A DNA stretch of 64,000 bases, taken from the NCBI GenBank assembly GCA_007695035.1, contig REEO01000009.1:1-64000 (forward strand). Reading direction: 5' to 3'. Below the pieces are notes generated by a model. That model did not search any database. It worked only from the letters and a program-made list of their open reading frames with translations, and was not told the origin of the DNA. Positions 1 through 64,000 of this stretch are shown here, one piece after another; within the stretch, counting starts at the first letter, position 1, and every line of letters starts with the position of its first letter. A program made the translations under genes and the position numbers. This DNA is from Saprospirales bacterium (GTDB lineage: Bacteria; Bacteroidota; Bacteroidia; Chitinophagales; Saprospiraceae).

Positions 1-40
1 GATCTGAGTGCAAAGGAATGAGTGCAAATTTTATGCAAAC

Positions 41-76
41 AAAAAAAGGGTTACAACCTTTGCAAGTCATAACCCT
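41..76 (-). terminator. Terminator downstream of tRNA-Asp
   Basis: On the minus strand a stem AGGGTTA / TAACCCT closes a 16-nt loop, and the loop can itself pair partly. A run of seven T follows. It lies 13 nt past the 3' end of tRNA-Asp in the right orientation, so it probably ends that transcript. Confidence 0.7.
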
Positions 77-88
77 CTGAAAATTAAG

Positions 89-162
89 CGGTCCGGACGG
101 GACTCGAACCCGCGACCCCCTGCGTGACAGGCAGGTATTCTAACCAACTGAACTACCGGACC
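89..162 (-). tRNA. tRNA-Asp (anticodon GTC)
   Basis: A full cloverleaf reads on the minus strand. The acceptor stem GGTCCGG pairs with CCGGACC, the anticodon stem-loop is cctgcctGTCacgcagg, and the T-loop has the usual GGTTCGAGTCC. The anticodon GTC decodes aspartate. The discriminator base is G and the 3' CCA is not encoded, so it must be added after transcription. A promoter-like element lies just upstream and a hairpin terminator downstream, so the gene looks like an independent unit. Confidence 0.97.
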
Positions 163-189
163 AATACCACTTCTCTTTCGAAGCGACTG

Positions 190-220
190 CAAAAGTAATA
201 CAGGCAGAATTATCCACCAA
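190..220 (-). promoter_or_regulatory. Bacteroidota-type promoter for tRNA-Asp
   Basis: On the minus strand TTG is followed after 20 nt by TACTTTTG, matching the phylum's primary-sigma consensus (TTTG, 19-21 nt, TAnnTTTG). It lies about 28 nt upstream of the tRNA 5' end. Confidence 0.65.
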
Positions 221-328
221 TATTTTCCGGAAAATTTTTTCAATATTTTTTTCAACGCACATCATAAGGCTAATAATTAGTACCTTAGCAGTTGAAATTT
301 TTTTTGCTGGCTGGAAAAATATTTGCGT

Positions 329-1372
329 ATGGTATTTCTGGACTTTGAAAAACCGCTGGAGAGTCTCCACGAACAACTGGATAAGATCAAGCAGGTGGGT
401 GAAAAGGGCGATGTGGATGTGAGTCCCATGCTGAATGAGTTGGAGAAGAAAATCAATGACAAGAGAAAGGAGATTTACAACAATCTCACTGGTTGGCAGC
501 GGGTGCAGTTGTCCAGGCATCCCGAGCGACCTTACACCTACTATTACATAAAGAGTCTCACCTCATCCTTTATTGAACTCCACGGAGACCGCTATTTTAA
601 AGACGACAAGGCTATCGTCGGTGGACTGGGTGTGATAGATGGCCGCACAGTGGTGATTATTGGCCATCAAAAAGGTGTGAATACAAAAATGCGGCAGTAT
701 CGAAACTTCGGAATGGCCAATCCCGAGGGTTACCGCAAGGCGTTGCGACTTATGAAACTGGCCGAGCGCTTTGGTTTTCCGGTTTTGTCGCTCATCGATA
801 CTCCTGGTGCATACCCCGGACTGGAAGCTGAACAGCGTGGACAGGCAGAGGCCATTGCCAGAAACCTGTTCGAAATGGCCAAGCTGAAAGTGCCCATTCT
901 CTGCTACGTAATTGGTGAAGGGGCTTCCGGCGGTGCGATTGGAATAGGTCTGGGTGACCGCGTGTTTATGTTGGAAAATACCTGGTACTCCGTAATATCT
1001 CCCGAATCCTGCTCTTCCATTCTCTGGAGGAGTTGGGATTACAAAGAACAGGCCGCAGACCAACTCCGCCTGACCGCCGAGCACATGTTTGAGTTTGGAT
1101 TGATAGACGGTATTGTGTACGAACCACTTGGTGGCGCTCACGCTAACAGGGAGGAAATGGTGACCATCCTCAGAAAGCACATCAATAAGGAACTCGCGAT
1201 GCTCACCGAAATGGAACTGGATGAATTACTGCCCAAGCGTATTGAGAAATACGAGCAAATGGGCCGCTTTACCGTAGAAGAAGATCCAGCAGCCGGTGAA
1301 TTGGCGCCGGAAGAAGAGTCCTCAAACGAAAAGGGTGATGTTGAAAAGGAGAATCCTCGAGTGGCAGACTAA
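329..1372 (+). CDS. accA: Acetyl-CoA carboxylase carboxyltransferase subunit alpha
   Basis: AccA forms the carboxyltransferase of acetyl-CoA carboxylase with AccD. It moves the carboxyl group from carboxybiotin to acetyl-CoA, the first committed step of fatty-acid synthesis, in the cytoplasm. The crotonase-like fold is evident from [10 protein letters not shown] near residue 155 and [12 protein letters not shown] near residue 195, followed by [15 protein letters not shown] place the start at the ATG at 329; a TTG six bases earlier is also open but less likely. The 347-residue protein is about 30 residues longer than the common length because of an acidic tail rich in Glu. Its 3' end overlaps the next gene by 35 nt, which suggests co-transcription. 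A TACCTTAG element at 281-288 may be a variant promoter. Confidence 0.96.
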
Positions 1373-1880
1373 TAGAAAGGTAAAAAAACGAAAACCCTTT
1401 AGCGGCTTCAATCGACTGAATTCTGTTGCTTTGCTGGTACGCCTGACCGATAAAACCGAGTTGAAGAGTCTGTTGAAGTTTTTTGATAAAGTGAATAGGA
1501 CCGGTGTGACCGCTGACCTGTACGCCTTTTTTCCGGGTAGTGAGAAAGCCTGCCTCGACCTGTTCCCAGAAAGTGATTTTCACCTCATAACCCGCTCCGA
1601 CATCAACTGGTTTGGACTTCCCAAAGGCGAGGAAGTGAATGCACTTTTCGAGAAAGAATACGACCTCCTCTTCAATGCAGATATGCACTCCGATAATGTG
1701 ATACACTATTTAGCAGCCGGCTGTCCCGCCAGATTCAAACTGGGTTTAGATCTGGAGCGCGCTGAGATTTATGACTTCATGGTGGAATTGCCCGAAAAAG
1801 CAAATCTCACCGACGCCCTGGAGCAATCAAACAGGGCTTTGAGGGATGTTTTTGGAAAAGAATTGCTGCCGGCTAATTGA
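1338..1880 (+). CDS. DUF6913-like conserved protein
   Basis: This is a 180-residue soluble protein with a very basic N-terminus and no signal peptide or membrane segment. Its layout (basic start, a SVALLV strand, then a DLLFNADM segment, a [22 protein letters not shown]-like block and a short C-terminal helix) resembles a small uncharacterised Bacteroidota family I know as DUF6913. The match is by eye. An open frame extends upstream inside accA, but the ATG at 1338 fits best and leaves only a 35-nt overlap with accA. The overlap points to translational coupling. Function is unknown. It ends 13 nt before the convergent membrane hydrolase gene. Confidence 0.72.
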
Positions 1881-1893
1881 TTCAGGGCGGTTA

Positions 1894-3126
1894 CTACTCA
1901 CCAGTATTCCCCCCGCGAATACGCTGAAAAAAAGACCCAAATATTTCCCCCGGATCACCTCTGAAATCCGGTCGTGAGCGCTTCGCCTTCCAGTCACCAT
2001 TAGGCTGTTTCACAATTTTGAAAGAAAAAGGACTCTCTGCTTCAATTTCAGCACTTGTAAAGTCGATGGTACCAAACCTGAGATCGTGCCATTTTAGCTT
2101 GCCATTTTCCATACTGTCCACCAGGTGAAAACCCCTGGAAAACCACTTTAGGATTTCAATGTCGGGATGAGGAAGAATGGTGTCCAGCAGTTCGTGGTTT
2201 TTGGGAATGTAGGTCAGATTAGAAAATAGTCTTTCCTCATCAAAAATGGAGTAGTACCCCTTGATAAAATGGTCTTCGGTCTCTGCGATTCCATACCACA
2301 GGGCGTTGTTAAAAAGAGTAGGGGTTGTTTTGAATTGGATTACCTGCTCGGACCGGTCTTCCATGGTGGCCTTGAATACACGGTTCACATTCACTTTATT
2401 TACCAGGGTCAAAGCGAGGTAGAAAGTGCTGATTCCAATACCAAGTCGATTAAGCAAATTCCGCTTTCTGTCTTTTCTCGAAAAAAAGGAGGCCGCTGTG
2501 ACAAATCCCAGTATAGGAATGGTGAATAATGGATCCACCACGTTGATGAAATCATAAGCAAAAGGGTAGTGTGTAAAGGGCCACAGAATCTGGGTGCCAT
2601 AGGTGGTAAAAACATCCATGGCTATGTGAGTGGTGAACACCCAAAAGAGAAACCAGTACCAGTTCTTAAAGGAGGGCTGCTCGATGTCTCCGCTTACAGT
2701 TGGGGTTCTTTGCCAGGCCATCACCGAAATAAGAACCGGTACTCCCGTAAGTAATAGAAGTATAAATGGGCTCAGTGAACCCCAGCCCGCATACAGAATG
2801 AGCACGGCTGCCAACGCAGGCAATGAGGTAAAGACCCATTTCCATACCCGGCGCCACTTCTTGTTGTGGTAAAAATCCGATCCGAAGTACTTTTGAAGGA
2901 GGTAGGCAAAAAGGGCTGATGCAATCGCTATGAAGAATAACGAATGAGTTGGCCCCCTGTGAAATTTAACAGATTGGGCTTCAGATAAGAAGGGATTGGC
3001 CAGGACATCCAAATCAGGCAGGGTCCCCGCAACAGCACCCCAGAACATTGCTTTGTTGCCGATTTTTCTGCCGAGAGTCAATTCGCCAATTGCGGCGCCC
3101 AATGCTATATGTGTCAGTGAATCCAT
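1894..3126 (-). CDS. YdjM/DUF457-type membrane-bound metal-dependent hydrolase
   Basis: The N-terminus MDSLTHIALGAAIGE and the following GTLPDLDVL and FHRGPTHSLFF motifs are hallmarks of the DUF457/YdjM family. These are integral membrane proteins whose His and Asp residues probably bind a metal. A second conserved THIAMDVFTTYGTQ segment lies near residue 165, as in the family. There are about five hydrophobic helices in the first 240 residues and a longer soluble C-terminal part of about 170 residues. The family is inferred to hydrolyse phospholipid or other membrane substrates, but no reaction is established. It stands alone and is convergent with the DUF6913-like gene. Confidence 0.85.
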   Translation of the reverse strand: MDSLTHIALGAAIGELTLGRKIGNKAMFWGAVAGTLPDLDVLANPFLSEAQSVKFHRGPTHSLFFIAIASALFAYLLQKYFGSDFYHNKKWRRVWKWVFTSLPALAAVLILYAGWGSLSPFILLLLTGVPVLISVMAWQRTPTVSGDIEQPSFKNWYWFLFWVFTTHIAMDVFTTYGTQILWPFTHYPFAYDFINVVDPLFTIPILGFVTAASFFSRKDRKRNLLNRLGIGISTFYLALTLVNKVNVNRVFKATMEDRSEQVIQFKTTPTLFNNALWYGIAETEDHFIKGYYSIFDEERLFSNLTYIPKNHELLDTILPHPDIEILKWFSRGFHLVDSMENGKLKWHDLRFGTIDFTSAEIEAESPFSFKIVKQPNGDWKAKRSRPDFRGDPGEIFGSFFQRIRGGNTGE

Positions 3127-3319
3127 GGTGTTTTTTGTGCCCTGATCAAAAGAGCTATTTTATAAAAGCCGGCCGGTGAAAAATGTTTAGAAGGGCGGTG
3201 AAACCATTGACAATTCAAGAGATAAACCTTCTGAAAATGCAGCCGGAAAATGGCCTAAGGAAGTGTTCGTTTTTTTGACACAAGATTGAATCCCCAGCCT
3301 GCTGCTTTAGAAACCCACA

Positions 3320-4639
3320 TTATAATCCCGTCAATGCCATTAGGTCGATATAGGCCATTGCCCGGTCTCTCCTGATAGCAGCTAAGGCCTCTTCTGCTCG
3401 CACCAATTGCTGCTGCACTTCTCGTAATTCAAAATTGTCGATTCGGCCTGCTTGAAACATCTCATCGGCCAGTTCCAGGTTTTGCCTTACGAGTTCGAGG
3501 TTTTCTCTTTCTATTTCGAGCATTTTGTTAGAGTTTTTGAACTCCAGGTACCGCTTTTGTAACTCTGTCTCCAGTTCACTTCTCAAATCGGCCAGTTGCA
3601 GTGAACCCATTTCCAAACGTAGTTGGTTTACTTCAATATTCTTTCGGCTTCTATGACCGTCAAAAATATTCATCCGCAATGTGGCACCGACAAAAGGCCC
3701 GAAGTTTCTATTACTTTCAAGGAGTCCCACCTCACTTAGTGTAAGGCTGTAATCCACTCCGGCACTCATATCCAGGGTGGGATACTGTTCGGCCCTGCTG
3801 ATGTCCAGTTCACTTTCCAAAACAAACTGTTGCATGGTTTCCAGTATGAGCTCGGGGTTGTTGGTGAGTACTTTTGCCAAAAGTGCATCGGGATCGACCT
3901 CTGCCTGATCGTAGTAATCCTCCTCTTCCAGTTCCAATTCGTCATCCGGTTCGATATTCATTATTCTGAAGAGGTCCTGCATGGCCACCTGCCTCCAGGA
4001 TTTCACCTGTTCGAGGCGGGCTTTTTCCCTGTTGAGTTCAGACTGGGTTTGGAGTAAGCTGAGTCTTGTACCACGACCAATATCTAATCTTTCTCTCTCT
4101 AAATTCTCCAGATCTTCAAAGAACGCGATACTCTCCTCTATCAGGCGCCGGGTGTCGTCGTAATACAAAATGGTGTAATAAGTTCTGCTCAGTCTTGTGA
4201 GCAACTCCCGGGCCATAACTTCCACCTGCTGCTCAGTGAGATCTTCTAATTTTTCCAATCGCTGTTTACGGTTTCTCGCTGCACCTCCATCGTAAAGGCG
4301 ATAATCTGCCTGCACTCCTGTATTGAAGGTGAAATTCCCCGCCCAGTCAGCCGAGCGGTCTGTGCCGTCAAAAAAGGTTTGCTTAGAATTGTTGGATGCG
4401 TAATTCACTCCTGAGATCAGGGAAACCTGTGGCAATAAACCGGCATTACCGGGGTGGTTTTCCGTGCGGCTTATCTCGAGACTTTTTCTCGACATTTCAA
4501 TTCCGTAATTCTGCTGAAGGGCTACTTGAAAGGCGCGCTCCAGGCTCAATCTTTCCTGAGCTGTGAGGAAGCCGCCGTTGCACAGTGTAATTAGAAAAGC
4601 CAAAATTGCATATCGTATCATCCAGTCCGTATTTTCCAT
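3320..4639 (-). CDS. TolC-family outer-membrane efflux protein
   Basis: A 439-residue outer-membrane channel protein with an N-terminal signal peptide (cleavage likely after FLTAQ). Long amphipathic helical stretches rich in Glu, Leu and Arg occur in two repeats, the TolC/OEP pattern. It would trimerise into an outer-membrane barrel and periplasmic helical tunnel that docks on the pump encoded upstream. It is the third gene of the adaptor-pump-channel operon, 81 nt after the pump stop. A second Met at codon 7 (position 4621) gives an equally good signal peptide, so the start is uncertain by six codons. Confidence 0.92.
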   Translation of the reverse strand: MENTDWMIRYAILAFLITLCNGGFLTAQERLSLERAFQVALQQNYGIEMSRKSLEISRTENHPGNAGLLPQVSLISGVNYASNNSKQTFFDGTDRSADWAGNFTFNTGVQADYRLYDGGAARNRKQRLEKLEDLTEQQVEVMARELLTRLSRTYYTILYYDDTRRLIEESIAFFEDLENLERERLDIGRGTRLSLLQTQSELNREKARLEQVKSWRQVAMQDLFRIMNIEPDDELELEEEDYYDQAEVDPDALLAKVLTNNPELILETMQQFVLESELDISRAEQYPTLDMSAGVDYSLTLSEVGLLESNRNFGPFVGATLRMNIFDGHRSRKNIEVNQLRLEMGSLQLADLRSELETELQKRYLEFKNSNKMLEIERENLELVRQNLELADEMFQAGRIDNFELREVQQQLVRAEEALAAIRRDRAMAYIDLMALTGL

Positions 4640-4720
4640 TTATTTTTACCGGCACCAATCAATTCTCCGGGATTTCATTTGAGTATTTTGTTGCACAGCT
4701 TTTGCCGCTGCAAGAATTTT

Positions 4721-7700
4721 TTAATTCTCAGTGACAAGCTGCTTATTAAGTTGGTTTTTTTTTCGAGATAAAAGCGCGTACATAGCAGGTATTATATATA
4801 GCGTCAGGATCAGCGAAAACAGGAGGCCACCAACCACTACAATACCCATTGGAATCCTGCTGGTGGCTGCAGCACCAAGTGCCAGTGCAATGGGAAGGGT
4901 AGCCAGTGAAGTCGCCAGACTGGTCATCACGATTGGTCTGAATCTGAGTGTGGCTGCCTCCAGGGCCGCCTCCTTCAAGGTGGCGGAGGAGGGTAGCTTC
5001 TGATTGGCAAATTCCACGATTAGAATCCCGTTTTTAGTCACAATTCCCACCAGAACAATCATACCAATTTGACTAAAGATATTCATGGTGTGACCAAAGA
5101 TGTAAAGTGACAATAATGCACCAACCAAAGCCAACGGCACTGTAAACATAATCACAAAGGGATCCACGAAACTCTCAAACTGGGCCGCCAGCGTCAAAAA
5201 TACCAGGACGAGTGCCAGAATAAAGGCAAAGTACAGTCCGGTGGCACTGTCGGTGAAATCCCGCGAGGGACCTGTCAGCGTGGTAAAGAAGCTATCGTCC
5301 AGTATCTCGTCAGCAATTTCGTCCATGGCACCAATACCCTGACCCAGTGTATAGCCGTCGTTAAGTCCGGCAGATACAGTGGCCGATACATAGCGGTTGT
5401 ATCTGAACAACTGCGGAGGGGAAGATCGCTCTTCCAGATGCACCAGGTTTTCGAGTGGAATTAGCTGTCCATGCCGGTTTCTGACATTGGCCTGTTTTAG
5501 GTCAATGGGCTCGTTACGGCTGGTACGAATTGCTTCCCCAATCACCTCGTACTGTTTACCGTCCATGATGAAAAAACCATAGCGCTGACTGGCGAAGAAC
5601 AACTGCAAGGTTTCCGCAATGTCTCTGACACTGACTCCAAGGGCATTGGCTCGAATCCGGTCTATGGTGACATTTATTTCTGGTTTGGTAAACTTCAGAT
5701 CAACATCCACGACATTGAATGCCCCGTGTTCATTCGCGCGCGCCGTGAATTCAGGAAGTTTTTCCCGCATTCTCTCAAGATTGGGAGCTTGAATTACATA
5801 TTGAACCGGCAGTCCGGTCAGGTTCCTTCCAACCTGTATGGTCTGGTCCTGAGCAGCAAAGCTCCTGGCAAAATTGTGCTGGCTCAACTTGGGCTGGAGG
5901 CTGTTTACAATTTCCTGTTGACTGCGGTCTCTTTTTTCAGGATCCTTCAATGCAATTCTGATAAAGGAGGAATTGACCGAGGTAGTTGCGCCAAATCCCG
6001 GTGATGTAACTGCGATAATGGAGGTTTTCTCTGGTATGGTGTCAATAAATTCAAGCAGACTCATTACATACTCATCCATCAATTCATAAGAAGTACCCTC
6101 GGGGGCACTACTGATTACGCGGAATCGACTTTTGTCCTCCATGGGTGCCAATTCCGAGGGCAGTGTTTCTAAAAGGAAATAGATGCCACCAGCCGCTAAT
6201 ATAACGAATATTGGGGCCACCCAGGCTACCTTCAAAAAGGCGGAAAGTGTTCTCCGGTAGCCGTTTATCAGGGCTTTAAAAAATGGCTCTGTAGTTTGGT
6301 ATAAAAAGCTTTGTTTATCCCTTTTTTTCAGAATTCTGGAGGCCAACATCGGAGTCATGGACAGGGAGACAAAGGTGGATATTATAACCGCACCTGCCAG
6401 TACCATTCCAAATTCCTGAAAAAGACGACCAACTGCTCCCTCCAGAAAAATAATTGGCATGAATACCGCCACCAGGGAAACGGTAGTTACAATAATGGCA
6501 AAGTAAATCTCCTTAGCCCCTGCTATACCAGCCTGGATAGGAGTCATCCCTTGTTCAATCTTTTGATAAATGTTTTCAAGCATCACGATGGCATCATCGA
6601 CCACAAGTCCGGTGGCCAACACTATTCCCAGCAAAGTGAGGACATTGATGGTAAAGCCAAATAAATACATTACAAAAAAGGCCCCTATCAACGAAATGGG
6701 CATTGCAACAACAGGTATTAAGGTGGTGCGCCAATCCCGCAAGAAGAAAAATATCACCAGGATTACCAGCACAAAGGCCAGAAATATGGTCGATTGGACT
6801 TCGGTTATGGCAGTTCGAATGGGTGTGGTCGTGTCAATGGCGTATCCGAGTTGGATGTCTTCGGGCAGCTCTCGCTCTATGATTCGCACCCGCTCGTAAA
6901 ACTCATCTGCAATTTCTATGTGATTGGAACCCGGCTGGGGAGTTACGGCCAGGCCCACCATTGGTATTTTGTTGTTACCCCGGAGCAGGGTTCTCATATT
7001 TTGAGGGGCGAGTTTGGCCTCGCCGATATCCTTTAGTCTTACCAGTGCACCATTGTCCTCTCTGATAATGAGGTCTCTAAACTCATCCGCGGTCGTCATC
7101 CTGCCAAAGGTCCGAATGGTCAATTCCGTCCGATAGCCCTCTATGTTTCCACTCGGTAACTCTACATTTTCGCGATTGAGCGCATTTCTCACATCCAGGG
7201 GACTGACACCCATGGCGGTCATTTTCGCAGGGTCGAGATTCAATCGCATCGAATACCTCTTGGATCCCCAAATTCGAATGAGGCTAATCCCCGGAATGGT
7301 TTGAAGGCGCTCCTTGAGTATGTCGTCGGCAAAAGCGGTGAGCTGCATGAGGTCCCTGCGATCACTTTGGACAGTGAGCACGAGTATAGTGGTCGCATCG
7401 GCATCGGCTTTCCTCACAGTGGGAGGTTCAATGTCCGGCGGAAGGGATCTTATTGCGCGCGATACCCTGTCCCGAACGTCATTGGCAGCGGCCTCAAGGT
7501 CAATGCTGAGGTCAAATTCCACTGTTATTGTACTTCTACCATCGGCACTGACCGATGACATTTCACGGATTCCGGCAATTCCGTTTACGTTTTCTTCCAG
7601 TGGTTCTGTGACCTGGGCTTCAATGACATCTGCATTGGCTCCCGGGTAATCTGTAACCACAGTAATTATAGGAGGGTCAACAGACGGGTACTCCCGGAGT

Positions 7701-7798
7701 CCGAGTTCGGTGTAACCTATTATCCCGAAAAGCACAATTACAATAGACATCACTATTGTGAGAACCGGCCGTTGGATTGATATGGAGGAAAGACTCAT
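4721..7798 (-). CDS. RND efflux pump permease, HAE1/AcrB-like
   Basis: This is a 1025-residue proton-driven pump of the hydrophobe/amphiphile efflux class, which exports drugs, dyes or lipids from periplasm or inner membrane. The architecture is standard: a first helix after SISIQRPVLT, a large periplasmic loop, a helix block holding the proton-relay Asp pair in GLVVDDAIVMLEN, a second periplasmic loop, and a second helix block with VGIVTKNGILIVEFAN containing the conserved Lys. The internal duplication is clear. The start is 2 nt after the adaptor stop, so the two are surely co-transcribed. The substrate cannot be read from sequence. No local TetR or MarR regulator is present. Confidence 0.96.
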   Translation of the reverse strand: MSLSSISIQRPVLTIVMSIVIVLFGIIGYTELGLREYPSVDPPIITVVTDYPGANADVIEAQVTEPLEENVNGIAGIREMSSVSADGRSTITVEFDLSIDLEAAANDVRDRVSRAIRSLPPDIEPPTVRKADADATTILVLTVQSDRRDLMQLTAFADDILKERLQTIPGISLIRIWGSKRYSMRLNLDPAKMTAMGVSPLDVRNALNRENVELPSGNIEGYRTELTIRTFGRMTTADEFRDLIIREDNGALVRLKDIGEAKLAPQNMRTLLRGNNKIPMVGLAVTPQPGSNHIEIADEFYERVRIIERELPEDIQLGYAIDTTTPIRTAITEVQSTIFLAFVLVILVIFFFLRDWRTTLIPVVAMPISLIGAFFVMYLFGFTINVLTLLGIVLATGLVVDDAIVMLENIYQKIEQGMTPIQAGIAGAKEIYFAIIVTTVSLVAVFMPIIFLEGAVGRLFQEFGMVLAGAVIISTFVSLSMTPMLASRILKKRDKQSFLYQTTEPFFKALINGYRRTLSAFLKVAWVAPIFVILAAGGIYFLLETLPSELAPMEDKSRFRVISSAPEGTSYELMDEYVMSLLEFIDTIPEKTSIIAVTSPGFGATTSVNSSFIRIALKDPEKRDRSQQEIVNSLQPKLSQHNFARSFAAQDQTIQVGRNLTGLPVQYVIQAPNLERMREKLPEFTARANEHGAFNVVDVDLKFTKPEINVTIDRIRANALGVSVRDIAETLQLFFASQRYGFFIMDGKQYEVIGEAIRTSRNEPIDLKQANVRNRHGQLIPLENLVHLEERSSPPQLFRYNRYVSATVSAGLNDGYTLGQGIGAMDEIADEILDDSFFTTLTGPSRDFTDSATGLYFAFILALVLVFLTLAAQFESFVDPFVIMFTVPLALVGALLSLYIFGHTMNIFSQIGMIVLVGIVTKNGILIVEFANQKLPSSATLKEAALEAATLRFRPIVMTSLATSLATLPIALALGAAATSRIPMGIVVVGGLLFSLILTLYIIPAMYALLSRKKNQLNKQLVTEN

Positions 7799-7800
7799 TG

Positions 7801-8889
7801 TTAATTATTGTCGGTTTCAAAGGAAAAATCCACCAAATCTACCTTCAATTCGGCTCCTTCGCTAAGTGACATCAGTCCTGTGGTGATAACTGTATCACCG
7901 GCCGATATCCCGTATTTGATCTCCACGGCATTGGCCGTTCTGATACCGGTCTCTATTTTCACCGCTTCAGATATCCCATTTTTTGAAATAAATATTTGCT
8001 GCCCATCCAATACCGGTAGCACTGCCTCTGAGGGCACCATCACCGCCGCTGGATTGACATCTGACCGTAATACCACCTGCGCAAATCGACCTGGTAAAAA
8101 CCTGCCTGCGGTATTGGGTACTTCTGCTCTCATACGCATGGTTCTCGTCTGTGGATTGATCCCCGGCTCAACCGCATATATTTCTGCTTTGTAGGGTGTG
8201 GTCCCACCTACCAGTGTGAAGGAGACCTCTGTGCCCACACCAATTTGTTCGATTATGGTTTCGGGTACGTCAAAATCAAGTTTGATCGGATTGAGTTGGT
8301 GCAGGGTGGCGATGCGGTCGCCGGGACTTACGAAATTGCCCTCACTTATGTGGCGCAGTCCGACCTGACCGGTAAAGGGTGCATAAACATTGAGTTTGGA
8401 CTTTCTGACTTCCAGGAGTTCCTTTTCTGCTCTGAGGGTAGATTCCGTATTCTTTAATTGCTGTAATTCTTCCTCGCTGATAGCCTGAATGCGGTGAAGC
8501 CTTTCAGCCCTGACGCGCTCCTCTTTGGCCAGCTCGATTTCCAGCTTCAACTTCTTTATCTCGCTCGCCATTTCACGGTCGTCCATGGAAATCAACAAAT
8601 CACCGCGGTTTACAACCTGCCCCTCGGAGAAATTGATTACCCGAATCAAACCCGAAAGCTCAGGGGTGATGTTGAGTTGTTCAAAAGCCTCAAATGTTCC
8701 CGGTACGATGATTTTATTGGCTACCTCCATGGTGTCGGCAAGGACCCCGCGAACTGATGTGGTCGATGGTCCGCTTCTCCGGTCTTGCCCTTCCTCTGGC
8801 CCCTCTGAACCACCGCATGATTGCAGGGAAAGAAGTAGTCCGAAAGCAAGGGTAAAAATTATCAGTCTATACATTAAATACACTTTCAT
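7801..8889 (-). CDS. RND efflux periplasmic adaptor lipoprotein
   Basis: A 362-residue membrane-fusion protein that bridges the RND pump and the TolC-like channel. The N-terminus carries a lipoprotein signal ending LLSLQSC, so it is probably anchored by a lipidated Cys. After a low-complexity linker come the lipoyl-like half motifs (SEGQVVNRGDLLI and APFTGQVGLRHISEGNFVSPGD), a helical hairpin between them (KKLKLEIELAKEERVRAERLH), and a beta-barrel domain. An ATG at 8889 is a better start than the TTG just before it; an ATG at 8871-8874 would also leave a full signal. First gene of the three-gene efflux operon. Confidence 0.93.
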   Translation of the reverse strand: MKVYLMYRLIIFTLAFGLLLSLQSCGGSEGPEEGQDRRSGPSTTSVRGVLADTMEVANKIIVPGTFEAFEQLNITPELSGLIRVINFSEGQVVNRGDLLISMDDREMASEIKKLKLEIELAKEERVRAERLHRIQAISEEELQQLKNTESTLRAEKELLEVRKSKLNVYAPFTGQVGLRHISEGNFVSPGDRIATLHQLNPIKLDFDVPETIIEQIGVGTEVSFTLVGGTTPYKAEIYAVEPGINPQTRTMRMRAEVPNTAGRFLPGRFAQVVLRSDVNPAAVMVPSEAVLPVLDGQQIFISKNGISEAVKIETGIRTANAVEIKYGISAGDTVITTGLMSLSEGAELKVDLVDFSFETDNN

Positions 8890-9244
8890 CAATTTGATAC
8901 GGAATATAAAGTCATTAACTGCATTTTGGTTTAAATATTTTGGATGTAAAGTACGGTGAAAAGTCCCAATGTTTCTGAAAACCCGGGTATTTGATCGAAG
9001 TGCCCTAAAATATTAACATTAATTAAGAATAGCCGCCTTGATCCGATGATTTATTACACTCGTCAACCAGGTTTTTAATGGTTAATGGGGTGCCCTGTCA
9101 ACAGCTCTTCAAAGTTGTGAAAATGTTCATACACCAGCCCCCAACGGAGTCATACAGCAAAAAGATGAGCCTACCCCTCCCCAAAGCACAGGGGACAAGA
9201 ATCTCTTGGGGTGCTTCGCCCATCGACCGATCCCCCCTGAGAAC

Positions 9245-9263
9245 TGCACCCTGAAGGGGTGCA
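9245..9263. repeat. Small perfect hairpin, possible REP-like element
   Basis: TGCACCC and GGGTGCA form a perfect 7-bp stem with a 5-nt loop TGAAG. No T-run follows on either strand, so it is not a standard terminator. Its placement in a gene-free stretch fits a short dispersed palindrome. Confidence 0.45.
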
Positions 9264-9375
9264 ACAACAATTTAGTACTGGGGAAAATCCTGGAAAATCA
9301 ACATTCCCTACGAATAGATTAACTGTCGGCTACATCGACGTAGCAGCCTGCCCCTAAGCTTTGGTGGGCTCTCAA

Positions 9376-9410
9376 AAAGCCATTAACCATCGGCCATGGA
9401 CCATCAACCG
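9376..9410. repeat. CCAT-rich quasi-tandem repeat
   Basis: The motif CCAT followed by 1-3 bases recurs about four times (CCATtaaCCATcggCCATggaCCATcaacc). The phasing of about 7 bases is regular. It resembles short intergenic repeats seen in other environmental Bacteroidota, but that comparison is from memory. Confidence 0.4.
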
Positions 9411-9420
9411 CTCCGCGAAT

Positions 9421-10500
9421 TCACCTCCTCAGCCAGGCCACCACAGGTTTGTGGTCGGAGAAATCGCCTCCTATAATTTCGTGCCGGATCACTTTAAATT
9501 CCGGATCTGCGAGGATCAGATCTATGCGCAGGAATGGGAGGGGCCCCTTGTAGGTAACTCCTAGCCCACGGCCCCGCTCTGTGAAAGTGTCCTTTCTGCC
9601 GTAGGATAGTTTTCTATAAATGTAAGAAATAGGGACATCGTTTATGTCGCCGGCAATGATGACTGGGTATGGGGAGGTTTTAGCATGCTCCAAAACGGTT
9701 GAGACTTGTTCCACCCGGATGGAGGCTGCCTGTTGGTAGTTTCTGAGTATTCCCCACAGGGTTTTAGCGGTTTCCTCGTCAAAATCCAGCCCTCTTTCCC
9801 TGATCTTTCGACTGTCGTCAGTTACCTGATTGGTTTGTAGGTGCAAATTATAAACTCTGACCACTCCTTTTTTCGGTATGTTTAAATCCGCCCATACCAC
9901 GGAGTTCTCGTAGTTTTCAAAAGTGAAGTAACCACGGTCCAGTACTTCGTGATTGGTGAGAATAGCTGTCCGATAGGGGCGATTGTTGATGACGTTGGCG
10001 TATGGCAGGACTTCTAACAACCACTCGCCTATGTCGTGAACGTACTCCTGCAAGCAGAGAATGTCGGGTTTCTTATGGTTTTTTAAATAAGCAGCCAGCG
10101 AAGCAGTGTTGTGCCTATTTTCAGCCTGGATATTCCAGCCGTAATTGATGTTGAAGGTGGCAATCTTTAAATCCGATTGTTTAGGCTGTTGTGATGTTGA
10201 ATTAAACCCCATCAGGCTGGAGTGCAGCGGCCAGCCAACCGCAATGATGAAAACAATGACCAGGCCTGTGCGGTAATTGGCCCGGTAGAGTAGCCAAATT
10301 AACATGAGAAAGTTGATGCCAAGAATCACCGGATAAGCGACGATGGCCACAATTCCCGCGGCGAGGTGGAGTGGATTGAGTAGGGGAGACAGATAAGTCA
10401 AAATGGTAATTAAGCCCCAAGTGGCGATCAGGCCAATTTTCCAATCCCTCTTCTTTATGTCGGTTTTCGCTTTCAACTTATATTTCTGCTTGTGTTTCAA
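9421..10500 (-). CDS. Membrane-anchored endonuclease/exonuclease/phosphatase (EEP) family protein
   Basis: A 359-residue protein with a basic cytoplasmic N-terminus, three hydrophobic helices (about residues 22-95) and a C-terminal EEP domain. The catalytic signatures are present in order: KIATFNINYGW, ILCLQEY with the metal-binding Glu, NLHLQTN with the His, AGDINDVP, LRIDLIL and DFSDHKPV. EEP enzymes cut phosphodiester bonds in nucleic acids, phospholipids or phosphoinositides. This membrane-anchored subtype is common in Bacteroidota and its substrate is unknown. The catalytic domain is predicted to face the periplasm after three helices, which would argue against a DNA substrate; the topology is inferred. 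Confidence 0.9.
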   Translation of the reverse strand: MKHKQKYKLKAKTDIKKRDWKIGLIATWGLITILTYLSPLLNPLHLAAGIVAIVAYPVILGINFLMLIWLLYRANYRTGLVIVFIIAVGWPLHSSLMGFNSTSQQPKQSDLKIATFNINYGWNIQAENRHNTASLAAYLKNHKKPDILCLQEYVHDIGEWLLEVLPYANVINNRPYRTAILTNHEVLDRGYFTFENYENSVVWADLNIPKKGVVRVYNLHLQTNQVTDDSRKIRERGLDFDEETAKTLWGILRNYQQAASIRVEQVSTVLEHAKTSPYPVIIAGDINDVPISYIYRKLSYGRKDTFTERGRGLGVTYKGPLPFLRIDLILADPEFKVIRHEIIGGDFSDHKPVVAWLRR

Positions 10501-10704
10501 AGATAACTCTTTTCATCCGTATCAGCGTTCAGAACTAGTATTAATTAATGTATGGATGTTGTTGGATTTTCCAGTTTTCGGATATTGAGCACGATGCATT
10601 TGGCATTGGGATTCACTGTTTTTTTTCTGTGAGGAATATAAATCCCGGTTGGATTTCTCCAATTTCACAAATCTGTCTAAATTGCCCTTCTAAAACTGGA
10701 GATA

Positions 10705-11193
10705 ATGAATCCAAGCGAGATTGAGTTACACAAAAAAATGATGGCCAGAGCGATTGAACTGTCGCAGAAGGGGATGGAAGCCGGTGATGGCGGTCCCTTT
10801 GGAGCTGTTGTAGCCCGGGGAGGGGAAATCATCGGTGAGGGCTGGAATCGCGTACTTGGTAGCAACGATCCCACAGCTCATGCTGAGGTGGTTGCAATCC
10901 GCGCGGCCTGTGAAAAACTCGGCAGCTTTCAGTTGGAAGATTGTGTAATTTACACCTCCTGTGAACCCTGTCCGATGTGTCTGGGGGCGATTTACTGGGC
11001 CAGGCCGAAGATGTTTTTTTACGGTTGCACCAGAGCAGATGCGGCAGCGATTGATTTTGACGATGATTTTATATACCGGGAAATCGATATGAAGCCCGAA
11101 TTGAGGAGCATCCCCGCTGAAAATCTCCTGCGGGATAAAGCGTTAAAAGCTTTTGAAGTCTGGAAAAACATGGATAAAAAAATCCCTTATTAA
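10705..11193 (+). CDS. guaD: Guanine deaminase
   Basis: A 162-residue member of the cytidine-deaminase fold. It has the zinc motifs HAEVVAIR (His ligand plus catalytic Glu) and PCPMCLGAIYW (two Cys ligands). The SNDPTAHAE and TSCEPCPMCLGAIYWARP segments and the aromatic C-terminus (W..., ending KKIPY) match the Bacillus GuaD subgroup rather than TadA, as far as I recall that sequence. GuaD converts guanine to xanthine in purine salvage or catabolism. The aromatic tail normally reaches into the partner's active site in the domain-swapped dimer. A role as a general nucleoside deaminase cannot be excluded. It is a single-gene unit on the plus strand. Confidence 0.88.
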   Translation: MNPSEIELHKKMMARAIELSQKGMEAGDGGPFGAVVARGGEIIGEGWNRVLGSNDPTAHAEVVAIRAACEKLGSFQLEDCVIYTSCEPCPMCLGAIYWARPKMFFYGCTRADAAAIDFDDDFIYREIDMKPELRSIPAENLLRDKALKAFEVWKNMDKKIPY

Positions 11194-11332
11194 CCAATAA
11201 TCCTAACGATTTTAATGGATTTTTATCCCGACTTCTATCTAAACCATCGCAACAACTGACTGTTAGGACCACATGAGCGGGACTGGGTGATTTACCTTTA
11301 TACCGGCGCATTTTTCATCATAAAACCAAATT

Positions 11333-11584
11333 ATGAACTGGAAGGAAGAAAACGACAAACTCACCGCAGAAATTCAATTCAAGGATTTTCAGCAGGCATT
11401 CTCATTCATGACCCATGTGGCTTTTGCCGCTGAAAAACAACAACACCATCCCGACTGGCAAAATGTCTATAACAATGTGCGGATTTCGTTAAGCACTCAC
11501 GATGCCGGAGATGTAGTCACGGACAAAGACAGAAAACTGGCGGATACCATCTCAGAGATTTACCGCACCTTTAATACCGATTAA
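11333..11584 (+). CDS. Pterin-4a-carbinolamine dehydratase
   Basis: This 83-residue protein has the signature of the PCD/DCoH family: EKQQHHPDWQNVYNNVRISLSTHDAG, split across residues about 36-61, with the catalytic His-His-Pro and the THDAG turn. The enzyme dehydrates 4a-hydroxytetrahydrobiopterin to recycle the pterin cofactor of aromatic amino-acid hydroxylases. No hydroxylase is encoded in this window. It is followed after 10 nt by the aminotransferase, so the two are probably one operon. The length is slightly short for the family (about 95-105) because the N-terminal part is trimmed. Confidence 0.92.
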   Translation: MNWKEENDKLTAEIQFKDFQQAFSFMTHVAFAAEKQQHHPDWQNVYNNVRISLSTHDAGDVVTDKDRKLADTISEIYRTFNTD

Positions 11585-11594
11585 AACATACTAT

Positions 11595-12752
11595 ATGGCA
11601 TTTCAACCACCTGCCGGTAAGCTCAGCGATTCGGGAACTTCTATTTTTTCAACCATGTCCGGCCTCGCGAGGGAAAACAACGCAATTAATCTGGCCCAGG
11701 GTTTTCCGGATTTCGACTGCGACCCTGTATTGAAGCGCTTTGTGGGTCATTACATCCATAATGGTTACAATCAATACGCTCCCATGCCGGGTATCCCGGA
11801 ACTCAGGGAGGTGATAGCGACCAAGGTCCGCGATCTCTACGACAATCCCATCAATGCTGACAGTGAAATTACCATTACTGCAGGGGCCACCCAGGCCATT
11901 TTCACAGCCATAACTGCTTTTGTCAGCCCGGGAGATGAGGTGATTTTGATCGAACCGGCTTACGATTGTTACGCACCGGCAGTTAAGGTGAATGGAGGCA
12001 CAATCGTCCCCTGCGAAATGACCCATCCCGATTACAATGTGGATTGGGACCATTTGAATAGCCTGGTCACCGATAAGACCCGAATGATTGTAACCAACAA
12101 CCCGCACAATCCAACGGGAACTGTTTTTAAGCGGGAAGACCTGGAGGCTATCTACGATATTGTCAAAGACACAAATATTCTGATTCTGAGTGACGAGGTG
12201 TATGAGCACCTGATTTTTGACAAGTTAAAGCACCAATCGGTACTCAATCACCCCGGCTTGTACGCCAGGAGTATTGCCACTTTTTCATTTGGAAAAACTT
12301 TCCACAATACGGGTTGGAAGATGGGGTATGCAATCGCACCGCCCAAATTGATGTCAGCCTTCCGCAAGGTACATCAATTCAATGTGTTTTCCGTGAACAC
12401 CCCCTTTCAATACGGTCTCGCTGACTATATGGGCAATCCCTCCCGATATCTTAAACTGGGTGAGTTTTACCAGTCTAAAAGAGACACCTTTTATGAATTT
12501 ATGAAAAAAACGGATTTCAGGCCCATTCCCTCCCACGGGACCTACTTCCAACTTTTCGACTACAGCGCTATTAGCGATATGTCCGATGTCGAGTTCGCCA
12601 AAAAAATGACCGTGGAAAAGGGGGTTGCCGTAATTCCGGTATCCGTTTTTTACACCGCCAAAATAGACCACAAGGTGGTGCGATTTTGTTTTGCCAAGAA
12701 AAGTGAAACACTCAAAGCTGCCGGTATGCAATTGTTGAAATCTGAAGACTGA
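11595..12752 (+). CDS. Methionine-type PLP aminotransferase (YbdL/kynurenine aminotransferase group)
   Basis: A 385-residue fold-type I, class I/II aminotransferase. Seen in order are INLAQGFPDFDCD, the substrate-domain NGYNQYAPMPGIPELR, TAGATQAIF for phosphate binding, NNPHNPTGTVF, LSDEVYEHLIFD, and the PLP-lysine region SFGKTFHNTGWKMGY. The opening block, with SIFSTMSGLA and LAQGFPDFD, is typical of the YbdL group, which transaminates methionine and some aromatic or branched amino acids. It lies 10 nt downstream of the pterin dehydratase. The specific substrate is inferred. Confidence 0.9.
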   Translation: MAFQPPAGKLSDSGTSIFSTMSGLARENNAINLAQGFPDFDCDPVLKRFVGHYIHNGYNQYAPMPGIPELREVIATKVRDLYDNPINADSEITITAGATQAIFTAITAFVSPGDEVILIEPAYDCYAPAVKVNGGTIVPCEMTHPDYNVDWDHLNSLVTDKTRMIVTNNPHNPTGTVFKREDLEAIYDIVKDTNILILSDEVYEHLIFDKLKHQSVLNHPGLYARSIATFSFGKTFHNTGWKMGYAIAPPKLMSAFRKVHQFNVFSVNTPFQYGLADYMGNPSRYLKLGEFYQSKRDTFYEFMKKTDFRPIPSHGTYFQLFDYSAISDMSDVEFAKKMTVEKGVAVIPVSVFYTAKIDHKVVRFCFAKKSETLKAAGMQLLKSED

Positions 12753-12973
12753 TGATCTGCGGTCTGGTTTATAAGGGGAGTAATGATTTTTTAGAATTGG
12801 GAAAAACCATTCGGCTAGTTTATCTAGTGGACTGGAGATCGGTGATTTTGCCAATGGTGCATCCTGATTGAAAAGCTTATAGTTAATTTAGCCTTAAGGC
12901 TGCTGCCTGGAATCTGCAGTATGGAATAGATGGATAATCACCATAAATATAGATTGACCCAAAACTTGAAAAG

Positions 12974-14200
12974 ATGAGAAAAAGAGAATACGATATTGTG
13001 CTTTTCGGTGCCAGTGGTTTTACAGGCCGTATAGTGGTTGGTTTTTTAAAAGCCGCCTGCGAAGAATCATCTTTTAAATGGGCTGTTTCCGGGAGAAATG
13101 CTGAGAAAATCAGAGCTGTTTTAGCCAAAAACGGCCTGGAAAATATTCCTGTGGTGGTGGCGGATAGCGAAGATTACAATTCTCTCGATCGCCTGGCATC
13201 CAGCACTCAGGTTGTCGTCACTACAGTAGGGCCTTATGCTCTTTATGGCTCTAAACTGGTGGAGGCCTGTGTGAAAAACGGAACCGATTACTGCGATTTG
13301 ACCGGTGAAGTTCAGTGGATGCGGAAGATGATAGACCGGTGGGAAGGTGAGGCCCGAAAGCAGCAGTGCAGAATGATTCATTGCTGTGGATTTGACTCCA
13401 TTCCCAGTGATCTCGGACTGGCCTGGTTTCAGAAATGCGCAAAGGAGGAGACGGGCAACTATTTTAAGCATGTGTCAATGAGGTTGCTTGCAGCAAAGGG
13501 CGGACTCAGCGGAGGAACCCTTGCTAGTATGTTTAATCTGCGGGAAGAAATAGCCAAAGACAGGTCCATTGGTAAGATGCTGAAAAACCCCTATATGCTT
13601 AATCCCGACCCGGATTTTAACGGACCGGACGGAGGTGATCTGAAATGGTTGAAAGAAGATGAATTAAAGGGAGGCTGGTTGGCGCCTTTCGTCATGGAAA
13701 TCATCAATACGCGCATCGTTCGTCGGAGTCACGCGCTTAAGGGATTTCCCTACGGCGAGGATTTTACCTACAATGAAGCAATATACTGCGGAAAGGGTTT
13801 TTCCGGAAAATTCAATGCCCGGAAGTCTATTTTGCCCCTCGCGATAATTAGGTTTGCAAAACCCGGGAGTTTGCTTTACCGGTTTGTCCGCTGGGTTTTG
13901 CCGAAACAGGGCCAGGGACCATCAGAAAAAAGCAGGAAGGCCGGATATTTTAAGCTGGAGTTTATTGGTGTAACCCTGGATGGAGAAAAATACAGGGCAG
14001 TTCTTAGAGGTGATAGTGATCCTGGCTATACCGCCACTGCTGCTATGTTAACTGGTGCTGCGTTAACTCTTTTGGAAAACCGGGAAAGCAAGGAGGCACC
14101 TTATGGTTTTATAACACCTTCAGTTGCCTTCAATCCTGACCAACAAGTCAAAATAATGGACAGGGCCGGTATGGTGATTGAATGGCAAGGAAAATTATAA
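12974..14200 (+). CDS. Saccharopine-dehydrogenase-like NAD(P)-binding oxidoreductase
   Basis: A 408-residue protein that starts with a Rossmann motif, YDIVLFGASGFTGRIVV, followed by WAVSGRN and TVGPYALYGSKLVEACV. It also has YCDLTGEVQWMRKMID and HCCGFDSIPSDLG. This set identifies the saccharopine dehydrogenase-like group that includes the mycobacterial trans-acting enoyl reductases. Those reduce double bonds in lipids during synthesis; whether this protein acts on lipids is unknown. The domain order is N-terminal nucleotide-binding (about residues 5-140) and a C-terminal catalytic domain. It stands alone, with a possible variant promoter TAATTTAG at 12884-12891. Confidence 0.87.
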   Translation: MRKREYDIVLFGASGFTGRIVVGFLKAACEESSFKWAVSGRNAEKIRAVLAKNGLENIPVVVADSEDYNSLDRLASSTQVVVTTVGPYALYGSKLVEACVKNGTDYCDLTGEVQWMRKMIDRWEGEARKQQCRMIHCCGFDSIPSDLGLAWFQKCAKEETGNYFKHVSMRLLAAKGGLSGGTLASMFNLREEIAKDRSIGKMLKNPYMLNPDPDFNGPDGGDLKWLKEDELKGGWLAPFVMEIINTRIVRRSHALKGFPYGEDFTYNEAIYCGKGFSGKFNARKSILPLAIIRFAKPGSLLYRFVRWVLPKQGQGPSEKSRKAGYFKLEFIGVTLDGEKYRAVLRGDSDPGYTATAAMLTGAALTLLENRESKEAPYGFITPSVAFNPDQQVKIMDRAGMVIEWQGKL

Positions 14201-14223
14201 TGTGCCAGTCTATTTTTGTATGA

Positions 14224-14676
14224 TTAAAGACGCTCTTCGTATCCATCAATTTGACGAGCATCTACGACCCGCATTGACAGGTAGGATATTATAAGGCCTA
14301 CCCCAACACCCTCAGCAAAAAGATAAACACTGGCCGTAAAAGGGGTGAAAGTATCTTCAATCGGAGCCATTTCTTCCAGGGTGGACATCAAGTGTTCGTC
14401 CATTGAGAGATTTATCATCTGAAAAATCGCGAATATAAATACGCCAATTAGTACAGGCCTGAAACCCGCCAACAGCCCGGTGAGGTAGTTGAACTTGCGG
14501 TCGGGGTTGCTTTTGTAGAAGTTTCGGATTGCAAGCCAGGTGACCAATAAGTAAAACAGGACGTTGACGAACCGCAGATTGAAGTTTTCGTAAAGATTTG
14601 CGGCTTTCATGGTGAAAAAATAAGCTATCATCAATACTGCCAATAGCAGACCGAATAAAAAATCCTGTTTTCTCAT
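14224..14676 (-). CDS. Four-helix membrane protein, DUF4199-like
   Basis: A 150-residue integral membrane protein with four hydrophobic segments, at about residues 5-24, 36-52, 70-90 and 115-133, and a short acidic loop between helices 3 and 4. Length, helix spacing and the FNYLTGLLAGFRPVLIG block resemble DUF4199 proteins of Bacteroidota, but I hold that family call loosely. Function unknown. It converges on the saccharopine-dehydrogenase-like gene with a 23-nt gap. Confidence 0.6.
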   Translation of the reverse strand: MRKQDFLFGLLLAVLMIAYFFTMKAANLYENFNLRFVNVLFYLLVTWLAIRNFYKSNPDRKFNYLTGLLAGFRPVLIGVFIFAIFQMINLSMDEHLMSTLEEMAPIEDTFTPFTASVYLFAEGVGVGLIISYLSMRVVDARQIDGYEERL

Positions 14677-14900
14677 CTTTAGGTATTTTTGATTGATTTT
14701 GTGATGTTTATAACAGATTATTTGAAAAAATGTTTAAGTTTGTCGCATAAAATTATTTATCACAGAACATTATATTGATTTATTTTTTAAAGTCAGGTTA
14801 AATACTAAGGAATAGCCTGGTATCTTCCATGAGGCGAATTGATGAACTGACCATAGCTATCCTCATAATTTGTTCCGGCACCCGTAAGTATTTAGGTCAA

Positions 14901-14931
14901 TTGCCCGTATTAAAAAATCCTGCTACCTTTG
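14901..14931 (+). promoter_or_regulatory. Bacteroidota-type promoter for the 54-residue membrane protein gene
   Basis: TTG at 14901-14903, a 20-nt spacer, then TACCTTTG at 14924-14931. This is a near-consensus promoter for the phylum. Transcription would start near 14938, which excludes a start codon at 14929 for the downstream gene. Confidence 0.7.
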
Positions 14932-15000
14932 CGCTTCAGTGGAGAGCATTTTGAAACCATTGTTCTCCGGGAATTGTTGCGAACATCAAAGAGCGATACT

Positions 15001-15165
15001 ATGTCCTTTTCTAGTAAGCACCGAAGATTGAGCCGCAGGGAGCGATACAAGCGCGACTCTCGCAATTTCAAGCTCATTGTTTTGTTCCTCTTCATCGGCC
15101 TTGCCCTGTACGCTTTTATGAGGCGTGATGATATCATTTTTTATTTTAAAACTTTGTATTACTGA
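15001..15165 (+). CDS. Small single-pass membrane protein, 54 residues
   Basis: A 54-residue protein begins at the ATG at 15001. It has a strongly basic N-terminal half (MSFSSKHRRLSRRERYKRDS), one hydrophobic helix (about residues 27-42) and a short tail. The longer frame from 14929 starts inside the promoter and is rejected. The gene has its own near-consensus promoter and an AAAGAG Shine-Dalgarno-like run 8-13 nt before the ATG, which argue that it is expressed. Function is unknown; the positive-inside rule puts the basic segment in the cytoplasm. Confidence 0.6.
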   Translation: MSFSSKHRRLSRRERYKRDSRNFKLIVLFLFIGLALYAFMRRDDIIFYFKTLYY

Positions 15166-15272
15166 GTGCCAGGCAAGGCTTGCCAAGCCAAGAGTAATTG
15201 GTGTAAAACCTCGTATTATCGTCGAATTCCTATTTGATGCCACAATAGGTACTGTACAGATTTCGATGGGAA

Positions 15273-16784
15273 TTATTCCTTTACAGCCAGGAGTTCCCGG
15301 ATATTGGATTTCTCCCGCATCCAGACAAAAAGCACAAAGCCACAGAGGAGGAGTAATCTGAGCAACCAGGAAGCGAGGGTCCAGTCGACAATCATTTGTT
15401 CCAGAAATTGGTCGTAGGCGAAATAAATCAACAGAGCGATAATAGTGTAGTGCCCCAGGGCTCTCCAGTCGTATGGTAGTCTGTAGTATTGTCTTCCGAT
15501 GAAATACGAAGCCGCTGCCATGGCGCCGTAGCAGATAAAAGTGGCCCAGGCAGAGCCCATATACCCAAAAATGGGAATCCACCAAATATTCAAGCCGATG
15601 GTAATAGCTGCACCACCGAGACCCAGCCAGGTAGCCATCAAAGTTTTATCCGTGAGTTTGTACCAAACGGAGAGGTTGTAATACAGACCGAGGAATAAAT
15701 TGGCAATCAGCAAAATGGGTACCACGTCCAATCCCTCCCGGTACCCCTCTCTTCTGAGCAGCAACTGAAATACATCGAGGTAGAGGGTAATGACCAAAAA
15801 GGCCAGCAATCCCGTGATGACAAAGTATTTCCCAATGGCTGCATACAAGTCAGGGGCTCTTGTATTTTTGGCATTTTGGAAGAAAAAGGGTTCCGCTGCA
15901 TACCGGAATGCCTGGGTAAAGAGCGCCATAAAGACCGCAAGTTTATAACAGGCTGCGTAGATTCCCAGTTGTCGCTCATTCTCTTCCAGTGAGTAGGGCA
16001 GCAAGTGCTTGAGTAGTACGCGGTCCAGCATCTCATTGGTAATTCCGGCCAGTCCGGCTATGATCAGGGGAGAGGAGTAAACGAGCATTTTATTCCACAA
16101 CACCCTGTCGATTTGGGGCTTGAAGTCCGCAAATTGAGGCAATAGAAGCAAAAACGCACTGATGCTGGCAAAGAGATTGGCTACAAAAACGTAGCCGATG
16201 CCAAAATCCGGGTCATACCAGCCGGAAATGGCACCGTACAGAAATGACCCATCACCGGAATTCATTACCGCTGGACAGAGCAAGAGAAAAAACAGGTTGA
16301 GCCCGATGTTGAGCCCGATGTTGGTTAACTTAATCCCGGCAAATCTCCAAGCCCTGCCCTCCATTCGCAATCTCGCGTAGGGAATTTCACTGAGTACGTC
16401 AAAAGCCCAGATGGCGACGAGGAAGTAGAGTAATGGCTGGTGCTCAGGCCTCAGTTTTATCCACTCACCAAACGGACCGGCGAGAAAGAAAAAAGCGACT
16501 GAAAATAAAAGGGTGGAAAGGAGTATGGAACTCAATGCCGTATTGTAGGCGTCACCCCGGCCCGCTTTTTCTGCACCAAAACGGAAGTAAGCAGTCTCCA
16601 TCCGGTACAGAAGGATGATCATGACAAAAGCCGTGTAGGCGTAAAGCTCGGAGATGATGCCGTATTCACCTTCTGCAAAAACTGCGGTGTACAGGGGTAC
16701 GAGCAGATAATTTAACACCTTGCCCAAAACAGAGGACAAACCGTAAACCGCTGTATCTCCGGCCAGTTTTTTGATCAGTGACAT
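15273..16784 (-). CDS. Polysaccharide/oligosaccharide flippase (Wzx/MVF-like)
   Basis: A 503-residue polytopic membrane protein with about 14 hydrophobic helices, opening with IKKLAGDTAVYGLSSVLGKVLNYLLVPLYT, split across residues 4-33, the usual start of the polysaccharide-biosynthesis flippase family. A charged segment near residue 260 separates the two halves. Proteins of this family move lipid-linked glycans or related isoprenoid-linked precursors across the inner membrane. No glycan cluster is adjacent, so the substrate is unknown. It lies between a small membrane protein gene on the other strand and the glutathione peroxidase gene. Confidence 0.88.
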   Translation of the reverse strand: MSLIKKLAGDTAVYGLSSVLGKVLNYLLVPLYTAVFAEGEYGIISELYAYTAFVMIILLYRMETAYFRFGAEKAGRGDAYNTALSSILLSTLLFSVAFFFLAGPFGEWIKLRPEHQPLLYFLVAIWAFDVLSEIPYARLRMEGRAWRFAGIKLTNIGLNIGLNLFFLLLCPAVMNSGDGSFLYGAISGWYDPDFGIGYVFVANLFASISAFLLLLPQFADFKPQIDRVLWNKMLVYSSPLIIAGLAGITNEMLDRVLLKHLLPYSLEENERQLGIYAACYKLAVFMALFTQAFRYAAEPFFFQNAKNTRAPDLYAAIGKYFVITGLLAFLVITLYLDVFQLLLRREGYREGLDVVPILLIANLFLGLYYNLSVWYKLTDKTLMATWLGLGGAAITIGLNIWWIPIFGYMGSAWATFICYGAMAAASYFIGRQYYRLPYDWRALGHYTIIALLIYFAYDQFLEQMIVDWTLASWLLRLLLLCGFVLFVWMREKSNIRELLAVKE

Positions 16785-16972
16785 TACTGCGCTAATAAGT
16801 TCACCGCAAATGTACCAATAATTGGCTTCAGCGGTCCAACTTCAATGCTCAACCTAAGTCTGGATTGGTAAACGGCAGTCGTCTTGACAAAAGCATTATG
16901 TCGTTTATCGGGTATTTTTGCGTTCTAGAAGGGGAATTTCGCCGGACGCAGGATTGGTGAAAGCCCGGCAAC

Positions 16973-17512
16973 TTAAAGGTGCGAGGTGATTTTTTCCTCT
17001 ACCTCCCGGTCTGAGACATTTTCTCTCGGAGAAAAAACTTCTACGATTTCACCATTGCGGTTGATCAGGTATTTTTGGAAGTTCCAGGCTACATTGGAAT
17101 CTTTAAAACCATTGTGTTTCTTTCGGGTGAGGAATTCGTATAGCGGATGCACATTTTGGCCTTTCACATCAATTTTTGAGAACATTGGAAAGGTCACTCC
17201 AAATTCCGTACGGCAGAACTCTTTTATTTCTTTATTGGTTCCTGGCTCCTGTCCCATGAAGTTGTTGGCGGGAAAACCCAGTACCACCAGGCCGCGGTCT
17301 TCGTACTTTTCATAAAGTGCTTGCAAATCTTCATACTGAGGAGTGAGACCACATTCACTGGCGACGTTTACGATGAGCATGACCTTGTCTTTGAAAGGCT
17401 CCAGTGTCATGGTGTTGCCATTGATATCATCCACGGGAATGCTGTAAATATCCTGACCTTTTAAGCCACCGACAATGGCTACCATGACCGCTGTGAAAAG
17501 GATTATGCGCAT
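16973..17512 (-). CDS. Exported glutathione peroxidase-like protein
   Basis: A 179-residue thiol peroxidase. The peroxidatic Cys lies in NVASECGLTPQY (about residue 54), with the active-site Gln in FPANNFMGQEPG and Trp in NVAWNFQKYL, so the catalytic set is complete with Cys in place of selenocysteine. The first 20 residues form a signal peptide (cleavage likely after GGLKGQ), so it should act in the periplasm and reduce hydroperoxides with a thioredoxin-like partner. No partner gene is adjacent. It is the first of several redox or metal-handling genes here, all on the minus strand. Confidence 0.93.
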   Translation of the reverse strand: MRIILFTAVMVAIVGGLKGQDIYSIPVDDINGNTMTLEPFKDKVMLIVNVASECGLTPQYEDLQALYEKYEDRGLVVLGFPANNFMGQEPGTNKEIKEFCRTEFGVTFPMFSKIDVKGQNVHPLYEFLTRKKHNGFKDSNVAWNFQKYLINRNGEIVEVFSPRENVSDREVEEKITSHL

Positions 17513-17575
17513 GATTTCAGTTTTGTAATTTATAAAACCCAGAGAAATGTAAAATGACTTTATGGGGAAACTGAA

Positions 17576-17752
17576 TCAGGACTCTTTCGCATCCAATTCA
17601 TCCAACTTTTTCCTGATTTCATCTGCCTCGGCTGCCTTGGCATCAGATTTGGTTCGATCAGTGTGTGAGAGTTTGTAGGATTCCTTCATCAATTTTTCGT
17701 ACTGGTCTTCCAGTTTTTCCTTCTCTGTCTTCCTTTTGAATAGTCCAAACAT
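17576..17752 (-). CDS. Lacal_2735-like small conserved protein
   Basis: A 58-residue soluble protein beginning MFGLFKRKTEKEKLEDQYEK and rich in Lys and Glu, with helical coiled-coil character and the block SYKLSHTDRTKSDAKAAEAD. The start and the KL..QYEKLM..SYKLSHT pattern match the Bacteroidota family annotated after Lacal_2735. The match is by eye. It is too short for a long-frame screen. Function unknown. It is minus-strand, between the HMA lipoprotein and the glutathione peroxidase genes. Confidence 0.8.
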   Translation of the reverse strand: MFGLFKRKTEKEKLEDQYEKLMKESYKLSHTDRTKSDAKAAEADEIRKKLDELDAKES

Positions 17753-17865
17753 AGTATTATAATTTGAGTGAGTTAAGTGTAGCTACTATAACTCGACTAA
17801 TCAAAAATGGTTCAGCCTCACGCTTGGGCAGTAGTTAGAAAATTTTGACTGTTGTTGGGAGGAAC

Positions 17866-18225
17866 TCAGCGGTGATTCACTTCATAGCCCTCCGCTCGAA
17901 TGGCCTCGGCTATTTTTCCCGGATTCACCTTTTTCGGATGGAAAATGAAAGTAGCCCGCTCGCTATCGAGATCTACATTGACTTCAGCCACTCCGTCAAA
18001 TTTCTCTATGGTGTTTTGGACGGTGGTCCTGCACATGTTACACCCCATTTCAAGCACCTCAAAAGTGATGTTTTCCCCCTCGTTAATCCAGGCTGGGGGT
18101 GTGTATTCTGTTTTGGCCTCTTTTTTGGAATCCGCCCCTTTATTTTCCTGTGCGCACTCACTCGCGCAAGAAAAGAGCATCATACTCAAAAAAAGTGTGG
18201 AGGCACCTATTGCTATTGATTTCAT
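17866..18225 (-). CDS. Lipoprotein with heavy-metal-associated domain
   Basis: A 119-residue protein with a lipoprotein signal ending LFSC (about residue 20), a charged low-complexity linker, and a C-terminal HMA ferredoxin-like domain. The metal motif GCNMC (about residues 60-64) binds Cu(I) or Zn(II), and GYEV near the end completes the fold. The domain normally passes metal to P-type ATPases or senses it. Here it is anchored outside the cytoplasm, so an envelope copper or zinc carrier role is inferred. It follows the aminopeptidase gene by 12 nt and may share its transcript. Confidence 0.88.
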   Translation of the reverse strand: MKSIAIGASTLFLSMMLFSCASECAQENKGADSKKEAKTEYTPPAWINEGENITFEVLEMGCNMCRTTVQNTIEKFDGVAEVNVDLDSERATFIFHPKKVNPGKIAEAIRAEGYEVNHR

Positions 18226-18237
18226 CCTCAGTTATAT

Positions 18238-19698
18238 TTATTTAGCCATTAATTTTTCAATCTCTTCCACTGTTCTCGGCGTGCCGCCGGAAAGCATAAG
18301 ATAACCTGTGTCTGTAATTAACAGGTCATCCTCTATTCTTATTCCAATTCCTGCGTATTTCTCATAAATTGGGCGGACCTGTTCTTCAAATTCCCTCAGT
18401 TCCTCTAGGCTGGCCCACTGGCCTAACAGTTCCTCCAATTGATCAATCCGGTTTTCTTCAAGGTACAAACCGGGCTCCAGCGTAATCACCATGCCCTCTT
18501 CCAGAGGTCTGCCTTTTATGTCTTTGTTAAGGAGGTAGAAATCCCGATCTGCACGGATAAAATCGGCAAAGTGGCCGACATCGTGCACGAACAAACCGAT
18601 GTAGTGAAGCATTCCGTAGTGCACATAAAACCGCTTTTGCCACCACGAATCCAGATCTGTTATCAGTCCCAGATCGTAGAGTCCTTCGAAAATGACGTCC
18701 ATGGCCCGGTGATGGGGTTCCAATATGCCCGTTCCCGGTTCGATAATCTCCAGGGCTGCTTCCTGACTTGCGAGAACAAGTTCGTAAAGTTTTCTCTGTT
18801 CATCTGAGAACTTTCCATTGACGGGAATGGTGCGGGTTACATCTGCCGTGTAATGGTTGCATCTCGCACCTACATCTATGAGAATCAAATCTCCATCCAG
18901 GAGTTGGCGGTCGTAAAAAGGGTAGTGCAGATAGGTGGCATTGGGTCCCGAACCTACGATGGGATTGAATCCATTGTCGCAATTGTGCTTTGTAAAAACG
19001 TATTCAATTTCGGCCTTGACTTCGTACTCATACTGACCGGGGCGTATATTTTTCATGACTCTGTTGTGGGCAAGGGCGGTGACCTCCACGGCATAGGTCA
19101 GCCAATGCTGCTCCCATTCGTCCTTGATTACGCGCATTTCATGCATGATTTCTGACAGGTCCGTGTGCAGAAGCAGATTACTTCTGTGAGAATACCTGTT
19201 CTCGAGTCGCTCTATCACCATTTCGTCACCAAAAGGCACGGAAATGCTGGCATTTTCTCTCATAAACCTGGTCAGGTACCGATCCAGGTATTCCAATGGG
19301 TAGGCCTCGTCGGCTCCGAATTTTTCCCGTGCATCCTCAAGGCTGTGACGAGGACCGTCCCAGAGAACTTCCGTGGGATTGGGTTCCCTCAAAAACAGCA
19401 CGAAAGGACTGGGTGAAGATGGGTCCAACAGCGCTATGGCAGGCTCCTGATCAAATCCCGTGGCGTAGTAAAAATTATGTGGATCTGTGGTGGAAAAAAG
19501 GGCTACCTCCCCTTGCATTTCATTCATTATATTTTGGCGCCTTTCCTCAAATACTTCCCCCAAAAATTCCGGTGGTCGCTCGCCGGGCAGATCTATGTTG
19601 TGAAGTGTAGATGTCGTATTTGGCTCGGCAGTACTCCCGCCCGGCAGAAAAAAACCGACCAGGAGAATTGCGATAAGTACTGTTTTGATCGTGATCAT
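18238..19698 (-). CDS. Exported Xaa-Pro aminopeptidase (M24 family)
   Basis: A 486-residue protein with an N-terminal signal peptide (cleavage around GGSTAEP) and the two-domain aminopeptidase P layout. The N-terminal creatinase-like domain comes first (FYYATGFDQEPAIALL). The C-terminal pita-bread domain has the metal ligands LILIDVGARCNHYTADVTR (two Asp), HDVGHF (His) and MVITLEPGLYLEE plus GIRIEDDLLI (Glu). The enzyme removes N-terminal residues before proline using two Mn or Zn ions. The signal peptide implies periplasmic or surface action in peptide scavenging. It precedes the HMA lipoprotein on the same strand. Confidence 0.93.
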   Translation of the reverse strand: MITIKTVLIAILLVGFFLPGGSTAEPNTTSTLHNIDLPGERPPEFLGEVFEERRQNIMNEMQGEVALFSTTDPHNFYYATGFDQEPAIALLDPSSPSPFVLFLREPNPTEVLWDGPRHSLEDAREKFGADEAYPLEYLDRYLTRFMRENASISVPFGDEMVIERLENRYSHRSNLLLHTDLSEIMHEMRVIKDEWEQHWLTYAVEVTALAHNRVMKNIRPGQYEYEVKAEIEYVFTKHNCDNGFNPIVGSGPNATYLHYPFYDRQLLDGDLILIDVGARCNHYTADVTRTIPVNGKFSDEQRKLYELVLASQEAALEIIEPGTGILEPHHRAMDVIFEGLYDLGLITDLDSWWQKRFYVHYGMLHYIGLFVHDVGHFADFIRADRDFYLLNKDIKGRPLEEGMVITLEPGLYLEENRIDQLEELLGQWASLEELREFEEQVRPIYEKYAGIGIRIEDDLLITDTGYLMLSGGTPRTVEEIEKLMAK

Positions 19699-19845
19699 TT
19701 TTACTCGCTTAAATTCGGCTGTGAAGATAGTGCTTTTTTTATCGGTGCAAGTTAAGTTGGTGAAACTTTGTAGCTTTTAAGATGTGGACTGCTATGTTTT
19801 ATCGCTCTTTGATGTTTAGGCAAGTTTTGGTTTTGAAAAAAAGAG

Positions 19846-19853
19846 TATTTTTG
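19846..19853 (+). promoter_or_regulatory. Promoter -7 element for the SRPBCC gene
   Basis: TATTTTTG matches the -7 consensus TAnnTTTG, but the nearest TTTG upstream is only about 16 nt away, so the promoter is weak or imperfect. It places transcription start near 19860 and supports the ATG at 19872. Confidence 0.4.
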
Positions 19854-19871
19854 TCAAAATATTTTGCGCTT

Positions 19872-20429
19872 ATGAAGGCTTTAAAAATTATACTGTATGT
19901 CCTGGGAGGTATTTTGTTACTGCTATTGCTTTTGGGGCTTATCGCGCCGGTCAATTTGGAAGTGGAGGATTCCATTAAGATTGAAGCACCCAGGGATTTG
20001 GTCTTCGAACAAACCGTTCACTTTCCCAACTTTCATCACTGGAGTCCCTGGACGCACAGGGATCCGGATATGGAGGTGACCTATGGAGGAAATCAGGGGG
20101 AAGTTGGTGCAACTTATCGCTGGGAGGGAATAGAGGAGGTTGGCTCCGGGATGCAAGAGATTGTTTCTATTTCCGGTGATACAGTAAATGTGGCTCTGCG
20201 GTTTTATGAGCCATTTGAGAGCGAGGCAAAAGCCTACTACATCATTTCTAAACTGGAATCTAACCCTCCTTTGACAAGGGTGAGTTGGGGTATGCAAAGC
20301 ACCTTTCCACGTCCATTTAATATTGTAGCATGGCTGGGCAACTTTGAAAGGAAAATTGGGGAAGAATACCGAGAGGGGCTCTCTAGCTTGAAAGAGCGAG
20401 TGGCGGAAGTTGAAGCTGATGAAGGATAA
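19872..20429 (+). CDS. SRPBCC/polyketide-cyclase-like protein with membrane anchor
   Basis: A 185-residue protein with one N-terminal hydrophobic helix (about residues 5-24) followed by a START-like helix-grip domain. It shows IEAPRDLVFEQTVHFPNFHHWSPW, split over residues about 38-61, and the pattern YYIISKLESNPPLTRVSWGM near residue 125. The domain has a hydrophobic pocket and binds lipids or small ligands. The open frame runs upstream to 19782, but the promoter-like element and composition favour the ATG at 19872. Ligand unknown. It converges on the ABC1 kinase gene with a 9-nt gap. Confidence 0.82.
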   Translation: MKALKIILYVLGGILLLLLLLGLIAPVNLEVEDSIKIEAPRDLVFEQTVHFPNFHHWSPWTHRDPDMEVTYGGNQGEVGATYRWEGIEEVGSGMQEIVSISGDTVNVALRFYEPFESEAKAYYIISKLESNPPLTRVSWGMQSTFPRPFNIVAWLGNFERKIGEEYREGLSSLKERVAEVEADEG

Positions 20430-20438
20430 TTTTTCCCG

Positions 20439-22106
20439 TTATTTTCGGTTACCCAGGTCTTCGTCTTTCCTCATGATGTTTATCACCAGGTATAAACCGG
20501 CTAAAGCGGCAAGTACGAAAAAAAGCAGCGGCAAACCAGGATAACCGAATATCTTAAAGGTAGTGGGGACGTTCATCAACAATGCCGCCCCGATGATCAT
20601 AGCCGCTATGATAAGTCCGAGTGTTATGCGGTTAGCCACCTTCTGAAAGTCAGCAGTCAGGCGCTTTTCATCTATGGTGTTTACATTGAGGGTAAATTCC
20701 CCTTTGGCCAGGTCGCTGGTGATTTTATTTATCCTTGAGGGAAGTGCTTCCAACAGTCTTTTGGATTCAATGGCTTTGGAGAAAAAGTTCCGCGGTTTCA
20801 ATTCCTCCTTTGCCTTTTGCATCATCATTTTCTCCACATTGTTGTAGATGGTTTTTTGAAAGTCAAAATTGGGAGAGAGTGAGGCCACGATCTTGTCCAT
20901 ATTCAACAGAATTTTTCCAAGTATATTCAACTCCACGGCTATTTTTATACCGGACTCCGCCGCAATGCGATTCATTTGGATGATCAGCCGGCCCGTCTCC
21001 ATGTCCCGCACCTTTTTATTCTGATTGTCTAACACCAAACGGGTGATCTTTTTCCTGAATTCAGGCAGATTGGCATCCTCAGATTTTTCGCTCATTTCGA
21101 GCATAACATCGGCCACTTCCTCCCCATCGTACTGGCTGATGGATATCATGAGCTTGAGAAAACTCTCCTGGAGACTGGAGGAAAAGCGAGCGACCATTCC
21201 CAGGTCTATTAGAGCCAGTTTCTCATCATTGGTAAGGTGAATGTTCCCGGGATGCGGATCTGCGTGCGCGAAACCATCAAAAACTATCTGCTGCAAATAG
21301 GCCTTAACCAGTTGTTCTGTGAGGGGCGTCAGATCGCTTTCCAGCCTTTTCAATGAACCCAGAGCAGTGACTTTTGTGCCATCGATAAAATCCATGGTCA
21401 GCACTCTGGTACTCGAAAAATCTGTAATTGGTTGAGGTACGATCAATTTGTCATAACTGCGAAGATTCTCACCCAGTGCTATAAGGTTGTTGGCTTCCCT
21501 GGTGTAATCCAGTTCGTTGAGCAGCATGAAGCGAAATTCTTCCAAAACCTCATCCAGTGCGTATCTTCTCGCAGCTCCAATGTGCTTGACGGCTAACTCC
21601 GTGATTTCCTCCAGGGTATCCAGGTCTTCTAGAAAACTCTTTTTTACTCCGGGTCTCCTGATCTTTACAGCCACCTTTTTGCCGTTTTTAAGCACTGCCC
21701 GGTGTACCTGGCCAATCGAAGCACTGGCCATTGGATCCTCTTCAAAATTTTCAAAGGCTTTGGATATTCGGATTCCAGTATCTTCTTCAAAAATTTCTCT
21801 CACCAGGTCAAAATCGATGCTGTCCACATCGTCCTGCAACTCCGCCAAAGCTTCGAGATAGTGATCGGGTAACAGGTCGGGTCGAGTGGATAACAATTGG
21901 CCCAATTTTACATAGGTGGGTCCCATTTTCCGCAGGTCGTCCGCCAGTTCTTTGGGTTTTTCGTAATCGATCGAACTCGATTGGTCCTCAGCCTCACCGG
22001 TTACAATCTGGTCAGAGGCGTGTTCAAAGAGATCACTGTTCCAGTGCCTTACGATAAATCGAAGGAATTTCACATAGCGGTCAGCAGAGCCCGGAACGAA
22101 TTTCAT
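20439..22106 (-). CDS. ABC1/UbiB-family atypical protein kinase
   Basis: A 555-residue protein with the family motifs PTYVKLGQLLSTRPDLLP (KxGQ, about residue 75), ASASIGQVHRAVLKNGKKVAVKI (the Ala-rich loop and catalytic Lys, about 127-150), and FDGFAHADPHPGNIHL (catalytic loop) followed by LIDLGMVA (metal-binding Asp). Two hydrophobic helices close the C-terminus. UbiB members support quinone synthesis and lipid homeostasis by ATPase activity. This lineage is expected to use menaquinone, so the role is inferred to be isoprenoid-quinone or lipid handling at the inner membrane. It is divergent from rhlE. Confidence 0.93.
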   Translation of the reverse strand: MKFVPGSADRYVKFLRFIVRHWNSDLFEHASDQIVTGEAEDQSSSIDYEKPKELADDLRKMGPTYVKLGQLLSTRPDLLPDHYLEALAELQDDVDSIDFDLVREIFEEDTGIRISKAFENFEEDPMASASIGQVHRAVLKNGKKVAVKIRRPGVKKSFLEDLDTLEEITELAVKHIGAARRYALDEVLEEFRFMLLNELDYTREANNLIALGENLRSYDKLIVPQPITDFSSTRVLTMDFIDGTKVTALGSLKRLESDLTPLTEQLVKAYLQQIVFDGFAHADPHPGNIHLTNDEKLALIDLGMVARFSSSLQESFLKLMISISQYDGEEVADVMLEMSEKSEDANLPEFRKKITRLVLDNQNKKVRDMETGRLIIQMNRIAAESGIKIAVELNILGKILLNMDKIVASLSPNFDFQKTIYNNVEKMMMQKAKEELKPRNFFSKAIESKRLLEALPSRINKITSDLAKGEFTLNVNTIDEKRLTADFQKVANRITLGLIIAAMIIGAALLMNVPTTFKIFGYPGLPLLFFVLAALAGLYLVINIMRKDEDLGNRK

Positions 22107-22432
22107 TGTGCGGTGGTTTTATATAAGTCAGCACAAAGTTAAGTGATTTTAATTGTCACTGGTCTTTTTTTAGTAAATTCGATACTCCTTCAAAATATCT
22201 TTGGACAGGCGCTGGAATCCTTTGCTGGCGAGAGAATACGATGGTCATGTAAATTCTTGCACACCCATTTTTCAATCCGCAATTCAGCCTTATTCAAGTC
22301 TAAAATACCAATTGAAGAAAAATATCGAAAAAAATTACTACCTTTGCGGAGAATTTTTATGAGAATTACCTTATATCCTATCAAAACAGGCGACCAATTT
22401 CAAGGGTTGCCTTCACTACAAAAAGTTTTTTA
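22107..22432. other. Intergenic stretch between divergent kinase and helicase genes
   Basis: About 326 bases hold no convincing gene. A small frame at 22143-22433 has no support. It contains the rhlE promoter and a 5' leader of about 80 nt, as expected for cold-responsive helicase mRNAs; that regulation is inferred. Confidence 0.55.
22311..22346 (+). promoter_or_regulatory. Probable rhlE promoter
   Basis: TTG at 22311-22313 and TACCTTTG at 22339-22346 match the Bacteroidota promoter, with a spacer of 25 nt, longer than the usual 19-21. The -7 half is near perfect, so a start near 22353 is likely. Confidence 0.55.
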
Positions 22433-23683
22433 ATGACATTTAATGATTTAGAATTGATCAATCCCCTGATGAGGGCATTGGGGGATGCTGGTTACACCAA
22501 GCCCACACCTGTACAAGAGAGAGCCATCCCACATGTGTTGGCCGGCCGTGATATGGTAGCCTGCGCCCAGACCGGGACCGGAAAGACAGCCGCATTTTCC
22601 ATACCCCTTCTTCAAAATTTACATGAAAGCGGAAAAAAGCGGAAGAATATTCGCGCACTTATCTTGACTCCCACCCGGGAGCTCGCTATTCAAATAGAAC
22701 AAAGTCTCACTGACTACGGAAAGTACCTGCCTTTGCGTCACACAGTTGTTTACGGTGGGGTTTCTCAAAATCCACAGGTATCTAAAATTCGCAAGGGCAT
22801 CGATATATTGGTTGCCACTCCTGGTAGATTGCTTGATTTAATGGGCCAGGGACACATTCATCTCAATAATTTAGAGGTCTTTGTGCTTGATGAGGCGGAC
22901 AGAATGCTGGATATGGGCTTCATCAACGATGTGAGAAAAGTGATTAAAGTGCTGCCCAAAAAGCGACAAACTCTGCTTTTCTCCGCAACCATGCCGGGAG
23001 AAATTCAGGATTTGGCCAAAAAGTTACTTCACCAACCGGTAAAAGTTGAGGTAACTCCTCCTTCTACCACTGTGGAGAAAATTGACCAATCGCTGTACTA
23101 CACCAATAGACCCGACAAGCGCAAGCTCCTGCTGCACTTGCTCAAAGAAAAGAACATAGGCTCAGCCCTGGTTTTTACAAGGACTAAGCACGGGGCTGAT
23201 AAAGTCGCTCGCTTCCTCTCTAAATCCGGTTTTAGAGCGACCGCTATCCACGGAAATAAAAGCCAAAATGCCAGACAAAAAGCGCTGAGCGATTTTAAGA
23301 GGAAAAAAATAACGGTTCTTGTCGCGACGGATATTGCAGCCCGGGGAATTGATATCGATGAGTTGAGTTATGTGTTCAACTTCGATCTGCCGGAGGTAGC
23401 AGAAACTTATGTTCACCGAATAGGACGAACCGGAAGGGCCGGAAACGAAGGCTCGGCCATTTCCTTCTGCGACTCCAATCAAAAATCGGAATTAAAAGGC
23501 ATTCAAAAGCTCATTAACAACAGGTTGAATGTGGTGTCTGAACACCCGTACCCAATGACTGATTCCGAAGAGCAACCAAAAGCTTCTGGCGGAAGAGGGG
23601 GTAAAAGGAAACCGAAGAGAAACTTCAAGCGTCGTTCCTCAGGTAGCAACAAAAGACACTCTGGTGGTCGTTATAAGAATTAA
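22433..23683 (+). CDS. rhlE: ATP-dependent RNA helicase, RhlE-type DEAD-box
   Basis: A 416-residue DEAD-box helicase. All core motifs are present: Q motif [10 protein letters not shown], Walker [24 protein letters not shown] in [16 protein letters not shown] in LFSATMP, and [12 protein letters not shown] with [10 protein letters not shown] in the second RecA lobe. The C-terminal 40 residues are basic and Gly/Arg/Lys rich, as in RhlE. It unwinds short RNA duplexes, typically in ribosome maturation or mRNA turnover and often induced by cold. The ATG at 22433 gives the motif-proximal start MTFNDLELI. Confidence 0.94.
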
Positions 23684-23724
23684 GGACTCGGGTAGATTTC
23701 AAACTTCGAATTGCTCTTGTGAAA

Positions 23725-23748
23725 AATAATTGGACCGGGCCAATTATT
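23725..23748. terminator. Inverted repeat between convergent genes
   Basis: AATAATTGG and CCAATTATT form a perfect 9-bp stem around a 6-nt loop, 42 nt beyond the rhlE stop. No U-run follows directly on the plus strand; a TTTTT lies a little farther on at about 23760. It may be a weak terminator for the converging transcripts. Confidence 0.45.
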
Positions 23749-23822
23749 CAGGCCTGATATTTTTCCTGAAGAGGTGCCTCAATTTGATTCCTTTAAAGGA
23801 TGGATGTGTGAATTATCCTCCA

Positions 23823-25709
23823 TTATCTGCTTACGGGAGTTGGATTAGGTTTATCAAACTCAATAAAGTTTTGTGAGTTGTGCCTGTAAAGTATGCTTTC
23901 CTGTGTAGGAAATTCCAACAAGTCATTTAATGAACGGGGGCGCCTTTGTACATCCCACCTGAAACCTTCTAATCTGAATTGATCGTCTCTTGCTTTGAGC
24001 ATTGGTGTCAGGCTGGAGCTCGGGCTGCCGTAAAACCGGATATCGGTCACGGTATTGTCTTTGAGATCAATCCGTATCCTGGAGCTCTCCGATTTATTGA
24101 CTCCTATGTAGGCATTGGATTCGTCCAGCGGAAAATAAAGTGCTTCAGCATTGCCATCCAGGTCCACCCGGCTGAGGTTTCCATCATTAAATCTGGCGGT
24201 TATTTCCCGGCCCTTCATTTGATTGAAAAACACACTGTCCGGGCTGGTTACTACCATTGCATTTTGCCGTATGAAAGTCGAGGAAATACTGCCGCCAGCC
24301 AAATGGGCGTCAATGGTATCGCCCGTCAACTGGGTGGTGTCCATCCAGATTATTGGGTTGTCCATCATCCTGAAAAGTGAATCACGCTCTAAGTGCGCCA
24401 GCGAATCACAAATCGCCTGAAAATCGCTGCGGAAAATTTTGACATTGTAGTATGCCTGTGTTATCCGCTGGGTATCGCCTTCGGTGATAAAATTTTTGCT
24501 GTAAATGGTATCCGCCGTCAAAAACATGGTGTCTGTATCAGATGGATAGGTGACCAGTGGGCGCCCCCCGTATGCTTTTACTGAACCGGTGGAATCCGAG
24601 AATACAGTTTCTTCGCTCTCCACACGCATTCCACTTTTTTTGTCCCTCCAGATAACTCGTCCTCTGGCAAATCCGTCTCCTTCCGTCTCCCCGTAATACA
24701 TGCTGTCAGCTTCTATCTCGTAATTTTCCTCAGAGACTGTTGATCTTCCCACTGTGTGGAATCGGCCGGATTGGAGATCGTATATGATTTCCTCTGAACG
24801 GATTTGACGGGCTCCCTCTCTGACCTCCGCATTTCCGGTTATCAGTACCTCTTCTTTTAGGTTGTCGTAAAAAAGGCGCTCTGAAGTAATGGTCATGGAA
24901 TCCTTTTGGTAGAAGACACTATCGATCAATAGTAGATTTTCATCCTGGTCGTTGTAGATTATGGTGTCCGCTCTGGCCAGTTCACCATTCTTCTTGTACT
25001 GGGGGTTGTCAAAAAAGATGGCATCTCCGGTGAGTAGGTTGTAATTGCCTCCCTCTGTGTAGATGGTAGATTCTCCCTGTCTTATAAGGGTCGGTGCCAC
25101 AAAATAGGCAATGGAAGATTTCGCATCGTATTCCAGTAAATCGGTTCGAAGGGAAAAATCATCTCCGAGAATATGTACACTGTCCCGAAATAATATGCGT
25201 TCGGTATCAAGGTCGTAATCCCCGGCCCGGCTGGTTAGTTGAAACTCACCATCTGTAAGTACGGCCCCTCTGCGGTAAAATGCTTTGTTGTTGGCGGCAT
25301 CATATTCCAGGAAATTGGAGTACAGCACACTATTCCCCTGCTCGATGAAAGCCTCACCGGTGAGGTAACCGTAGCGGAGGTCTCCGTTGTAATTCAGTGT
25401 GTCACCCCAGATGTTCAGTGAATCACCTCTAACAATAATTACATTTCCTGCGGAGTAAAGTAAGTTCTGTCTCAAAACCGAGCTGTCTGCAAAAAAGAAG
25501 GTGCTGTCCTGCCTCAATTCTACATTGTGCCGGAGAAAATGGGTGCGCTGATTTCCTTCTTCAACTACCCTTACTTCCCGGGCATCCAACCATTTGATTT
25601 TTGACTGACCGGATGGCGGTGGATCTCCTTTTTCAGTCTGTGCATGGGAAATCCCTCCCGGCATGAAGCTGAGTGCGGCTATCACCAGTATGGAAAAAGC
25701 GTATTTCAT
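23823..25709 (-). CDS. OstA/LptA-like lipopolysaccharide transport protein
   Basis: A 628-residue exported protein with a signal peptide (MKYAFSILVIAALSFMPGG, cleavage after SHAQ) and a long array of beta-strand repeats of the OstA-like/LptA type. Repeating units such as NVELRQDSTFFFADSSVL, GNVIIVRGDSLNIWGDTL and GDAIFFDNPQYKKNGELARAD show the periodic NxxxxxDxx pattern of the beta-jellyroll bridge. The family carries lipopolysaccharide through the periplasm. The protein is far longer than LptA of proteobacteria (about 185). I choose the ATG at 25709 because the promoter-like TATCTTTG sits on the start of the longer frame. Single-gene unit. Confidence 0.88.
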   Translation of the reverse strand: MKYAFSILVIAALSFMPGGISHAQTEKGDPPPSGQSKIKWLDAREVRVVEEGNQRTHFLRHNVELRQDSTFFFADSSVLRQNLLYSAGNVIIVRGDSLNIWGDTLNYNGDLRYGYLTGEAFIEQGNSVLYSNFLEYDAANNKAFYRRGAVLTDGEFQLTSRAGDYDLDTERILFRDSVHILGDDFSLRTDLLEYDAKSSIAYFVAPTLIRQGESTIYTEGGNYNLLTGDAIFFDNPQYKKNGELARADTIIYNDQDENLLLIDSVFYQKDSMTITSERLFYDNLKEEVLITGNAEVREGARQIRSEEIIYDLQSGRFHTVGRSTVSEENYEIEADSMYYGETEGDGFARGRVIWRDKKSGMRVESEETVFSDSTGSVKAYGGRPLVTYPSDTDTMFLTADTIYSKNFITEGDTQRITQAYYNVKIFRSDFQAICDSLAHLERDSLFRMMDNPIIWMDTTQLTGDTIDAHLAGGSISSTFIRQNAMVVTSPDSVFFNQMKGREITARFNDGNLSRVDLDGNAEALYFPLDESNAYIGVNKSESSRIRIDLKDNTVTDIRFYGSPSSSLTPMLKARDDQFRLEGFRWDVQRRPRSLNDLLEFPTQESILYRHNSQNFIEFDKPNPTPVSR

Positions 25710-25733
25710 TTTTGGGCCTGCTGCTCTGATGGG

Positions 25734-25741
25734 CAAAGATA
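25734..25741 (-). promoter_or_regulatory. Promoter -7 element for the OstA-like gene
   Basis: TATCTTTG on the minus strand matches the -7 consensus. It covers the first codons of a longer possible start at 25736, so translation should begin at the ATG at 25709. No clear TTTG lies 19-21 nt upstream. Confidence 0.5.
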
Positions 25742-25896
25742 TTATCCTACACTTAAACGACGATATGCCGGTTTGTTTATCTAACAGGCAATCTTATTAT
25801 CAGACTGAATTCTCGATAGTATTTTTTGCGAGAAACAAGCCCTCCAAAATGCCGGGTGGAAAGTCAATGATTTAGGTGCTTAAGATGCCAGGTCTA

Positions 25897-27051
25897 TCAC
25901 CTCTTTTTCAAAAGCATAGCTGCTGCCTTTCTGGCAATTACCGGGCTTAGGGCAACACCCATCCCGCTGAGTCTTACGGCAGTGAGCACGTTTTTGTCTT
26001 TCCATTCGAGCAGTGGGTATTTCTCGCTCCCCGTTCCGATGATGCCGCTCCAGCTCATTATTTCCTCCAATTGGGTATCCAGGTTAAATAGGTTTTCTTT
26101 GGCCCAATTAGTCAAACGACTTTTCAGCTCCTCATTGACACGCATCTCATCGCCTTTTTCTTTTTCTGCCAACCAGTGTCTGCCACCGCCTATTAGCAGC
26201 ATCCCATCCACCGACCGAAAGTATATATAACCCCTCTCAGCGTGGTAGTTTCCCTTGAGAGTGAGTTTTTCAGGAGTTTTTAAAAGGAGTACAGTGTTTC
26301 TGGCTGGAACAACCTCATTGGACCCAGGGTAGAGTCGATTGAAAAATCCATTGGTGGCAATCAGTACTTTGTTGCACTTGATTTGTAGTGATCGATTGGT
26401 GTTTATGACACAGTGGTCGCCTTCATTTTGTATGGAGTTGACGGCTGTTCCTTCGCACAGACTCACGCCCCGTGAGGTGTTTAGATTGTTGATGTAGGCG
26501 AGCAGTTTTGCGGGTTGTATCTGGCCCTCACCCTGGATGGCAATGCCCTTTGATCTATTTTTTTCGCCGCCCGGTAGTTGGTTGGTGGGTAGGGGAGTGT
26601 AAGGACGTTGTCCAGTTGTGCTTTCGATTAGGCGGTTGATCTCCTGCAGTTGTTCCATGACCCTTTCGTAGAGTTTTGGATTGTCCGGGATAAAAATTTC
26701 ACAGCCTCCGTCCCAGGAAATTTGTGCAGCAGAGGCTGGAACAGTGTTTTTAATCTGTTGCAATCCGGAATAGCGCATGAGAAGGAGTTCCCTGGTTTTT
26801 TCCGTTCCCATATTTTCCAGGTCCTCCAGCACCTCCGATGGACTTCCGTAGCAGAGAAATCCCGCGTTCCGGGTGCTTGCCCCGCGGCTTGCAATTTGAT
26901 TTTCCAGTATGACTATTTTCAAGCCGGGGGCCATTTGGCTGAGGTAGTGAGCGGTCCAGGCACCTGTAAATCCACCACCGACAATGCATACATCGCATTC
27001 GGAGGGCATTAGCGATTTTTCCCAGTAGCTGAATTGCGGATTATTTTTCAT
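25897..27051 (-). CDS. FAD-dependent amino-acid oxidoreductase (DAO family)
   Basis: A 384-residue flavoprotein with the dinucleotide motif DVCIVGGGFTGAWTAHYLS, followed by ENQIASRGASTRNAGFLCYG, the typical start of the DAO/PuuB-like group. Later comes the FAD-proximal GYIYFRSVDGMLLIGGGRHWL region. The enzyme would oxidise an amine or amino acid and reduce FAD. The substrate is not evident; gamma-glutamylputrescine oxidase is one possibility by resemblance only. The ATG at 27051 has an AAAGAG run just ahead of it and is preferred over the longer 27093 start. It is divergent from the DUF4293 gene. Confidence 0.83.
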   Translation of the reverse strand: MKNNPQFSYWEKSLMPSECDVCIVGGGFTGAWTAHYLSQMAPGLKIVILENQIASRGASTRNAGFLCYGSPSEVLEDLENMGTEKTRELLLMRYSGLQQIKNTVPASAAQISWDGGCEIFIPDNPKLYERVMEQLQEINRLIESTTGQRPYTPLPTNQLPGGEKNRSKGIAIQGEGQIQPAKLLAYINNLNTSRGVSLCEGTAVNSIQNEGDHCVINTNRSLQIKCNKVLIATNGFFNRLYPGSNEVVPARNTVLLLKTPEKLTLKGNYHAERGYIYFRSVDGMLLIGGGRHWLAEKEKGDEMRVNEELKSRLTNWAKENLFNLDTQLEEIMSWSGIIGTGSEKYPLLEWKDKNVLTAVRLSGMGVALSPVIARKAAAMLLKKR

Positions 27052-27080
27052 AGCTCTTTTATCAGAATCTAAAAAGGACT

Positions 27081-27088
27081 TACTTTTG
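27081..27088 (+). promoter_or_regulatory. Promoter -7 element for the DUF4293 gene
   Basis: TACTTTTG matches TAnnTTTG and lies 21 nt before the ATG at 27109, giving a leader of about 14 nt. A convincing -33 element is not visible. Confidence 0.5.
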
Positions 27089-27108
27089 GGCAAAATAAAT
27101 CAATAAAG

Positions 27109-27546
27109 ATGATTCAGAGGATACAAACGGTATTTCTATTTCTTGCTGCAGTTGCTTTTGCAGTAAAATTGTGGTTACCTGTAGCGACGACTCCCAATGA
27201 TTTCGGTGCAGTAATGGCGGAGGGCAAATTCCTAACTACGGATGATTTATGGTTGACCATATTTGCGCTTGTTGGTGTGATTATTAGTTTCTTCAATATC
27301 TTTTTATACAGGCGCCGAAAGTCTCAAATGCGGTTTTGCATGACCGCCAATTTATTTGCCATTATTTGGGCCGCCGTGGGTTTCTACACGGTATTGGAAC
27401 TTGAGGTAAAAGCAGAAGGAGTGGCGCAAATTGCTCACGGATGGGCCTTTATATTCACGCTATTGGCCATAGTTTTTAATACCCTGGCTTACTATTTTAT
27501 CAAAAAGGACGAGAATCTTGTTCGATCAATGAACAGTTTGCGATAA
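27109..27546 (+). CDS. DUF4293 membrane protein
   Basis: A 145-residue four-helix membrane protein that begins MIQRIQTVFLFLAAVAF and ends FIKKDENLVRSMNSLR. Both ends match the DUF4293 family of Bacteroidota, which has this length. There is no assigned function. Helices lie near residues 5-24, 45-64, 75-93 and 108-127. It is divergent from the FAD oxidoreductase gene and ends 9 nt from the convergent ExbD gene. Confidence 0.88.
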   Translation: MIQRIQTVFLFLAAVAFAVKLWLPVATTPNDFGAVMAEGKFLTTDDLWLTIFALVGVIISFFNIFLYRRRKSQMRFCMTANLFAIIWAAVGFYTVLELEVKAEGVAQIAHGWAFIFTLLAIVFNTLAYYFIKKDENLVRSMNSLR

Positions 27547-27554
27547 TAAATCCG

Positions 27555-28022
27555 TCAGTCAATACGCGGTCTGGTAGAGTAGTTGACTTTGTACTGTTCA
27601 GCTTTGCGCAATTCAGTTTTTACATCGGTAACAATACCCATGGTAACTTCCTGGTCAACCCGCAGGGATGTGGTAATGGCCGGCACCTGATTTTCAGGAA
27701 CTCTGAGCCGGTGTTCTCCGACAAACATGGCAATATCACCAAGACCTCGAATGGCATCTCCCATTTGGATACGAGGCGATGTTCCGTAAATGTGCTGGTA
27801 TCGCTCAACGGGTCTTCCAATATAGATGTAATGTACAAGTGATTTTCGTTCCAGGCTGGTCAACTCTGTTGCCTCCGGAGTGGTGACCTGTACGATAATC
27901 TCTGCATCCCTCAGTACCGTAACTACCATAAAGAAAAAGAGCAGCATAAAGATGATATCCGGCAGCGATGCTGTTTGGATAGATGGGGATGATTTTCCTC
28001 TTTTTTTTCTGAATCTTGACAT
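27555..28022 (-). CDS. ExbD/TolR-type biopolymer transport protein (second copy)
   Basis: A 155-residue protein with one N-terminal transmembrane helix holding the key Asp in IQTASLPDIIFMLLFFFMVV, then a periplasmic domain. ExbD with ExbB uses proton flow to energise TonB-dependent outer-membrane uptake. It is the last gene of a four-gene operon (ExbB, four-helix protein, ExbD, ExbD). The two ExbD copies differ in length and sequence, so a heteromeric ring is possible. Confidence 0.92.
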   Translation of the reverse strand: MSRFRKKRGKSSPSIQTASLPDIIFMLLFFFMVVTVLRDAEIIVQVTTPEATELTSLERKSLVHYIYIGRPVERYQHIYGTSPRIQMGDAIRGLGDIAMFVGEHRLRVPENQVPAITTSLRVDQEVTMGIVTDVKTELRKAEQYKVNYSTRPRID

Positions 28023-28066
28023 ATGACCGGTATATGCTGTGTGATTATTAATAAAGTTTTATGGCA

Positions 28067-28621
28067 TCAATCTTCCTCTCCAAAATCTGTCGGTTCTGCC
28101 TCTGAAATAATCATAGGAATCTCGGCTCTAATAATCCGTCGTTGCGCTAAGGATAAGTCGTCATAATAAGCGCCAAACTGCCGCTGGGAGGCCTCATCTC
28201 TCAGTGTGTTGTAGGCGGCCATGATTTCGTTATACACTTCAATATATGCATCGTATCGCGTCCCCCTGTCGTTTTTTAAAGAAATAACAGCATCAGATGG
28301 ACTTTCCGCGAGGTCAGGGTCATTGTTTGGATTCATTATGAACTCCATTGCCCTCTCTTTGAGATTTTCGACCTCAAATGGTTCACCTCTTACCAACATT
28401 TGGTTTTGGGCATTGACCAGGATGGAGAGTACATTGCGTTGATTTAGATCGACAATTTCGGGTTCATCATCAGACCATGGCGGCAGCCGCACCAGGATAC
28501 CGCGGTCTTCCATAATGGTAGTTGTGACGAGGAAGAAGATCAGTAGGAGGAAGGCAATATCTGCCATTGCTCCGGCATTGATCTCATTCGACATTCTGTC
28601 CCTGGCTGATTTCCGTGCCAT
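28067..28621 (-). CDS. ExbD/TolR-type biopolymer transport protein (first copy)
   Basis: A 184-residue ExbD with the helix motif NAGAMADIAFLLLIFFLVTTT, containing the proton-channel Asp, and a longer periplasmic domain than its neighbour. It lies 44 nt upstream of the second copy and 12 nt after the four-helix protein, on the same strand. Paired ExbD genes are frequent in Bacteroidota. Confidence 0.93.
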   Translation of the reverse strand: MARKSARDRMSNEINAGAMADIAFLLLIFFLVTTTIMEDRGILVRLPPWSDDEPEIVDLNQRNVLSILVNAQNQMLVRGEPFEVENLKERAMEFIMNPNNDPDLAESPSDAVISLKNDRGTRYDAYIEVYNEIMAAYNTLRDEASQRQFGAYYDDLSLAQRRIIRAEIPMIISEAEPTDFGEED

Positions 28622-28633
28622 GATATTTTGATT

Positions 28634-29116
28634 CTAGTTTTTAAACAAATTGTAAATCTCCCCTACAACTATTGAAAGTGCTGCTAGTCCACCGAGAATT
28701 AGGGTGGTTGTCAAACCTGCAGATACAAATCTACTTACGTTCTCGGAGATGTCAAATTGCTGAAGAGTATTGGCCATAGGCCCGTCAAAACCAGGATCTG
28801 CTGAGTTGTAAGTGATTAAAAAAACCACCATTAACACGACAAACCCAATTATCATTTTCAACGATCTCTTAGGTTCTTTTATTAGGAACCAGATACCGAA
28901 AAGTAAGGCAATAATTGCGTTGACGATGATGAGGGTTATGGTTGCTCTCAAACCGAAGTCAAAGAGCGTGGCCTCGGCCTGATCCTCTTCATCCATCATC
29001 TCAAACGCATCTACGTTAGTAGTGATGGTGATAAAAAAGATCGCTACGATTAGAAGTCCCAAAAGGAAAGCAAACAGCTGTCCGTGTTTGGTCATTATTT
29101 TATAAAATTTGGCCAT
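28634..29116 (-). CDS. Four-helix membrane protein of the Exb operon
   Basis: A 160-residue protein with four hydrophobic helices (about residues 14-33, 57-78, 88-105 and 132-152) and an acidic loop DAFEMMDEEDQAEA after the first. I recognise no domain. The same kind of protein often lies between exbB and exbD in Bacteroidota, as I recall, so it may be a partner of the energising complex. It is 48 nt after exbB and 12 nt before exbD, with no internal terminator. Confidence 0.78.
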   Translation of the reverse strand: MAKFYKIMTKHGQLFAFLLGLLIVAIFFITITTNVDAFEMMDEEDQAEATLFDFGLRATITLIIVNAIIALLFGIWFLIKEPKRSLKMIIGFVVLMVVFLITYNSADPGFDGPMANTLQQFDISENVSRFVSAGLTTTLILGGLAALSIVVGEIYNLFKN

Positions 29117-29164
29117 GAGTCCATTTTTGAATGTGATTAATGAAATTTCGGTTTACGCTGATAA

Positions 29165-29896
29165 TCACTTCTGATGTCTAACCATTACATCGATAAATGC
29201 CACTGTAGCATCTTCCATTCTGTTGACAATTCCGTCAATTTTGGATACGATGTAGTTGTAGAAAATCTGTAGGATAATGGCAACGATCAAACCAAAGACC
29301 GTGGTCAAAAGTGCAACCTTAATACCACCCGCTACAATTGAGGGAGAAAGGTCACCCGCCGCTTCAATGCGGTCAAATGCATATATCATACCGATAACTG
29401 TACCCATAAACCCGAGCATAGGCGCAATTGCAATAAACAGCGATATCCAAACCAAACCTTTCTCGAGCAAACCCATTTGGACACTACCGTAAGAGACGAT
29501 CGCTTTTTCCACTCCTTCTATGCCCTTGTCCGAATTATTTAGTCCTTCGTAAAGAATAGAGGCTGTGGGACCTGGTGTTGCCTTGCAGAGTTCTTTTGCA
29601 CCTTCAATATCTCCAATGGCCACTTTTTCCTCGATCTGATTCACCAGCTTGTCTGTGTTTACGGTCGCAATGTTAAGTGTAATAATGCGCTCAATACAGA
29701 AGGCGAGTCCGAGAATGAGGCAAACGAGCACGAGACTCATAAATCTCCAATCACCCGCGATAAACTGTTCTTTCAAAACCTGGAAAACACCGGTGTCTCC
29801 GGTAGCTTCTGCTTCCTGCGCCAAAGCCGGGGTGGTGGAAAATAACAACATCCCCAGTGTGAATAGTCCGGCAGTCATCAGTAGTTTACGATTCAT
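29165..29896 (-). CDS. exbB: MotA/TolQ/ExbB proton-channel family protein
   Basis: A 243-residue protein with an N-terminal hydrophobic segment (MNRKLLMTAGLFTLGM), an extra TM near residue 55, then the ExbB core with helices at about residues 150-170 and 190-215. The core includes GLVWISLFIAIAPMLGFMGTVIGMIYAFD and the Thr-containing VALLTTVFGLIVAIIL. It forms the ring that channels protons and drives ExbD/TonB. I choose the ATG at 29896 because a TATATTTG promoter element at 29945-29952 overlaps the longer frame's start. First gene of the operon. Confidence 0.92.
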   Translation of the reverse strand: MNRKLLMTAGLFTLGMLLFSTTPALAQEAEATGDTGVFQVLKEQFIAGDWRFMSLVLVCLILGLAFCIERIITLNIATVNTDKLVNQIEEKVAIGDIEGAKELCKATPGPTASILYEGLNNSDKGIEGVEKAIVSYGSVQMGLLEKGLVWISLFIAIAPMLGFMGTVIGMIYAFDRIEAAGDLSPSIVAGGIKVALLTTVFGLIVAIILQIFYNYIVSKIDGIVNRMEDATVAFIDVMVRHQK

Positions 29897-29944
29897 AATA
29901 CGTTTTTTTAAGCTGATTAAATTAATTGCTTTAGTTACGAGGTT

Positions 29945-29952
29945 CAAATATA
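29945..29952 (-). promoter_or_regulatory. Promoter -7 element of the Exb operon
   Basis: TATATTTG on the minus strand matches TAnnTTTG. Transcription would start near 29938, giving a leader of about 40 nt to the ATG at 29896. No TTTG is found 19-21 nt upstream; tRNA-Ser begins 31 nt away. Confidence 0.5.
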
Positions 29953-29982
29953 AGCCCTCTCGGATTAAGTGAATTTTAGTAA

Positions 29983-30073
29983 TGGCGGAGAGTAAGGGAT
30001 TCGAACCCTTGATACCCGGTTAGGGTATACACGCGTTCCAGGCGTGCGCCTTCGACCGCTCGGCCAACTCTCC
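29983..30073 (-). tRNA. tRNA-Ser (anticodon GGA)
   Basis: The minus strand folds as a class II tRNA with a long variable arm. Acceptor GGAGAGT pairs with ACTCTCC, the anticodon loop is ctGGAac in stem gcacgcc/ggcgtgt-like pairing, and the T-loop GGTTCGAATCC is standard. GGA decodes UCC/UCU serine. Unlike the other two tRNAs here, the 3' end GCCA after the acceptor stem includes an encoded CCA (29983-29985). Confidence 0.95.
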
Positions 30074-30219
30074 CAATAATTTCCCCTGCGTTATTCATTC
30101 ATAACGAATGGCAAAATTTCAAAAAACAGTTGAATATTGCAAAGATTTTCATGGATTTATCAAAAATTAATGTTTCTATAATACCCAAAAATTTTCAGAT
30201 GTAAAACTTTTCTTATTCA

Positions 30220-30981
30220 TTAATTAAAGACATTCAGTGCACTTTCTGTGGTTCTCCGGGATACTTCTTTAGTATCCATATCCAGTATTTCTGCCAGTTT
30301 TTTTCCCACAATGCTCACATAGGCAGGTTCGTTTCGCTTGCCTCTGTAGGGCGCGGGCGCAAGATATGGAGCATCGGTTTCCAAAACCAATTTATCAATA
30401 CCCGTTTTTATGATCACCTTGTCCAAACCGCTGTTTTTGAAGGTAAGTACACCTCCTATTCCGAGGTAAAACCCCATGTCTTTTATTTCTTCTGCCTGAG
30501 TCACGGTCCCTGTAAAACAGTGAAATATACCTTTCAATCTACCGTCCTGTGCCCGTTTAATCTCAGACATTGTTGTTTCCAATGCATCTCGTGAGTGTAT
30601 GATAATCGGGAGTCCTGTGTTTTTAGCCCAATCAATTTGTCTCCTAAAGGAGGCCAACTGGATGTCTTTGGTTGTATCGTCCCAGTACAAATCTATTCCT
30701 GTTTCTCCAATCCCTGCAAAATCACGGGTTTCTAATATGCTTTCCATTTGATCAAGTACCTTGCCGTAGTCCTCTTTTACACTACATGGATGCAGTCCTA
30801 TGGTTGCTTTGCAGAGTTCAGGGTGACTCTCTTCCAGCTCGAGCATCGGCTTGACACTTTTATAGTCAATGTTGGGCAAATAAATTCGCTCAATTCCCGC
30901 CTTCTTTGCTCTTTCAATCGCCTCCTCGCGATCTTTGTCGAATTGAGATGCAAATAAATGGGCATGTGTATCAATGTACAT
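30220..30981 (-). CDS. TatD-family hydrolase
   Basis: A 253-residue TIM-barrel metal hydrolase with family motifs in order: DTHAHLF (HxH), IGLHPCSVKED, GIGETGIDLYWDD (Glu ligand), IIIHSRDA (His), FHCFTGT (His), and LETDAPYLAPAPYRGKRNEP (Asp). The complete metal site predicts a DNase or deoxyribonuclease-type activity as in the TatD/YcfH group. It starts 10 nt after the end of the GT2 fusion gene, so both may be one transcript. Confidence 0.93.
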   Translation of the reverse strand: MYIDTHAHLFASQFDKDREEAIERAKKAGIERIYLPNIDYKSVKPMLELEESHPELCKATIGLHPCSVKEDYGKVLDQMESILETRDFAGIGETGIDLYWDDTTKDIQLASFRRQIDWAKNTGLPIIIHSRDALETTMSEIKRAQDGRLKGIFHCFTGTVTQAEEIKDMGFYLGIGGVLTFKNSGLDKVIIKTGIDKLVLETDAPYLAPAPYRGKRNEPAYVSIVGKKLAEILDMDTKEVSRRTTESALNVFN

Positions 30982-30990
30982 GTGCTTAAA

Positions 30991-32943
30991 TCATTTTTTT
31001 GAGTGGTACAAACGCGCAAAATTGTTTACTATTATTTCAAGGTCATTTCGCCAGTGGTAGTCCATCGAGTAGGTGTAGTTGTATTTTTCAACCATCTCCT
31101 CAGATGGTTCGCGCCCCAGGGATTGCCATGTGCAGGCCGGTGGCAGCTTGGCCTTACACGAGCGCTCTTTTCCGGACGGATGGTATCCGGCCCATGTTTT
31201 ATGACCCAACCAAACAGCCAACCAATCTCTCAGGAATTTTCCTCTTTTTCTTAAAACCAGCGCCATCAGTGGTAGAACGGGAATAGAAATAGTGTTTAGT
31301 AGCAGGTCAAACAGCCTTTTTTGTAGCTTGATATGGGGCATGGAAAGGCGGTGATTGATCTGCATGGTAAATAATTCTCCGCTCCGCGATGAGGAGTAAC
31401 TGCTGATCAGGCTATCCCCCTCAGGAGTGAGAATGCGGTATCTCATCTTAGGGCCCAATTGGTCCATCCATGTCATCATCTGATTAAATCCGGTGTCGGG
31501 TCCGCAAAAGATTACCTCGTCGCACTTGTATGCGTGAGCAACCTCTGTCAGGTCCTTTGCAGAGCCTTTAAAGAATGGGTCATCTTCTACATCCAGGCTC
31601 AACGGTATAATGATACCTGCTTTGTACTCATTGTGCTGAAGTATTTCCAGCGCTTGCACAATGGGTTTTTTACCACCGATTAGCGCTACCGAACGATCCT
31701 TGTCCACACTGAATGAGAGGTTGTCGGAGCGGAGCATGTTGAAAAGGATTCGGCTGAAAACTGCATATAGCAAAACCCAGATGCCTGTTGTCAGTAAAAC
31801 TGCTCTGGAGGAACGGAAATAGGGGTCCAGCAAGCCGTAAACCGCCAGTAAAACCAATCCTCCAAAAAGAATTGCTGCCAGGGTTTGGGCTATGTTCCTG
31901 AATTTTGAGTAAAATCCATTCAGGTAGAGGAAAAAGATGAATACCGCAGAATAGAGGGGGAGGTTAAAATACAGCAGTGAATCCGGATAGTAATCCGGGA
32001 TGCCATGTAAGCCGAGACTCAAAACATACTGTATTCCCAGAGCGCCGAGGTAAATGGTCGCAAAATCAATAAGCATTAAGCCCTTTCCGGTGAAAAAAGC
32101 AATAAGTAAACTCAGGATAGCCTTTATATAGATGCCTGTACGCAGTATTATTTTGTAAAACCTTCCACTCCGGCTGAAGTGTTTTGCAGCAAAAATCTCC
32201 ATGGCTTTGTGAAAGGTCTTAATGTAATTGAGGCTGGTTTTTTTGGTACTCTCGCCTTTGAAGTGAATAATGGAGGTGTCAGCCATATAAAATACATCGA
32301 AGCCCGCTTTTTTGATCCGGTAGGAGAGGTCAATATCCTCGCCATACATAAAAAACTCCTCATCAAATGCACCACCAGCGGCTTCAATGGCGGACCTTCT
32401 TACCATCATATATGCACCGCAGAGCACATCGATAATGGCATTTTGGTCTGACGGCAGGTGACCAAGATAATACCTGTTAAATAGTTTGGAGCGGGGAAAA
32501 AGACCAGACAACCCACTTGCTTTACAAAAAGCGACAAAAGGTGTAGGCAGACCCCTTTTGGATTCGGGCAGAAATTTTCCACTACCATCCAGCATTTTAA
32601 CTCCCAGTGCCCCTGTTTTGGGATTTTCTTCCATGTATTTCAGAGGTGTGGACAAGCTATCCTCTTTGAGAATGGTGTCGGGGTTTAGAAACAGCACAAA
32701 TTCACCGGAAGATACTTTCATTCCCTGGTTACAAGCTACCGAAAAGCCTTTGTTGTCGCGGTTTTTTAGTAGGGTTACATCCGGGTATTTGGTTTCGATC
32801 ATTTCAATGGAATCATCCGTGGAGGCATTGTCCACCACAATAGTTTCGCATTCTGCCGGCTTTTGAGCCAGTTCGATGGAACGGAGGCATTGATCCAGAA
32901 AATACCTCACATTGTAATTGACTATTACGATCGATAGTTTCAT
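30991..32943 (-). CDS. GT2 glycosyltransferase fused to a sugar-transferase-like membrane remnant
   Basis: A 650-residue two-part protein. Residues about 1-235 are a family 2 glycosyltransferase: LSIVIVNYNVRYFLDQCLRS, FLNPDTILKEDS, GAYMMVRRSAIEAAGG, and the acceptor motif EDIDLSYRIKKAGFDV. Residues about 265-410 are six or so hydrophobic helices, followed by a Rossmann-like segment (SVALIGGKKPIVQALEIL). From about 542 a KRLFDLLLNT helix and a HKTWAGYHPSG...KLPPA tail resemble the start and end of undecaprenyl-phosphate sugar transferases, but the catalytic middle (the FRQ.R / KFRSM region) is missing. This suggests a glycosyltransferase that kept only the transferase scaffold, probably for membrane anchoring. 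Substrate unknown. Confidence 0.85.
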   Translation of the reverse strand: MKLSIVIVNYNVRYFLDQCLRSIELAQKPAECETIVVDNASTDDSIEMIETKYPDVTLLKNRDNKGFSVACNQGMKVSSGEFVLFLNPDTILKEDSLSTPLKYMEENPKTGALGVKMLDGSGKFLPESKRGLPTPFVAFCKASGLSGLFPRSKLFNRYYLGHLPSDQNAIIDVLCGAYMMVRRSAIEAAGGAFDEEFFMYGEDIDLSYRIKKAGFDVFYMADTSIIHFKGESTKKTSLNYIKTFHKAMEIFAAKHFSRSGRFYKIILRTGIYIKAILSLLIAFFTGKGLMLIDFATIYLGALGIQYVLSLGLHGIPDYYPDSLLYFNLPLYSAVFIFFLYLNGFYSKFRNIAQTLAAILFGGLVLLAVYGLLDPYFRSSRAVLLTTGIWVLLYAVFSRILFNMLRSDNLSFSVDKDRSVALIGGKKPIVQALEILQHNEYKAGIIIPLSLDVEDDPFFKGSAKDLTEVAHAYKCDEVIFCGPDTGFNQMMTWMDQLGPKMRYRILTPEGDSLISSYSSSRSGELFTMQINHRLSMPHIKLQKRLFDLLLNTISIPVLPLMALVLRKRGKFLRDWLAVWLGHKTWAGYHPSGKERSCKAKLPPACTWQSLGREPSEEMVEKYNYTYSMDYHWRNDLEIIVNNFARLYHSKK

Positions 32944-32959
32944 AAATGGTAGGAGTGTA

Positions 32960-33577
32960 TTACTCCGCTATTTCATAGGGGATCCGCGCGCGAATCGACC
33001 TGCCGAGCGTCATCTCATCGGTGTATTCGAGTTCGCCCCCAAAAGCCACGCCTCTGGCGAGAATGGAGACTTTTTTGAGCCCTGCTTCAGCCAGGCAGCG
33101 AGATACATAATATATAGTGGTTTCTCCATCTATGGTTGGACTGATCGCCATAATTACTTCTTCCACCGCTTCCTCTTTGCACCTTTTTACGAGACTGTCA
33201 ATGTGGAGGTCCTCAGGACCCACGCCGTCTATCGGAGAAATTATTCCACCGAGCACATGATAACTGCCGCGGAAATGCCCGGTGTCCTCAATGGCCAATA
33301 CGTCCCTTACGCTTTCTACCAGGCATAGCAATTTTTTATCCCGCCCCGGATCGAGGCAAATGCTGCATACTTCACTGTCGGAAATATGATGACATTTTTT
33401 GCAAAAGCGGAGATCGGTGCTTAGTCTCTTAACCGCATTGGTGAATCTTCCGAGTTTTTCGTCCGATTGATAGATGCAGTGAAGGGCCAGCCGAAGTGCT
33501 GATTTGCGACCGACACCCGGCAGTGAAGCAAAAGCCTCAACCGCCTCTTCAAGTATTTTTGACGAATGTTTTTCCAT
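32960..33577 (-). CDS. recR: Recombination mediator RecR
   Basis: A 205-residue DNA-repair protein with the RecR layout. It has an HhH region FASLPGVGRKSALRLALH, a C4 zinc finger CKKCHHISDSEVCSIC, and a Toprim domain with LCLVESVRDVLAIEDTGHFRG and later IMAISPTIDGETTIYY. It works with RecO (and RecF) to load RecA on gapped DNA. A TTG at 33592 extends the frame, but the ATG at 33577 gives the usual N-terminus. It begins 16 nt upstream of the GT2 fusion gene on the same strand. Confidence 0.95.
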   Translation of the reverse strand: MEKHSSKILEEAVEAFASLPGVGRKSALRLALHCIYQSDEKLGRFTNAVKRLSTDLRFCKKCHHISDSEVCSICLDPGRDKKLLCLVESVRDVLAIEDTGHFRGSYHVLGGIISPIDGVGPEDLHIDSLVKRCKEEAVEEVIMAISPTIDGETTIYYVSRCLAEAGLKKVSILARGVAFGGELEYTDEMTLGRSIRARIPYEIAE

Positions 33578-33852
33578 CTGGTATTTATTCAACCGTAAAG
33601 ATACTGTCTTTAACGGCTTGAAAGAAAATTAACGCTGCATTTTTGAACTGGTTCATCGCAGTCAGCTTTTTCAATGTATTGATATCCAGCAAAAAACACC
33701 TCTATGTAAATGCTAATTGGTATATGGTTTGAATGGTTGGCAATACAGTGAAACAATTTGCGATTTCTATCATTTTATTTCCTTTAGATCGATTTAGTTT
33801 TCATAATACCACAAAGCTGGTTAATTTAGCGCCTTGAAAAAATGAAGCTATT

Positions 33853-35136
33853 ATGGCAGAAGTAATAAAAATGCCCAGGATGAGTGATACCATGGAAGAA
33901 GGGGTAATCGTAGCCTGGCACAAAGAAGTTGGTGATGAAGTTGAACCCGGCGATGTGCTCGCTGAGGTGGAAACTGATAAAGCAACCATGGACCTGGAGA
34001 GCTACCAGGAAGGTGTGCTCCTTTATATTGGGGTAAAGGAAGGGCCTGTTCCTGTCGATGGGGTCATCGCTGTTATTGGTGAAGAGGGAGAGGATTATAA
34101 GGACGCTCTGGATCAAGCTGAAGGAGGTGATGATTCAGAAGGGGATGACGCAGCTGAAAAAAGTGATGAGTCCGCTGAAAAGGAAAGCGAGGAAGCCACT
34201 TCGTCCAAACCGGAACAGTCTCAAGAAAAACCCGCTCCAGAAAAAGCTGCTATAGAAGAGCAAGCTGCCGGTGACGGCGATAGATTAAAATCTTCTCCCC
34301 TCGCTCGTAAAATGGCAGAAGAGGCCGGAATTGATCTCAAGCTGGTCAAAGGGACCGGCGATATGGGGCGAATTGTTAAGCGGGATATTGAGAAAGCGAT
34401 TGAAGAGGGCGTCTCGGCTCCCAAAACAGTTTCAACCACTCCGCCTGCCGGTGCTTCCTACGAAGAGGTGCCCGTCAGCCAGATGCGCAAGACCATTGCC
34501 AAACGACTTGCAGAGAGTAAATTTACTGCTCCGCACTTTTATCTCAACATCGACATTGATATGGCTTCAGCCATGGAAGCCAGAAAGCGTATTAATGAAA
34601 TGATACAACCCGACAAGGTCTCCTTCAACGACTTGGTTATAAAGGCCTGTGCCGCGGCGCTTAAGCGCCATCCATCGGTAAATTCTTCCTGGATGGGCGA
34701 TCACATCAGACGCAACCACGACATCAATATTGGTGTGGCAGTGGCTGTGGATGAAGGTCTTCTGGTACCGGTAATTCACGCGGCAGATCAAAAGTCTCTT
34801 ACCCAAATCAATGAAGAGGTGGGACATTTTGCTGAAAAAGCGAGGGACAAAAAGTTGCAACCTGAAGAAATGCAGGGCAATACCTTTACCATTTCCAATC
34901 TCGGAATGATGGGTATCGAAGATTTTACCGCAATAATTAACCCACCAGATGCCTGTATTTTGGCCGTGGGTGCTATTCGTGAAACAGCCGTGGTGGAGAA
35001 TGGAGAAATCGTGCCGGGCCACCGGATGAAAGTCACTTTGTCGTGTGATCATCGCGTGGTTGATGGTGCAACCGGGGCTAAGTTCCTCGCAGACCTGAAA
35101 AGTATGTTGGAAGACCCACTCAGAATGATTGTCTGA
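33853..35136 (+). CDS. Pyruvate dehydrogenase complex E2, dihydrolipoyl acetyltransferase
   Basis: A 427-residue acyltransferase. One lipoyl domain spans about residues 2-75 with the modified Lys in VETDKATMDLES. An acidic Glu/Pro/Lys-rich linker (about 95-145) follows, then an E3-binding domain (SSPLARKMAEEAGIDLKLVKGTGDMGRIVKRDI). The catalytic domain ends with SCDHRVVDGATGA, carrying the HxxxD motif. E2 transfers acetyl from lipoamide to CoA. It lacks adjacent E1 or E3 genes, so the complex is encoded elsewhere. A TAATTTAG element at 33822-33829 lies 24 nt before the ATG. Confidence 0.92.
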   Translation: MAEVIKMPRMSDTMEEGVIVAWHKEVGDEVEPGDVLAEVETDKATMDLESYQEGVLLYIGVKEGPVPVDGVIAVIGEEGEDYKDALDQAEGGDDSEGDDAAEKSDESAEKESEEATSSKPEQSQEKPAPEKAAIEEQAAGDGDRLKSSPLARKMAEEAGIDLKLVKGTGDMGRIVKRDIEKAIEEGVSAPKTVSTTPPAGASYEEVPVSQMRKTIAKRLAESKFTAPHFYLNIDIDMASAMEARKRINEMIQPDKVSFNDLVIKACAAALKRHPSVNSSWMGDHIRRNHDINIGVAVAVDEGLLVPVIHAADQKSLTQINEEVGHFAEKARDKKLQPEEMQGNTFTISNLGMMGIEDFTAIINPPDACILAVGAIRETAVVENGEIVPGHRMKVTLSCDHRVVDGATGAKFLADLKSMLEDPLRMIV

Positions 35137-35165
35137 GTTTTTCTTCGTGAAAATCAAAGAGCTAA

Positions 35166-35209
35166 GGGCTCGCTGCTCATTGTTTAATGCTCAGCAGCCC
35201 GCGCTTTTT
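35166..35209. terminator. Terminator between convergent E2 and dehydrogenase genes
   Basis: An imperfect hairpin pairs GCTGCT with AGCAGC and CATT with AATG around a GTTT loop, and a TTTTT run follows on the plus strand. It would end the E2 transcript, and its overlap with the end of the dehydrogenase gene suits both. Confidence 0.6.
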
Positions 35210-35210
35210 A

Positions 35211-36443
35211 TTATCTCAATTTATTAAGCGCTATTGACAGTGCTGTTTTGGACAGGTTTTTTCGTGAAGAAGATGTCTGTCTAACTTCCGCCAGCGCCCT
35301 CTTGATGGTGGCGGAGGTGTCGGAAAAGATGGCCTTATCAGACATGTTTGCATCGGGCTGCATCAGGTAAGCGAAAGCCCTTGCCATTCCGCAATTGGCG
35401 ATGAAGTCAGGAATTAGCGCCACCTGCCCATCTGTGAATTCCGCCGTGGGTCCGAAAGAAATTCCGTCGTCAATAAATGGCACATTGGCACCGCAGGAGA
35501 TCACCTCCAGTCCTTTTGCCATCATTTGGTCCACCTGGTCGCGGGTCAAAAGTTTGGAGGCTGCGCCGGGTATGAAAACCTCAGCCCCCGAATCCCAAAT
35601 AGCCTCATTGGCCCTGTCAAAAGGCACCATTGAGTCGTCGTTGAGTTTGTTGCCCTTTTTGTTGAGATAGAGTTGCTCTATTCTTTCAAAACTCATACCC
35701 TGCGGCTCGATAATCCCTCCTGCAATATCTATAATGCCCACAATTTTGGCACCCATCCGAGCCAGGTAATAAGCCGCTGCCGCCGCTACATTCCCCCAAC
35801 CCTGAATGACAGTGCGTTTTCCTTTCAGGTCGGGTTTGGAAAATAGTTCATAGTAGTGCTTTACTGATTCCGCAACCCCAAAACCCGTTATCATATCCGC
35901 AACAGTCAATTGCTCGCCCCCCTTGGGGATATAGTTGTAATCCGTTATTTTCTTGCTGCAGCCAACTCTGAGCTGACCCAGCATTTTTACCTTTTCACCT
36001 TCCGATGCTTGCTTGAAGTGACCGTTTACAACCCCTTCCTGAGGGTGCCATAACCCGGTGTCTTCAGTAAGTGGTATTACATCCAGTATCTCATCTACAT
36101 TCAAGTCTCCACCTGTTCCATAGTAATTCTTGAGTATGGGTGAAACAGCCTTAAACCACTTTTTCAGAACTTCTTTTCTTCTTGGATCGGTCGGATCAAA
36201 ATTGATGCCCGATTTGGCTCCACCAATTGGTGGCCCACTCACGCTGAACTTTATCTCCATCACTTTGGCCAGGGACAGCACTTCCTCCCTGGTCAAACCC
36301 TCTCGCATTCGGGTACCACCTCCGGCTGCCCCATTTCTGAGTGAATTTATTACTATCCATCCCTGGGCCCCTGTTTCAGCGTCATTCCATTCAAATACTA
36401 TCTCTGGTGGGGTGTTCAGATATTCCTTGAATTCTTTGTTCAT
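35211..36443 (-). CDS. Glu/Leu/Phe/Val-type NAD(P)-dependent amino-acid dehydrogenase
   Basis: A 410-residue member of the glutamate/leucine dehydrogenase family. The N-terminal domain shows GGGTRMREGLTREEVLSLAKVMEIK (substrate lysine) and PIGGAKSGINFDP, and the nucleotide-binding domain shows KRTVIQGWGNVAAAAAYYLARMG. The family oxidatively deaminates amino acids with NAD(P). Glutamate versus leucine cannot be decided by eye; the GGAKSGI motif is nearer the glutamate group. The ATG at 36443 is favoured because a TATATTTG element lies at 36466-36473 and the longer frame's start precedes it. It is divergent from the arginase-like gene. Confidence 0.88.
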   Translation of the reverse strand: MNKEFKEYLNTPPEIVFEWNDAETGAQGWIVINSLRNGAAGGGTRMREGLTREEVLSLAKVMEIKFSVSGPPIGGAKSGINFDPTDPRRKEVLKKWFKAVSPILKNYYGTGGDLNVDEILDVIPLTEDTGLWHPQEGVVNGHFKQASEGEKVKMLGQLRVGCSKKITDYNYIPKGGEQLTVADMITGFGVAESVKHYYELFSKPDLKGKRTVIQGWGNVAAAAAYYLARMGAKIVGIIDIAGGIIEPQGMSFERIEQLYLNKKGNKLNDDSMVPFDRANEAIWDSGAEVFIPGAASKLLTRDQVDQMMAKGLEVISCGANVPFIDDGISFGPTAEFTDGQVALIPDFIANCGMARAFAYLMQPDANMSDKAIFSDTSATIKRALAEVRQTSSSRKNLSKTALSIALNKLR

Positions 36444-36465
36444 GCGTATTTTTATTTTACGGTGG

Positions 36466-36473
36466 CAAATATA
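36466..36473 (-). promoter_or_regulatory. Promoter -7 element of the dehydrogenase gene
   Basis: TATATTTG on the minus strand, with transcription starting near 36459. A TTTG (36498-36501) lies 24 nt upstream, longer than the usual spacer. Confidence 0.5.
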
Positions 36474-36624
36474 ATTTATTTGTGAATATCCTATACGCAA
36501 AATGATGATATCCTAAGCCACACAGGAAATTATTTTAGAGAGGAGAAGGAAAATCCATGTTTCAACATATTAATAAAAAATCTTATATGTATATTTGTGT
36601 CCCCCAATTTTAAAAAGATAAAAT

Positions 36625-37614
36625 ATGGAAAACTACAGAGATAACGATGCCGGGCAAATGACAACCGGCAGCAACAGACTGTTTGCCAATATTGACAAAG
36701 ACCTTGGATTCAGCTTTTTGTCTGCTGCTGGCTCAGAATTCACCGATTTACTCAACCGTGAGTTACACCGGTTCAGCAATCCATGGATTCAGGAAGAAAA
36801 GGTTGTATTCAGAGGAGTCAGGAACGATGAAGCCGAATTTAATCCAGTTAAACCACTGGAAGAAAGTGACCGGATAGTGATTTTGGTTGGAGATTACGAT
36901 TCTCCTGACCGTGAGTTAGAGAAGGCACTTGCCTGTCAACGTTCGGCACTGGTGGCCTGCGATGGTAGGACCGCTAATGAATTTCTGGATAAACACAGGA
37001 AAAACTGTGCAATTAAATATCTTGCCAGTCAACGGCATTTGCTAGAGGATGAGGTTTATGATTGGGTGAAAACTCAACAGGACATAATGCCATTGGGGAA
37101 AATTCGCTCCGGCTTTCGTGAATTGGAGCCCGAATTGAGGGAAACGGAATGCTGCTTTTTCAATCTCTCTGCCATTCGCCATTCCGATGCTCCGGGAAAG
37201 CGGGGTAGCGATATTTCAGGTTTGACTTCCGAAGAGGCATGCCGGTTGTTGAGGTATTTCGGGGTAGGGGATTACAGCAGGGTTTTATGGATCAAGGGAT
37301 TTGAAGCCGATTCTTTTTCTGCGCCATTGACGGCAAATTTGATAGCTCAACTGGTTTGGTATTTTTTAAACGGGGCGGTTCACAGACCTGGGGATTATCC
37401 CCTTTCCAGTGAAAATTTGATTGAGTACACAGTCTCAAGTCACGAAAATTTACCGGATATTAGATTTTACAAAAGCAGATTTAGCGGGCGCTGGTGGTTT
37501 TCCATAGGTGCTGATTTCAATTTGTTGGAGGTAAAACCATGTTCTTACGAGGATTATTTGCTGATGTGTGAAGGGGAGATTAGTGATCGTATTGCACTGG
37601 CCGTTGACGCCTGA
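36625..37614 (+). CDS. Degenerate arginase-fold protein
   Basis: A 329-residue protein. Several blocks recall the arginase/formimidoylglutamase-like family of Bacteroidota: LGKIRSGFRELEPELRETE, FFNLSAIRHSDAP, LTSEEACRLLRYFGVGDYSRVLWIKGFE, LTANLIAQLVWYFLNGAV, and the end RWWFSIGAD... PCSYEDYLLMCEGEISDR. The metal-binding motifs of an active ureohydrolase (GGDHS, DAHxD, SFDxD) are not visible; the usual Asp after SF is Asn here. The resemblance is from memory and unverified. It looks like a pseudoenzyme. It is single and plus-strand. Confidence 0.75.
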   Translation: MENYRDNDAGQMTTGSNRLFANIDKDLGFSFLSAAGSEFTDLLNRELHRFSNPWIQEEKVVFRGVRNDEAEFNPVKPLEESDRIVILVGDYDSPDRELEKALACQRSALVACDGRTANEFLDKHRKNCAIKYLASQRHLLEDEVYDWVKTQQDIMPLGKIRSGFRELEPELRETECCFFNLSAIRHSDAPGKRGSDISGLTSEEACRLLRYFGVGDYSRVLWIKGFEADSFSAPLTANLIAQLVWYFLNGAVHRPGDYPLSSENLIEYTVSSHENLPDIRFYKSRFSGRWWFSIGADFNLLEVKPCSYEDYLLMCEGEISDRIALAVDA

Positions 37615-37642
37615 CCGGGAATTCTTTTTATCGGAATCTCGA

Positions 37643-38962
37643 TTATTTAGAGCTAACAATTCTTTCCAAACCAATTCCTCTTGAGCCTTTGAGGAGGATA
37701 GAGTGATTCTGGATGCCCTGTGTTTCAAGTTCCTCCGCAACTTTATCTGCTGACGGAAAATGCCGGATTGGAGCTTTGACATCCAATTTGCCAAATTCTT
37801 TACCCACCAACCACAGTTGTTCGTATTTATCATTTTTATCCTGTAAGTCGCGAACGAGCTGACGGTGCTCTTCCATACTGTCTGTTCCCAGTTCCAACAT
37901 ATCTCCCAGAATTAGAATACGCGGATTGGAGAAGTTTTCCAAAAAATGATCGATCGATGCACGCATAGAGCTTGGATTCGCATTGTATGCATCGAGGAAT
38001 ACGGTGTTGGTTCTAAAGTTGATGATCTCCGATCGGTTTGTAAAGGGCTTGAAAGTAGAGATGCCGGCTGCTATTTCCTCTTGAGAAAGTCCGTAAAAAG
38101 CACCGGTAGCAATTGCTGAAACAATATTTGGAAAGTTGTATCGACCGGTGAGTTGACAATTCACTTCTGTATAGTAGCTAGATTTACTGAGCTTAAATCG
38201 GAGCTTGATTTCGGGATAATGGGCCATTAATTCAGCCTGTACAATCAATTCTCTTCTGGTTTTCCGGACTTCATTCGAGCTGTAAAATACCCTGTTTTTA
38301 ACCTTTTTACTATTGGCATCCAGGTATTTCTCAGCCAGGTTGACCAATGCGGCCCCTTTTCTTTCTGCCAGACTGTCGTACAATTCACTTTTTGCGTGAA
38401 TCACGCCTTCAAGTGTTCCGAAACCTTCGAGATGGGCTTTGCCAATATTTGTGATCATTCCGACATCGGGTTCTGCAATTTGGCACAGTTGAGCTATTTC
38501 GCCCGGTGCATTGGCACCCATTTCGAGTACTATGAGTTCGGTCCCCGGTTTGGTGTTAAGTATGGTAAAGGGGAGTCCTATCAGATTATTGTAGTTGCCA
38601 CTTGTTGCGTGGACCTTGTATTTTTGACAAAGCACCGATTTGATTAATTCCTTGGTAGTGGTTTTTCCATTGGACCCAGTCAGTGCAAAAACGCTGCCCT
38701 CGAAATTTTTCCGGTGGTGATTAGCCAGTTGTTGCATGGTTTGCAGTGCGTCGGCGACCATGAAAAAGTCCGGGTGACTACCTGCGATTTTCGGATTGTC
38801 AACAACAGCGGCCAACGCACCATTTTCGATGGCTTTTGCGGCAAACTTATTGGCGTCAAAGTTGGGTCCCTTGATTGCAAAGAATATTTCTCCCTCCCTG
38901 ATCTTGCGGGAATCAATACATACGCCTCTAGAATTTCGAAAAGTTTGATACAGCGCTTTCAT
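37643..38962 (-). CDS. murF: UDP-N-acetylmuramoyl-tripeptide--D-alanyl-D-alanine ligase
   Basis: A 439-residue Mur ligase. The N-terminal substrate domain has [18 protein letters not shown], the ATP-binding loop is [14 protein letters not shown] (about residue 95), then [12 protein letters not shown] and [12 protein letters not shown]. The C-terminal ligase domain has [13 protein letters not shown]. MurF adds D-Ala-D-Ala to the UDP-MurNAc-tripeptide, the last cytoplasmic step of peptidoglycan precursor synthesis. It follows gldJ on the same strand; a strong terminator between them suggests separate transcription. Confidence 0.96.
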
Positions 38963-39058
38963 TTACTTGTAGTTCATGAAAAATCGAAGCGGAAAAGTTT
39001 ATGAATTATTCCAGATTACCTGGACTCATTCATCAACTTTTATAAAACGCATCAGGGT

Positions 39059-39099
39059 TAAAAAAAATCCCCGACTTCAAAGATATGAAGCCGGGGATT
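39059..39099 (-). terminator. Strong terminator after gldJ
   Basis: On the minus strand a 14-bp stem (13 pairs, one A.C mismatch) closes a 6-nt loop, and a seven-T run follows. It lies 28 nt past the gldJ stop in the direction of transcription. It should block read-through into murF. Confidence 0.85.
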
Positions 39100-39126
39100 G
39101 ATTATTTTATAAAAAAGGTAAATCCG

Positions 39127-40614
39127 TTATCTGAACCTCCTCTCTGAGGAGCCACCGAAGAAATTACCGGCATCGTCGTCATTACCTTCAGGCCCTCCGG
39201 TCCTCGTCATTGCAAGTCGGAATCCGACCGTTCTGGATGACGCTCCCTGGTCCATGAATCTTCTTTGACTGGGTGACATCCAGTAAGCTCTGTCAGCCCA
39301 AGATCCTCCCTTAATTACTCTTGCATCATTGTTAATAAGAGTATGTTCACCGTAGGCGTAGTTCACAAATTCAGAGTCACCGTCCCCAAAGTCTCTGGCA
39401 TCAGCTACATTGTAGTTTGGTTGCTGTTCGAGATGTCTCTCTGTAACTTCCCTCCGCTCTAATCTGCCAAGGCTATCCCTTCCAACAGGGCGTCCGTCTT
39501 CATCTCTGACCACTTCAGTGAAAATATTTCCACGGAATGGATTTAAGTCGTTTTGATCAACGTCTCTAAGCGTTTCGGTGGTGAGCGGTCTATAGACATC
39601 TTTAACCCACTCACTCACATTACCGGCCATGTTGTAAAGGCCAAAATCATTGGGTAAAAATGATTTAACCGGAGCTGGGATTGCTGCATTGTCATTAAGA
39701 GCAACTGAAACACCCATATAGTCACCTCCACGATGTTTAAAGTTGGCCAGCATTTGACCCTGGTGGCGGTCTCGTCTTTGATATCTCATGTTGGTGCCAT
39801 CCCAGGGGAAAATCCTTCTGTCGGTAATCAACTCGTCACCGCGGTCACCTTGCAAGCCGTGAAGCGCCATTGCTGCATATTCCCATTCAGCTTCTGTTGG
39901 GAGTCTGTAGCTTGGGAGAAGAATTCCATCCTCAAAGCGAACTCTACGCTCACCGCCGGTTCTGAGGTCGGGCAGGTTCTCTCTAACACTTCCCTCATAA
40001 AGCCCGGCAAGGTAGGACTCTGTATTGAAGTTATCTTCATCTCTTTGATCAGGATTGGGATTCAAAATACCTCTTTCGATCAAAAGGTATTCATTAACCC
40101 TGTCTGTTCGCCATTCGGCGTAGCGGGTAGCTTGTTCCCAGGATACACCTACGACAGGATACTCATCATAGGCGGGAAATCGGAAATAAGTTTCCACGAA
40201 AGGCTCGTTGTAAGCCAATTCTTCTCTCCACACAAGAGTATCCGGCAGGGCATCTCTGTACACTTCCGGGTAGGATTCATAAACCCTGTTAAGCCAAAAG
40301 ACATATTCTCTGTAGTCGATGTTGGCTATTTCAGTTTCATCCATGTAAAAGGAAGATACAGTCACTCTGCGCGGGGTGTTGTTCCAGCGGAACATCACAT
40401 CTTCATCAGTGAGACCCATTGTAAAAGTACCACCGGGGATAAGTACCAAATTTGGGCCAGTTATCTGACCCTCGTAATCGAGTTTTTCAAATCCTCCCCA
40501 TTCTTGGTCATTGTAAACCCAGCCTGTGGTTGGAGACCTCTCCTGTTGACGGCAGCTAATGAGCACCAGTCCGGCGAAGAGAAACATAATTACGATATTC
40601 AAATTCTTAATCAT
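39127..40614 (-). CDS. gldJ: Gliding-motility/T9SS lipoprotein GldJ
   Basis: A 495-residue lipoprotein (signal ends LVLISC) with a formylglycine-generating-enzyme-like (sulfatase-modifying factor) fold: LIPGGTFTMGLTDEDVM, FYMDETEIANIDYREYV, YPVVGVSWEQATRYAEWR, LPTEAEWEYAAMAL, GNVSEWVKDVYRPL and the C-terminal RVIKGGSWADRAYWM. The start STGWVYNDQEWGGFEKLDYEGQ-like region and PDTLVWREELAYNE segment match GldJ of Flavobacterium, as recalled. GldJ is an outer-membrane lipoprotein needed for gliding and type IX secretion; it lacks the Cys pair used by true FGE. It has a textbook promoter. Confidence 0.93.
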   Translation of the reverse strand: MIKNLNIVIMFLFAGLVLISCRQQERSPTTGWVYNDQEWGGFEKLDYEGQITGPNLVLIPGGTFTMGLTDEDVMFRWNNTPRRVTVSSFYMDETEIANIDYREYVFWLNRVYESYPEVYRDALPDTLVWREELAYNEPFVETYFRFPAYDEYPVVGVSWEQATRYAEWRTDRVNEYLLIERGILNPNPDQRDEDNFNTESYLAGLYEGSVRENLPDLRTGGERRVRFEDGILLPSYRLPTEAEWEYAAMALHGLQGDRGDELITDRRIFPWDGTNMRYQRRDRHQGQMLANFKHRGGDYMGVSVALNDNAAIPAPVKSFLPNDFGLYNMAGNVSEWVKDVYRPLTTETLRDVDQNDLNPFRGNIFTEVVRDEDGRPVGRDSLGRLERREVTERHLEQQPNYNVADARDFGDGDSEFVNYAYGEHTLINNDARVIKGGSWADRAYWMSPSQRRFMDQGASSRTVGFRLAMTRTGGPEGNDDDAGNFFGGSSERRFR

Positions 40615-40639
40615 GAGACATTAGTTTTTCACGTGGGTA

Positions 40640-40671
40640 CAAATATACGAACCTATTTTGGATGCCACAAA
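40640..40671 (-). promoter_or_regulatory. Promoter of gldJ (best consensus in the window)
   Basis: TTTG at 40668-40671, a 20-nt spacer, then TATATTTG at 40640-40647, all on the minus strand. This is a perfect match to the phylum's promoter. Transcription would start near 40633, about 20 nt before the ATG. Confidence 0.78.
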
Positions 40672-40906
40672 AATTTTTAATAACCTTAACGTTTGTATGT
40701 TGTATTACTTAAAAGCTTTATTTGATGTTCTTGCATCTATACTGCATTCACAATCAAGCTGTTATTATGGCTATTGCGCTAGCTTATCAGGTAATTTAGA
40801 GGTCTCCCGAATTGAAACCAATTTATTTTGACTGATTATAACTGCTTTGAAATTCCCGGAAGACGCTGATTTTCAAAATAATTTACCTCCATCTCCCTTC
40901 AAGGAC

Positions 40907-41917
40907 CTACCTGAATATGTCTAAACAGTCGGAGTAATCAACGCGCTGTCTGCCTGGTTGATTGTCCAGGTTGATCAAAATACTAATTTCGTGGCTTCCT
41001 CGCCCCACTCCTGCAAGTTGTGAAATAGTCAGGTCGTAAGCGTAGCCAATTCGGTAAATTTGCTCTTCAAATCCAAAGTGTATCTGCACTGCGTCGGGAT
41101 TTCTACCACTGTGTCTGTAATAGAGTCCTGTGTGAATGCTTGAGAAACGGAGGTTGAATCCAGCATTGATCTGGCTGGCGTTGCCCTGCCTTGCAAACAA
41201 AAGATTGGGCGCAAAGTAGTTGTTCTCATTGTGGTCAAGAGATATTTCAGTGCCGGTCATTAGGGTGTAGAGCACGGATAATCTCGGATTGTCTGCACCT
41301 GGTTCGTCCAAAAAACCCACATTGGGAGAGTTGAGGTGTCGCAATCCTATGCCGACGTAAAAATCCGGAGAGGAAAACAGCAATCCAAAACCCAGGTCAA
41401 AGTAGCGATTGGTCAAATTCTCCGGTCTTGTCTCTTCTGTTGGTATTGGCTGTCCACCGGGATTAACACGCCCGTGAACAGGGTCTAATTGGTCACCAAA
41501 AACAAGCTTGTCCCAGTCCAAATGACTCTGAATACCTGTAACCTCAATTCCGGATTGGAAATAGGTGTCAGAACTCAACCTCAACCGGTAGGAATAGTAC
41601 CCGGACACCCTGGTGTTGATCATAATACCGTCTCCCGCATTGTCGCTTAATATAAGTCCCCCAAAGCCCGAGTTAATGCGCTCAAAATACTGGCTGTATG
41701 CCAGGGAGTAAGTCCTGTAAGCGGATGAAAATCCCGGCCATTGCAACCTAAACGAAGCACCGATCAAAGGCGAATTGGTCGTACCTGAAAAGGCGGGGTT
41801 GATTTGCATGGGCGTGAAATAATACTGGCTATATATGGGATCCTGGCTGAAACTACTCGTGGGTAGCGCAGTTGTAAAAACGGCTGCGAAAATCATTGCC
41901 CGGAAATATAAAAGCAT
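40907..41917 (-). CDS. Type IX secretion system membrane protein, PorP/SprF family
   Basis: A 336-residue outer-membrane beta-barrel protein with a signal peptide (cleavage after SSFSQ) and the PorP/SprF opening DPIYSQYYFTPMQINPAFSG. It then has repeated strand patterns such as YSLAYSQYFERINSGFGGLILSDNAG. PorP/SprF proteins anchor or export large adhesins in concert with the T9SS core, often with a partner carrying a type B C-terminal domain. No such partner is adjacent. It lies between gldJ and the divergent porU, on the minus strand. Confidence 0.92.
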   Translation of the reverse strand: MLLYFRAMIFAAVFTTALPTSSFSQDPIYSQYYFTPMQINPAFSGTTNSPLIGASFRLQWPGFSSAYRTYSLAYSQYFERINSGFGGLILSDNAGDGIMINTRVSGYYSYRLRLSSDTYFQSGIEVTGIQSHLDWDKLVFGDQLDPVHGRVNPGGQPIPTEETRPENLTNRYFDLGFGLLFSSPDFYVGIGLRHLNSPNVGFLDEPGADNPRLSVLYTLMTGTEISLDHNENNYFAPNLLFARQGNASQINAGFNLRFSSIHTGLYYRHSGRNPDAVQIHFGFEEQIYRIGYAYDLTISQLAGVGRGSHEISILINLDNQPGRQRVDYSDCLDIFR

Positions 41918-42222
41918 TATTCTTTGTCTTAAATCGTCCTAAACAAACAAAGATACGCCTTTTTGTGTTGCACGGCTCAATATGTTTAAGCCTCTATCTG
42001 GTCGTAATCATGGGATTTTTTTAAATGTTAACTTCATACTAAATGCCCTGTCAACAGGTTTTTTTAGCGGGATTGTGAAGGGGTGTGATTTCGCGAATCT
42101 TGTTTTTTTGTCAAGTTGCACCTTTTAGTATGAAATGATTCACGATGGCAATCGTCTAACATTTTGACTCGTTTATCAACCCCGTGAATGGTTAGCTTAT
42201 GTAAATTCAATATGACGCTTCA
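41918..42222. other. Intergenic region between divergent porP-like and porU genes
   Basis: About 305 bases without a gene. It holds a promoter for the porP-like gene and presumably one for porU, for which I see no good consensus. A 14-nt word tgccctgtcaacag at 42044-42057 also occurs at 9091-9104. Confidence 0.55.
41948..41980 (-). promoter_or_regulatory. Probable promoter of the porP-like gene
   Basis: TTG (41978-41980), a 22-nt spacer and TATCTTTG (41948-41955) on the minus strand. Transcription would start near 41941, about 24 nt ahead of the ATG at 41917. Confidence 0.55.
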
Positions 42223-45200
42223 ATGAAAAAAGCCGAGTACCACCCTTATAATAAAGTGTTTTCTCCAGGGAAAGCCGCCAGGCATCATGTGTTGAGTTAT
42301 TTGTCCGAAATTAGTTCTGTTAATAGTTTTGGTTTGGTGCTACTAATCCTTGCAATGTTCACTTCCATACCCTCTGCAGCAGCTCAGGTGGTTTTGAACA
42401 AACAAGTGGATTTAGATTGGTACGATCACCCAATCCCCGAGTTAAAAAATATGGATGATCCGGTACTGATACCCTATTTTAAAGATGCGCTGTTTTCATC
42501 CGAAGAGTTGCCCCTCCCAATGTTTACGATCCGCGTTGAAGTGCCCGGTCCTGGTGAGCTTGAAATCAATTTCCGCATCGTAGGTTCATCCGAACCCGAG
42601 TTCAGTGTATCGGCGGAGGTTGTTGAAAAGCTTTCTGCAAAGGTCGAACCCGCATACATTATAGAAAGTGATCGTGGCAATTATTATGCGAGGATATTTT
42701 TCAAGCCATTTGTCTCCAATTCTGCCGGAAGTGTTCTGTTGATGGAGTCTTTTGCTGTATCCGTTACATTCTCTTCAAGCGATGACGGGCCTTTTACTTC
42801 CGTTGCGAGAAGTGGTTTTAAGCGTCATTCAGAACTCGCTGAGGGGGACATTTATAAAATTGCAGTTCCATCTGCCGGCTTATACAAAATAGACGCCTCC
42901 TTTCTCAGTGACGAACTTGGATTGCAGGCTTCAGATATTCCCGTGGACAAAATCCGCGTGTTGGGCAATCGAGGTGGAATGTTGCCGCAGTTAGCCGGAG
43001 CTGAGCGTGTCGATGATATGGAGGAATTGCCCACCCGGTTTGTGGGAAGTGGCACACATTTGAGTCAGGGCGAGTTTTTGCTCTTTTTTGCCGAGGGGCC
43101 ACAGAACTGGACATACCTGGGTGATCAGGACATATTTGATAAACCCAAAAATATTTACGACGATCTCAACTATTACTTTATCTCTATTGGAGAAAAGGAT
43201 CGTTTATATATTCCTCAGGCAGGTTCTTTGTCAGGTTCAGAACATACTTTTGATACGTATGATTTCCTTCAGCGGTACGAGCGCGACAGGGTTAATGTAA
43301 TGGGTGCGAATCCCAGCTTTTACGGCAGTGGACAGCGTTGGTTTGGAGATAATCTCAGCAATATCAGACAAAAAGACTACAGTTCAGAATTTGATCTCGA
43401 AGGCTTCATTCCAGGAACGCAATTTGAAGTATATACAGAGTTTGCAATTAGATCGAATCAAACTTCCACCTCGCGACTGAACGTTGGCAAGGAGAGTTTT
43501 GTGGAAACTGTAAGCAGTGTAAATACATCCAGTGTAATCGGAAGATTTGCTCACCTGGGAAGTATCCACGCAATTAAAACAGTAGGAGAAGATCCTATTA
43601 CTGTTCACTTTGAAATACCCAACACGGGTTCTATTTCCGAGTCCTGGATGGATTTCATTCAGATTAGGGGTAAAAAAGAGTTGTCCTTTGATGGAGAGCC
43701 ACTTTTTTTTCGGGACAGCAGAAGTCTGGATTATAATATTTCCTCTTTTGAAATGAGAAACCCACGGGGTAATGATGTTCACATATGGGATGTTACCGAT
43801 CCTCATTTTGTCACGGAAATGCCGGTTGAATCGGACGGTCAAAGTGTTCGCTTCACTTTTTTCTCCAATGAGTTGAAAGAATTCACGGCCTTTGACCCTA
43901 CTTACAATTTTCCCCGGCCAAAATTTATTGAAAAAGTACCCAATCAAAACCTTCACAGCCTTGAATCGGCTGAATTGGTGATAATTTACCACGAGGATTT
44001 TGAGAGTGCCGCCAAAGAGTTGGCTGAGCACAGACGAAGTTTCAGCGGTCTGGAGGTAGTGGCAGTTCCCGCGCAGCAGGTTTACAACGAATTTGGAGGT
44101 GGCTCACAGGACCCTACAGCCATACGCGATTTTGCTAGAATGTTTTATACCCGTACCGACGACTTCAGGTATTTACTATTATTCGGAGATGGGAGCTATG
44201 ATTACCGGGGGCTCATGGATGGTCTGCCCAATCAAAATTTTATCCCCGTTTATCAGACACCTCACTCCCTTCATGCAATTTCGGCCTTCCCCTCCGATGA
44301 TTACTTTGGATTGTTGGACCCTAACGAAGGGGCCAATTTAGTGGGTGGTGTAGATATAGCAGTAGGTCGTTTGCCTGTGCGTACAGAGCGAGAGGCACAA
44401 GATGTGGTCAATAAGATTATTTCTTACGATACCAACCCTCAATCCCTCGGAGATTGGAGGCTAAACCTCGGCTTTGTAGCTGACAATGGAGACAACAACC
44501 TCCATTTAAATCAGACCAGAAATCTGGTGAGGCGTGTAAAAGAAAACCATCCGGAATACCACATTGAAAAAGTATTTTTAGATGCTTTTGAGCGTGTTTC
44601 TACTCCGGGCGGTAACAGATTTCCAGATGCGAATAAGGCATTGAATCGAATGATGAATCGCGGTCCCCTGGTCATCAATTACCTCGGACATGGTGGTCCT
44701 GCAGGTTGGACGCAAGAAAGGGTATTACAGGTGCCGGATATTTTGTCCTGGAGCAACTCGGATCAACTCTCCCTGATGATAACAGCGACTTGTTCATTTG
44801 CAAATTACGACGACCCGGCCATCACTTCCGGAGGGGAACACACCCTGCTAAATCCCAATGGTGGTGTATTTGGTTTGTTGACCACTACCAGACTGGTTTA
44901 TGCGTTTGCCAATGAACGTCTCAACAGAGAAGTGCTGAACAGATTGTTTGTTAATGACCAACAGGAAAGACCCACTATTGGTGAAGTAATGAGGTTGTCA
45001 AAAAATGCCAATAGTGCCGATACCCTAAATGTCAATGCCAGAAAATTTACTCTTCTGGGAGACCCATCGCAAAAACTCAACATCCCCGAATACAGAGTGG
45101 TAACAACCTCTGTCAACGGAGTGGATACAGACCAGGAAGCACCTGACACACTCAAGGCCATGCAGCATGTGGTTATTACCGGAGAGGTGAGAGACCATCA

Positions 45201-46191
45201 GGATGAACTCCTGGGTGATTTCAACGGGGTGATGGAATTTACTCTTTTTGACAAGCCGGTGGTGGAATCAACCCTTGGACAGGGGCCCCGTAGTAACAAG
45301 CAAGAATTTGAAGTCCAGAACAAAATCCTTTTCAAGGGAAGCGCAAGTGTAGAGGCTGGCCATTTCACCATTGAATTCAAGGTGCCATTGGATATTAATT
45401 ATAAGCCGGGCTACGGAAAAGCCAGCTATTTTGCTTACACTGATGATATGCGGACTGCAGCAGGTGCATATCAGGATATAATTATTGGCGGTTCCGTGGA
45501 TTCACTGCCTGAAAATGTGGAAGGCCCGCAGGTGAGACTGTATATGAATGACAAAAATTTTGTATCAGGGGGAATAACCGATGCCAACCCCATCCTGCTG
45601 GCAAAACTTGAAAGTGAAGTGGGTATCAATGTGACCGGAAACAGTATCGGTAGAGAATTGACTGCATATCTCTATGGTGAATCATCAGAAAAAATAACTC
45701 TCAATGATTACTACCAGGCAGAAATGGATGATTTTACCAGAGGAGAAGTAAGGTACCCATTTAGAAATCTTAAAGACGGTAGTTACGAGATTAATTTCAT
45801 CGCCTGGGACATATTGAATAACAGAGGTGAGGCCAGTCTTGAGTTTGTCGTAGCCAGTGACCGGGATAGGGTGATACAGCAATTGTTCAACTTCCCCAAT
45901 CCCATGAGTGACCATACAGAGATTCAGTTCGAGCACAATCTGCCACCGGGTAAAATGGATATCAGAATAACTATCTTATCGGTAGATGGCAAATTGGTCG
46001 GAGAAATGGAGAGTTCGGCTTTTTCCGACGGATACAGAGTTACAGGCCTGAAATGGGATGGAACGACCCACTCGGGATCTCCACTTCCCAATGGCCTGTA
46101 TTTTTACAATGTGGAAGTCCGTACAGATCACCCGGACGCAGATAATAAAATAGTCAAAAGCGAGTTTGAAAGACTTGTAATAATGAGATAG
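42223..46191 (+). CDS. porU: T9SS C-terminal signal peptidase PorU
   Basis: A 1322-residue exported C25-family (gingipain-like) peptidase that trims the C-terminal domain of secreted cargo at the cell surface. The catalytic His lies in NYLGHGGPAGW (H823) and the Cys in ITATCSFANYDDP (C857), both in the usual order. A signal-like helix is at residues about 36-53, after an unusually long 35-residue n-region. An N-terminal beta domain precedes the protease part, and the last 110 residues form an Ig/FlgD-like module (VDGKLVGEME ... SPLPNGLYFYNVEV). It is the first gene of a plus-strand pair with porV. The start is uncertain because the n-region is long. Confidence 0.95.
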   Translation: MKKAEYHPYNKVFSPGKAARHHVLSYLSEISSVNSFGLVLLILAMFTSIPSAAAQVVLNKQVDLDWYDHPIPELKNMDDPVLIPYFKDALFSSEELPLPMFTIRVEVPGPGELEINFRIVGSSEPEFSVSAEVVEKLSAKVEPAYIIESDRGNYYARIFFKPFVSNSAGSVLLMESFAVSVTFSSSDDGPFTSVARSGFKRHSELAEGDIYKIAVPSAGLYKIDASFLSDELGLQASDIPVDKIRVLGNRGGMLPQLAGAERVDDMEELPTRFVGSGTHLSQGEFLLFFAEGPQNWTYLGDQDIFDKPKNIYDDLNYYFISIGEKDRLYIPQAGSLSGSEHTFDTYDFLQRYERDRVNVMGANPSFYGSGQRWFGDNLSNIRQKDYSSEFDLEGFIPGTQFEVYTEFAIRSNQTSTSRLNVGKESFVETVSSVNTSSVIGRFAHLGSIHAIKTVGEDPITVHFEIPNTGSISESWMDFIQIRGKKELSFDGEPLFFRDSRSLDYNISSFEMRNPRGNDVHIWDVTDPHFVTEMPVESDGQSVRFTFFSNELKEFTAFDPTYNFPRPKFIEKVPNQNLHSLESAELVIIYHEDFESAAKELAEHRRSFSGLEVVAVPAQQVYNEFGGGSQDPTAIRDFARMFYTRTDDFRYLLLFGDGSYDYRGLMDGLPNQNFIPVYQTPHSLHAISAFPSDDYFGLLDPNEGANLVGGVDIAVGRLPVRTEREAQDVVNKIISYDTNPQSLGDWRLNLGFVADNGDNNLHLNQTRNLVRRVKENHPEYHIEKVFLDAFERVSTPGGNRFPDANKALNRMMNRGPLVINYLGHGGPAGWTQERVLQVPDILSWSNSDQLSLMITATCSFANYDDPAITSGGEHTLLNPNGGVFGLLTTTRLVYAFANERLNREVLNRLFVNDQQERPTIGEVMRLSKNANSADTLNVNARKFTLLGDPSQKLNIPEYRVVTTSVNGVDTDQEAPDTLKAMQHVVITGEVRDHQDELLGDFNGVMEFTLFDKPVVESTLGQGPRSNKQEFEVQNKILFKGSASVEAGHFTIEFKVPLDINYKPGYGKASYFAYTDDMRTAAGAYQDIIIGGSVDSLPENVEGPQVRLYMNDKNFVSGGITDANPILLAKLESEVGINVTGNSIGRELTAYLYGESSEKITLNDYYQAEMDDFTRGEVRYPFRNLKDGSYEINFIAWDILNNRGEASLEFVVASDRDRVIQQLFNFPNPMSDHTEIQFEHNLPPGKMDIRITILSVDGKLVGEMESSAFSDGYRVTGLKWDGTTHSGSPLPNGLYFYNVEVRTDHPDADNKIVKSEFERLVIMR

Positions 46192-46223
46192 GATTGAAGT
46201 CGTTCATTTGACGAAAAAAATCT

Positions 46224-46231
46224 TAATTTTG
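46224..46231 (+). promoter_or_regulatory. Possible porV promoter -7 element
   Basis: TAATTTTG at 46224-46231 in the gap between porU and porV. The nearest TTTG upstream is only 13 nt away, so this is weak. If real, porV would be transcribed separately. Confidence 0.35.
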
Positions 46232-46457
46232 TGGAATATAGAATCCTTGATTCTGAGAGATTTGAAAGCAAACCTTAAAGGGGAATCTTCAATTGGTAGT
46301 TTTCAAAACTCTAATCGCAGGGTAAAACTATCAAAAACTGACAAAAAAAATAGTGCCGGTCAATACCTAAAACAACGGTCTTATTATCACTTACATGAAA
46401 GAAGTGTGCTTAATTATTTCAACCTCCACTCATGTGATTGATGAAAAAAATAATCTA

Positions 46458-47660
46458 ATGAAATTAATGAATCAAATGTTGAAAAGTACCAATGTGTTTT
46501 TCCTGCCATTGATTGGGATGGCATTCTTTCTGGGTGTGCAAGATTTGCAGGCTAACGAACCGTGCAGGTTCGATCCCTTTGAAAACAGGTGGATAGGTGA
46601 CTGTCCCAGACCTGTTGTCTCGGCAGTGCCTTACCTGAGAATTGCACCTGATGCAAGAAGTGGTGCTATGGGAGATGCGGGAATTGGTGTTTCTCCCGAT
46701 GCCAACAGCATCCACTACAATGCCTCTAAGCTTGTATTTGCCGAGGATGATTTCGCACTTTCCGCCACCTACACTCCTTGGCTGCGCGGACTGGTGAGAG
46801 ACGTCTATTTGGCCTATCTCGGCGGTTATTACAAGTTAGATGACATGCAGGCTCTGGGTTTTTCACTCCGGTATTTCTCTCTAGGTGACATTCAGTTTAC
46901 TGATCAAAATGGTGAACCGCTGGGTAATGGACGACCAAATGAATTCGATATTAGCCTCAGCTACTCCAGAAAACTGGGTGAAAATTTTTCAGCAGGTGTA
47001 ACAGGTAGGTTTATTTACTCCAACCTCGCAGCAGGCCAAACGGTAGAAAGTGTGGAAATTAACGCTGCTACTGCCGCTGCAGTTGATATTTCCATGACGT
47101 ACAATGCCGTATTGAGTCCCACTTCAGATCTTTCCCTGGGACTTGCAATTACCAATCTCGGTTCTAAAGTTTCTTACACCAGGTCACAGATCAAAGATTT
47201 TCTACCCGGCAACCTCGGTATTGGCGGTGCATGGAATATTAATTTTGACGACTACAACCGTTTGACTATAGCCCTGGACTTTAATAAATTGCTTGTCCCT
47301 ACACCTCTGGACCCTTTGGATGACGGCTACATCGAGCGAAGAGAACAATCCGTAATGAGTGGAGTAATCAGTTCTTTTGGAGACGCGGGGTCTTTTAGAG
47401 ATGAATTGAGAGAAATCAATATTTCCGGTGGTGTGGAGTATTGGTATGTGGATCAATTTGCTGTTAGAGCGGGATATCACCATGAGCACGCACTCAAGGG
47501 TAACAGGAAGTTTCTCACGCTTGGATTTGGAGTTAACTACAACGTTTTTGGCTTGAACTTCTCCTACCTGGTACCGACCAATGCTCAGCGAAATCCACTG
47601 GATAATACACTACGCTTCTCCCTTCTTTTCAACATGGAGGCATTTGACGAAGGTGCTTAA
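46458..47660 (+). CDS. porV: T9SS outer-membrane protein PorV (LptO)
   Basis: A 400-residue FadL-like beta-barrel with a signal peptide (cleavage after LQANE region) and the opening YLRIAPDARSGAMGDAGIGVSPDANSIHYNASKL, split over about residues 50-85, typical of PorV. It has repeated barrel strands and ends with FRFSLLFNMEAF-type aromatic residues. PorV carries cargo from the SprA translocon to the PorU sortase. The frame extends to 46395, but the ATG at 46458 gives the correct signal peptide. It follows porU by about 266 nt. Confidence 0.94.
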   Translation: MKLMNQMLKSTNVFFLPLIGMAFFLGVQDLQANEPCRFDPFENRWIGDCPRPVVSAVPYLRIAPDARSGAMGDAGIGVSPDANSIHYNASKLVFAEDDFALSATYTPWLRGLVRDVYLAYLGGYYKLDDMQALGFSLRYFSLGDIQFTDQNGEPLGNGRPNEFDISLSYSRKLGENFSAGVTGRFIYSNLAAGQTVESVEINAATAAAVDISMTYNAVLSPTSDLSLGLAITNLGSKVSYTRSQIKDFLPGNLGIGGAWNINFDDYNRLTIALDFNKLLVPTPLDPLDDGYIERREQSVMSGVISSFGDAGSFRDELREINISGGVEYWYVDQFAVRAGYHHEHALKGNRKFLTLGFGVNYNVFGLNFSYLVPTNAQRNPLDNTLRFSLLFNMEAFDEGA

Positions 47661-47710
47661 TTTGCCCTGTAAAAATTACATCAGTAAGCGAATTTACTGA
47701 AAGAAATAAA

Positions 47711-47745
47711 AAAGCCCCGGACCTTGAAGGCCGGGGCTTTTTTGG
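47711..47745. terminator. Bidirectional terminator between porV and rnpB
   Basis: AGCCCCGG and CCGGGGCT pair perfectly around an ACCTTGAAGG loop, with A-runs on one side and T-runs on the other, so it works on both strands. It ends porV and the RNase P RNA transcripts. Confidence 0.9.
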
Positions 47746-47746
47746 T

Positions 47747-48104
47747 ATGTGAGACTGTAAGCCGGATTCTGTTGCACCCAATGGGTACAGCCTGTCATTT
47801 ATCTTATCTGCCTACCCCTTGCGCCAGCCCTGAGGCAATTGGACGAGTAATCCAATTCACAATGAAGCGCAATGTACATGGCATTTCAACCCGCAAGGTT
47901 TGTCCAATTCCGGAATTACTCCCGAAATTCGTGCGCTCTTACCGCACGTTTTCACCTTTACCGCGGAAGACCGCGGAAGTATAGTTTCTGTGACACTGTC
48001 TGTATCGCGCCGTTGCGCGACCCCGTTTATTAAGCGGTACGGCGCTCTTCGTTGTCCGGACTTTCCTCATCCCTATAGGAGATGCGACAGGCCGTCTCAT
48101 ATAC
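47747..48104 (-). ncRNA. rnpB: RNase P RNA component
   Basis: The minus strand holds class A hallmarks: ATGAGGAAAGTCCGG near the 5' end, an internal GTGCAACAGAATCCGGCTTACAG-like 3' signature, and the P1 pairing of GAGAC with GTCTC (5' ...TATGAGAC, 3' GTCTCACATA). Length is about 358 nt. The RNA is the catalytic part of the enzyme that trims tRNA 5' leaders. Boundaries are set by P1 and may be off by a few bases. Short open frames inside are shadows. Confidence 0.93.
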
Positions 48105-48222
48105 CACATATACAACAGTCAAAGGGGGATATTGATTCCTACATGGGCTCATTTAAAAGGTATGCGGGGAAATAATTTGTCACATTCTAATTTATTCTAA
48201 TGATTAATTATCTGAAAAATAG

Positions 48223-48230
48223 TAACTTTG
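48223..48230 (+). promoter_or_regulatory. Promoter -7 element of the sensor-kinase gene
   Basis: TAACTTTG at 48223-48230, with transcription starting near 48237. No clear -33. An AAAGGG run at 48241-48246 may be the ribosome-binding site for the GTG start at 48255. Confidence 0.5.
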
Positions 48231-48254
48231 CAGTAATTGTAAAGGGTTGTTGGC

Positions 48255-51200
48255 GTGAAGAAAAACATTTTTCAAAACCATTTGTCATGGGTCGGTTTGG
48301 TCACTGGGATTTTAATTCTGGTGGCTTGTGGTGGGGTAGTCCTCTATCACAACATCGACCTTAAGCCAACCTTTTTGGAGGAATGGAAAGTCAACCAAAG
48401 CAATTGGACCGATGCCGCTCGTGTATTTTTAGATGGATCAGATGCAGATCAGGCCATTTCCGCAATTCGTAAAACTACTGATTCACCCTATTCTCCTCAA
48501 TTCATTCTCTTTGAGGGAGACGACCCTGTTTATGCCCATTCCCCAATTTGGCTGCCCAAATCAGATAAATGGTCAGATAGTGATGCCATCTATATTAGTC
48601 AAAGAGAGAATATTGTAACAGGAGAGTTTTATTTCACCGCTCCTGATACCGAATTAAACCGGCAAGCCTTCGTCCTATTACCACTTTATTCCCGGAATGC
48701 TGCAGAACAGGAAAAAATATTCCGGCTCAATTACAAGGGATTCGTTCCCTTCGAACTTGAATTTGAGCTTGTTGATGGTTCTTTGATGCCGGCTGTAGAT
48801 GGTCCTGTCAGGTCTTCTTCAATCAGATTGTGGTCTGCCATTTCTGTAGTATTGGGATTCCTGTCTGCGTTAATTTTTGCGGTCTTATATGTGTTTCAGA
48901 GGTTTAAGAAACTCCTTCTGAATCCTGTGAAATTTTTACCCGTACTGGTACCAGTCATTCTTCTTCGGTTTGCATGGCAAACTGATACTCTCGCAGAAGT
49001 GAACGAAGGACTTAGAATATTCAGGAGTGGTTTGCTCGAGTGTGGAGGCAACTGGAGTCCCGGACTATTAATAATGGACTTTCTGCTCTATTTTCTTGTT
49101 GCCATCGTATTTTTAAACGTCCCCGTTTTCAGCAAAAAGGGGCGTCAGTTTGCACCGGGTATTCGGGCCCTGTTGACTGTGGGAGGATATTGGATAATAA
49201 TCTGTGGATGGATTGTTTTTACCCTTGTGGTAGGAATGGTAGTAAATCAGTCCACGATCAATATGGATTTGGACAATGTTTTTACGCTGGATAGATACAG
49301 TTTTGCGGCTTTGTCTGGCATTCTGCTGTTTTTGGTTTCTCAATTTTTAATAAGCATAAAGCTCGGAGAGATCATTCACAACCTTGGGATACCGCTCAAC
49401 AACAGAATTATGTCCATCGGAGCAGCTGCACTTTTGAGCCTGCCTCTGCTTTTAATGATGCAAACCAACCTTCATCCATTTCCCTTCTTTCTGGCTGTGT
49501 TCCTCTTCGTCTTTTTATTGGACCTTTTCTCGGAAAAAGTAAATGTGGGATATCCGTGGATTTTTCTATGGTTGCTGGTCTTATCGTCTTGCACGGCTGC
49601 CCTGATGTACAAATACAGTTTGGACAATGACCACGAGAAGCGTATCATACTGGCTGACAAATTTAAGGCAGCACTAGCCGAGAACAATGCCGGCTCGGAA
49701 ACATTTTACCAAATATCAAGAGAGTTGCGAAAAGGAGGGGAAACTGACCTGGATTTTGCCATTTTTGTAGATTCCACGCGAATCTGGTCCAATAACCCGG
49801 TGTACCCGGATGTACTGGCTGGTGCCTTTGCTAACATGGAGTTCGGTCAACTCAGTCGAATAAACCGCCGAACAGAGTTGCTGCTGGATTTGAATGTAGA
49901 TCAAAATGCCCATTTGATCGTCGGTCGATATTCCGCCGATATCTCCAGGCCGATTTCTGTTTTTTCCTACTTGTTTTTTTCCCTTATTCTCTTCGCAGCC
50001 TTACTGGGGTTGCTCAATAAGAAATTGGCGGTGTTGCCTAACAGGTGGACCATAGAAATATCGGACCGCCCGTCCCTGCGACGGAAAGTACAATTTCTGG
50101 TCGTTTCTCTGACCGTGGGTTCTTTTGTACTGGTCAGTTTCATGACCATTTATTTCTTTCAGTTCAACAATCAGCGTCAGATTGAAACCAGTTTATTGGA
50201 GAATGCACAAAATGTAAAGCGGTTTCTCATTGTGGACCATTCAAATCCCGATTGGTCTGAAATGGTGCAGCAAGTGGCTTCCGAATACAAATTGGAGCTG
50301 GGTCTGTACGACCGGACTGGGCAATTTATTGCTGGTTCTCAAAAGGATGCTGTTCCGGTTGGTGGTTTTCCTGGTATTCTCACTCCTTTGATGTTGGAAA
50401 AGGTTGGACGCTCCCATTATTTTTTTAACGGATTGCATCCCCGCTTTTCGGAATTGAAAATGCTGTTGAAGCAAACATTTATTGATGGGGAGGAACACTA
50501 TTTTCTTTTGGGTTCTGATCCGGTATTCAGGCAGCAGGCAGGTTCGGTCAATGATTTCTTGAGTCCACTGATCAATGTCTTTTTGTTCCTGTTTTTACTT
50601 TCGGGTGCTCTGGCATTTGTGCTGTCGGATGGTATTACAAAACCATTACTGAGAATCAGGGACAGTCTGAATAAGGTAAAGCTCGGCAGGCAAAACGAAC
50701 CCATCGATTGGCAAAAAAACGACGAGCTGGGTGAATTGATTGATGATTACAATCGGATAATCAAGGAGATTGATGAAAGCGCCAAGATTCTAGCGATGAC
50801 GGAGCGCGAAGTGGCCTGGCGGGAGATGGCCAAACAGGTGGCCCATGAGATTAAGAACCCATTGACTCCCATGAAGCTGAGCATTCAGCACCTTCAGTAT
50901 GCCTCGGGCCGCGATCCGGAAAGATTGACTGAGTTGATAGGGCGGACCAGTTCCACCTTGATAGAGCAAATTGACAACCTCTCCCGGATTGCTTCGGAGT
51001 TCTCCACTTTTGCCAAAATGCCCGAGGCCATGAATGAAAAGGTCAATCTCAATGATCTGGTCAGCAGTGGTCATGAATTGTTTCGCAACCGGGACGACAT
51101 GGATATCGCCCTTGTGGTTCCCATTGATGAAATCTATGTTTTTGCGGATAGAAATTACCTGATGCGGGTACTGACAAATTTGGTGAAAAATTCCATTCAG

Positions 51201-51515
51201 GCCATTCCCATGGAAAGAAGGGGGAAGATCAAAATTAAGCTCTATCAGCGGGAAGATCAGGCCATAATTGAAGTGGCGGACAATGGTTGTGGCATTCCGG
51301 AAGAGGTCCGGGAAAAGGTTTTTAAACCTAATTTCACCTCAAAAAACAGCGGCACCGGACTCGGACTGGCCATCTGTAACAATATCGTGGAGTCCTTCCA
51401 CGGCCGGATTTACTTCGAAACAGAAGTGGATGAGGGTACCAGTTTTATAGTTGAACTGCCCCGAATGCGAAGTTCCAAAGACCAAAAACCCCAAAAGCGG
51501 GTGGAGTTGGATTGA
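48255..51515 (+). CDS. Very large NtrY-like sensor histidine kinase
   Basis: A 1086-residue sensor with about ten hydrophobic helices arranged in blocks: one near residue 15, then three pairs between about 190 and 450, and two more near 560-640 and 770. Two extracytoplasmic loops precede the HAMP-like segment ITKPLLRIRDSLNKVKLG. The HisKA core is WREMAKQVAHEIKNPLTPMKLS with the phospho-His, and the ATPase N/G boxes are NLVKNSIQAIP and ADNGCGIPEE...GTGLGLAIC. It senses an unknown envelope cue. The start is GTG. No response regulator lies beside it, so its partner must be elsewhere. Confidence 0.9.
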   Translation: MKKNIFQNHLSWVGLVTGILILVACGGVVLYHNIDLKPTFLEEWKVNQSNWTDAARVFLDGSDADQAISAIRKTTDSPYSPQFILFEGDDPVYAHSPIWLPKSDKWSDSDAIYISQRENIVTGEFYFTAPDTELNRQAFVLLPLYSRNAAEQEKIFRLNYKGFVPFELEFELVDGSLMPAVDGPVRSSSIRLWSAISVVLGFLSALIFAVLYVFQRFKKLLLNPVKFLPVLVPVILLRFAWQTDTLAEVNEGLRIFRSGLLECGGNWSPGLLIMDFLLYFLVAIVFLNVPVFSKKGRQFAPGIRALLTVGGYWIIICGWIVFTLVVGMVVNQSTINMDLDNVFTLDRYSFAALSGILLFLVSQFLISIKLGEIIHNLGIPLNNRIMSIGAAALLSLPLLLMMQTNLHPFPFFLAVFLFVFLLDLFSEKVNVGYPWIFLWLLVLSSCTAALMYKYSLDNDHEKRIILADKFKAALAENNAGSETFYQISRELRKGGETDLDFAIFVDSTRIWSNNPVYPDVLAGAFANMEFGQLSRINRRTELLLDLNVDQNAHLIVGRYSADISRPISVFSYLFFSLILFAALLGLLNKKLAVLPNRWTIEISDRPSLRRKVQFLVVSLTVGSFVLVSFMTIYFFQFNNQRQIETSLLENAQNVKRFLIVDHSNPDWSEMVQQVASEYKLELGLYDRTGQFIAGSQKDAVPVGGFPGILTPLMLEKVGRSHYFFNGLHPRFSELKMLLKQTFIDGEEHYFLLGSDPVFRQQAGSVNDFLSPLINVFLFLFLLSGALAFVLSDGITKPLLRIRDSLNKVKLGRQNEPIDWQKNDELGELIDDYNRIIKEIDESAKILAMTEREVAWREMAKQVAHEIKNPLTPMKLSIQHLQYASGRDPERLTELIGRTSSTLIEQIDNLSRIASEFSTFAKMPEAMNEKVNLNDLVSSGHELFRNRDDMDIALVVPIDEIYVFADRNYLMRVLTNLVKNSIQAIPMERRGKIKIKLYQREDQAIIEVADNGCGIPEEVREKVFKPNFTSKNSGTGLGLAICNNIVESFHGRIYFETEVDEGTSFIVELPRMRSSKDQKPQKRVELD

Positions 51516-51673
51516 TCTTAAACACCCACCTTAGAACCACTTTGCCCCATTTTTGTCTTAATGAACGAAACTTTGGCCGTTTGACTTTTCTTATTGACCT
51601 GTATCGCAAATTTGAGTGTTGAAGGGAAGTGCCAAAATTCACTGTCGTTGATGACTCAATCACATTTTTTTCG

Positions 51674-53170
51674 ATGTCAAAAACCAAAACAGTAGAAGAG
51701 GGTAAAAAAGCCGTGGTCATTGGCAGCGGGGTCGCTGGACTTGCAGTGGCGGTGAGATTGGCTGTCAGGGGTTTTGAGGTGGTGGTCTTTGAGAAAAATG
51801 CCAAAGCCGGTGGAAAATTAACTGAGCTGCAGTTAAGCAATTACCGATTCGATGCCGGTCCCTCCCTTTTTACGATGCCGCAGTGGGTGGATGAATTGTT
51901 TGAGATCGCCGGTGAAAAACCGCAAGAACACTTCAGGTATAATCGATTGCCCGTGGTCTGTAAATACTTTTGGCAGAATGGAAAAAAATTGGAAGTGAGC
52001 GCTGATTTGGGAAAAACAGACAAAAGGGTGGTTGAAGAATTTGGAGAGAAGCCCGGAGCGCTGGGAAATTACCTCCAAAAAAGTCGAAGAAAGTACGAAT
52101 TGGCCGGAGAGATTTTCCTGAAAAGACCTCTTAATCGTTTGAAAACATGGAGTGATAAGAAAGTGATCCGGGCCCTGGGGCACCTCGGAAAGTACGACTT
52201 ATTCAAAAGCCTTCACAAAACCAACCGTTCTCATTTTGAATCCCCCGAAATGGTCCAGCTTTTTGATCGCTACGCTACCTACAATGGGAGCGATCCTCAC
52301 CGCTGCTCGGGTATGTTTTCCATGATTCCCCACATCGAACTTCATGAAGGTGCTTATGCGCCGGAGGGCGGCATGTATGCGATCACTGAAGCGATTTATC
52401 AGTTGGGTCGCAAACTGGGAGTTCGGTATGTCTTTGGAGAAGAGGTGGCGGAAATAATCCATCAAAAAAACCGCGTGAAAGGCGTTGAATTGAAATCCGG
52501 GGAGTGGGAATTGGCGGACCTGGTGGTCAGTAATATGGATGTGCAGCTGACTTACGAAAAGTTGCTTCCGGAGGTTAAAATGCCGCGTTTGAGAAAGTAT
52601 GAGGAGCGATCGAGTTCCGGCTTTATCTTTTACTGGGGAATCGATCGAAATTTCCCGCAACTGGATGTGCACAACATCTTTTTCAGCAAAGACTACAGGA
52701 AAGAATTTGAAGCCATTTCCCGCGGTGAATTCAGCGATGATCCGACCATCTATGTCAATATCACCTCAAAGTACAATCCCGCTGATGCTCCGGGGGGCTG
52801 CGAAAATTGGTTTGTAATGATAAATGGCCCCAATGACAGCGGCCAAAACTGGGACGAACTTCGCGCCGAACTGCGAAAAAAGGTGGTAGAGCGAATGAAT
52901 ACGGTTCTTAATGTGGACCTTGAGAATTATATTGAATGCGAGGAAGTCCTTGACCCGGTTCGACTGGCTATCAAAACACTCTCTGCAGATGGTGCACTTT
53001 ACGGAAGCAGCTCCAACAGTATGATGGCGGCATTTCTCAGGCAATCAAATAAACACAGTCGCCTGAAAAATCTTTATTTTTGCGGGGGAAGTGCACATCC
53101 CGGGGGTGGCATTCCGCTATGTCTCTCTTCTGCCCGCATTGTTGATGAGTTGTTGGCCGAAGACCTCTGA
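51674..53170 (+). CDS. Carotenoid desaturase, CrtD-like (1-hydroxycarotenoid 3,4-desaturase)
   Basis: A 498-residue FAD oxidoreductase of the CrtI/CrtD family. FAD binding is AVVIGSGVAGLAVAVRLAVRGFEVVVFEKNAKAGGK, split over residues about 12-50. The C-terminus has SADGALYGSSSNSMMAAF and NLYFCGGSAHPGGGIPLCLSSARI. The GALYG and CGGSAHPG elements recall CrtD rather than phytoene desaturase, which normally has AAFSL/WFRPHN-type motifs; this is from memory. CrtD would introduce a 3,4 double bond into a hydroxylated carotenoid. It is the first of three plus-strand carotenoid genes; a phytoene desaturase role cannot be fully excluded. Confidence 0.85.
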   Translation: MSKTKTVEEGKKAVVIGSGVAGLAVAVRLAVRGFEVVVFEKNAKAGGKLTELQLSNYRFDAGPSLFTMPQWVDELFEIAGEKPQEHFRYNRLPVVCKYFWQNGKKLEVSADLGKTDKRVVEEFGEKPGALGNYLQKSRRKYELAGEIFLKRPLNRLKTWSDKKVIRALGHLGKYDLFKSLHKTNRSHFESPEMVQLFDRYATYNGSDPHRCSGMFSMIPHIELHEGAYAPEGGMYAITEAIYQLGRKLGVRYVFGEEVAEIIHQKNRVKGVELKSGEWELADLVVSNMDVQLTYEKLLPEVKMPRLRKYEERSSSGFIFYWGIDRNFPQLDVHNIFFSKDYRKEFEAISRGEFSDDPTIYVNITSKYNPADAPGGCENWFVMINGPNDSGQNWDELRAELRKKVVERMNTVLNVDLENYIECEEVLDPVRLAIKTLSADGALYGSSSNSMMAAFLRQSNKHSRLKNLYFCGGSAHPGGGIPLCLSSARIVDELLAEDL

Positions 53171-53206
53171 GGAGTCCGGATTTCGCGAAACCAAACAAAT
53201 GAAGCG

Positions 53207-53860
53207 ATGGATAAAAATTTGACAATCAAAATGAGCATTGCCGTTCTGGCGATTCTCTATGCCGTTGGTGCGGTGGGGATTGCCTTTCGCCTGGTTCCCG
53301 GACTCGCGGCCTTGACTTCCCTGCATCTGTTTATCAGTTTCCTGTTTCTCGTTTACTGGCACGAAAAAAAGGGAGTGTTTTTCTGGCTTTGGCTTATGAT
53401 TGCCTATCTTATCGGGACTTTGGTAGAGTATCTGGGAGTGCAATATGGCTTTTTATTCGGCAGCTACGAATACGGAGCTAATATGCGCCCTGTAGTCGCC
53501 GGAACTCCCATTATCATAGGGATCAATTGGATAATTTTGTCTTATTGCTTTACGCGTATAGTAGCTCGCTGGGCCCCGCGGAAGTTCAGTATGTTTGTTA
53601 TTGCTGCCATTTCAGCGACTCTGATGACAGCCTTTGATGTACTGATAGAACCCGTTGCCATTGAGCTCAACTTTTGGTCCTGGGAAAAAGGCTATGTTCC
53701 GCTGACTAACTATGCCGGCTGGTGGATAGTATCACTGATACTGAACTTCCTTTTTGTGAAAATGGGGGTTGAAAATGGCCGCAACCCCATCGCATTTTGG
53801 GTGCTGCTTTTTCAACTGTTTTTCTTTGTCTTTGTTTATGTGTTCAGAGTAATAGCATAA
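53207..53860 (+). CDS. Carotenoid biosynthesis membrane protein, CruF-like (DUF422)
   Basis: A 217-residue protein with about six hydrophobic helices and the DUF422/CruF pattern YLGVQYGFLFGSYEYGANMRPVV, GTPIIIGINWIILSYCF and ATLMTAFDVLIEPVAI, then WEKGYVPLTNYAGWW. CruF-type hydratases add water across the carotenoid 1,2 bond (1-OH). Its neighbours CrtD-like and CrtZ are consistent with that role in monocyclic carotenoid synthesis. The gap to crtD is 37 nt and to crtZ 5 nt, so the three likely form one transcript. Confidence 0.85.
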   Translation: MDKNLTIKMSIAVLAILYAVGAVGIAFRLVPGLAALTSLHLFISFLFLVYWHEKKGVFFWLWLMIAYLIGTLVEYLGVQYGFLFGSYEYGANMRPVVAGTPIIIGINWIILSYCFTRIVARWAPRKFSMFVIAAISATLMTAFDVLIEPVAIELNFWSWEKGYVPLTNYAGWWIVSLILNFLFVKMGVENGRNPIAFWVLLFQLFFFVFVYVFRVIA

Positions 53861-53865
53861 GAATT

Positions 53866-54348
53866 ATGATGACAGCTTTGTGGTACGGATTGATTGTGAT
53901 ACTCACATTTTGCGCAATGGAGTTTATGGCTTGGTTTGCGCACAAATACATTATGCATGGCTTGCTTTGGAGATGGCACAAGGATCACCATGACCCTAAA
54001 TTCAAGGAGGGCCACTTTTTTGAAAAAAACGACCTTTTTTTTATGGTCTTCGCCATACCGAGCGCTGCGGCTTACATCATTGGCCTGGCTACTCCTCATT
54101 TGTGGCTGTTGTTCGTGGGCATTGGTATATCCATCTACGGACTCGTGTATTTCCTGATTCACGATGTTTATATTCACCGCCGCTTCAAGTGGTTTAAGCA
54201 ATTGGATAGTCGCTACTCAAGGGCCATTTTGAGAGCGCATGGAAAGCACCACGCCAAAAAGACCAAGGAGGATTGTGAATCCTTCGGTCTTTTAGTGGTA
54301 CACCCTAAGTTCTTCAGGGACGATTACAAAGTCAGAAAGAGCAATTAG
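53866..54348 (+). CDS. crtZ: Beta-carotene hydroxylase
   Basis: A 160-residue diiron membrane hydroxylase with the full His-box set: HKYIMH, WHKDHHDP, FLIHDVYIHRR and AHGKHHAKK. Hydrophobic helices lie near residues 4-20, 55-75 and 80-100. It adds 3-OH groups to beta-ionone rings, giving zeaxanthin-type products. The ATG at 53866 (or 53869) is preferred over an upstream frame start inside cruF. Last gene of the carotenoid trio. Confidence 0.94.
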   Translation: MMTALWYGLIVILTFCAMEFMAWFAHKYIMHGLLWRWHKDHHDPKFKEGHFFEKNDLFFMVFAIPSAAAYIIGLATPHLWLLFVGIGISIYGLVYFLIHDVYIHRRFKWFKQLDSRYSRAILRAHGKHHAKKTKEDCESFGLLVVHPKFFRDDYKVRKSN

Positions 54349-54527
54349 GAGCTACCCACACCTCACTTGTTATTCTACGATCGTGCCCGCCTATTTTTAC
54401 AGGTAGGGAAATAAACCATTTCGGAAGAAACACCTTGCTTTCTAAAAATATTTCACACCTACTGATGCTACTATTCTCCGGTAGGGGGTATTTCTTGAAC
54501 AAAGTTATGACCTTGCCACTTTCAACC

Positions 54528-55082
54528 TTAAATTTTAATAGGTTCCTGTCCTTTTTCCCAATTACAGGGGCAGAGTTCGTTTGTTTGCAGGGCGTCAATT
54601 ACACGGATCACTTCCTGGACATTTCGCCCCACGCTCAGGTCGTAAAGGCTCACCCATCGAATAACACCATCGGGATCGACAATGTAGGTAGCGCGGTAGG
54701 CCACCTTTTCTTTTTCCTCTAAAATACCCAACTCCTCTGCCAGCGATTTGGAGGTGTCTGCGATCATTGGAAATTTGAGCTTACGGATATTCTCGTGATG
54801 GGTCCTCCAGGCCAAGTGTACAAATTCTGAGTCTGTTGAAGCTCCGATCAACATGACATTTCTGTCCTCAAATTCCTGGTATTGTCGATTGAATTCTGTC
54901 AATTCGGTGGGGCAGAGCAGGGTAAAGTCCTTTGGCCACCAAAACATCACCATCCACTGGTTGTACTTTTTGTGATCTTCAGATGAAATTTGGGTGAACT
55001 CTTTTCCGCGTTCAATACTGACCGCAGCAACTTTTTGAAAGGTGGGGAATTTACTGCCCACGCTCAATATTCGGTTATCCAT
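54528..55082 (-). CDS. ahpC: AhpC-type peroxiredoxin
   Basis: A 184-residue 2-Cys peroxiredoxin. The peroxidatic Cys sits in WWPKDFTLLCPTELTEF. The C-terminal block NELCPCNWEKG resembles the actinobacterial AhpC ending (LCACNWRKG), with two vicinal Cys as resolving candidates. It reduces hydroperoxides and peroxynitrite. The usual F/V after DFT is Leu-Leu here. No AhpD or AhpF gene is beside it. It is convergent with crtZ. Confidence 0.9.
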   Translation of the reverse strand: MDNRILSVGSKFPTFQKVAAVSIERGKEFTQISSEDHKKYNQWMVMFWWPKDFTLLCPTELTEFNRQYQEFEDRNVMLIGASTDSEFVHLAWRTHHENIRKLKFPMIADTSKSLAEELGILEEKEKVAYRATYIVDPDGVIRWVSLYDLSVGRNVQEVIRVIDALQTNELCPCNWEKGQEPIKI

Positions 55083-55291
55083 AATGGCGACAATTAAAAG
55101 GTTTCATCATGGAACGCTACATTTCCAAAACTGTTTGAATTATTTGATTGATCCGGTGAAAAAGGTGAATGAAGAACTGATGACTCATTTCCAGTTAACA
55201 GAGTTACATACTTTGGCTGATGAAGATCTTTTCTTTAGTCGTGTTAAGCAATGAGCCGGGAAATTTATCTGTGGTATGTAGCGGACTTAAT

Positions 55292-56224
55292 TTAGGAGTC
55301 TTCTTTACTCGCCTGGAAGAGTATTTCTTTTTCTTCCTCAGTGAGGCTGTCATATCCGGATTCTCTAATTTTGTCCAGGATTTGGTCCACTTGAGCCTGT
55401 AGATCTGCGGAGCGCTGCGGTTTAGAAGGTGAGCTGCCTTGTTGATGTGCAGCCACTTTTCCACCCCGCACAGTTTGAAATTTGGGTCTTTTTTTCCGTT
55501 TTCTGTTGTACAACCAATCGAGAAATCGGTCAGTGGCCTGATTTATGGGTTTGGCCAGGTCTGATCCATGCCTCAGTGAATGGATGAAATACCATCCGAA
55601 TGCAGCTCCTCCAAGATGCGCAAAATGCCCGCCGGTATTCACGTTATTAGCGATGAAAAACAGATCCATCAGTAGAATAAATGCCACTACGTACTTGAGT
55701 TTCACAGAGCCAATTAAAAGCAGTCTGAGCTGGTAATCCGGAGCGAGCACGCCCGATGCCATTACGATAGCCATTACCGCTCCCGAGGCCCCCATGGCGA
55801 AATAGGCGTCTGCTGTGAACATGGGTAAAAAGTTAGAAACTGTAAAGAAGGCAAGACCTCCTGCCAGACCTCCCAAAAGATAGAGCGGGAAAATTTTATT
55901 GTCGCCGATGAAGTCGCCGATTATCCTTCCAAACCAATACAGGTAGAGCATGTTCCAAAGGATGTGCCAAAACCCCTCGTGCAAAAACATGCTTGTTACA
56001 GGTGTCCATGGGTGTGTTATGTTGTGCCACCAATCACTTGAAATGCTCAATCCGTGGAGTATAGCGCGGTAGGTGGGAGAAGGCTCTCCGGCATTAATAC
56101 TGTTGAAAATAATCCAGAGTATATTGACAAAGATAAATACAGCGATGTTGATGAGAATAAGTCTGGTGACCATATTCCCTTGTCGAAACTCCCGATTTAT
56201 ATCCGATGCAATGGATTTAAACAT
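55292..56224 (-). CDS. Rhomboid intramembrane serine protease (310 residues)
   Basis: A 310-residue six-helix protease. The catalytic Ser lies in YFAMGASGAVMAIV (GASG) and the His in GGHFAHLGGAAFGWYF. There is a second conserved HEGFWHILWNMLYLYWFG region. A charged C-terminal tail of about 80 residues follows. Rhomboids cut membrane proteins near the bilayer. It is the second of two adjacent rhomboids, 26 nt downstream of the first. Confidence 0.92.
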   Translation of the reverse strand: MFKSIASDINREFRQGNMVTRLILINIAVFIFVNILWIIFNSINAGEPSPTYRAILHGLSISSDWWHNITHPWTPVTSMFLHEGFWHILWNMLYLYWFGRIIGDFIGDNKIFPLYLLGGLAGGLAFFTVSNFLPMFTADAYFAMGASGAVMAIVMASGVLAPDYQLRLLLIGSVKLKYVVAFILLMDLFFIANNVNTGGHFAHLGGAAFGWYFIHSLRHGSDLAKPINQATDRFLDWLYNRKRKKRPKFQTVRGGKVAAHQQGSSPSKPQRSADLQAQVDQILDKIRESGYDSLTEEEKEILFQASKEDS

Positions 56225-56250
56225 AGTTTATCTTCTTAATCCCATTAACA

Positions 56251-56925
56251 CTAAAGCCTGGTTCCGTGTTTTCTCCAGTACATAATAAGTAAAAAACCAA
56301 ACAGTGCTCCTCCCAGGTGCGCAAAATGTGCAATTCCCGTACTCATGCGGCTAAGCCCCAAAAATAACTCTAAAAGAGCGAGAATAATTACAAAGTACTT
56401 GGCTTTTATAGGAATAGGGGGAATGATCAGCATAAGTTTCTCCTCGGGAAACATCATCCCGAAGCCCAGTAACAGACCAAATATGGCTCCAGAAGCACCG
56501 AGCATGGGTATGTTTTTCTCCAGTTCAGAAGCACCGAAAAAACTCATATCCAGGTAAGCGACGAATAGGTGGAGTAGGAGGGCTCCAAAACCCGCGAAGA
56601 AATAGTAAAATAAAAACCTCCTCGGACCCCAAAGTGCCTCAAGTGGTGGACCAAACATAAACAGCACGAACATATTGAAGAAAATATGCATAAATCCACC
56701 GTGCATAAACATATGGGTCACTATCTGATAGGGTCTGAAGTAGTCCGAGGTAGGGAAAAACATGGCGAGTTGATACCGCTGCCAAAGCGACATGTCCGAC
56801 ACCCTTTCGTTGATCAGCATGTTCATTGTCTGTGCTGTCGGGTCTCCCATTATGAAGATGGTAGCAATAAAAATGCCGATATTGATCAGCAACAGGTGTT
56901 TTACCACATCCGTTACTCTGTACAT
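56251..56925 (-). CDS. Rhomboid intramembrane serine protease (224 residues)
   Basis: A 224-residue minimal rhomboid with Ser in PMLGASGAIFGLLLG, His in GIAHFAHLGGALFGFLL, and the helix motif HGGFMHIFFNMFVLFMFG. It lies 5 nt after mutL and 26 nt before the second rhomboid, all on the minus strand, so the three are probably co-transcribed. The two copies share only the core motifs, so they diverged long ago. Confidence 0.92.
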   Translation of the reverse strand: MYRVTDVVKHLLLINIGIFIATIFIMGDPTAQTMNMLINERVSDMSLWQRYQLAMFFPTSDYFRPYQIVTHMFMHGGFMHIFFNMFVLFMFGPPLEALWGPRRFLFYYFFAGFGALLLHLFVAYLDMSFFGASELEKNIPMLGASGAIFGLLLGFGMMFPEEKLMLIIPPIPIKAKYFVIILALLELFLGLSRMSTGIAHFAHLGGALFGFLLIMYWRKHGTRL

Positions 56926-56930
56926 ATAGA

Positions 56931-58724
56931 TTATCTTTTAAACAGTTTTGCAAGGCCCTCTTCATCAAGCCAGACCAGTTGCTTTTTGTGCAGCAAATCC
57001 AGTGAGGGAGGTCGGTTTAGGACTTTGTCGATCAGGGTTTTCATTTCTTTTTCCGAGAGTTTTTTTACAGCGGATATCCTCAGAGAACCTGCTAGCGATC
57101 TCGCTATGCGTTTCCCACTGTCCTTAAAATCTCCCTTCAGTTTATAGTTTTCCAAAATTTCTGCAAGCATGTCCCCCGGATCGAGTTCTTTGGTCCAGAT
57201 TGCAGGAACGCCGTGAATAACAAAGGTATTTCCACCAAAATGTTCAAGTTGAAACCCGGACTTTTGAAGGCTAGGGAGAATCTCCTGGAGAACTGTTGAA
57301 TCTGAAGCGGGAACCTCCACGGTTTTTGGGAACAAAAGATTTTGGGTGGATCCCTCATCCCGCTCAATGGACTGGGCGAATTCCTCATACAGCATTTGCT
57401 CATGTGCTGCTCGCTGATCAATCAGAGCAAGTCCCCGGTTGGTGGCCACGACCACATACCGGTTGAGTACCTGAAAGAAATTCCTATAGTCCCCCTCTCC
57501 CTTTTTTAGGTCTCCTTCAATCTCTATTTGGCTCGCTCCAGGCTGTTCAGTCATTTCTTTGCGCACCCCTTCAAAAATATGGGCCCAGTTGTCGCCACCG
57601 GAATCTCTTTTAGGTCGGGGGGCGAAAAATCCTCCACCTTCTCCGTGTTCTGATTGCTGCCTGTTACCTGCGGTTTGACCACTCGCTATATCCCTCTGGC
57701 CTCGTTCCACATCGAAATCCAGGGTGGGGGTGAGTTGGTGCTTGCCCAATCCGTGCCGCACCGCAACGCGCACCATGTGATAAATATCTCGCTCGTCACT
57801 GAATTTTATTTCCTGCTTGGTGGGGTGTACATTCACATCTACCAGGCCGGGGTCCATTTCCAGAAAGAGGAAGTAGGAAGGGTTTTGGTCCGGTTGGAGA
57901 AGCCCCTCGTAGGCTCCTTTTATTGCGTGGTGAAGATAACCGCTTTTGAAAAACCGCTTGTTGAGAAATAGAAACTGCTCCTTGCGTGATTTTTTACAAA
58001 ATTGTGGTTTGACACAGAAGCCGGAGAGTTTTAAAAATTCGGTCTCCTCCTGAATGGGGAACAGTTTTTCGTTTAGTTTTTTGCCAAAAAGACCAAGAAT
58101 GCGGTCTTTTTGACTGCCTCGGTGCACCCTGACGAGCTCTTTGTCGTCATTTAAAAGAGTGAATTTAACATCCGGGAAGCCCAGTGCTATGCGCTCGAAT
58201 TCCTGAATAATCCGCCGAAGCTCCACCCTGTCCGACTTTAAAAATTTTCGACGAGCGGGCACATTATAAAATAGGTTTTTGACAGACAGAGAGGTGCCAG
58301 GCACTGCGGCAAAAGGTTCCTGAGCAGTCACTTCCGACCCTTCGATTAAAATTTTGGTCCCTATTTCATCTTCCGGTTGCCGGCTTATTAATTCTACATG
58401 AGCCACAGCGGCGATGGAAGCCAGTGCCTCCCCCCTGAAACCCATGGTGTGAATATTGAACAAGTCTTCACCGCTGCTTATTTTGCTGGTGGCATGTCGC
58501 TCGAAGGCCAGCCTTGCATCACTCTCATTCATGCCGCGACCATTGTCCACCACCTGAATTAGTTTTTTGCCGGAATCCTTTAAAATAAGCTGAATATCAT
58601 CTGCTCCTGCATCAATTGCATTCTCCATCAGTTCCTTAACCACAGATGCCGGTCTCTGGATCACTTCACCGGCAGCGATTTGATTGGCAACGTGATCAGG
58701 AAGCAGTTTGATGATATTACTCAT
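56931..58724 (-). CDS. mutL: DNA mismatch repair protein MutL
   Basis: A 597-residue GHKL ATPase with motifs GEVIQRPASVVKELMENAIDAGA, VDNGRGMNESDARLAFERHATSK, and TMGFRGEALASIAAVAHVEL. The N-terminal half also shows VNVHPTKQEIKFSDERDIYH. In the C-terminal endonuclease domain the motif DQHA-x2-E-x4-E is DQRAAHEQMLYE, with H to R. The CPHGRP-type zinc and metal motif near the end is not recognisable, and the ACR-like block reads AGSLRISAVKK. So its nicking activity is in doubt. It links MutS mismatch recognition to excision. Confidence 0.95.
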   Translation of the reverse strand: MSNIIKLLPDHVANQIAAGEVIQRPASVVKELMENAIDAGADDIQLILKDSGKKLIQVVDNGRGMNESDARLAFERHATSKISSGEDLFNIHTMGFRGEALASIAAVAHVELISRQPEDEIGTKILIEGSEVTAQEPFAAVPGTSLSVKNLFYNVPARRKFLKSDRVELRRIIQEFERIALGFPDVKFTLLNDDKELVRVHRGSQKDRILGLFGKKLNEKLFPIQEETEFLKLSGFCVKPQFCKKSRKEQFLFLNKRFFKSGYLHHAIKGAYEGLLQPDQNPSYFLFLEMDPGLVDVNVHPTKQEIKFSDERDIYHMVRVAVRHGLGKHQLTPTLDFDVERGQRDIASGQTAGNRQQSEHGEGGGFFAPRPKRDSGGDNWAHIFEGVRKEMTEQPGASQIEIEGDLKKGEGDYRNFFQVLNRYVVVATNRGLALIDQRAAHEQMLYEEFAQSIERDEGSTQNLLFPKTVEVPASDSTVLQEILPSLQKSGFQLEHFGGNTFVIHGVPAIWTKELDPGDMLAEILENYKLKGDFKDSGKRIARSLAGSLRISAVKKLSEKEMKTLIDKVLNRPPSLDLLHKKQLVWLDEEGLAKLFKR

Positions 58725-58753
58725 TCAATAAAGGTCTCTTTACTGGATTTACG

Positions 58754-59047
58754 TTAGATGTTTGTTATTTCCGGAAATGCGGCAAGGATTAGAATGGACA
58801 GGGCTAAAAGGGCAAGAGCAATTAGAAATACAGTGGTTCTGGATTTTCGAATGGCTTTTTGAGCGTACTTGCCCCTGCTGTAGTAACGGGACCTCATTTT
58901 TCGCAAAACCCTGGATTTGATGCGGTCGGAATCCTGATTTTCATCATACTGATTGTGAAAATCCTCCAGTTCTTCCTTGCGTTCATCGTAAAAGCGCGGA
59001 ATATACTGAAAAGTGGCATTTTTAGGTGTCTTGAAAAATGATTGCAT
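58754..59047 (-). CDS. Small tail-anchored membrane protein, 97 residues
   Basis: A 97-residue protein starting MQSFFKTPKNATFQYIPRFYD at the ATG at 59047, with a charged helical middle (about 50 residues rich in Arg, Lys, Glu) and one C-terminal hydrophobic helix (about residues 74-94). I recognise the start as a conserved Bacteroidota small-protein pattern, but no function is known. A TAACTTTG promoter element at 59078-59085 rules out the longer frame. It lies 30 nt before mutL on the same strand. Confidence 0.72.
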   Translation of the reverse strand: MQSFFKTPKNATFQYIPRFYDERKEELEDFHNQYDENQDSDRIKSRVLRKMRSRYYSRGKYAQKAIRKSRTTVFLIALALLALSILILAAFPEITNI

Positions 59048-59077
59048 AGTTAAATATCCACAGTTACCTAGATTTAA

Positions 59078-59085
59078 CAAAGTTA
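59078..59085 (-). promoter_or_regulatory. Promoter -7 element for the 97-residue gene and probably mutL
   Basis: TAACTTTG on the minus strand, with transcription starting near 59071 and a leader of about 24 nt. No clear TTTG upstream. Confidence 0.5.
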
Positions 59086-59270
59086 CGGCGAAATTTGGTT
59101 TTAAAAAAACCGACTTCCTTATACTGACCAATTTGATATGCCGGCCTATTGTTAAAAAATAAACCTGCTAACTATTTTACCTACTGATTACGTCCTCTAT
59201 CAATGGGGTTAATATTTGTTGGATTCGTCGTAATATTAGATAATGCTGACAGCAGCCAATATGCAGCGGT

Positions 59271-59301
59271 TTTGTTTCCCACAAACTAATCCTTAATTTT
59301 G
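59271..59301 (+). promoter_or_regulatory. Promoter of the CotH/lamin-tail gene
   Basis: TTTG at 59271-59274, a 19-nt spacer, then TAATTTTG at 59294-59301. A near-perfect phylum promoter that gives a start near 59308 and a leader of about 30 nt to the TTG start codon. Confidence 0.7.
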
Positions 59302-59338
59302 GCCGCTCAAATTCATAAGCCCTGTAAAATAGTGTGAT

Positions 59339-61741
59339 TTGAAGATAGAGATAAGTATTAATTATCGGGTTTCTTTTCTCCGGACATTTGTTTGGAGCCT
59401 GTTATTGATTTGTCAGATTCCGGGGCTTTTTTCTCAAAATTCCCAGGTGGTGATCAATGAATTTATGGCTTCCAACGGCATTACAATCGCCGATGAGGAC
59501 GGGGATTTTGAGGACTGGATAGAGTTGTACAATCGCGGTGATGAAGCAGTTAGTTTGCAGGGATATTATCTGTCAGATGATTATGACAATCCGCTGCGCT
59601 GGCGGTTTCCCCTGGTTGAATTGGATCCCGGTGAATTTTTACTGGTTTTTGCTTCCGGGAAAAATCGCTTCGGCACGGAACTGCACACCAATTTTAGGAT
59701 TTCTGCCGGGGGTGAGCCTTTGCTCCTTTCTGATCCGGACGGCCAATTATTAGACTACATCCCTGCTGTTGATTTGCAAAGAGATCAGGCATTTGGACGG
59801 ATACCCGATGGTGGTGCTGAGCTTGTAGTACTCGATTTTCCAACTCCGGGCACGTCCAATGTGGCGCCTTTTGACACGGAATTGTCGGTTTCTCATCCAT
59901 CCGGTTTTTACAATCAGCCATTTGATTTGGAAATTATTGCGGACAGAGAAGATGTGGTGATTTACTACACCACCAATGGCAACAGTCCGGGGCCCGGAGA
60001 CCTAACCTATCAGGCCAGTATTTCTTTGGCATATTCGGATTCTATTGAGAATAACCCAATTATTGAAATCCCAACCAATGCACCCTCCACTCAGTGGTGG
60101 TTTCGGTGGAGACCTCCGGGAGAGAAACTGTTTCGGGGGCAGGTTGTCAGGGCGAGGGCTTTTCGCGGTGATAACCCGGTATCCGAGGAAATCACCAAAA
60201 CCTATTTTATCGATGTGAAATTTCAGGAGCGGTTTGATTTGCCCGTAATTTCCATAGTCATGGACGAGGAATATTTGTTTGACTTTGAGACCGGATTGTT
60301 TGTTCCGGGAAAAGCCTATGAGGAAAACCCGGTTTTTAATTTTCCCTGGTCCGGTGGCAATTTTCACAATCGCGGCAGAGAATGGGAGCGCGAAGCTTCC
60401 TTTTTTTATTTCGATGAAGACCTGGAGCCGCAAATTGCACAAAGGCTGGGTGTCAGAATTCACGGAGGAGGCAGCAGGTCAATGCCATTAAAGTCTCTAC
60501 GGCTTTACGCCCGGGAAAGTTATGGCGAAGAGTACATTCAATATCCCTTTTTTCAGGATGGGCCGGATGTGTTTAGAAGGTTGCTTTTGCGAAATTCCGG
60601 ACAGGATTTTGTGCGCACCATGTATATGGATGGACTCACGCATTTGATGATCGAGGATCTGGATATAGAGTATCAGCGCTACAGACCTTCCGTGCTATTT
60701 ATCAATGGTGCTTACTGGGGCATAATCAATATCAGGGACCGGTTTGATAAACACCATTTTTACTTACACCATGGCGTGGAGGAAGAGAATCTGGATTTAT
60801 TGGAATTCGGAGGCTACGAAGTTATCGAAGGAGAAAATGAAAGCTATATATCCATGATGAATTTTGTCCGAAACAATTCCCTGAAGGATGAAGGAAATTA
60901 CAGGATAGTAGAGGAAATAATAGATGTGGATAACTTCATTGACTACTATATAGTGAAGATGTTTATTGCCACTTATGACTGGCCGGGGAACAATATCAGA
61001 TTTTGGCGGGACCGATCGATTGATGGCAAATGGCGCTGGATTTATTTTGACAATGATGACGCCCTGTCGGACTTGTTTTTTGATCCCTATGAGCACCTTA
61101 TGGATTTATCCGACGAACCCTGGCCCAATCCACTTTGGAGTACGGAGTTGTTTCGCAATCTGATCGAGAGTGAAATATTCAGGCAAAAATTTGCCGACGC
61201 CATAAACTACCACCTCAGATATACCTTTAATCCTGAAAGGACAATGGAGCGGGCCTATGAGGTGGCAGAGGCCATTCGTGAGGAGATTCCACATCATATC
61301 GAAAGATGGGGGTTTCCTGAAAGATTCAGCGATTGGGAAAAGTACAGCCTGGAAACCCTGCAGTTTTTAGAAAAGCGCCCCTGTGTTTTCCTGGAGATGT
61401 CAATGGCCTTTTTTGGTTCAGATTTTGGCCTGGATTCCCTCGAACACTGTTTTACAGACACGGAAACGGGACAGAGGGGTGCGGACCACATAGTGATTTA
61501 TCCCAATCCCACCACTGATTTGCTTACTGTCCGTGCTCAAAATTCCTTTTCTACAGAGCAGATTAGAATCGTGGATGTAATGGGGAGGATTTACATGACC
61601 ATCAATGAGCGGTCCTTGTTGTTGCCTGGTCAGGAGATAAGTCTGTCAGTGGTTGACCTCCCCACAGGGTATTATATTTTGGAAGTTGTTTTTGGTTCAG
61701 GAGACGGAACCAGGGTGCGACATCCATTTATAAAACAATAG
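59339..61741 (+). CDS. Lamin-tail / CotH-like surface protein with T9SS sorting domain
   Basis: An 800-residue exported protein. After a signal peptide (cleavage after GLFSQ) come a lamin-tail domain (VVINEFMASNGITIADEDGDFEDWIELYN, split over residues 36-64) and a chitobiase/Fn3-like domain (about 180-280). A CotH kinase-like domain follows (HGGGSRSMPLKSLRLYARES near residue 380, LFINGAYWGIINIRDRFDKHHF, RWIYFDNDDALSD). The last 80 residues form a type A T9SS sorting domain with YPNPTTDLLTVRA. CotH kinases phosphorylate secreted proteins. It starts with TTG; no ATG lies close. It should be secreted through the T9SS encoded 12 kb upstream. Confidence 0.9.
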   Translation: MKIEISINYRVSFLRTFVWSLLLICQIPGLFSQNSQVVINEFMASNGITIADEDGDFEDWIELYNRGDEAVSLQGYYLSDDYDNPLRWRFPLVELDPGEFLLVFASGKNRFGTELHTNFRISAGGEPLLLSDPDGQLLDYIPAVDLQRDQAFGRIPDGGAELVVLDFPTPGTSNVAPFDTELSVSHPSGFYNQPFDLEIIADREDVVIYYTTNGNSPGPGDLTYQASISLAYSDSIENNPIIEIPTNAPSTQWWFRWRPPGEKLFRGQVVRARAFRGDNPVSEEITKTYFIDVKFQERFDLPVISIVMDEEYLFDFETGLFVPGKAYEENPVFNFPWSGGNFHNRGREWEREASFFYFDEDLEPQIAQRLGVRIHGGGSRSMPLKSLRLYARESYGEEYIQYPFFQDGPDVFRRLLLRNSGQDFVRTMYMDGLTHLMIEDLDIEYQRYRPSVLFINGAYWGIINIRDRFDKHHFYLHHGVEEENLDLLEFGGYEVIEGENESYISMMNFVRNNSLKDEGNYRIVEEIIDVDNFIDYYIVKMFIATYDWPGNNIRFWRDRSIDGKWRWIYFDNDDALSDLFFDPYEHLMDLSDEPWPNPLWSTELFRNLIESEIFRQKFADAINYHLRYTFNPERTMERAYEVAEAIREEIPHHIERWGFPERFSDWEKYSLETLQFLEKRPCVFLEMSMAFFGSDFGLDSLEHCFTDTETGQRGADHIVIYPNPTTDLLTVRAQNSFSTEQIRIVDVMGRIYMTINERSLLLPGQEISLSVVDLPTGYYILEVVFGSGDGTRVRHPFIKQ

Positions 61742-61803
61742 CCTATTATGTAACAAAATTTAGGATGGATCCATTTGGGGTGTAATTTTCCAAACTTGTT
61801 TGA

Positions 61804-61900
61804 CTCACCGCAAAGGCCGCCATGAACGCAGAGGTGGTCAAAGAGAGTATTAAATTTCTCTCAGCGGCTACTCAGCGAGCTTTGGGAACTCCGCGGTGAG
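61804..61900. repeat. Nested inverted-repeat element, about 97 bp
   Basis: The ends are CTCACCGC and GCGGTGAG, a perfect 8-bp inverted repeat. Inside lie AGAGA / TCTCT around an AT-rich core, and CAGCGGCTACTCAGCGAGC. The pattern recalls short palindromic intergenic repeats (CACCGCAAAGGCGC-type) found in several Bacteroidota and related phyla, from memory. It holds no gene. Confidence 0.5.
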
Positions 61901-62004
61901 CCCTTTAACTCAGATGAAATAACCTCAACAAGCAATTATTCTACCGATACCTATTGTTATTCTTATGGTGCTATATTTCTAAATGCTGTGGGACTGAAAG
62001 CCAT

Positions 62005-62038
62005 AAAAAAAGCCCGCAACAAGTGCAGCGGGCTTTTT
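62005..62038. terminator. Bidirectional terminator next to tRNA-Met
   Basis: GCCCGC and GCGGGC pair perfectly around a 10-nt loop, with A-runs before and TTTTT after on the plus strand. It ends tRNA-Met transcription on the minus strand and possibly read-through from the surface-protein gene. Confidence 0.85.
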
Positions 62039-62043
62039 GACAG

Positions 62044-62117
62044 TAGCGTGGGAGAGACTTGAACTCTCGACCTCAGCATTATGAATGCTGCGCTCTAACC
62101 AGCTGAGCTACCACGCC
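62044..62117 (-). tRNA. tRNA-Met (anticodon CAT), probably elongator
   Basis: The minus strand folds to acceptor GGCGTGG with CCACGCT (six pairs plus one G.U at the end), anticodon stem-loop cagcattCATaatgctg, and T-loop AGTTCAAGT. CAT could also be the lysidine tRNA-Ile2; the discriminator A and the G1-U72 pair do not fit an initiator. Encoded CCA is absent. A promoter and a terminator flank it. Confidence 0.9.
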
Positions 62118-62131
62118 GTATTTTGGAACCG

Positions 62132-62161
62132 CAAAGGTAGTGGTTTTTTGATTAACTTCAA
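62132..62161 (-). promoter_or_regulatory. Promoter of tRNA-Met
   Basis: TTG (62159-62161), a 19-nt spacer and TACCTTTG (62132-62139) on the minus strand, about 15 nt upstream of the tRNA. A near-consensus phylum promoter. Confidence 0.7.
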
Positions 62162-62670
62162 TCGGTGCCAGCAAAAAAATATTTCCCTCTACTGCGTCAA
62201 AAGTTACCTAACCCTATGGTTTATCGGGTGGCATTATTAGAAGCCAATTCACAGTTCCGGTGTAGGAATTATGCTGAGTGTAGAGGGCTTCAATCGGAAG
62301 AGCTAAACAAATATTAATCCCAGGCTCCACCGATTTTTCTATGAACATCCTACTGAATGCTGGCTGTAGGGCAAAATGCACTCTACGGTATGTAAATATG
62401 GTGGTATTTTAATTACAACTGGATCACAGCCCTTTCTCGTGCAAGTTTTCATCAAATAGTGTACCGTCCTGGCACTTGAAATGGGTGTCCACCTGGAGAA
62501 ATTTTCCGAGGCTGCATTCACTGTATCTTGGCATATGCGGCATCAACTGATAGGAGGGTTTGTCATTTATTACCACAAGTTTTTCGCCCTACTGTTTTGT
62601 ATCATTGATGAGATGATGTAAATTAGAGTCCTTAGTGACGTAGGTCATCTTTCGACCAGATTGGTCTCAA

Positions 62671-62678
62671 TATCTTTG
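62671..62678 (+). promoter_or_regulatory. Promoter -7 element of the YceI gene
   Basis: TATCTTTG at 62671-62678 with a weak TTTC at 62650-62653, 17 nt upstream. Transcription starts near 62685. An AAGAGG run at 62691-62696 precedes the ATG at 62702 by 5 nt. Confidence 0.55.
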
Positions 62679-62701
62679 CAGTGTAATCAAAAGAGGTGAT
62701 C

Positions 62702-63268
62702 ATGATAAAACTATTATTATTAATTTCGACTTTCGCACTTGGCCTGGCACAGATAGAGGTATCAGCCCAGGCAACTTTTTCGCTGGACGATGTGCATGAA
62801 TTGAAGGTGGAGGGAACTTCCACTATTCACGATTGGGATATGGTTTCTGAGTTTACCACCGGATCTGCTCGGATTACAACCGACGAACGACGGGTTGAGG
62901 AGTTGCACTCTCTGACATTTGAAATGGAGGTTGAGTCCCTCGAGAGTGGGCGTCGCAGAATGGACAGGAATGCCTACAGCGCACTCGAATCTGATAGCCA
63001 TCCAAAAATCACCTTTGAGTTTAAAAGAGTCAATGGTATAGAAGGACGCACCATTTCTGCAATCGGTGATCTCACTATTGCCGGTGAAACACGCGAGATT
63101 GAAATGGAAGTGACTTACCGTGTCAGAGGAAATGGAGTGAGGTTTTCCGGTAGCCAGGAAATTGCCTTTTCTGATTTTAATATCGATGCTCCAACAGCGA
63201 TGATGGGGACCGTGACCACAGGAGATGAATTGACAATCAGCTTTGATGTAACCTATTCTAGAAACTAA
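62702..63268 (+). CDS. YceI-family periplasmic lipid-binding protein
   Basis: A 188-residue protein with a signal peptide (cleavage after EVSAQ) and a single YceI beta-barrel: HELKVEGTSTIHDWDMVS, FEMEVESLESGRRRMDRNAYSALES, HPKITFEFKRV, IGDLTIAGETREIEMEVTY and ISFDVTY. The barrel binds isoprenoid-like lipids. The GTG at 62696 also opens the frame, but the ATG at 62702 has the better RBS spacing. It is followed after 19 nt by the interrupted porin-like gene. Confidence 0.92.
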   Translation: MIKLLLLISTFALGLAQIEVSAQATFSLDDVHELKVEGTSTIHDWDMVSEFTTGSARITTDERRVEELHSLTFEMEVESLESGRRRMDRNAYSALESDSHPKITFEFKRVNGIEGRTISAIGDLTIAGETREIEMEVTYRVRGNGVRFSGSQEIAFSDFNIDAPTAMMGTVTTGDELTISFDVTYSRN

Positions 63269-63287
63269 TCATAAAAATTTAGCAGAC

Positions 63288-64000
63288 ATGAAAAAAATAG
63301 TGTTTTTGGCCCTTTTCGCAATGGGCATATCGACAATCGCCACAGCCCAAAATCCCTTGCAGTATTAACGGGCACAGGATAAGACGGGTATCAATATGTT
63401 TGAATCACCCAAAGAAACGGATGTGGAATTTGACGGACTGAGAGTAAAAGTTGGTGGAGCCAATACCCTCCAGTTCCAGGCGCTCGATCACGAAACAGCC
63501 AGTGATCAGGAAATTTTTGACATCGGATCCAATTTCAACCTTGCAACTGCAAACCTGGATTTGGACGTTCAACTCCACGACGGTGTGAGAATGCACCTTC
63601 GCACTTACCTTTCGTCACGCCACCACGCTCAGCCTTATGTAAAAGGTGGTTATCTTCAGGTTGACAGGTTGAACTTCATTCGCGAGGATTTCCTCTCGGA
63701 ATTGATGGACAGAATGACTATTCGCTTTGGTCACATGGAGATTAACTACGGTGATGCACACTTTAGAAGAAGTGACAACGGTTCTACCATCCACAACCCA
63801 TTTGTGGGCAATTACATCATGGATGCCTTTACTACCGAAGTAGGTGGTGAGGTTTACTACCGCCAGAATGGTTTCATCGCCATGTTGGGTTTTGCAAATG
63901 GGAAACTCAATCAAAGTGTTAGAAAGCCTGCACCAGGAGCGCCCGAGACCAAGTTGTCTCTCGTTGCAAAACTAGGTTTTGACAGACAAATCAACGAAGA
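63288..64000 (+). pseudogene. Outer-membrane porin-like gene with an in-frame stop, truncated by window end
   Basis: The gene starts ATG at 63288 with a signal peptide, MKKIVFLALFAMGISTIATAQ, then NPLQY and a TAA stop at codon 27 (63366-63368). The same frame continues open to the end of the window at 64000, over 210 codons, with barrel-like alternation and conserved-looking blocks: GINMFESPKETDVEFDGLRVKVGG, FNLATANLDLDVQLHDGVRMHLRTYLSSRH and TIRFGHMEINYGDAHFRRSDNG. It looks like a real outer-membrane protein, and I judge the TAA to be a nonsense change or error (a TAC or TAT codon is likely). An internal ATG at 63396 would lose the signal. It follows the YceI gene by 19 nt. Confidence 0.72.

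Follow-up and report, generated by a model that had tools for sequence, protein, structure and literature searches.

The last gene of the window (the whole stretch of 64,000 nucleotides analysed here) is, judging from the structure predicted for an intact orthologue, a conserved Bacteroidota outer-membrane porin-like barrel, and the in-frame TAA at its codon 27 is probably a very recent nonsense (null) allele, which may be fixed or may still be segregating; the sister genome would carry another that arose independently. The stop itself, the intact frame around it, the constraint on that frame, the lack of this stop in 96 relatives and the second stop in the sister are direct observations, and we infer from the whole that the codon-27 stop is real and obeyed. 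One early stop in a draft genome is an ordinary kind of event; the second, different stop in the sister, which is new here and did not figure in the earlier sequence-only reading of this DNA, is the sole mildly surprising part. The gene that would have gained this very recent nonsense change is the middle one of a YceI - porin - YceI cassette, whose elements and an upstream neighbour are the following (C93 is the contig, and L002 the locus, on which positions beyond the window are given).

62044 to 62117, minus strand: tRNA-Met, upstream neighbour outside the cassette, from the tRNA search
62702 to 63268, plus strand: upstream YceI lipocalin gene (PF04264), intact, 74.9 bits against a cut-off of 23.7, lying 19 bases before the porin ATG
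63288 to 63365, plus strand: codons 1-26 of the porin gene, a signal-peptide-like start and QNPLQY, with similar starts seen by eye in relatives
63366 to 63368, plus strand: TAA, in frame, codon 27 of the porin gene, aromatic in 90/96 relatives and a stop in 0/96
63369 to 64000, plus strand: remaining porin frame within the window, continuing beyond it to a TGA ending at C93:64541 (L002:4541)
C93:64708-65385 (L002:4708-5385): downstream YceI-like gene, more diverged, recognised by sequence match to the upstream YceI

From the ATG at 63288, the porin begins with MKKIVFLALFAMGISTIATAQ, a sequence that has the look of a signal peptide (judged by eye, no predictor being used) and is followed by NPLQY. 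The sequence-only reading had described a signal peptide and then TAT TAA at 63363-63368, which is exact in the sequence, the signal peptide itself being recognised by eye only, and it had proposed that the frame be followed past position 64000. The contig (190,273 bases, in an assembly of 107 contigs that is 96.6% complete) does run on past the window end, which falls inside the porin gene, and the frame stays open there: 390 open codons follow the TAA, the C-terminus reads ...EAVISF and the last base of the terminating TGA is C93:64541. After the codon-27 TAA, an ATG or GTG first recurs in this frame at codons 37 and 46. If the TAA is obeyed, the product would consist of the signal peptide and a few residues only, and a restart at codon 37 or 46 would yield a barrel without a signal peptide, unable to reach the outer membrane, so that the allele would be expected to be null.

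The part of the porin frame that lies after the stop is conserved beyond chance. A peptide pattern of this part retrieved 396 stretches, 385 of which encode a relative (tblastn E<=1e-3), and in a phylum sample of 392 genomes, 112 (counting that of the window) match the same part at E<=1e-20. A count of codon 27 found Phe, Tyr or Trp in 86 of 90 relative loci, and six further loci on the reverse strand, read separately, carry F, M, W, T, W and Y (4/6 aromatic). The non-aromatic residues among these 96 relatives, counted without the distant paralogues L022 and L024 and the short piece L023, are Ser in three and His, Met and Thr in one each. The expectation that the family would mostly have an aromatic residue at this codon was therefore correct, and orthologues that end at the same place, which the sequence-only reading had named as the observation that would speak against it, are not found among the 96. 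The frame is thus broken where relatives have a sense codon, as is expected of a young pseudogene. A short-peptide gene truly ending at codon 27 is ruled out, as the codon is a stop in no relative of the 96 and conservation extends through the frame behind it, and a misplaced start or a shadow frame is ruled out by homology together with dN/dS. Internal stops are rare in this family: when the part after codon 27 was used as query, an inner stop appeared in one of 97 other family subjects, namely the sister genome G003 (one orthologue is present twice in this set), and in one of 111 other matching genomes of the phylum sample, in which some matches are partial or distant. This last one is G416, in which a single in-frame TAG interrupts a gene distantly related to the porin (47% identity).

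The assignment of the gene to the porins draws on family models and on structure prediction. The window protein scores 17.0 and 14.9 bits against Porin_O_P (PF07396), under the Pfam cut-off of 20.9, and this model is matched at E<=0.01 by 9 of 38 aligned family members (best E-value 8.1e-9); no NCBIfam match above cut-off was found, and a search for sequence relatives in the PDB gave only weak matches to unrelated proteins. An AlphaFold2 model was built for the intact orthologue L026 (76% identical) together with 37 relatives, these 38 rows being drawn from 76 suitable loci. The predicted model of L026 has 16 strands (mean pLDDT 77.5, pTM 0.79), a porin-like fold and a C-terminal aromatic residue, the features of a 16-strand porin. 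When this model was compared with known structures by Foldseek, OmpT of Vibrio cholerae ranked first by E-value, followed by OprP and OprO, and then by PorB, Omp32, OmpF and others. OprP and OprO (PF07396) are, like the predicted protein, outer-membrane barrels ending in Phe, and their structures (OprP 2o4v, OprO 4rjx and 4rjw) occupy ranks 2-4, with TM-scores of 0.64-0.66 by query length to the L026 model and 11-13% identity. They are phosphate-selective porins. The window protein lies below the PF07396 cut-off, and because other porins, such as OmpT, score alike, the substrate of the window porin cannot be inferred.

The nearest genome at hand to the window's own (G000) is G003, whose porin is 96% identical. 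The nearest named relative is the MAG Saprospiraceae bacterium CSSed162cmA_225 (SKLY01000172.1), 96% identical, whose porin stretch is letter-identical to that of G003 (contig C218). The sister gene has a sense codon at position 27 but is interrupted in frame by a different stop, a TGA at codon 80, where 75 of 96 aligned rows have Gly. Between both porins 102 of 1,254 bases differ, without any gap, and the changes are synonymous in 71 codons and non-synonymous in 18, a number that includes both stop codons. The dN/dS ratio over codons 28-418 is 0.069, the regional median being 0.071 for 52 ORFs (the porin included, ORFs with more than 20% unaligned left out), 25 of which are lower than the porin. 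The signs of an old pseudogene, relaxed selection and further lesions, are absent from the comparison with the sister, and because of this low dN/dS and the lack of gaps the porin, if it is a pseudogene, must be very young. A ratio so near the regional median means that normal selection acted on the porin in both lineages up to a very recent time, or acts on it to this day. Because the sister has a different stop, at codon 80, the loss probably happened at least two times in the lineage, and this separate stop would have removed the same gene independently.

The background rate of inner stops (those separated from both ORF ends by over 15 codons) was obtained from 104,980 bases of C93 aligned to G003. 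It covers ORFs contained in an alignment block; those whose non-synonymous differences outnumber the synonymous ones were set aside as not coding-like (23/89 and 16/84, 39 in total). Of the 89 complete G000 ORFs scored in G003, 66 are coding-like (27,891 codons) and a single one has an inner stop, the porin; in the opposite direction, 84 G003 ORFs were scored in G000, of which 68 are coding-like (27,976 codons), with three inner-stop rows, the porin among them. The second of these rows was rejected as a real lesion, its stop preceding the likely true, signal-peptide-like start in a stretch whose codons change mostly non-synonymously, and so was the third, which is an ORF antisense to a 716-codon ORF that we take to be tex. 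Two minus-strand ORFs, 65437-66978 and 71273-72889, which by eye are presumably peptidase-like and histidine-ammonia-lyase-like, are out of frame over long stretches when both genomes are aligned, and from their translations we take the frame shift to lie upstream of the true starts. Thus, no other confirmed inner stop was found in the scored coding-like ORFs of the 105 kb aligned, in either genome. The porin ORF makes up 381 of the 27,891 codons and one random G003 stop would therefore hit it 1.4% of the time; the porin as a repeated target of stops is a suggestive case, and one extra event is what it rests on. Among the ORFs dropped as not coding-like, 16 have inner stops (7 + 9); 12 of the 16 lie 88-100% within a longer ORF and four do not. 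One of these four is a short, fast-changing ORF at about 17.85-18.3 kb (about 17850-18316), with 134 codons (17900-18301) in the window and 157 in the sister. The G000 copy of this ORF ends some 30 codons sooner; the ORF has no Pfam match and may or may not be a gene.

Three options for the TAA had been offered by the sequence-only reading, and a recent nonsense mutation is the one now favoured, read-through being disfavoured, while an assembly or consensus error is an option that we consider unlikely, though by no means negligible. According to this last option, the TAA would be a miscalled base within a gene that is in truth unbroken, the assembly being a draft and probably a metagenomic one, and low coverage or mixed strains could be the cause, for example. 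One base suffices for it, the dN/dS of the porin is at the level of a working gene, as an intact gene with a wrong base would show, and published assemblies often contain artefactual internal stops, as stated in the available part of PMC11017572. However, about 28,000 scored coding-like codons, in the contig or in the sister, are free of any other confirmed inner stop, so that the local error rate is low, and two independent errors would be needed in one gene. The bin name of the sister traces it to the soda-lake read sets of PMC6704655, for which the available part of the paper gives Illumina HiSeq 2x150 sequencing and MEGAHIT. It would be far less probable that full-length porin is still made through the stop, at a reduced level, by read-through or suppression, even if the combination of low dN/dS and an in-frame stop is a pattern that has been discussed as read-through or as short-lived polymorphism (PMC7918605, in the part available). 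Such stops persist only briefly according to the same text, and the codon-27 stop is absent from every relative examined; neither the stop nor its place is conserved among orthologues, as programmed read-through would demand, and therefore nothing points to a programmed signal. A stop-reading tRNA was not found either: 32 of 33 tRNA matches lack a UAA, UAG or UGA anticodon, in a scan that scored 150 of 177 tRNA candidates and left the 33rd match (C67:5232-5306) unscanned. Besides, TAA terminates the upstream YceI gene and TGA terminates the porin, and thus both serve as stops next to the codon-27 TAA. On these grounds (the unshared stop and place, the use of TAA and TGA as terminators in the cassette and the tRNAs) read-through is disfavoured, as is a changed genetic code for this TAA.

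A recent nonsense allele also fits what is known of in-frame stops in bacterial genes, which are widespread and tend to persist briefly, in a polymorphism-like manner, according to the available part of Belinky et al. 2021 (PMC7918605). The stops described there resemble that of the porin in being single and early, in an intact frame with dN/dS well below 1, although the focus of that text, as far as available, is on stops common to at least two species, whereas the sister species studied here stop at different places. A special case of the recent nonsense allele, compatible with it, is that the loss is selected: the porin could at times be a liability, for example as an entry for phages or toxins, and null alleles could repeatedly rise and vanish again. 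The different early stops in two sister genomes with their flanking YceI genes open, and a porin that is otherwise constrained, would agree with this idea, which we can only put forward as tentative, because there are just two events and one of them prompted the choice of the gene. The scan of a viral collection for close relatives of the porin came out empty, which gives no sign of a viral origin and weighs little either way on selected loss, and no paper tying porin, phage receptor and premature stop codon in Bacteroidetes was found in the open-access literature. It is conceivable, in the same vein and with similar doubt, that natural populations of the genus repeatedly acquire null alleles, each short-lived, in the porin of this widespread cassette, the lipocalins being kept intact. 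Two sister species with different early stops in one constrained gene, when the scored ORFs of 105 kb show no further confirmed inner stop, are in any case a hint of repeated pore loss, and the porin offers a concrete case for testing balancing or phage-driven selection in uncultured Bacteroidota.

Four of the eight genomes of the genus (G000, G003, G004 and G005) have both the porin and a YceI match. The searches for a porin orthologue and with the YceI query were negative in G006 (98% complete) and in the less complete G001, G002 and G007 (67-74%), apart from a distant match in G007 that is 32% identical to the porin. Absence of the gene thus occurs within the genus, a point in favour of the loss reading. 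The window's genome possesses a paralogue of the porin that is open and 31% identical (C40:647-1687). In G003 (92% complete) a second copy was not found, the same query hitting only the broken gene, and hence a paralogue standing in for the broken porin cannot account for both genomes.

The YceI - porin - YceI layout is common in Bacteroidota; the complete cassette is found, for example, in cultured isolates such as a Muricauda strain (L050) and a Salegentibacter strain (L049). A YceI-type gene lies within 600 bases of the porin upstream in 54 of 74 testable loci, downstream in 68 of 76 and on both sides in 46 of 68, in a neighbourhood count of 82 loci (80 loci of the pattern search, L002 and L006; the 83rd, L005, repeats L026 in reverse and was removed). 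Up to E 1, PF04264 does not match the downstream YceI-like gene, but this gene and its counterparts share 26-30% identity with the upstream YceI, with E-values per genome of 2e-15 to 2e-18. In G000 as in G003, the frames of the two YceI genes are open, so that decay does not extend to the entire cassette, which speaks against the null-allele reading. According to the available part of PMC9113575, most YceI structures contain isoprenoids, and a system against lipid peroxidation includes one YceI pair; BcnA shields membranes from peroxidation. The lcoA-bcnA-bcnB operon of Burkholderia cenocepacia, described in the same part of that paper, also has two YceI-family lipocalin genes per cluster, but its third gene codes for a cytochrome b561, whereas the window cassette has a porin between both lipocalins. 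A putative joint role of the porin and the two lipocalins could be envelope maintenance or the uptake of small hydrophobic molecules; the open-access literature yielded no paper on their joint function, and the cassette draws attention to a porin flanked by two lipocalin genes.

Other regions of the window deserve mention in their own right. A carotenoid-type cluster at 51629-54348 contains an amine-oxidase/desaturase-like gene (PF01593), followed by a gene for a carotenoid biosynthesis protein (PF04240) and by a third gene that, by eye only and without Pfam support, has the look of a carotenoid hydroxylase. At 59339-61741 a large protein is encoded that has CotH-kinase, lamin-tail and secretion-system C-terminal sorting domains (PF08757, PF00932 and PF18962), and none of the other ORFs among the 52 set against the sister reaches the dN or the dS of this gene. 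The stretch at 9072-9425 has at least 34 further partial matches scattered across G003 (40 of 117 candidates scored), which gives it the look of a dispersed repeat.
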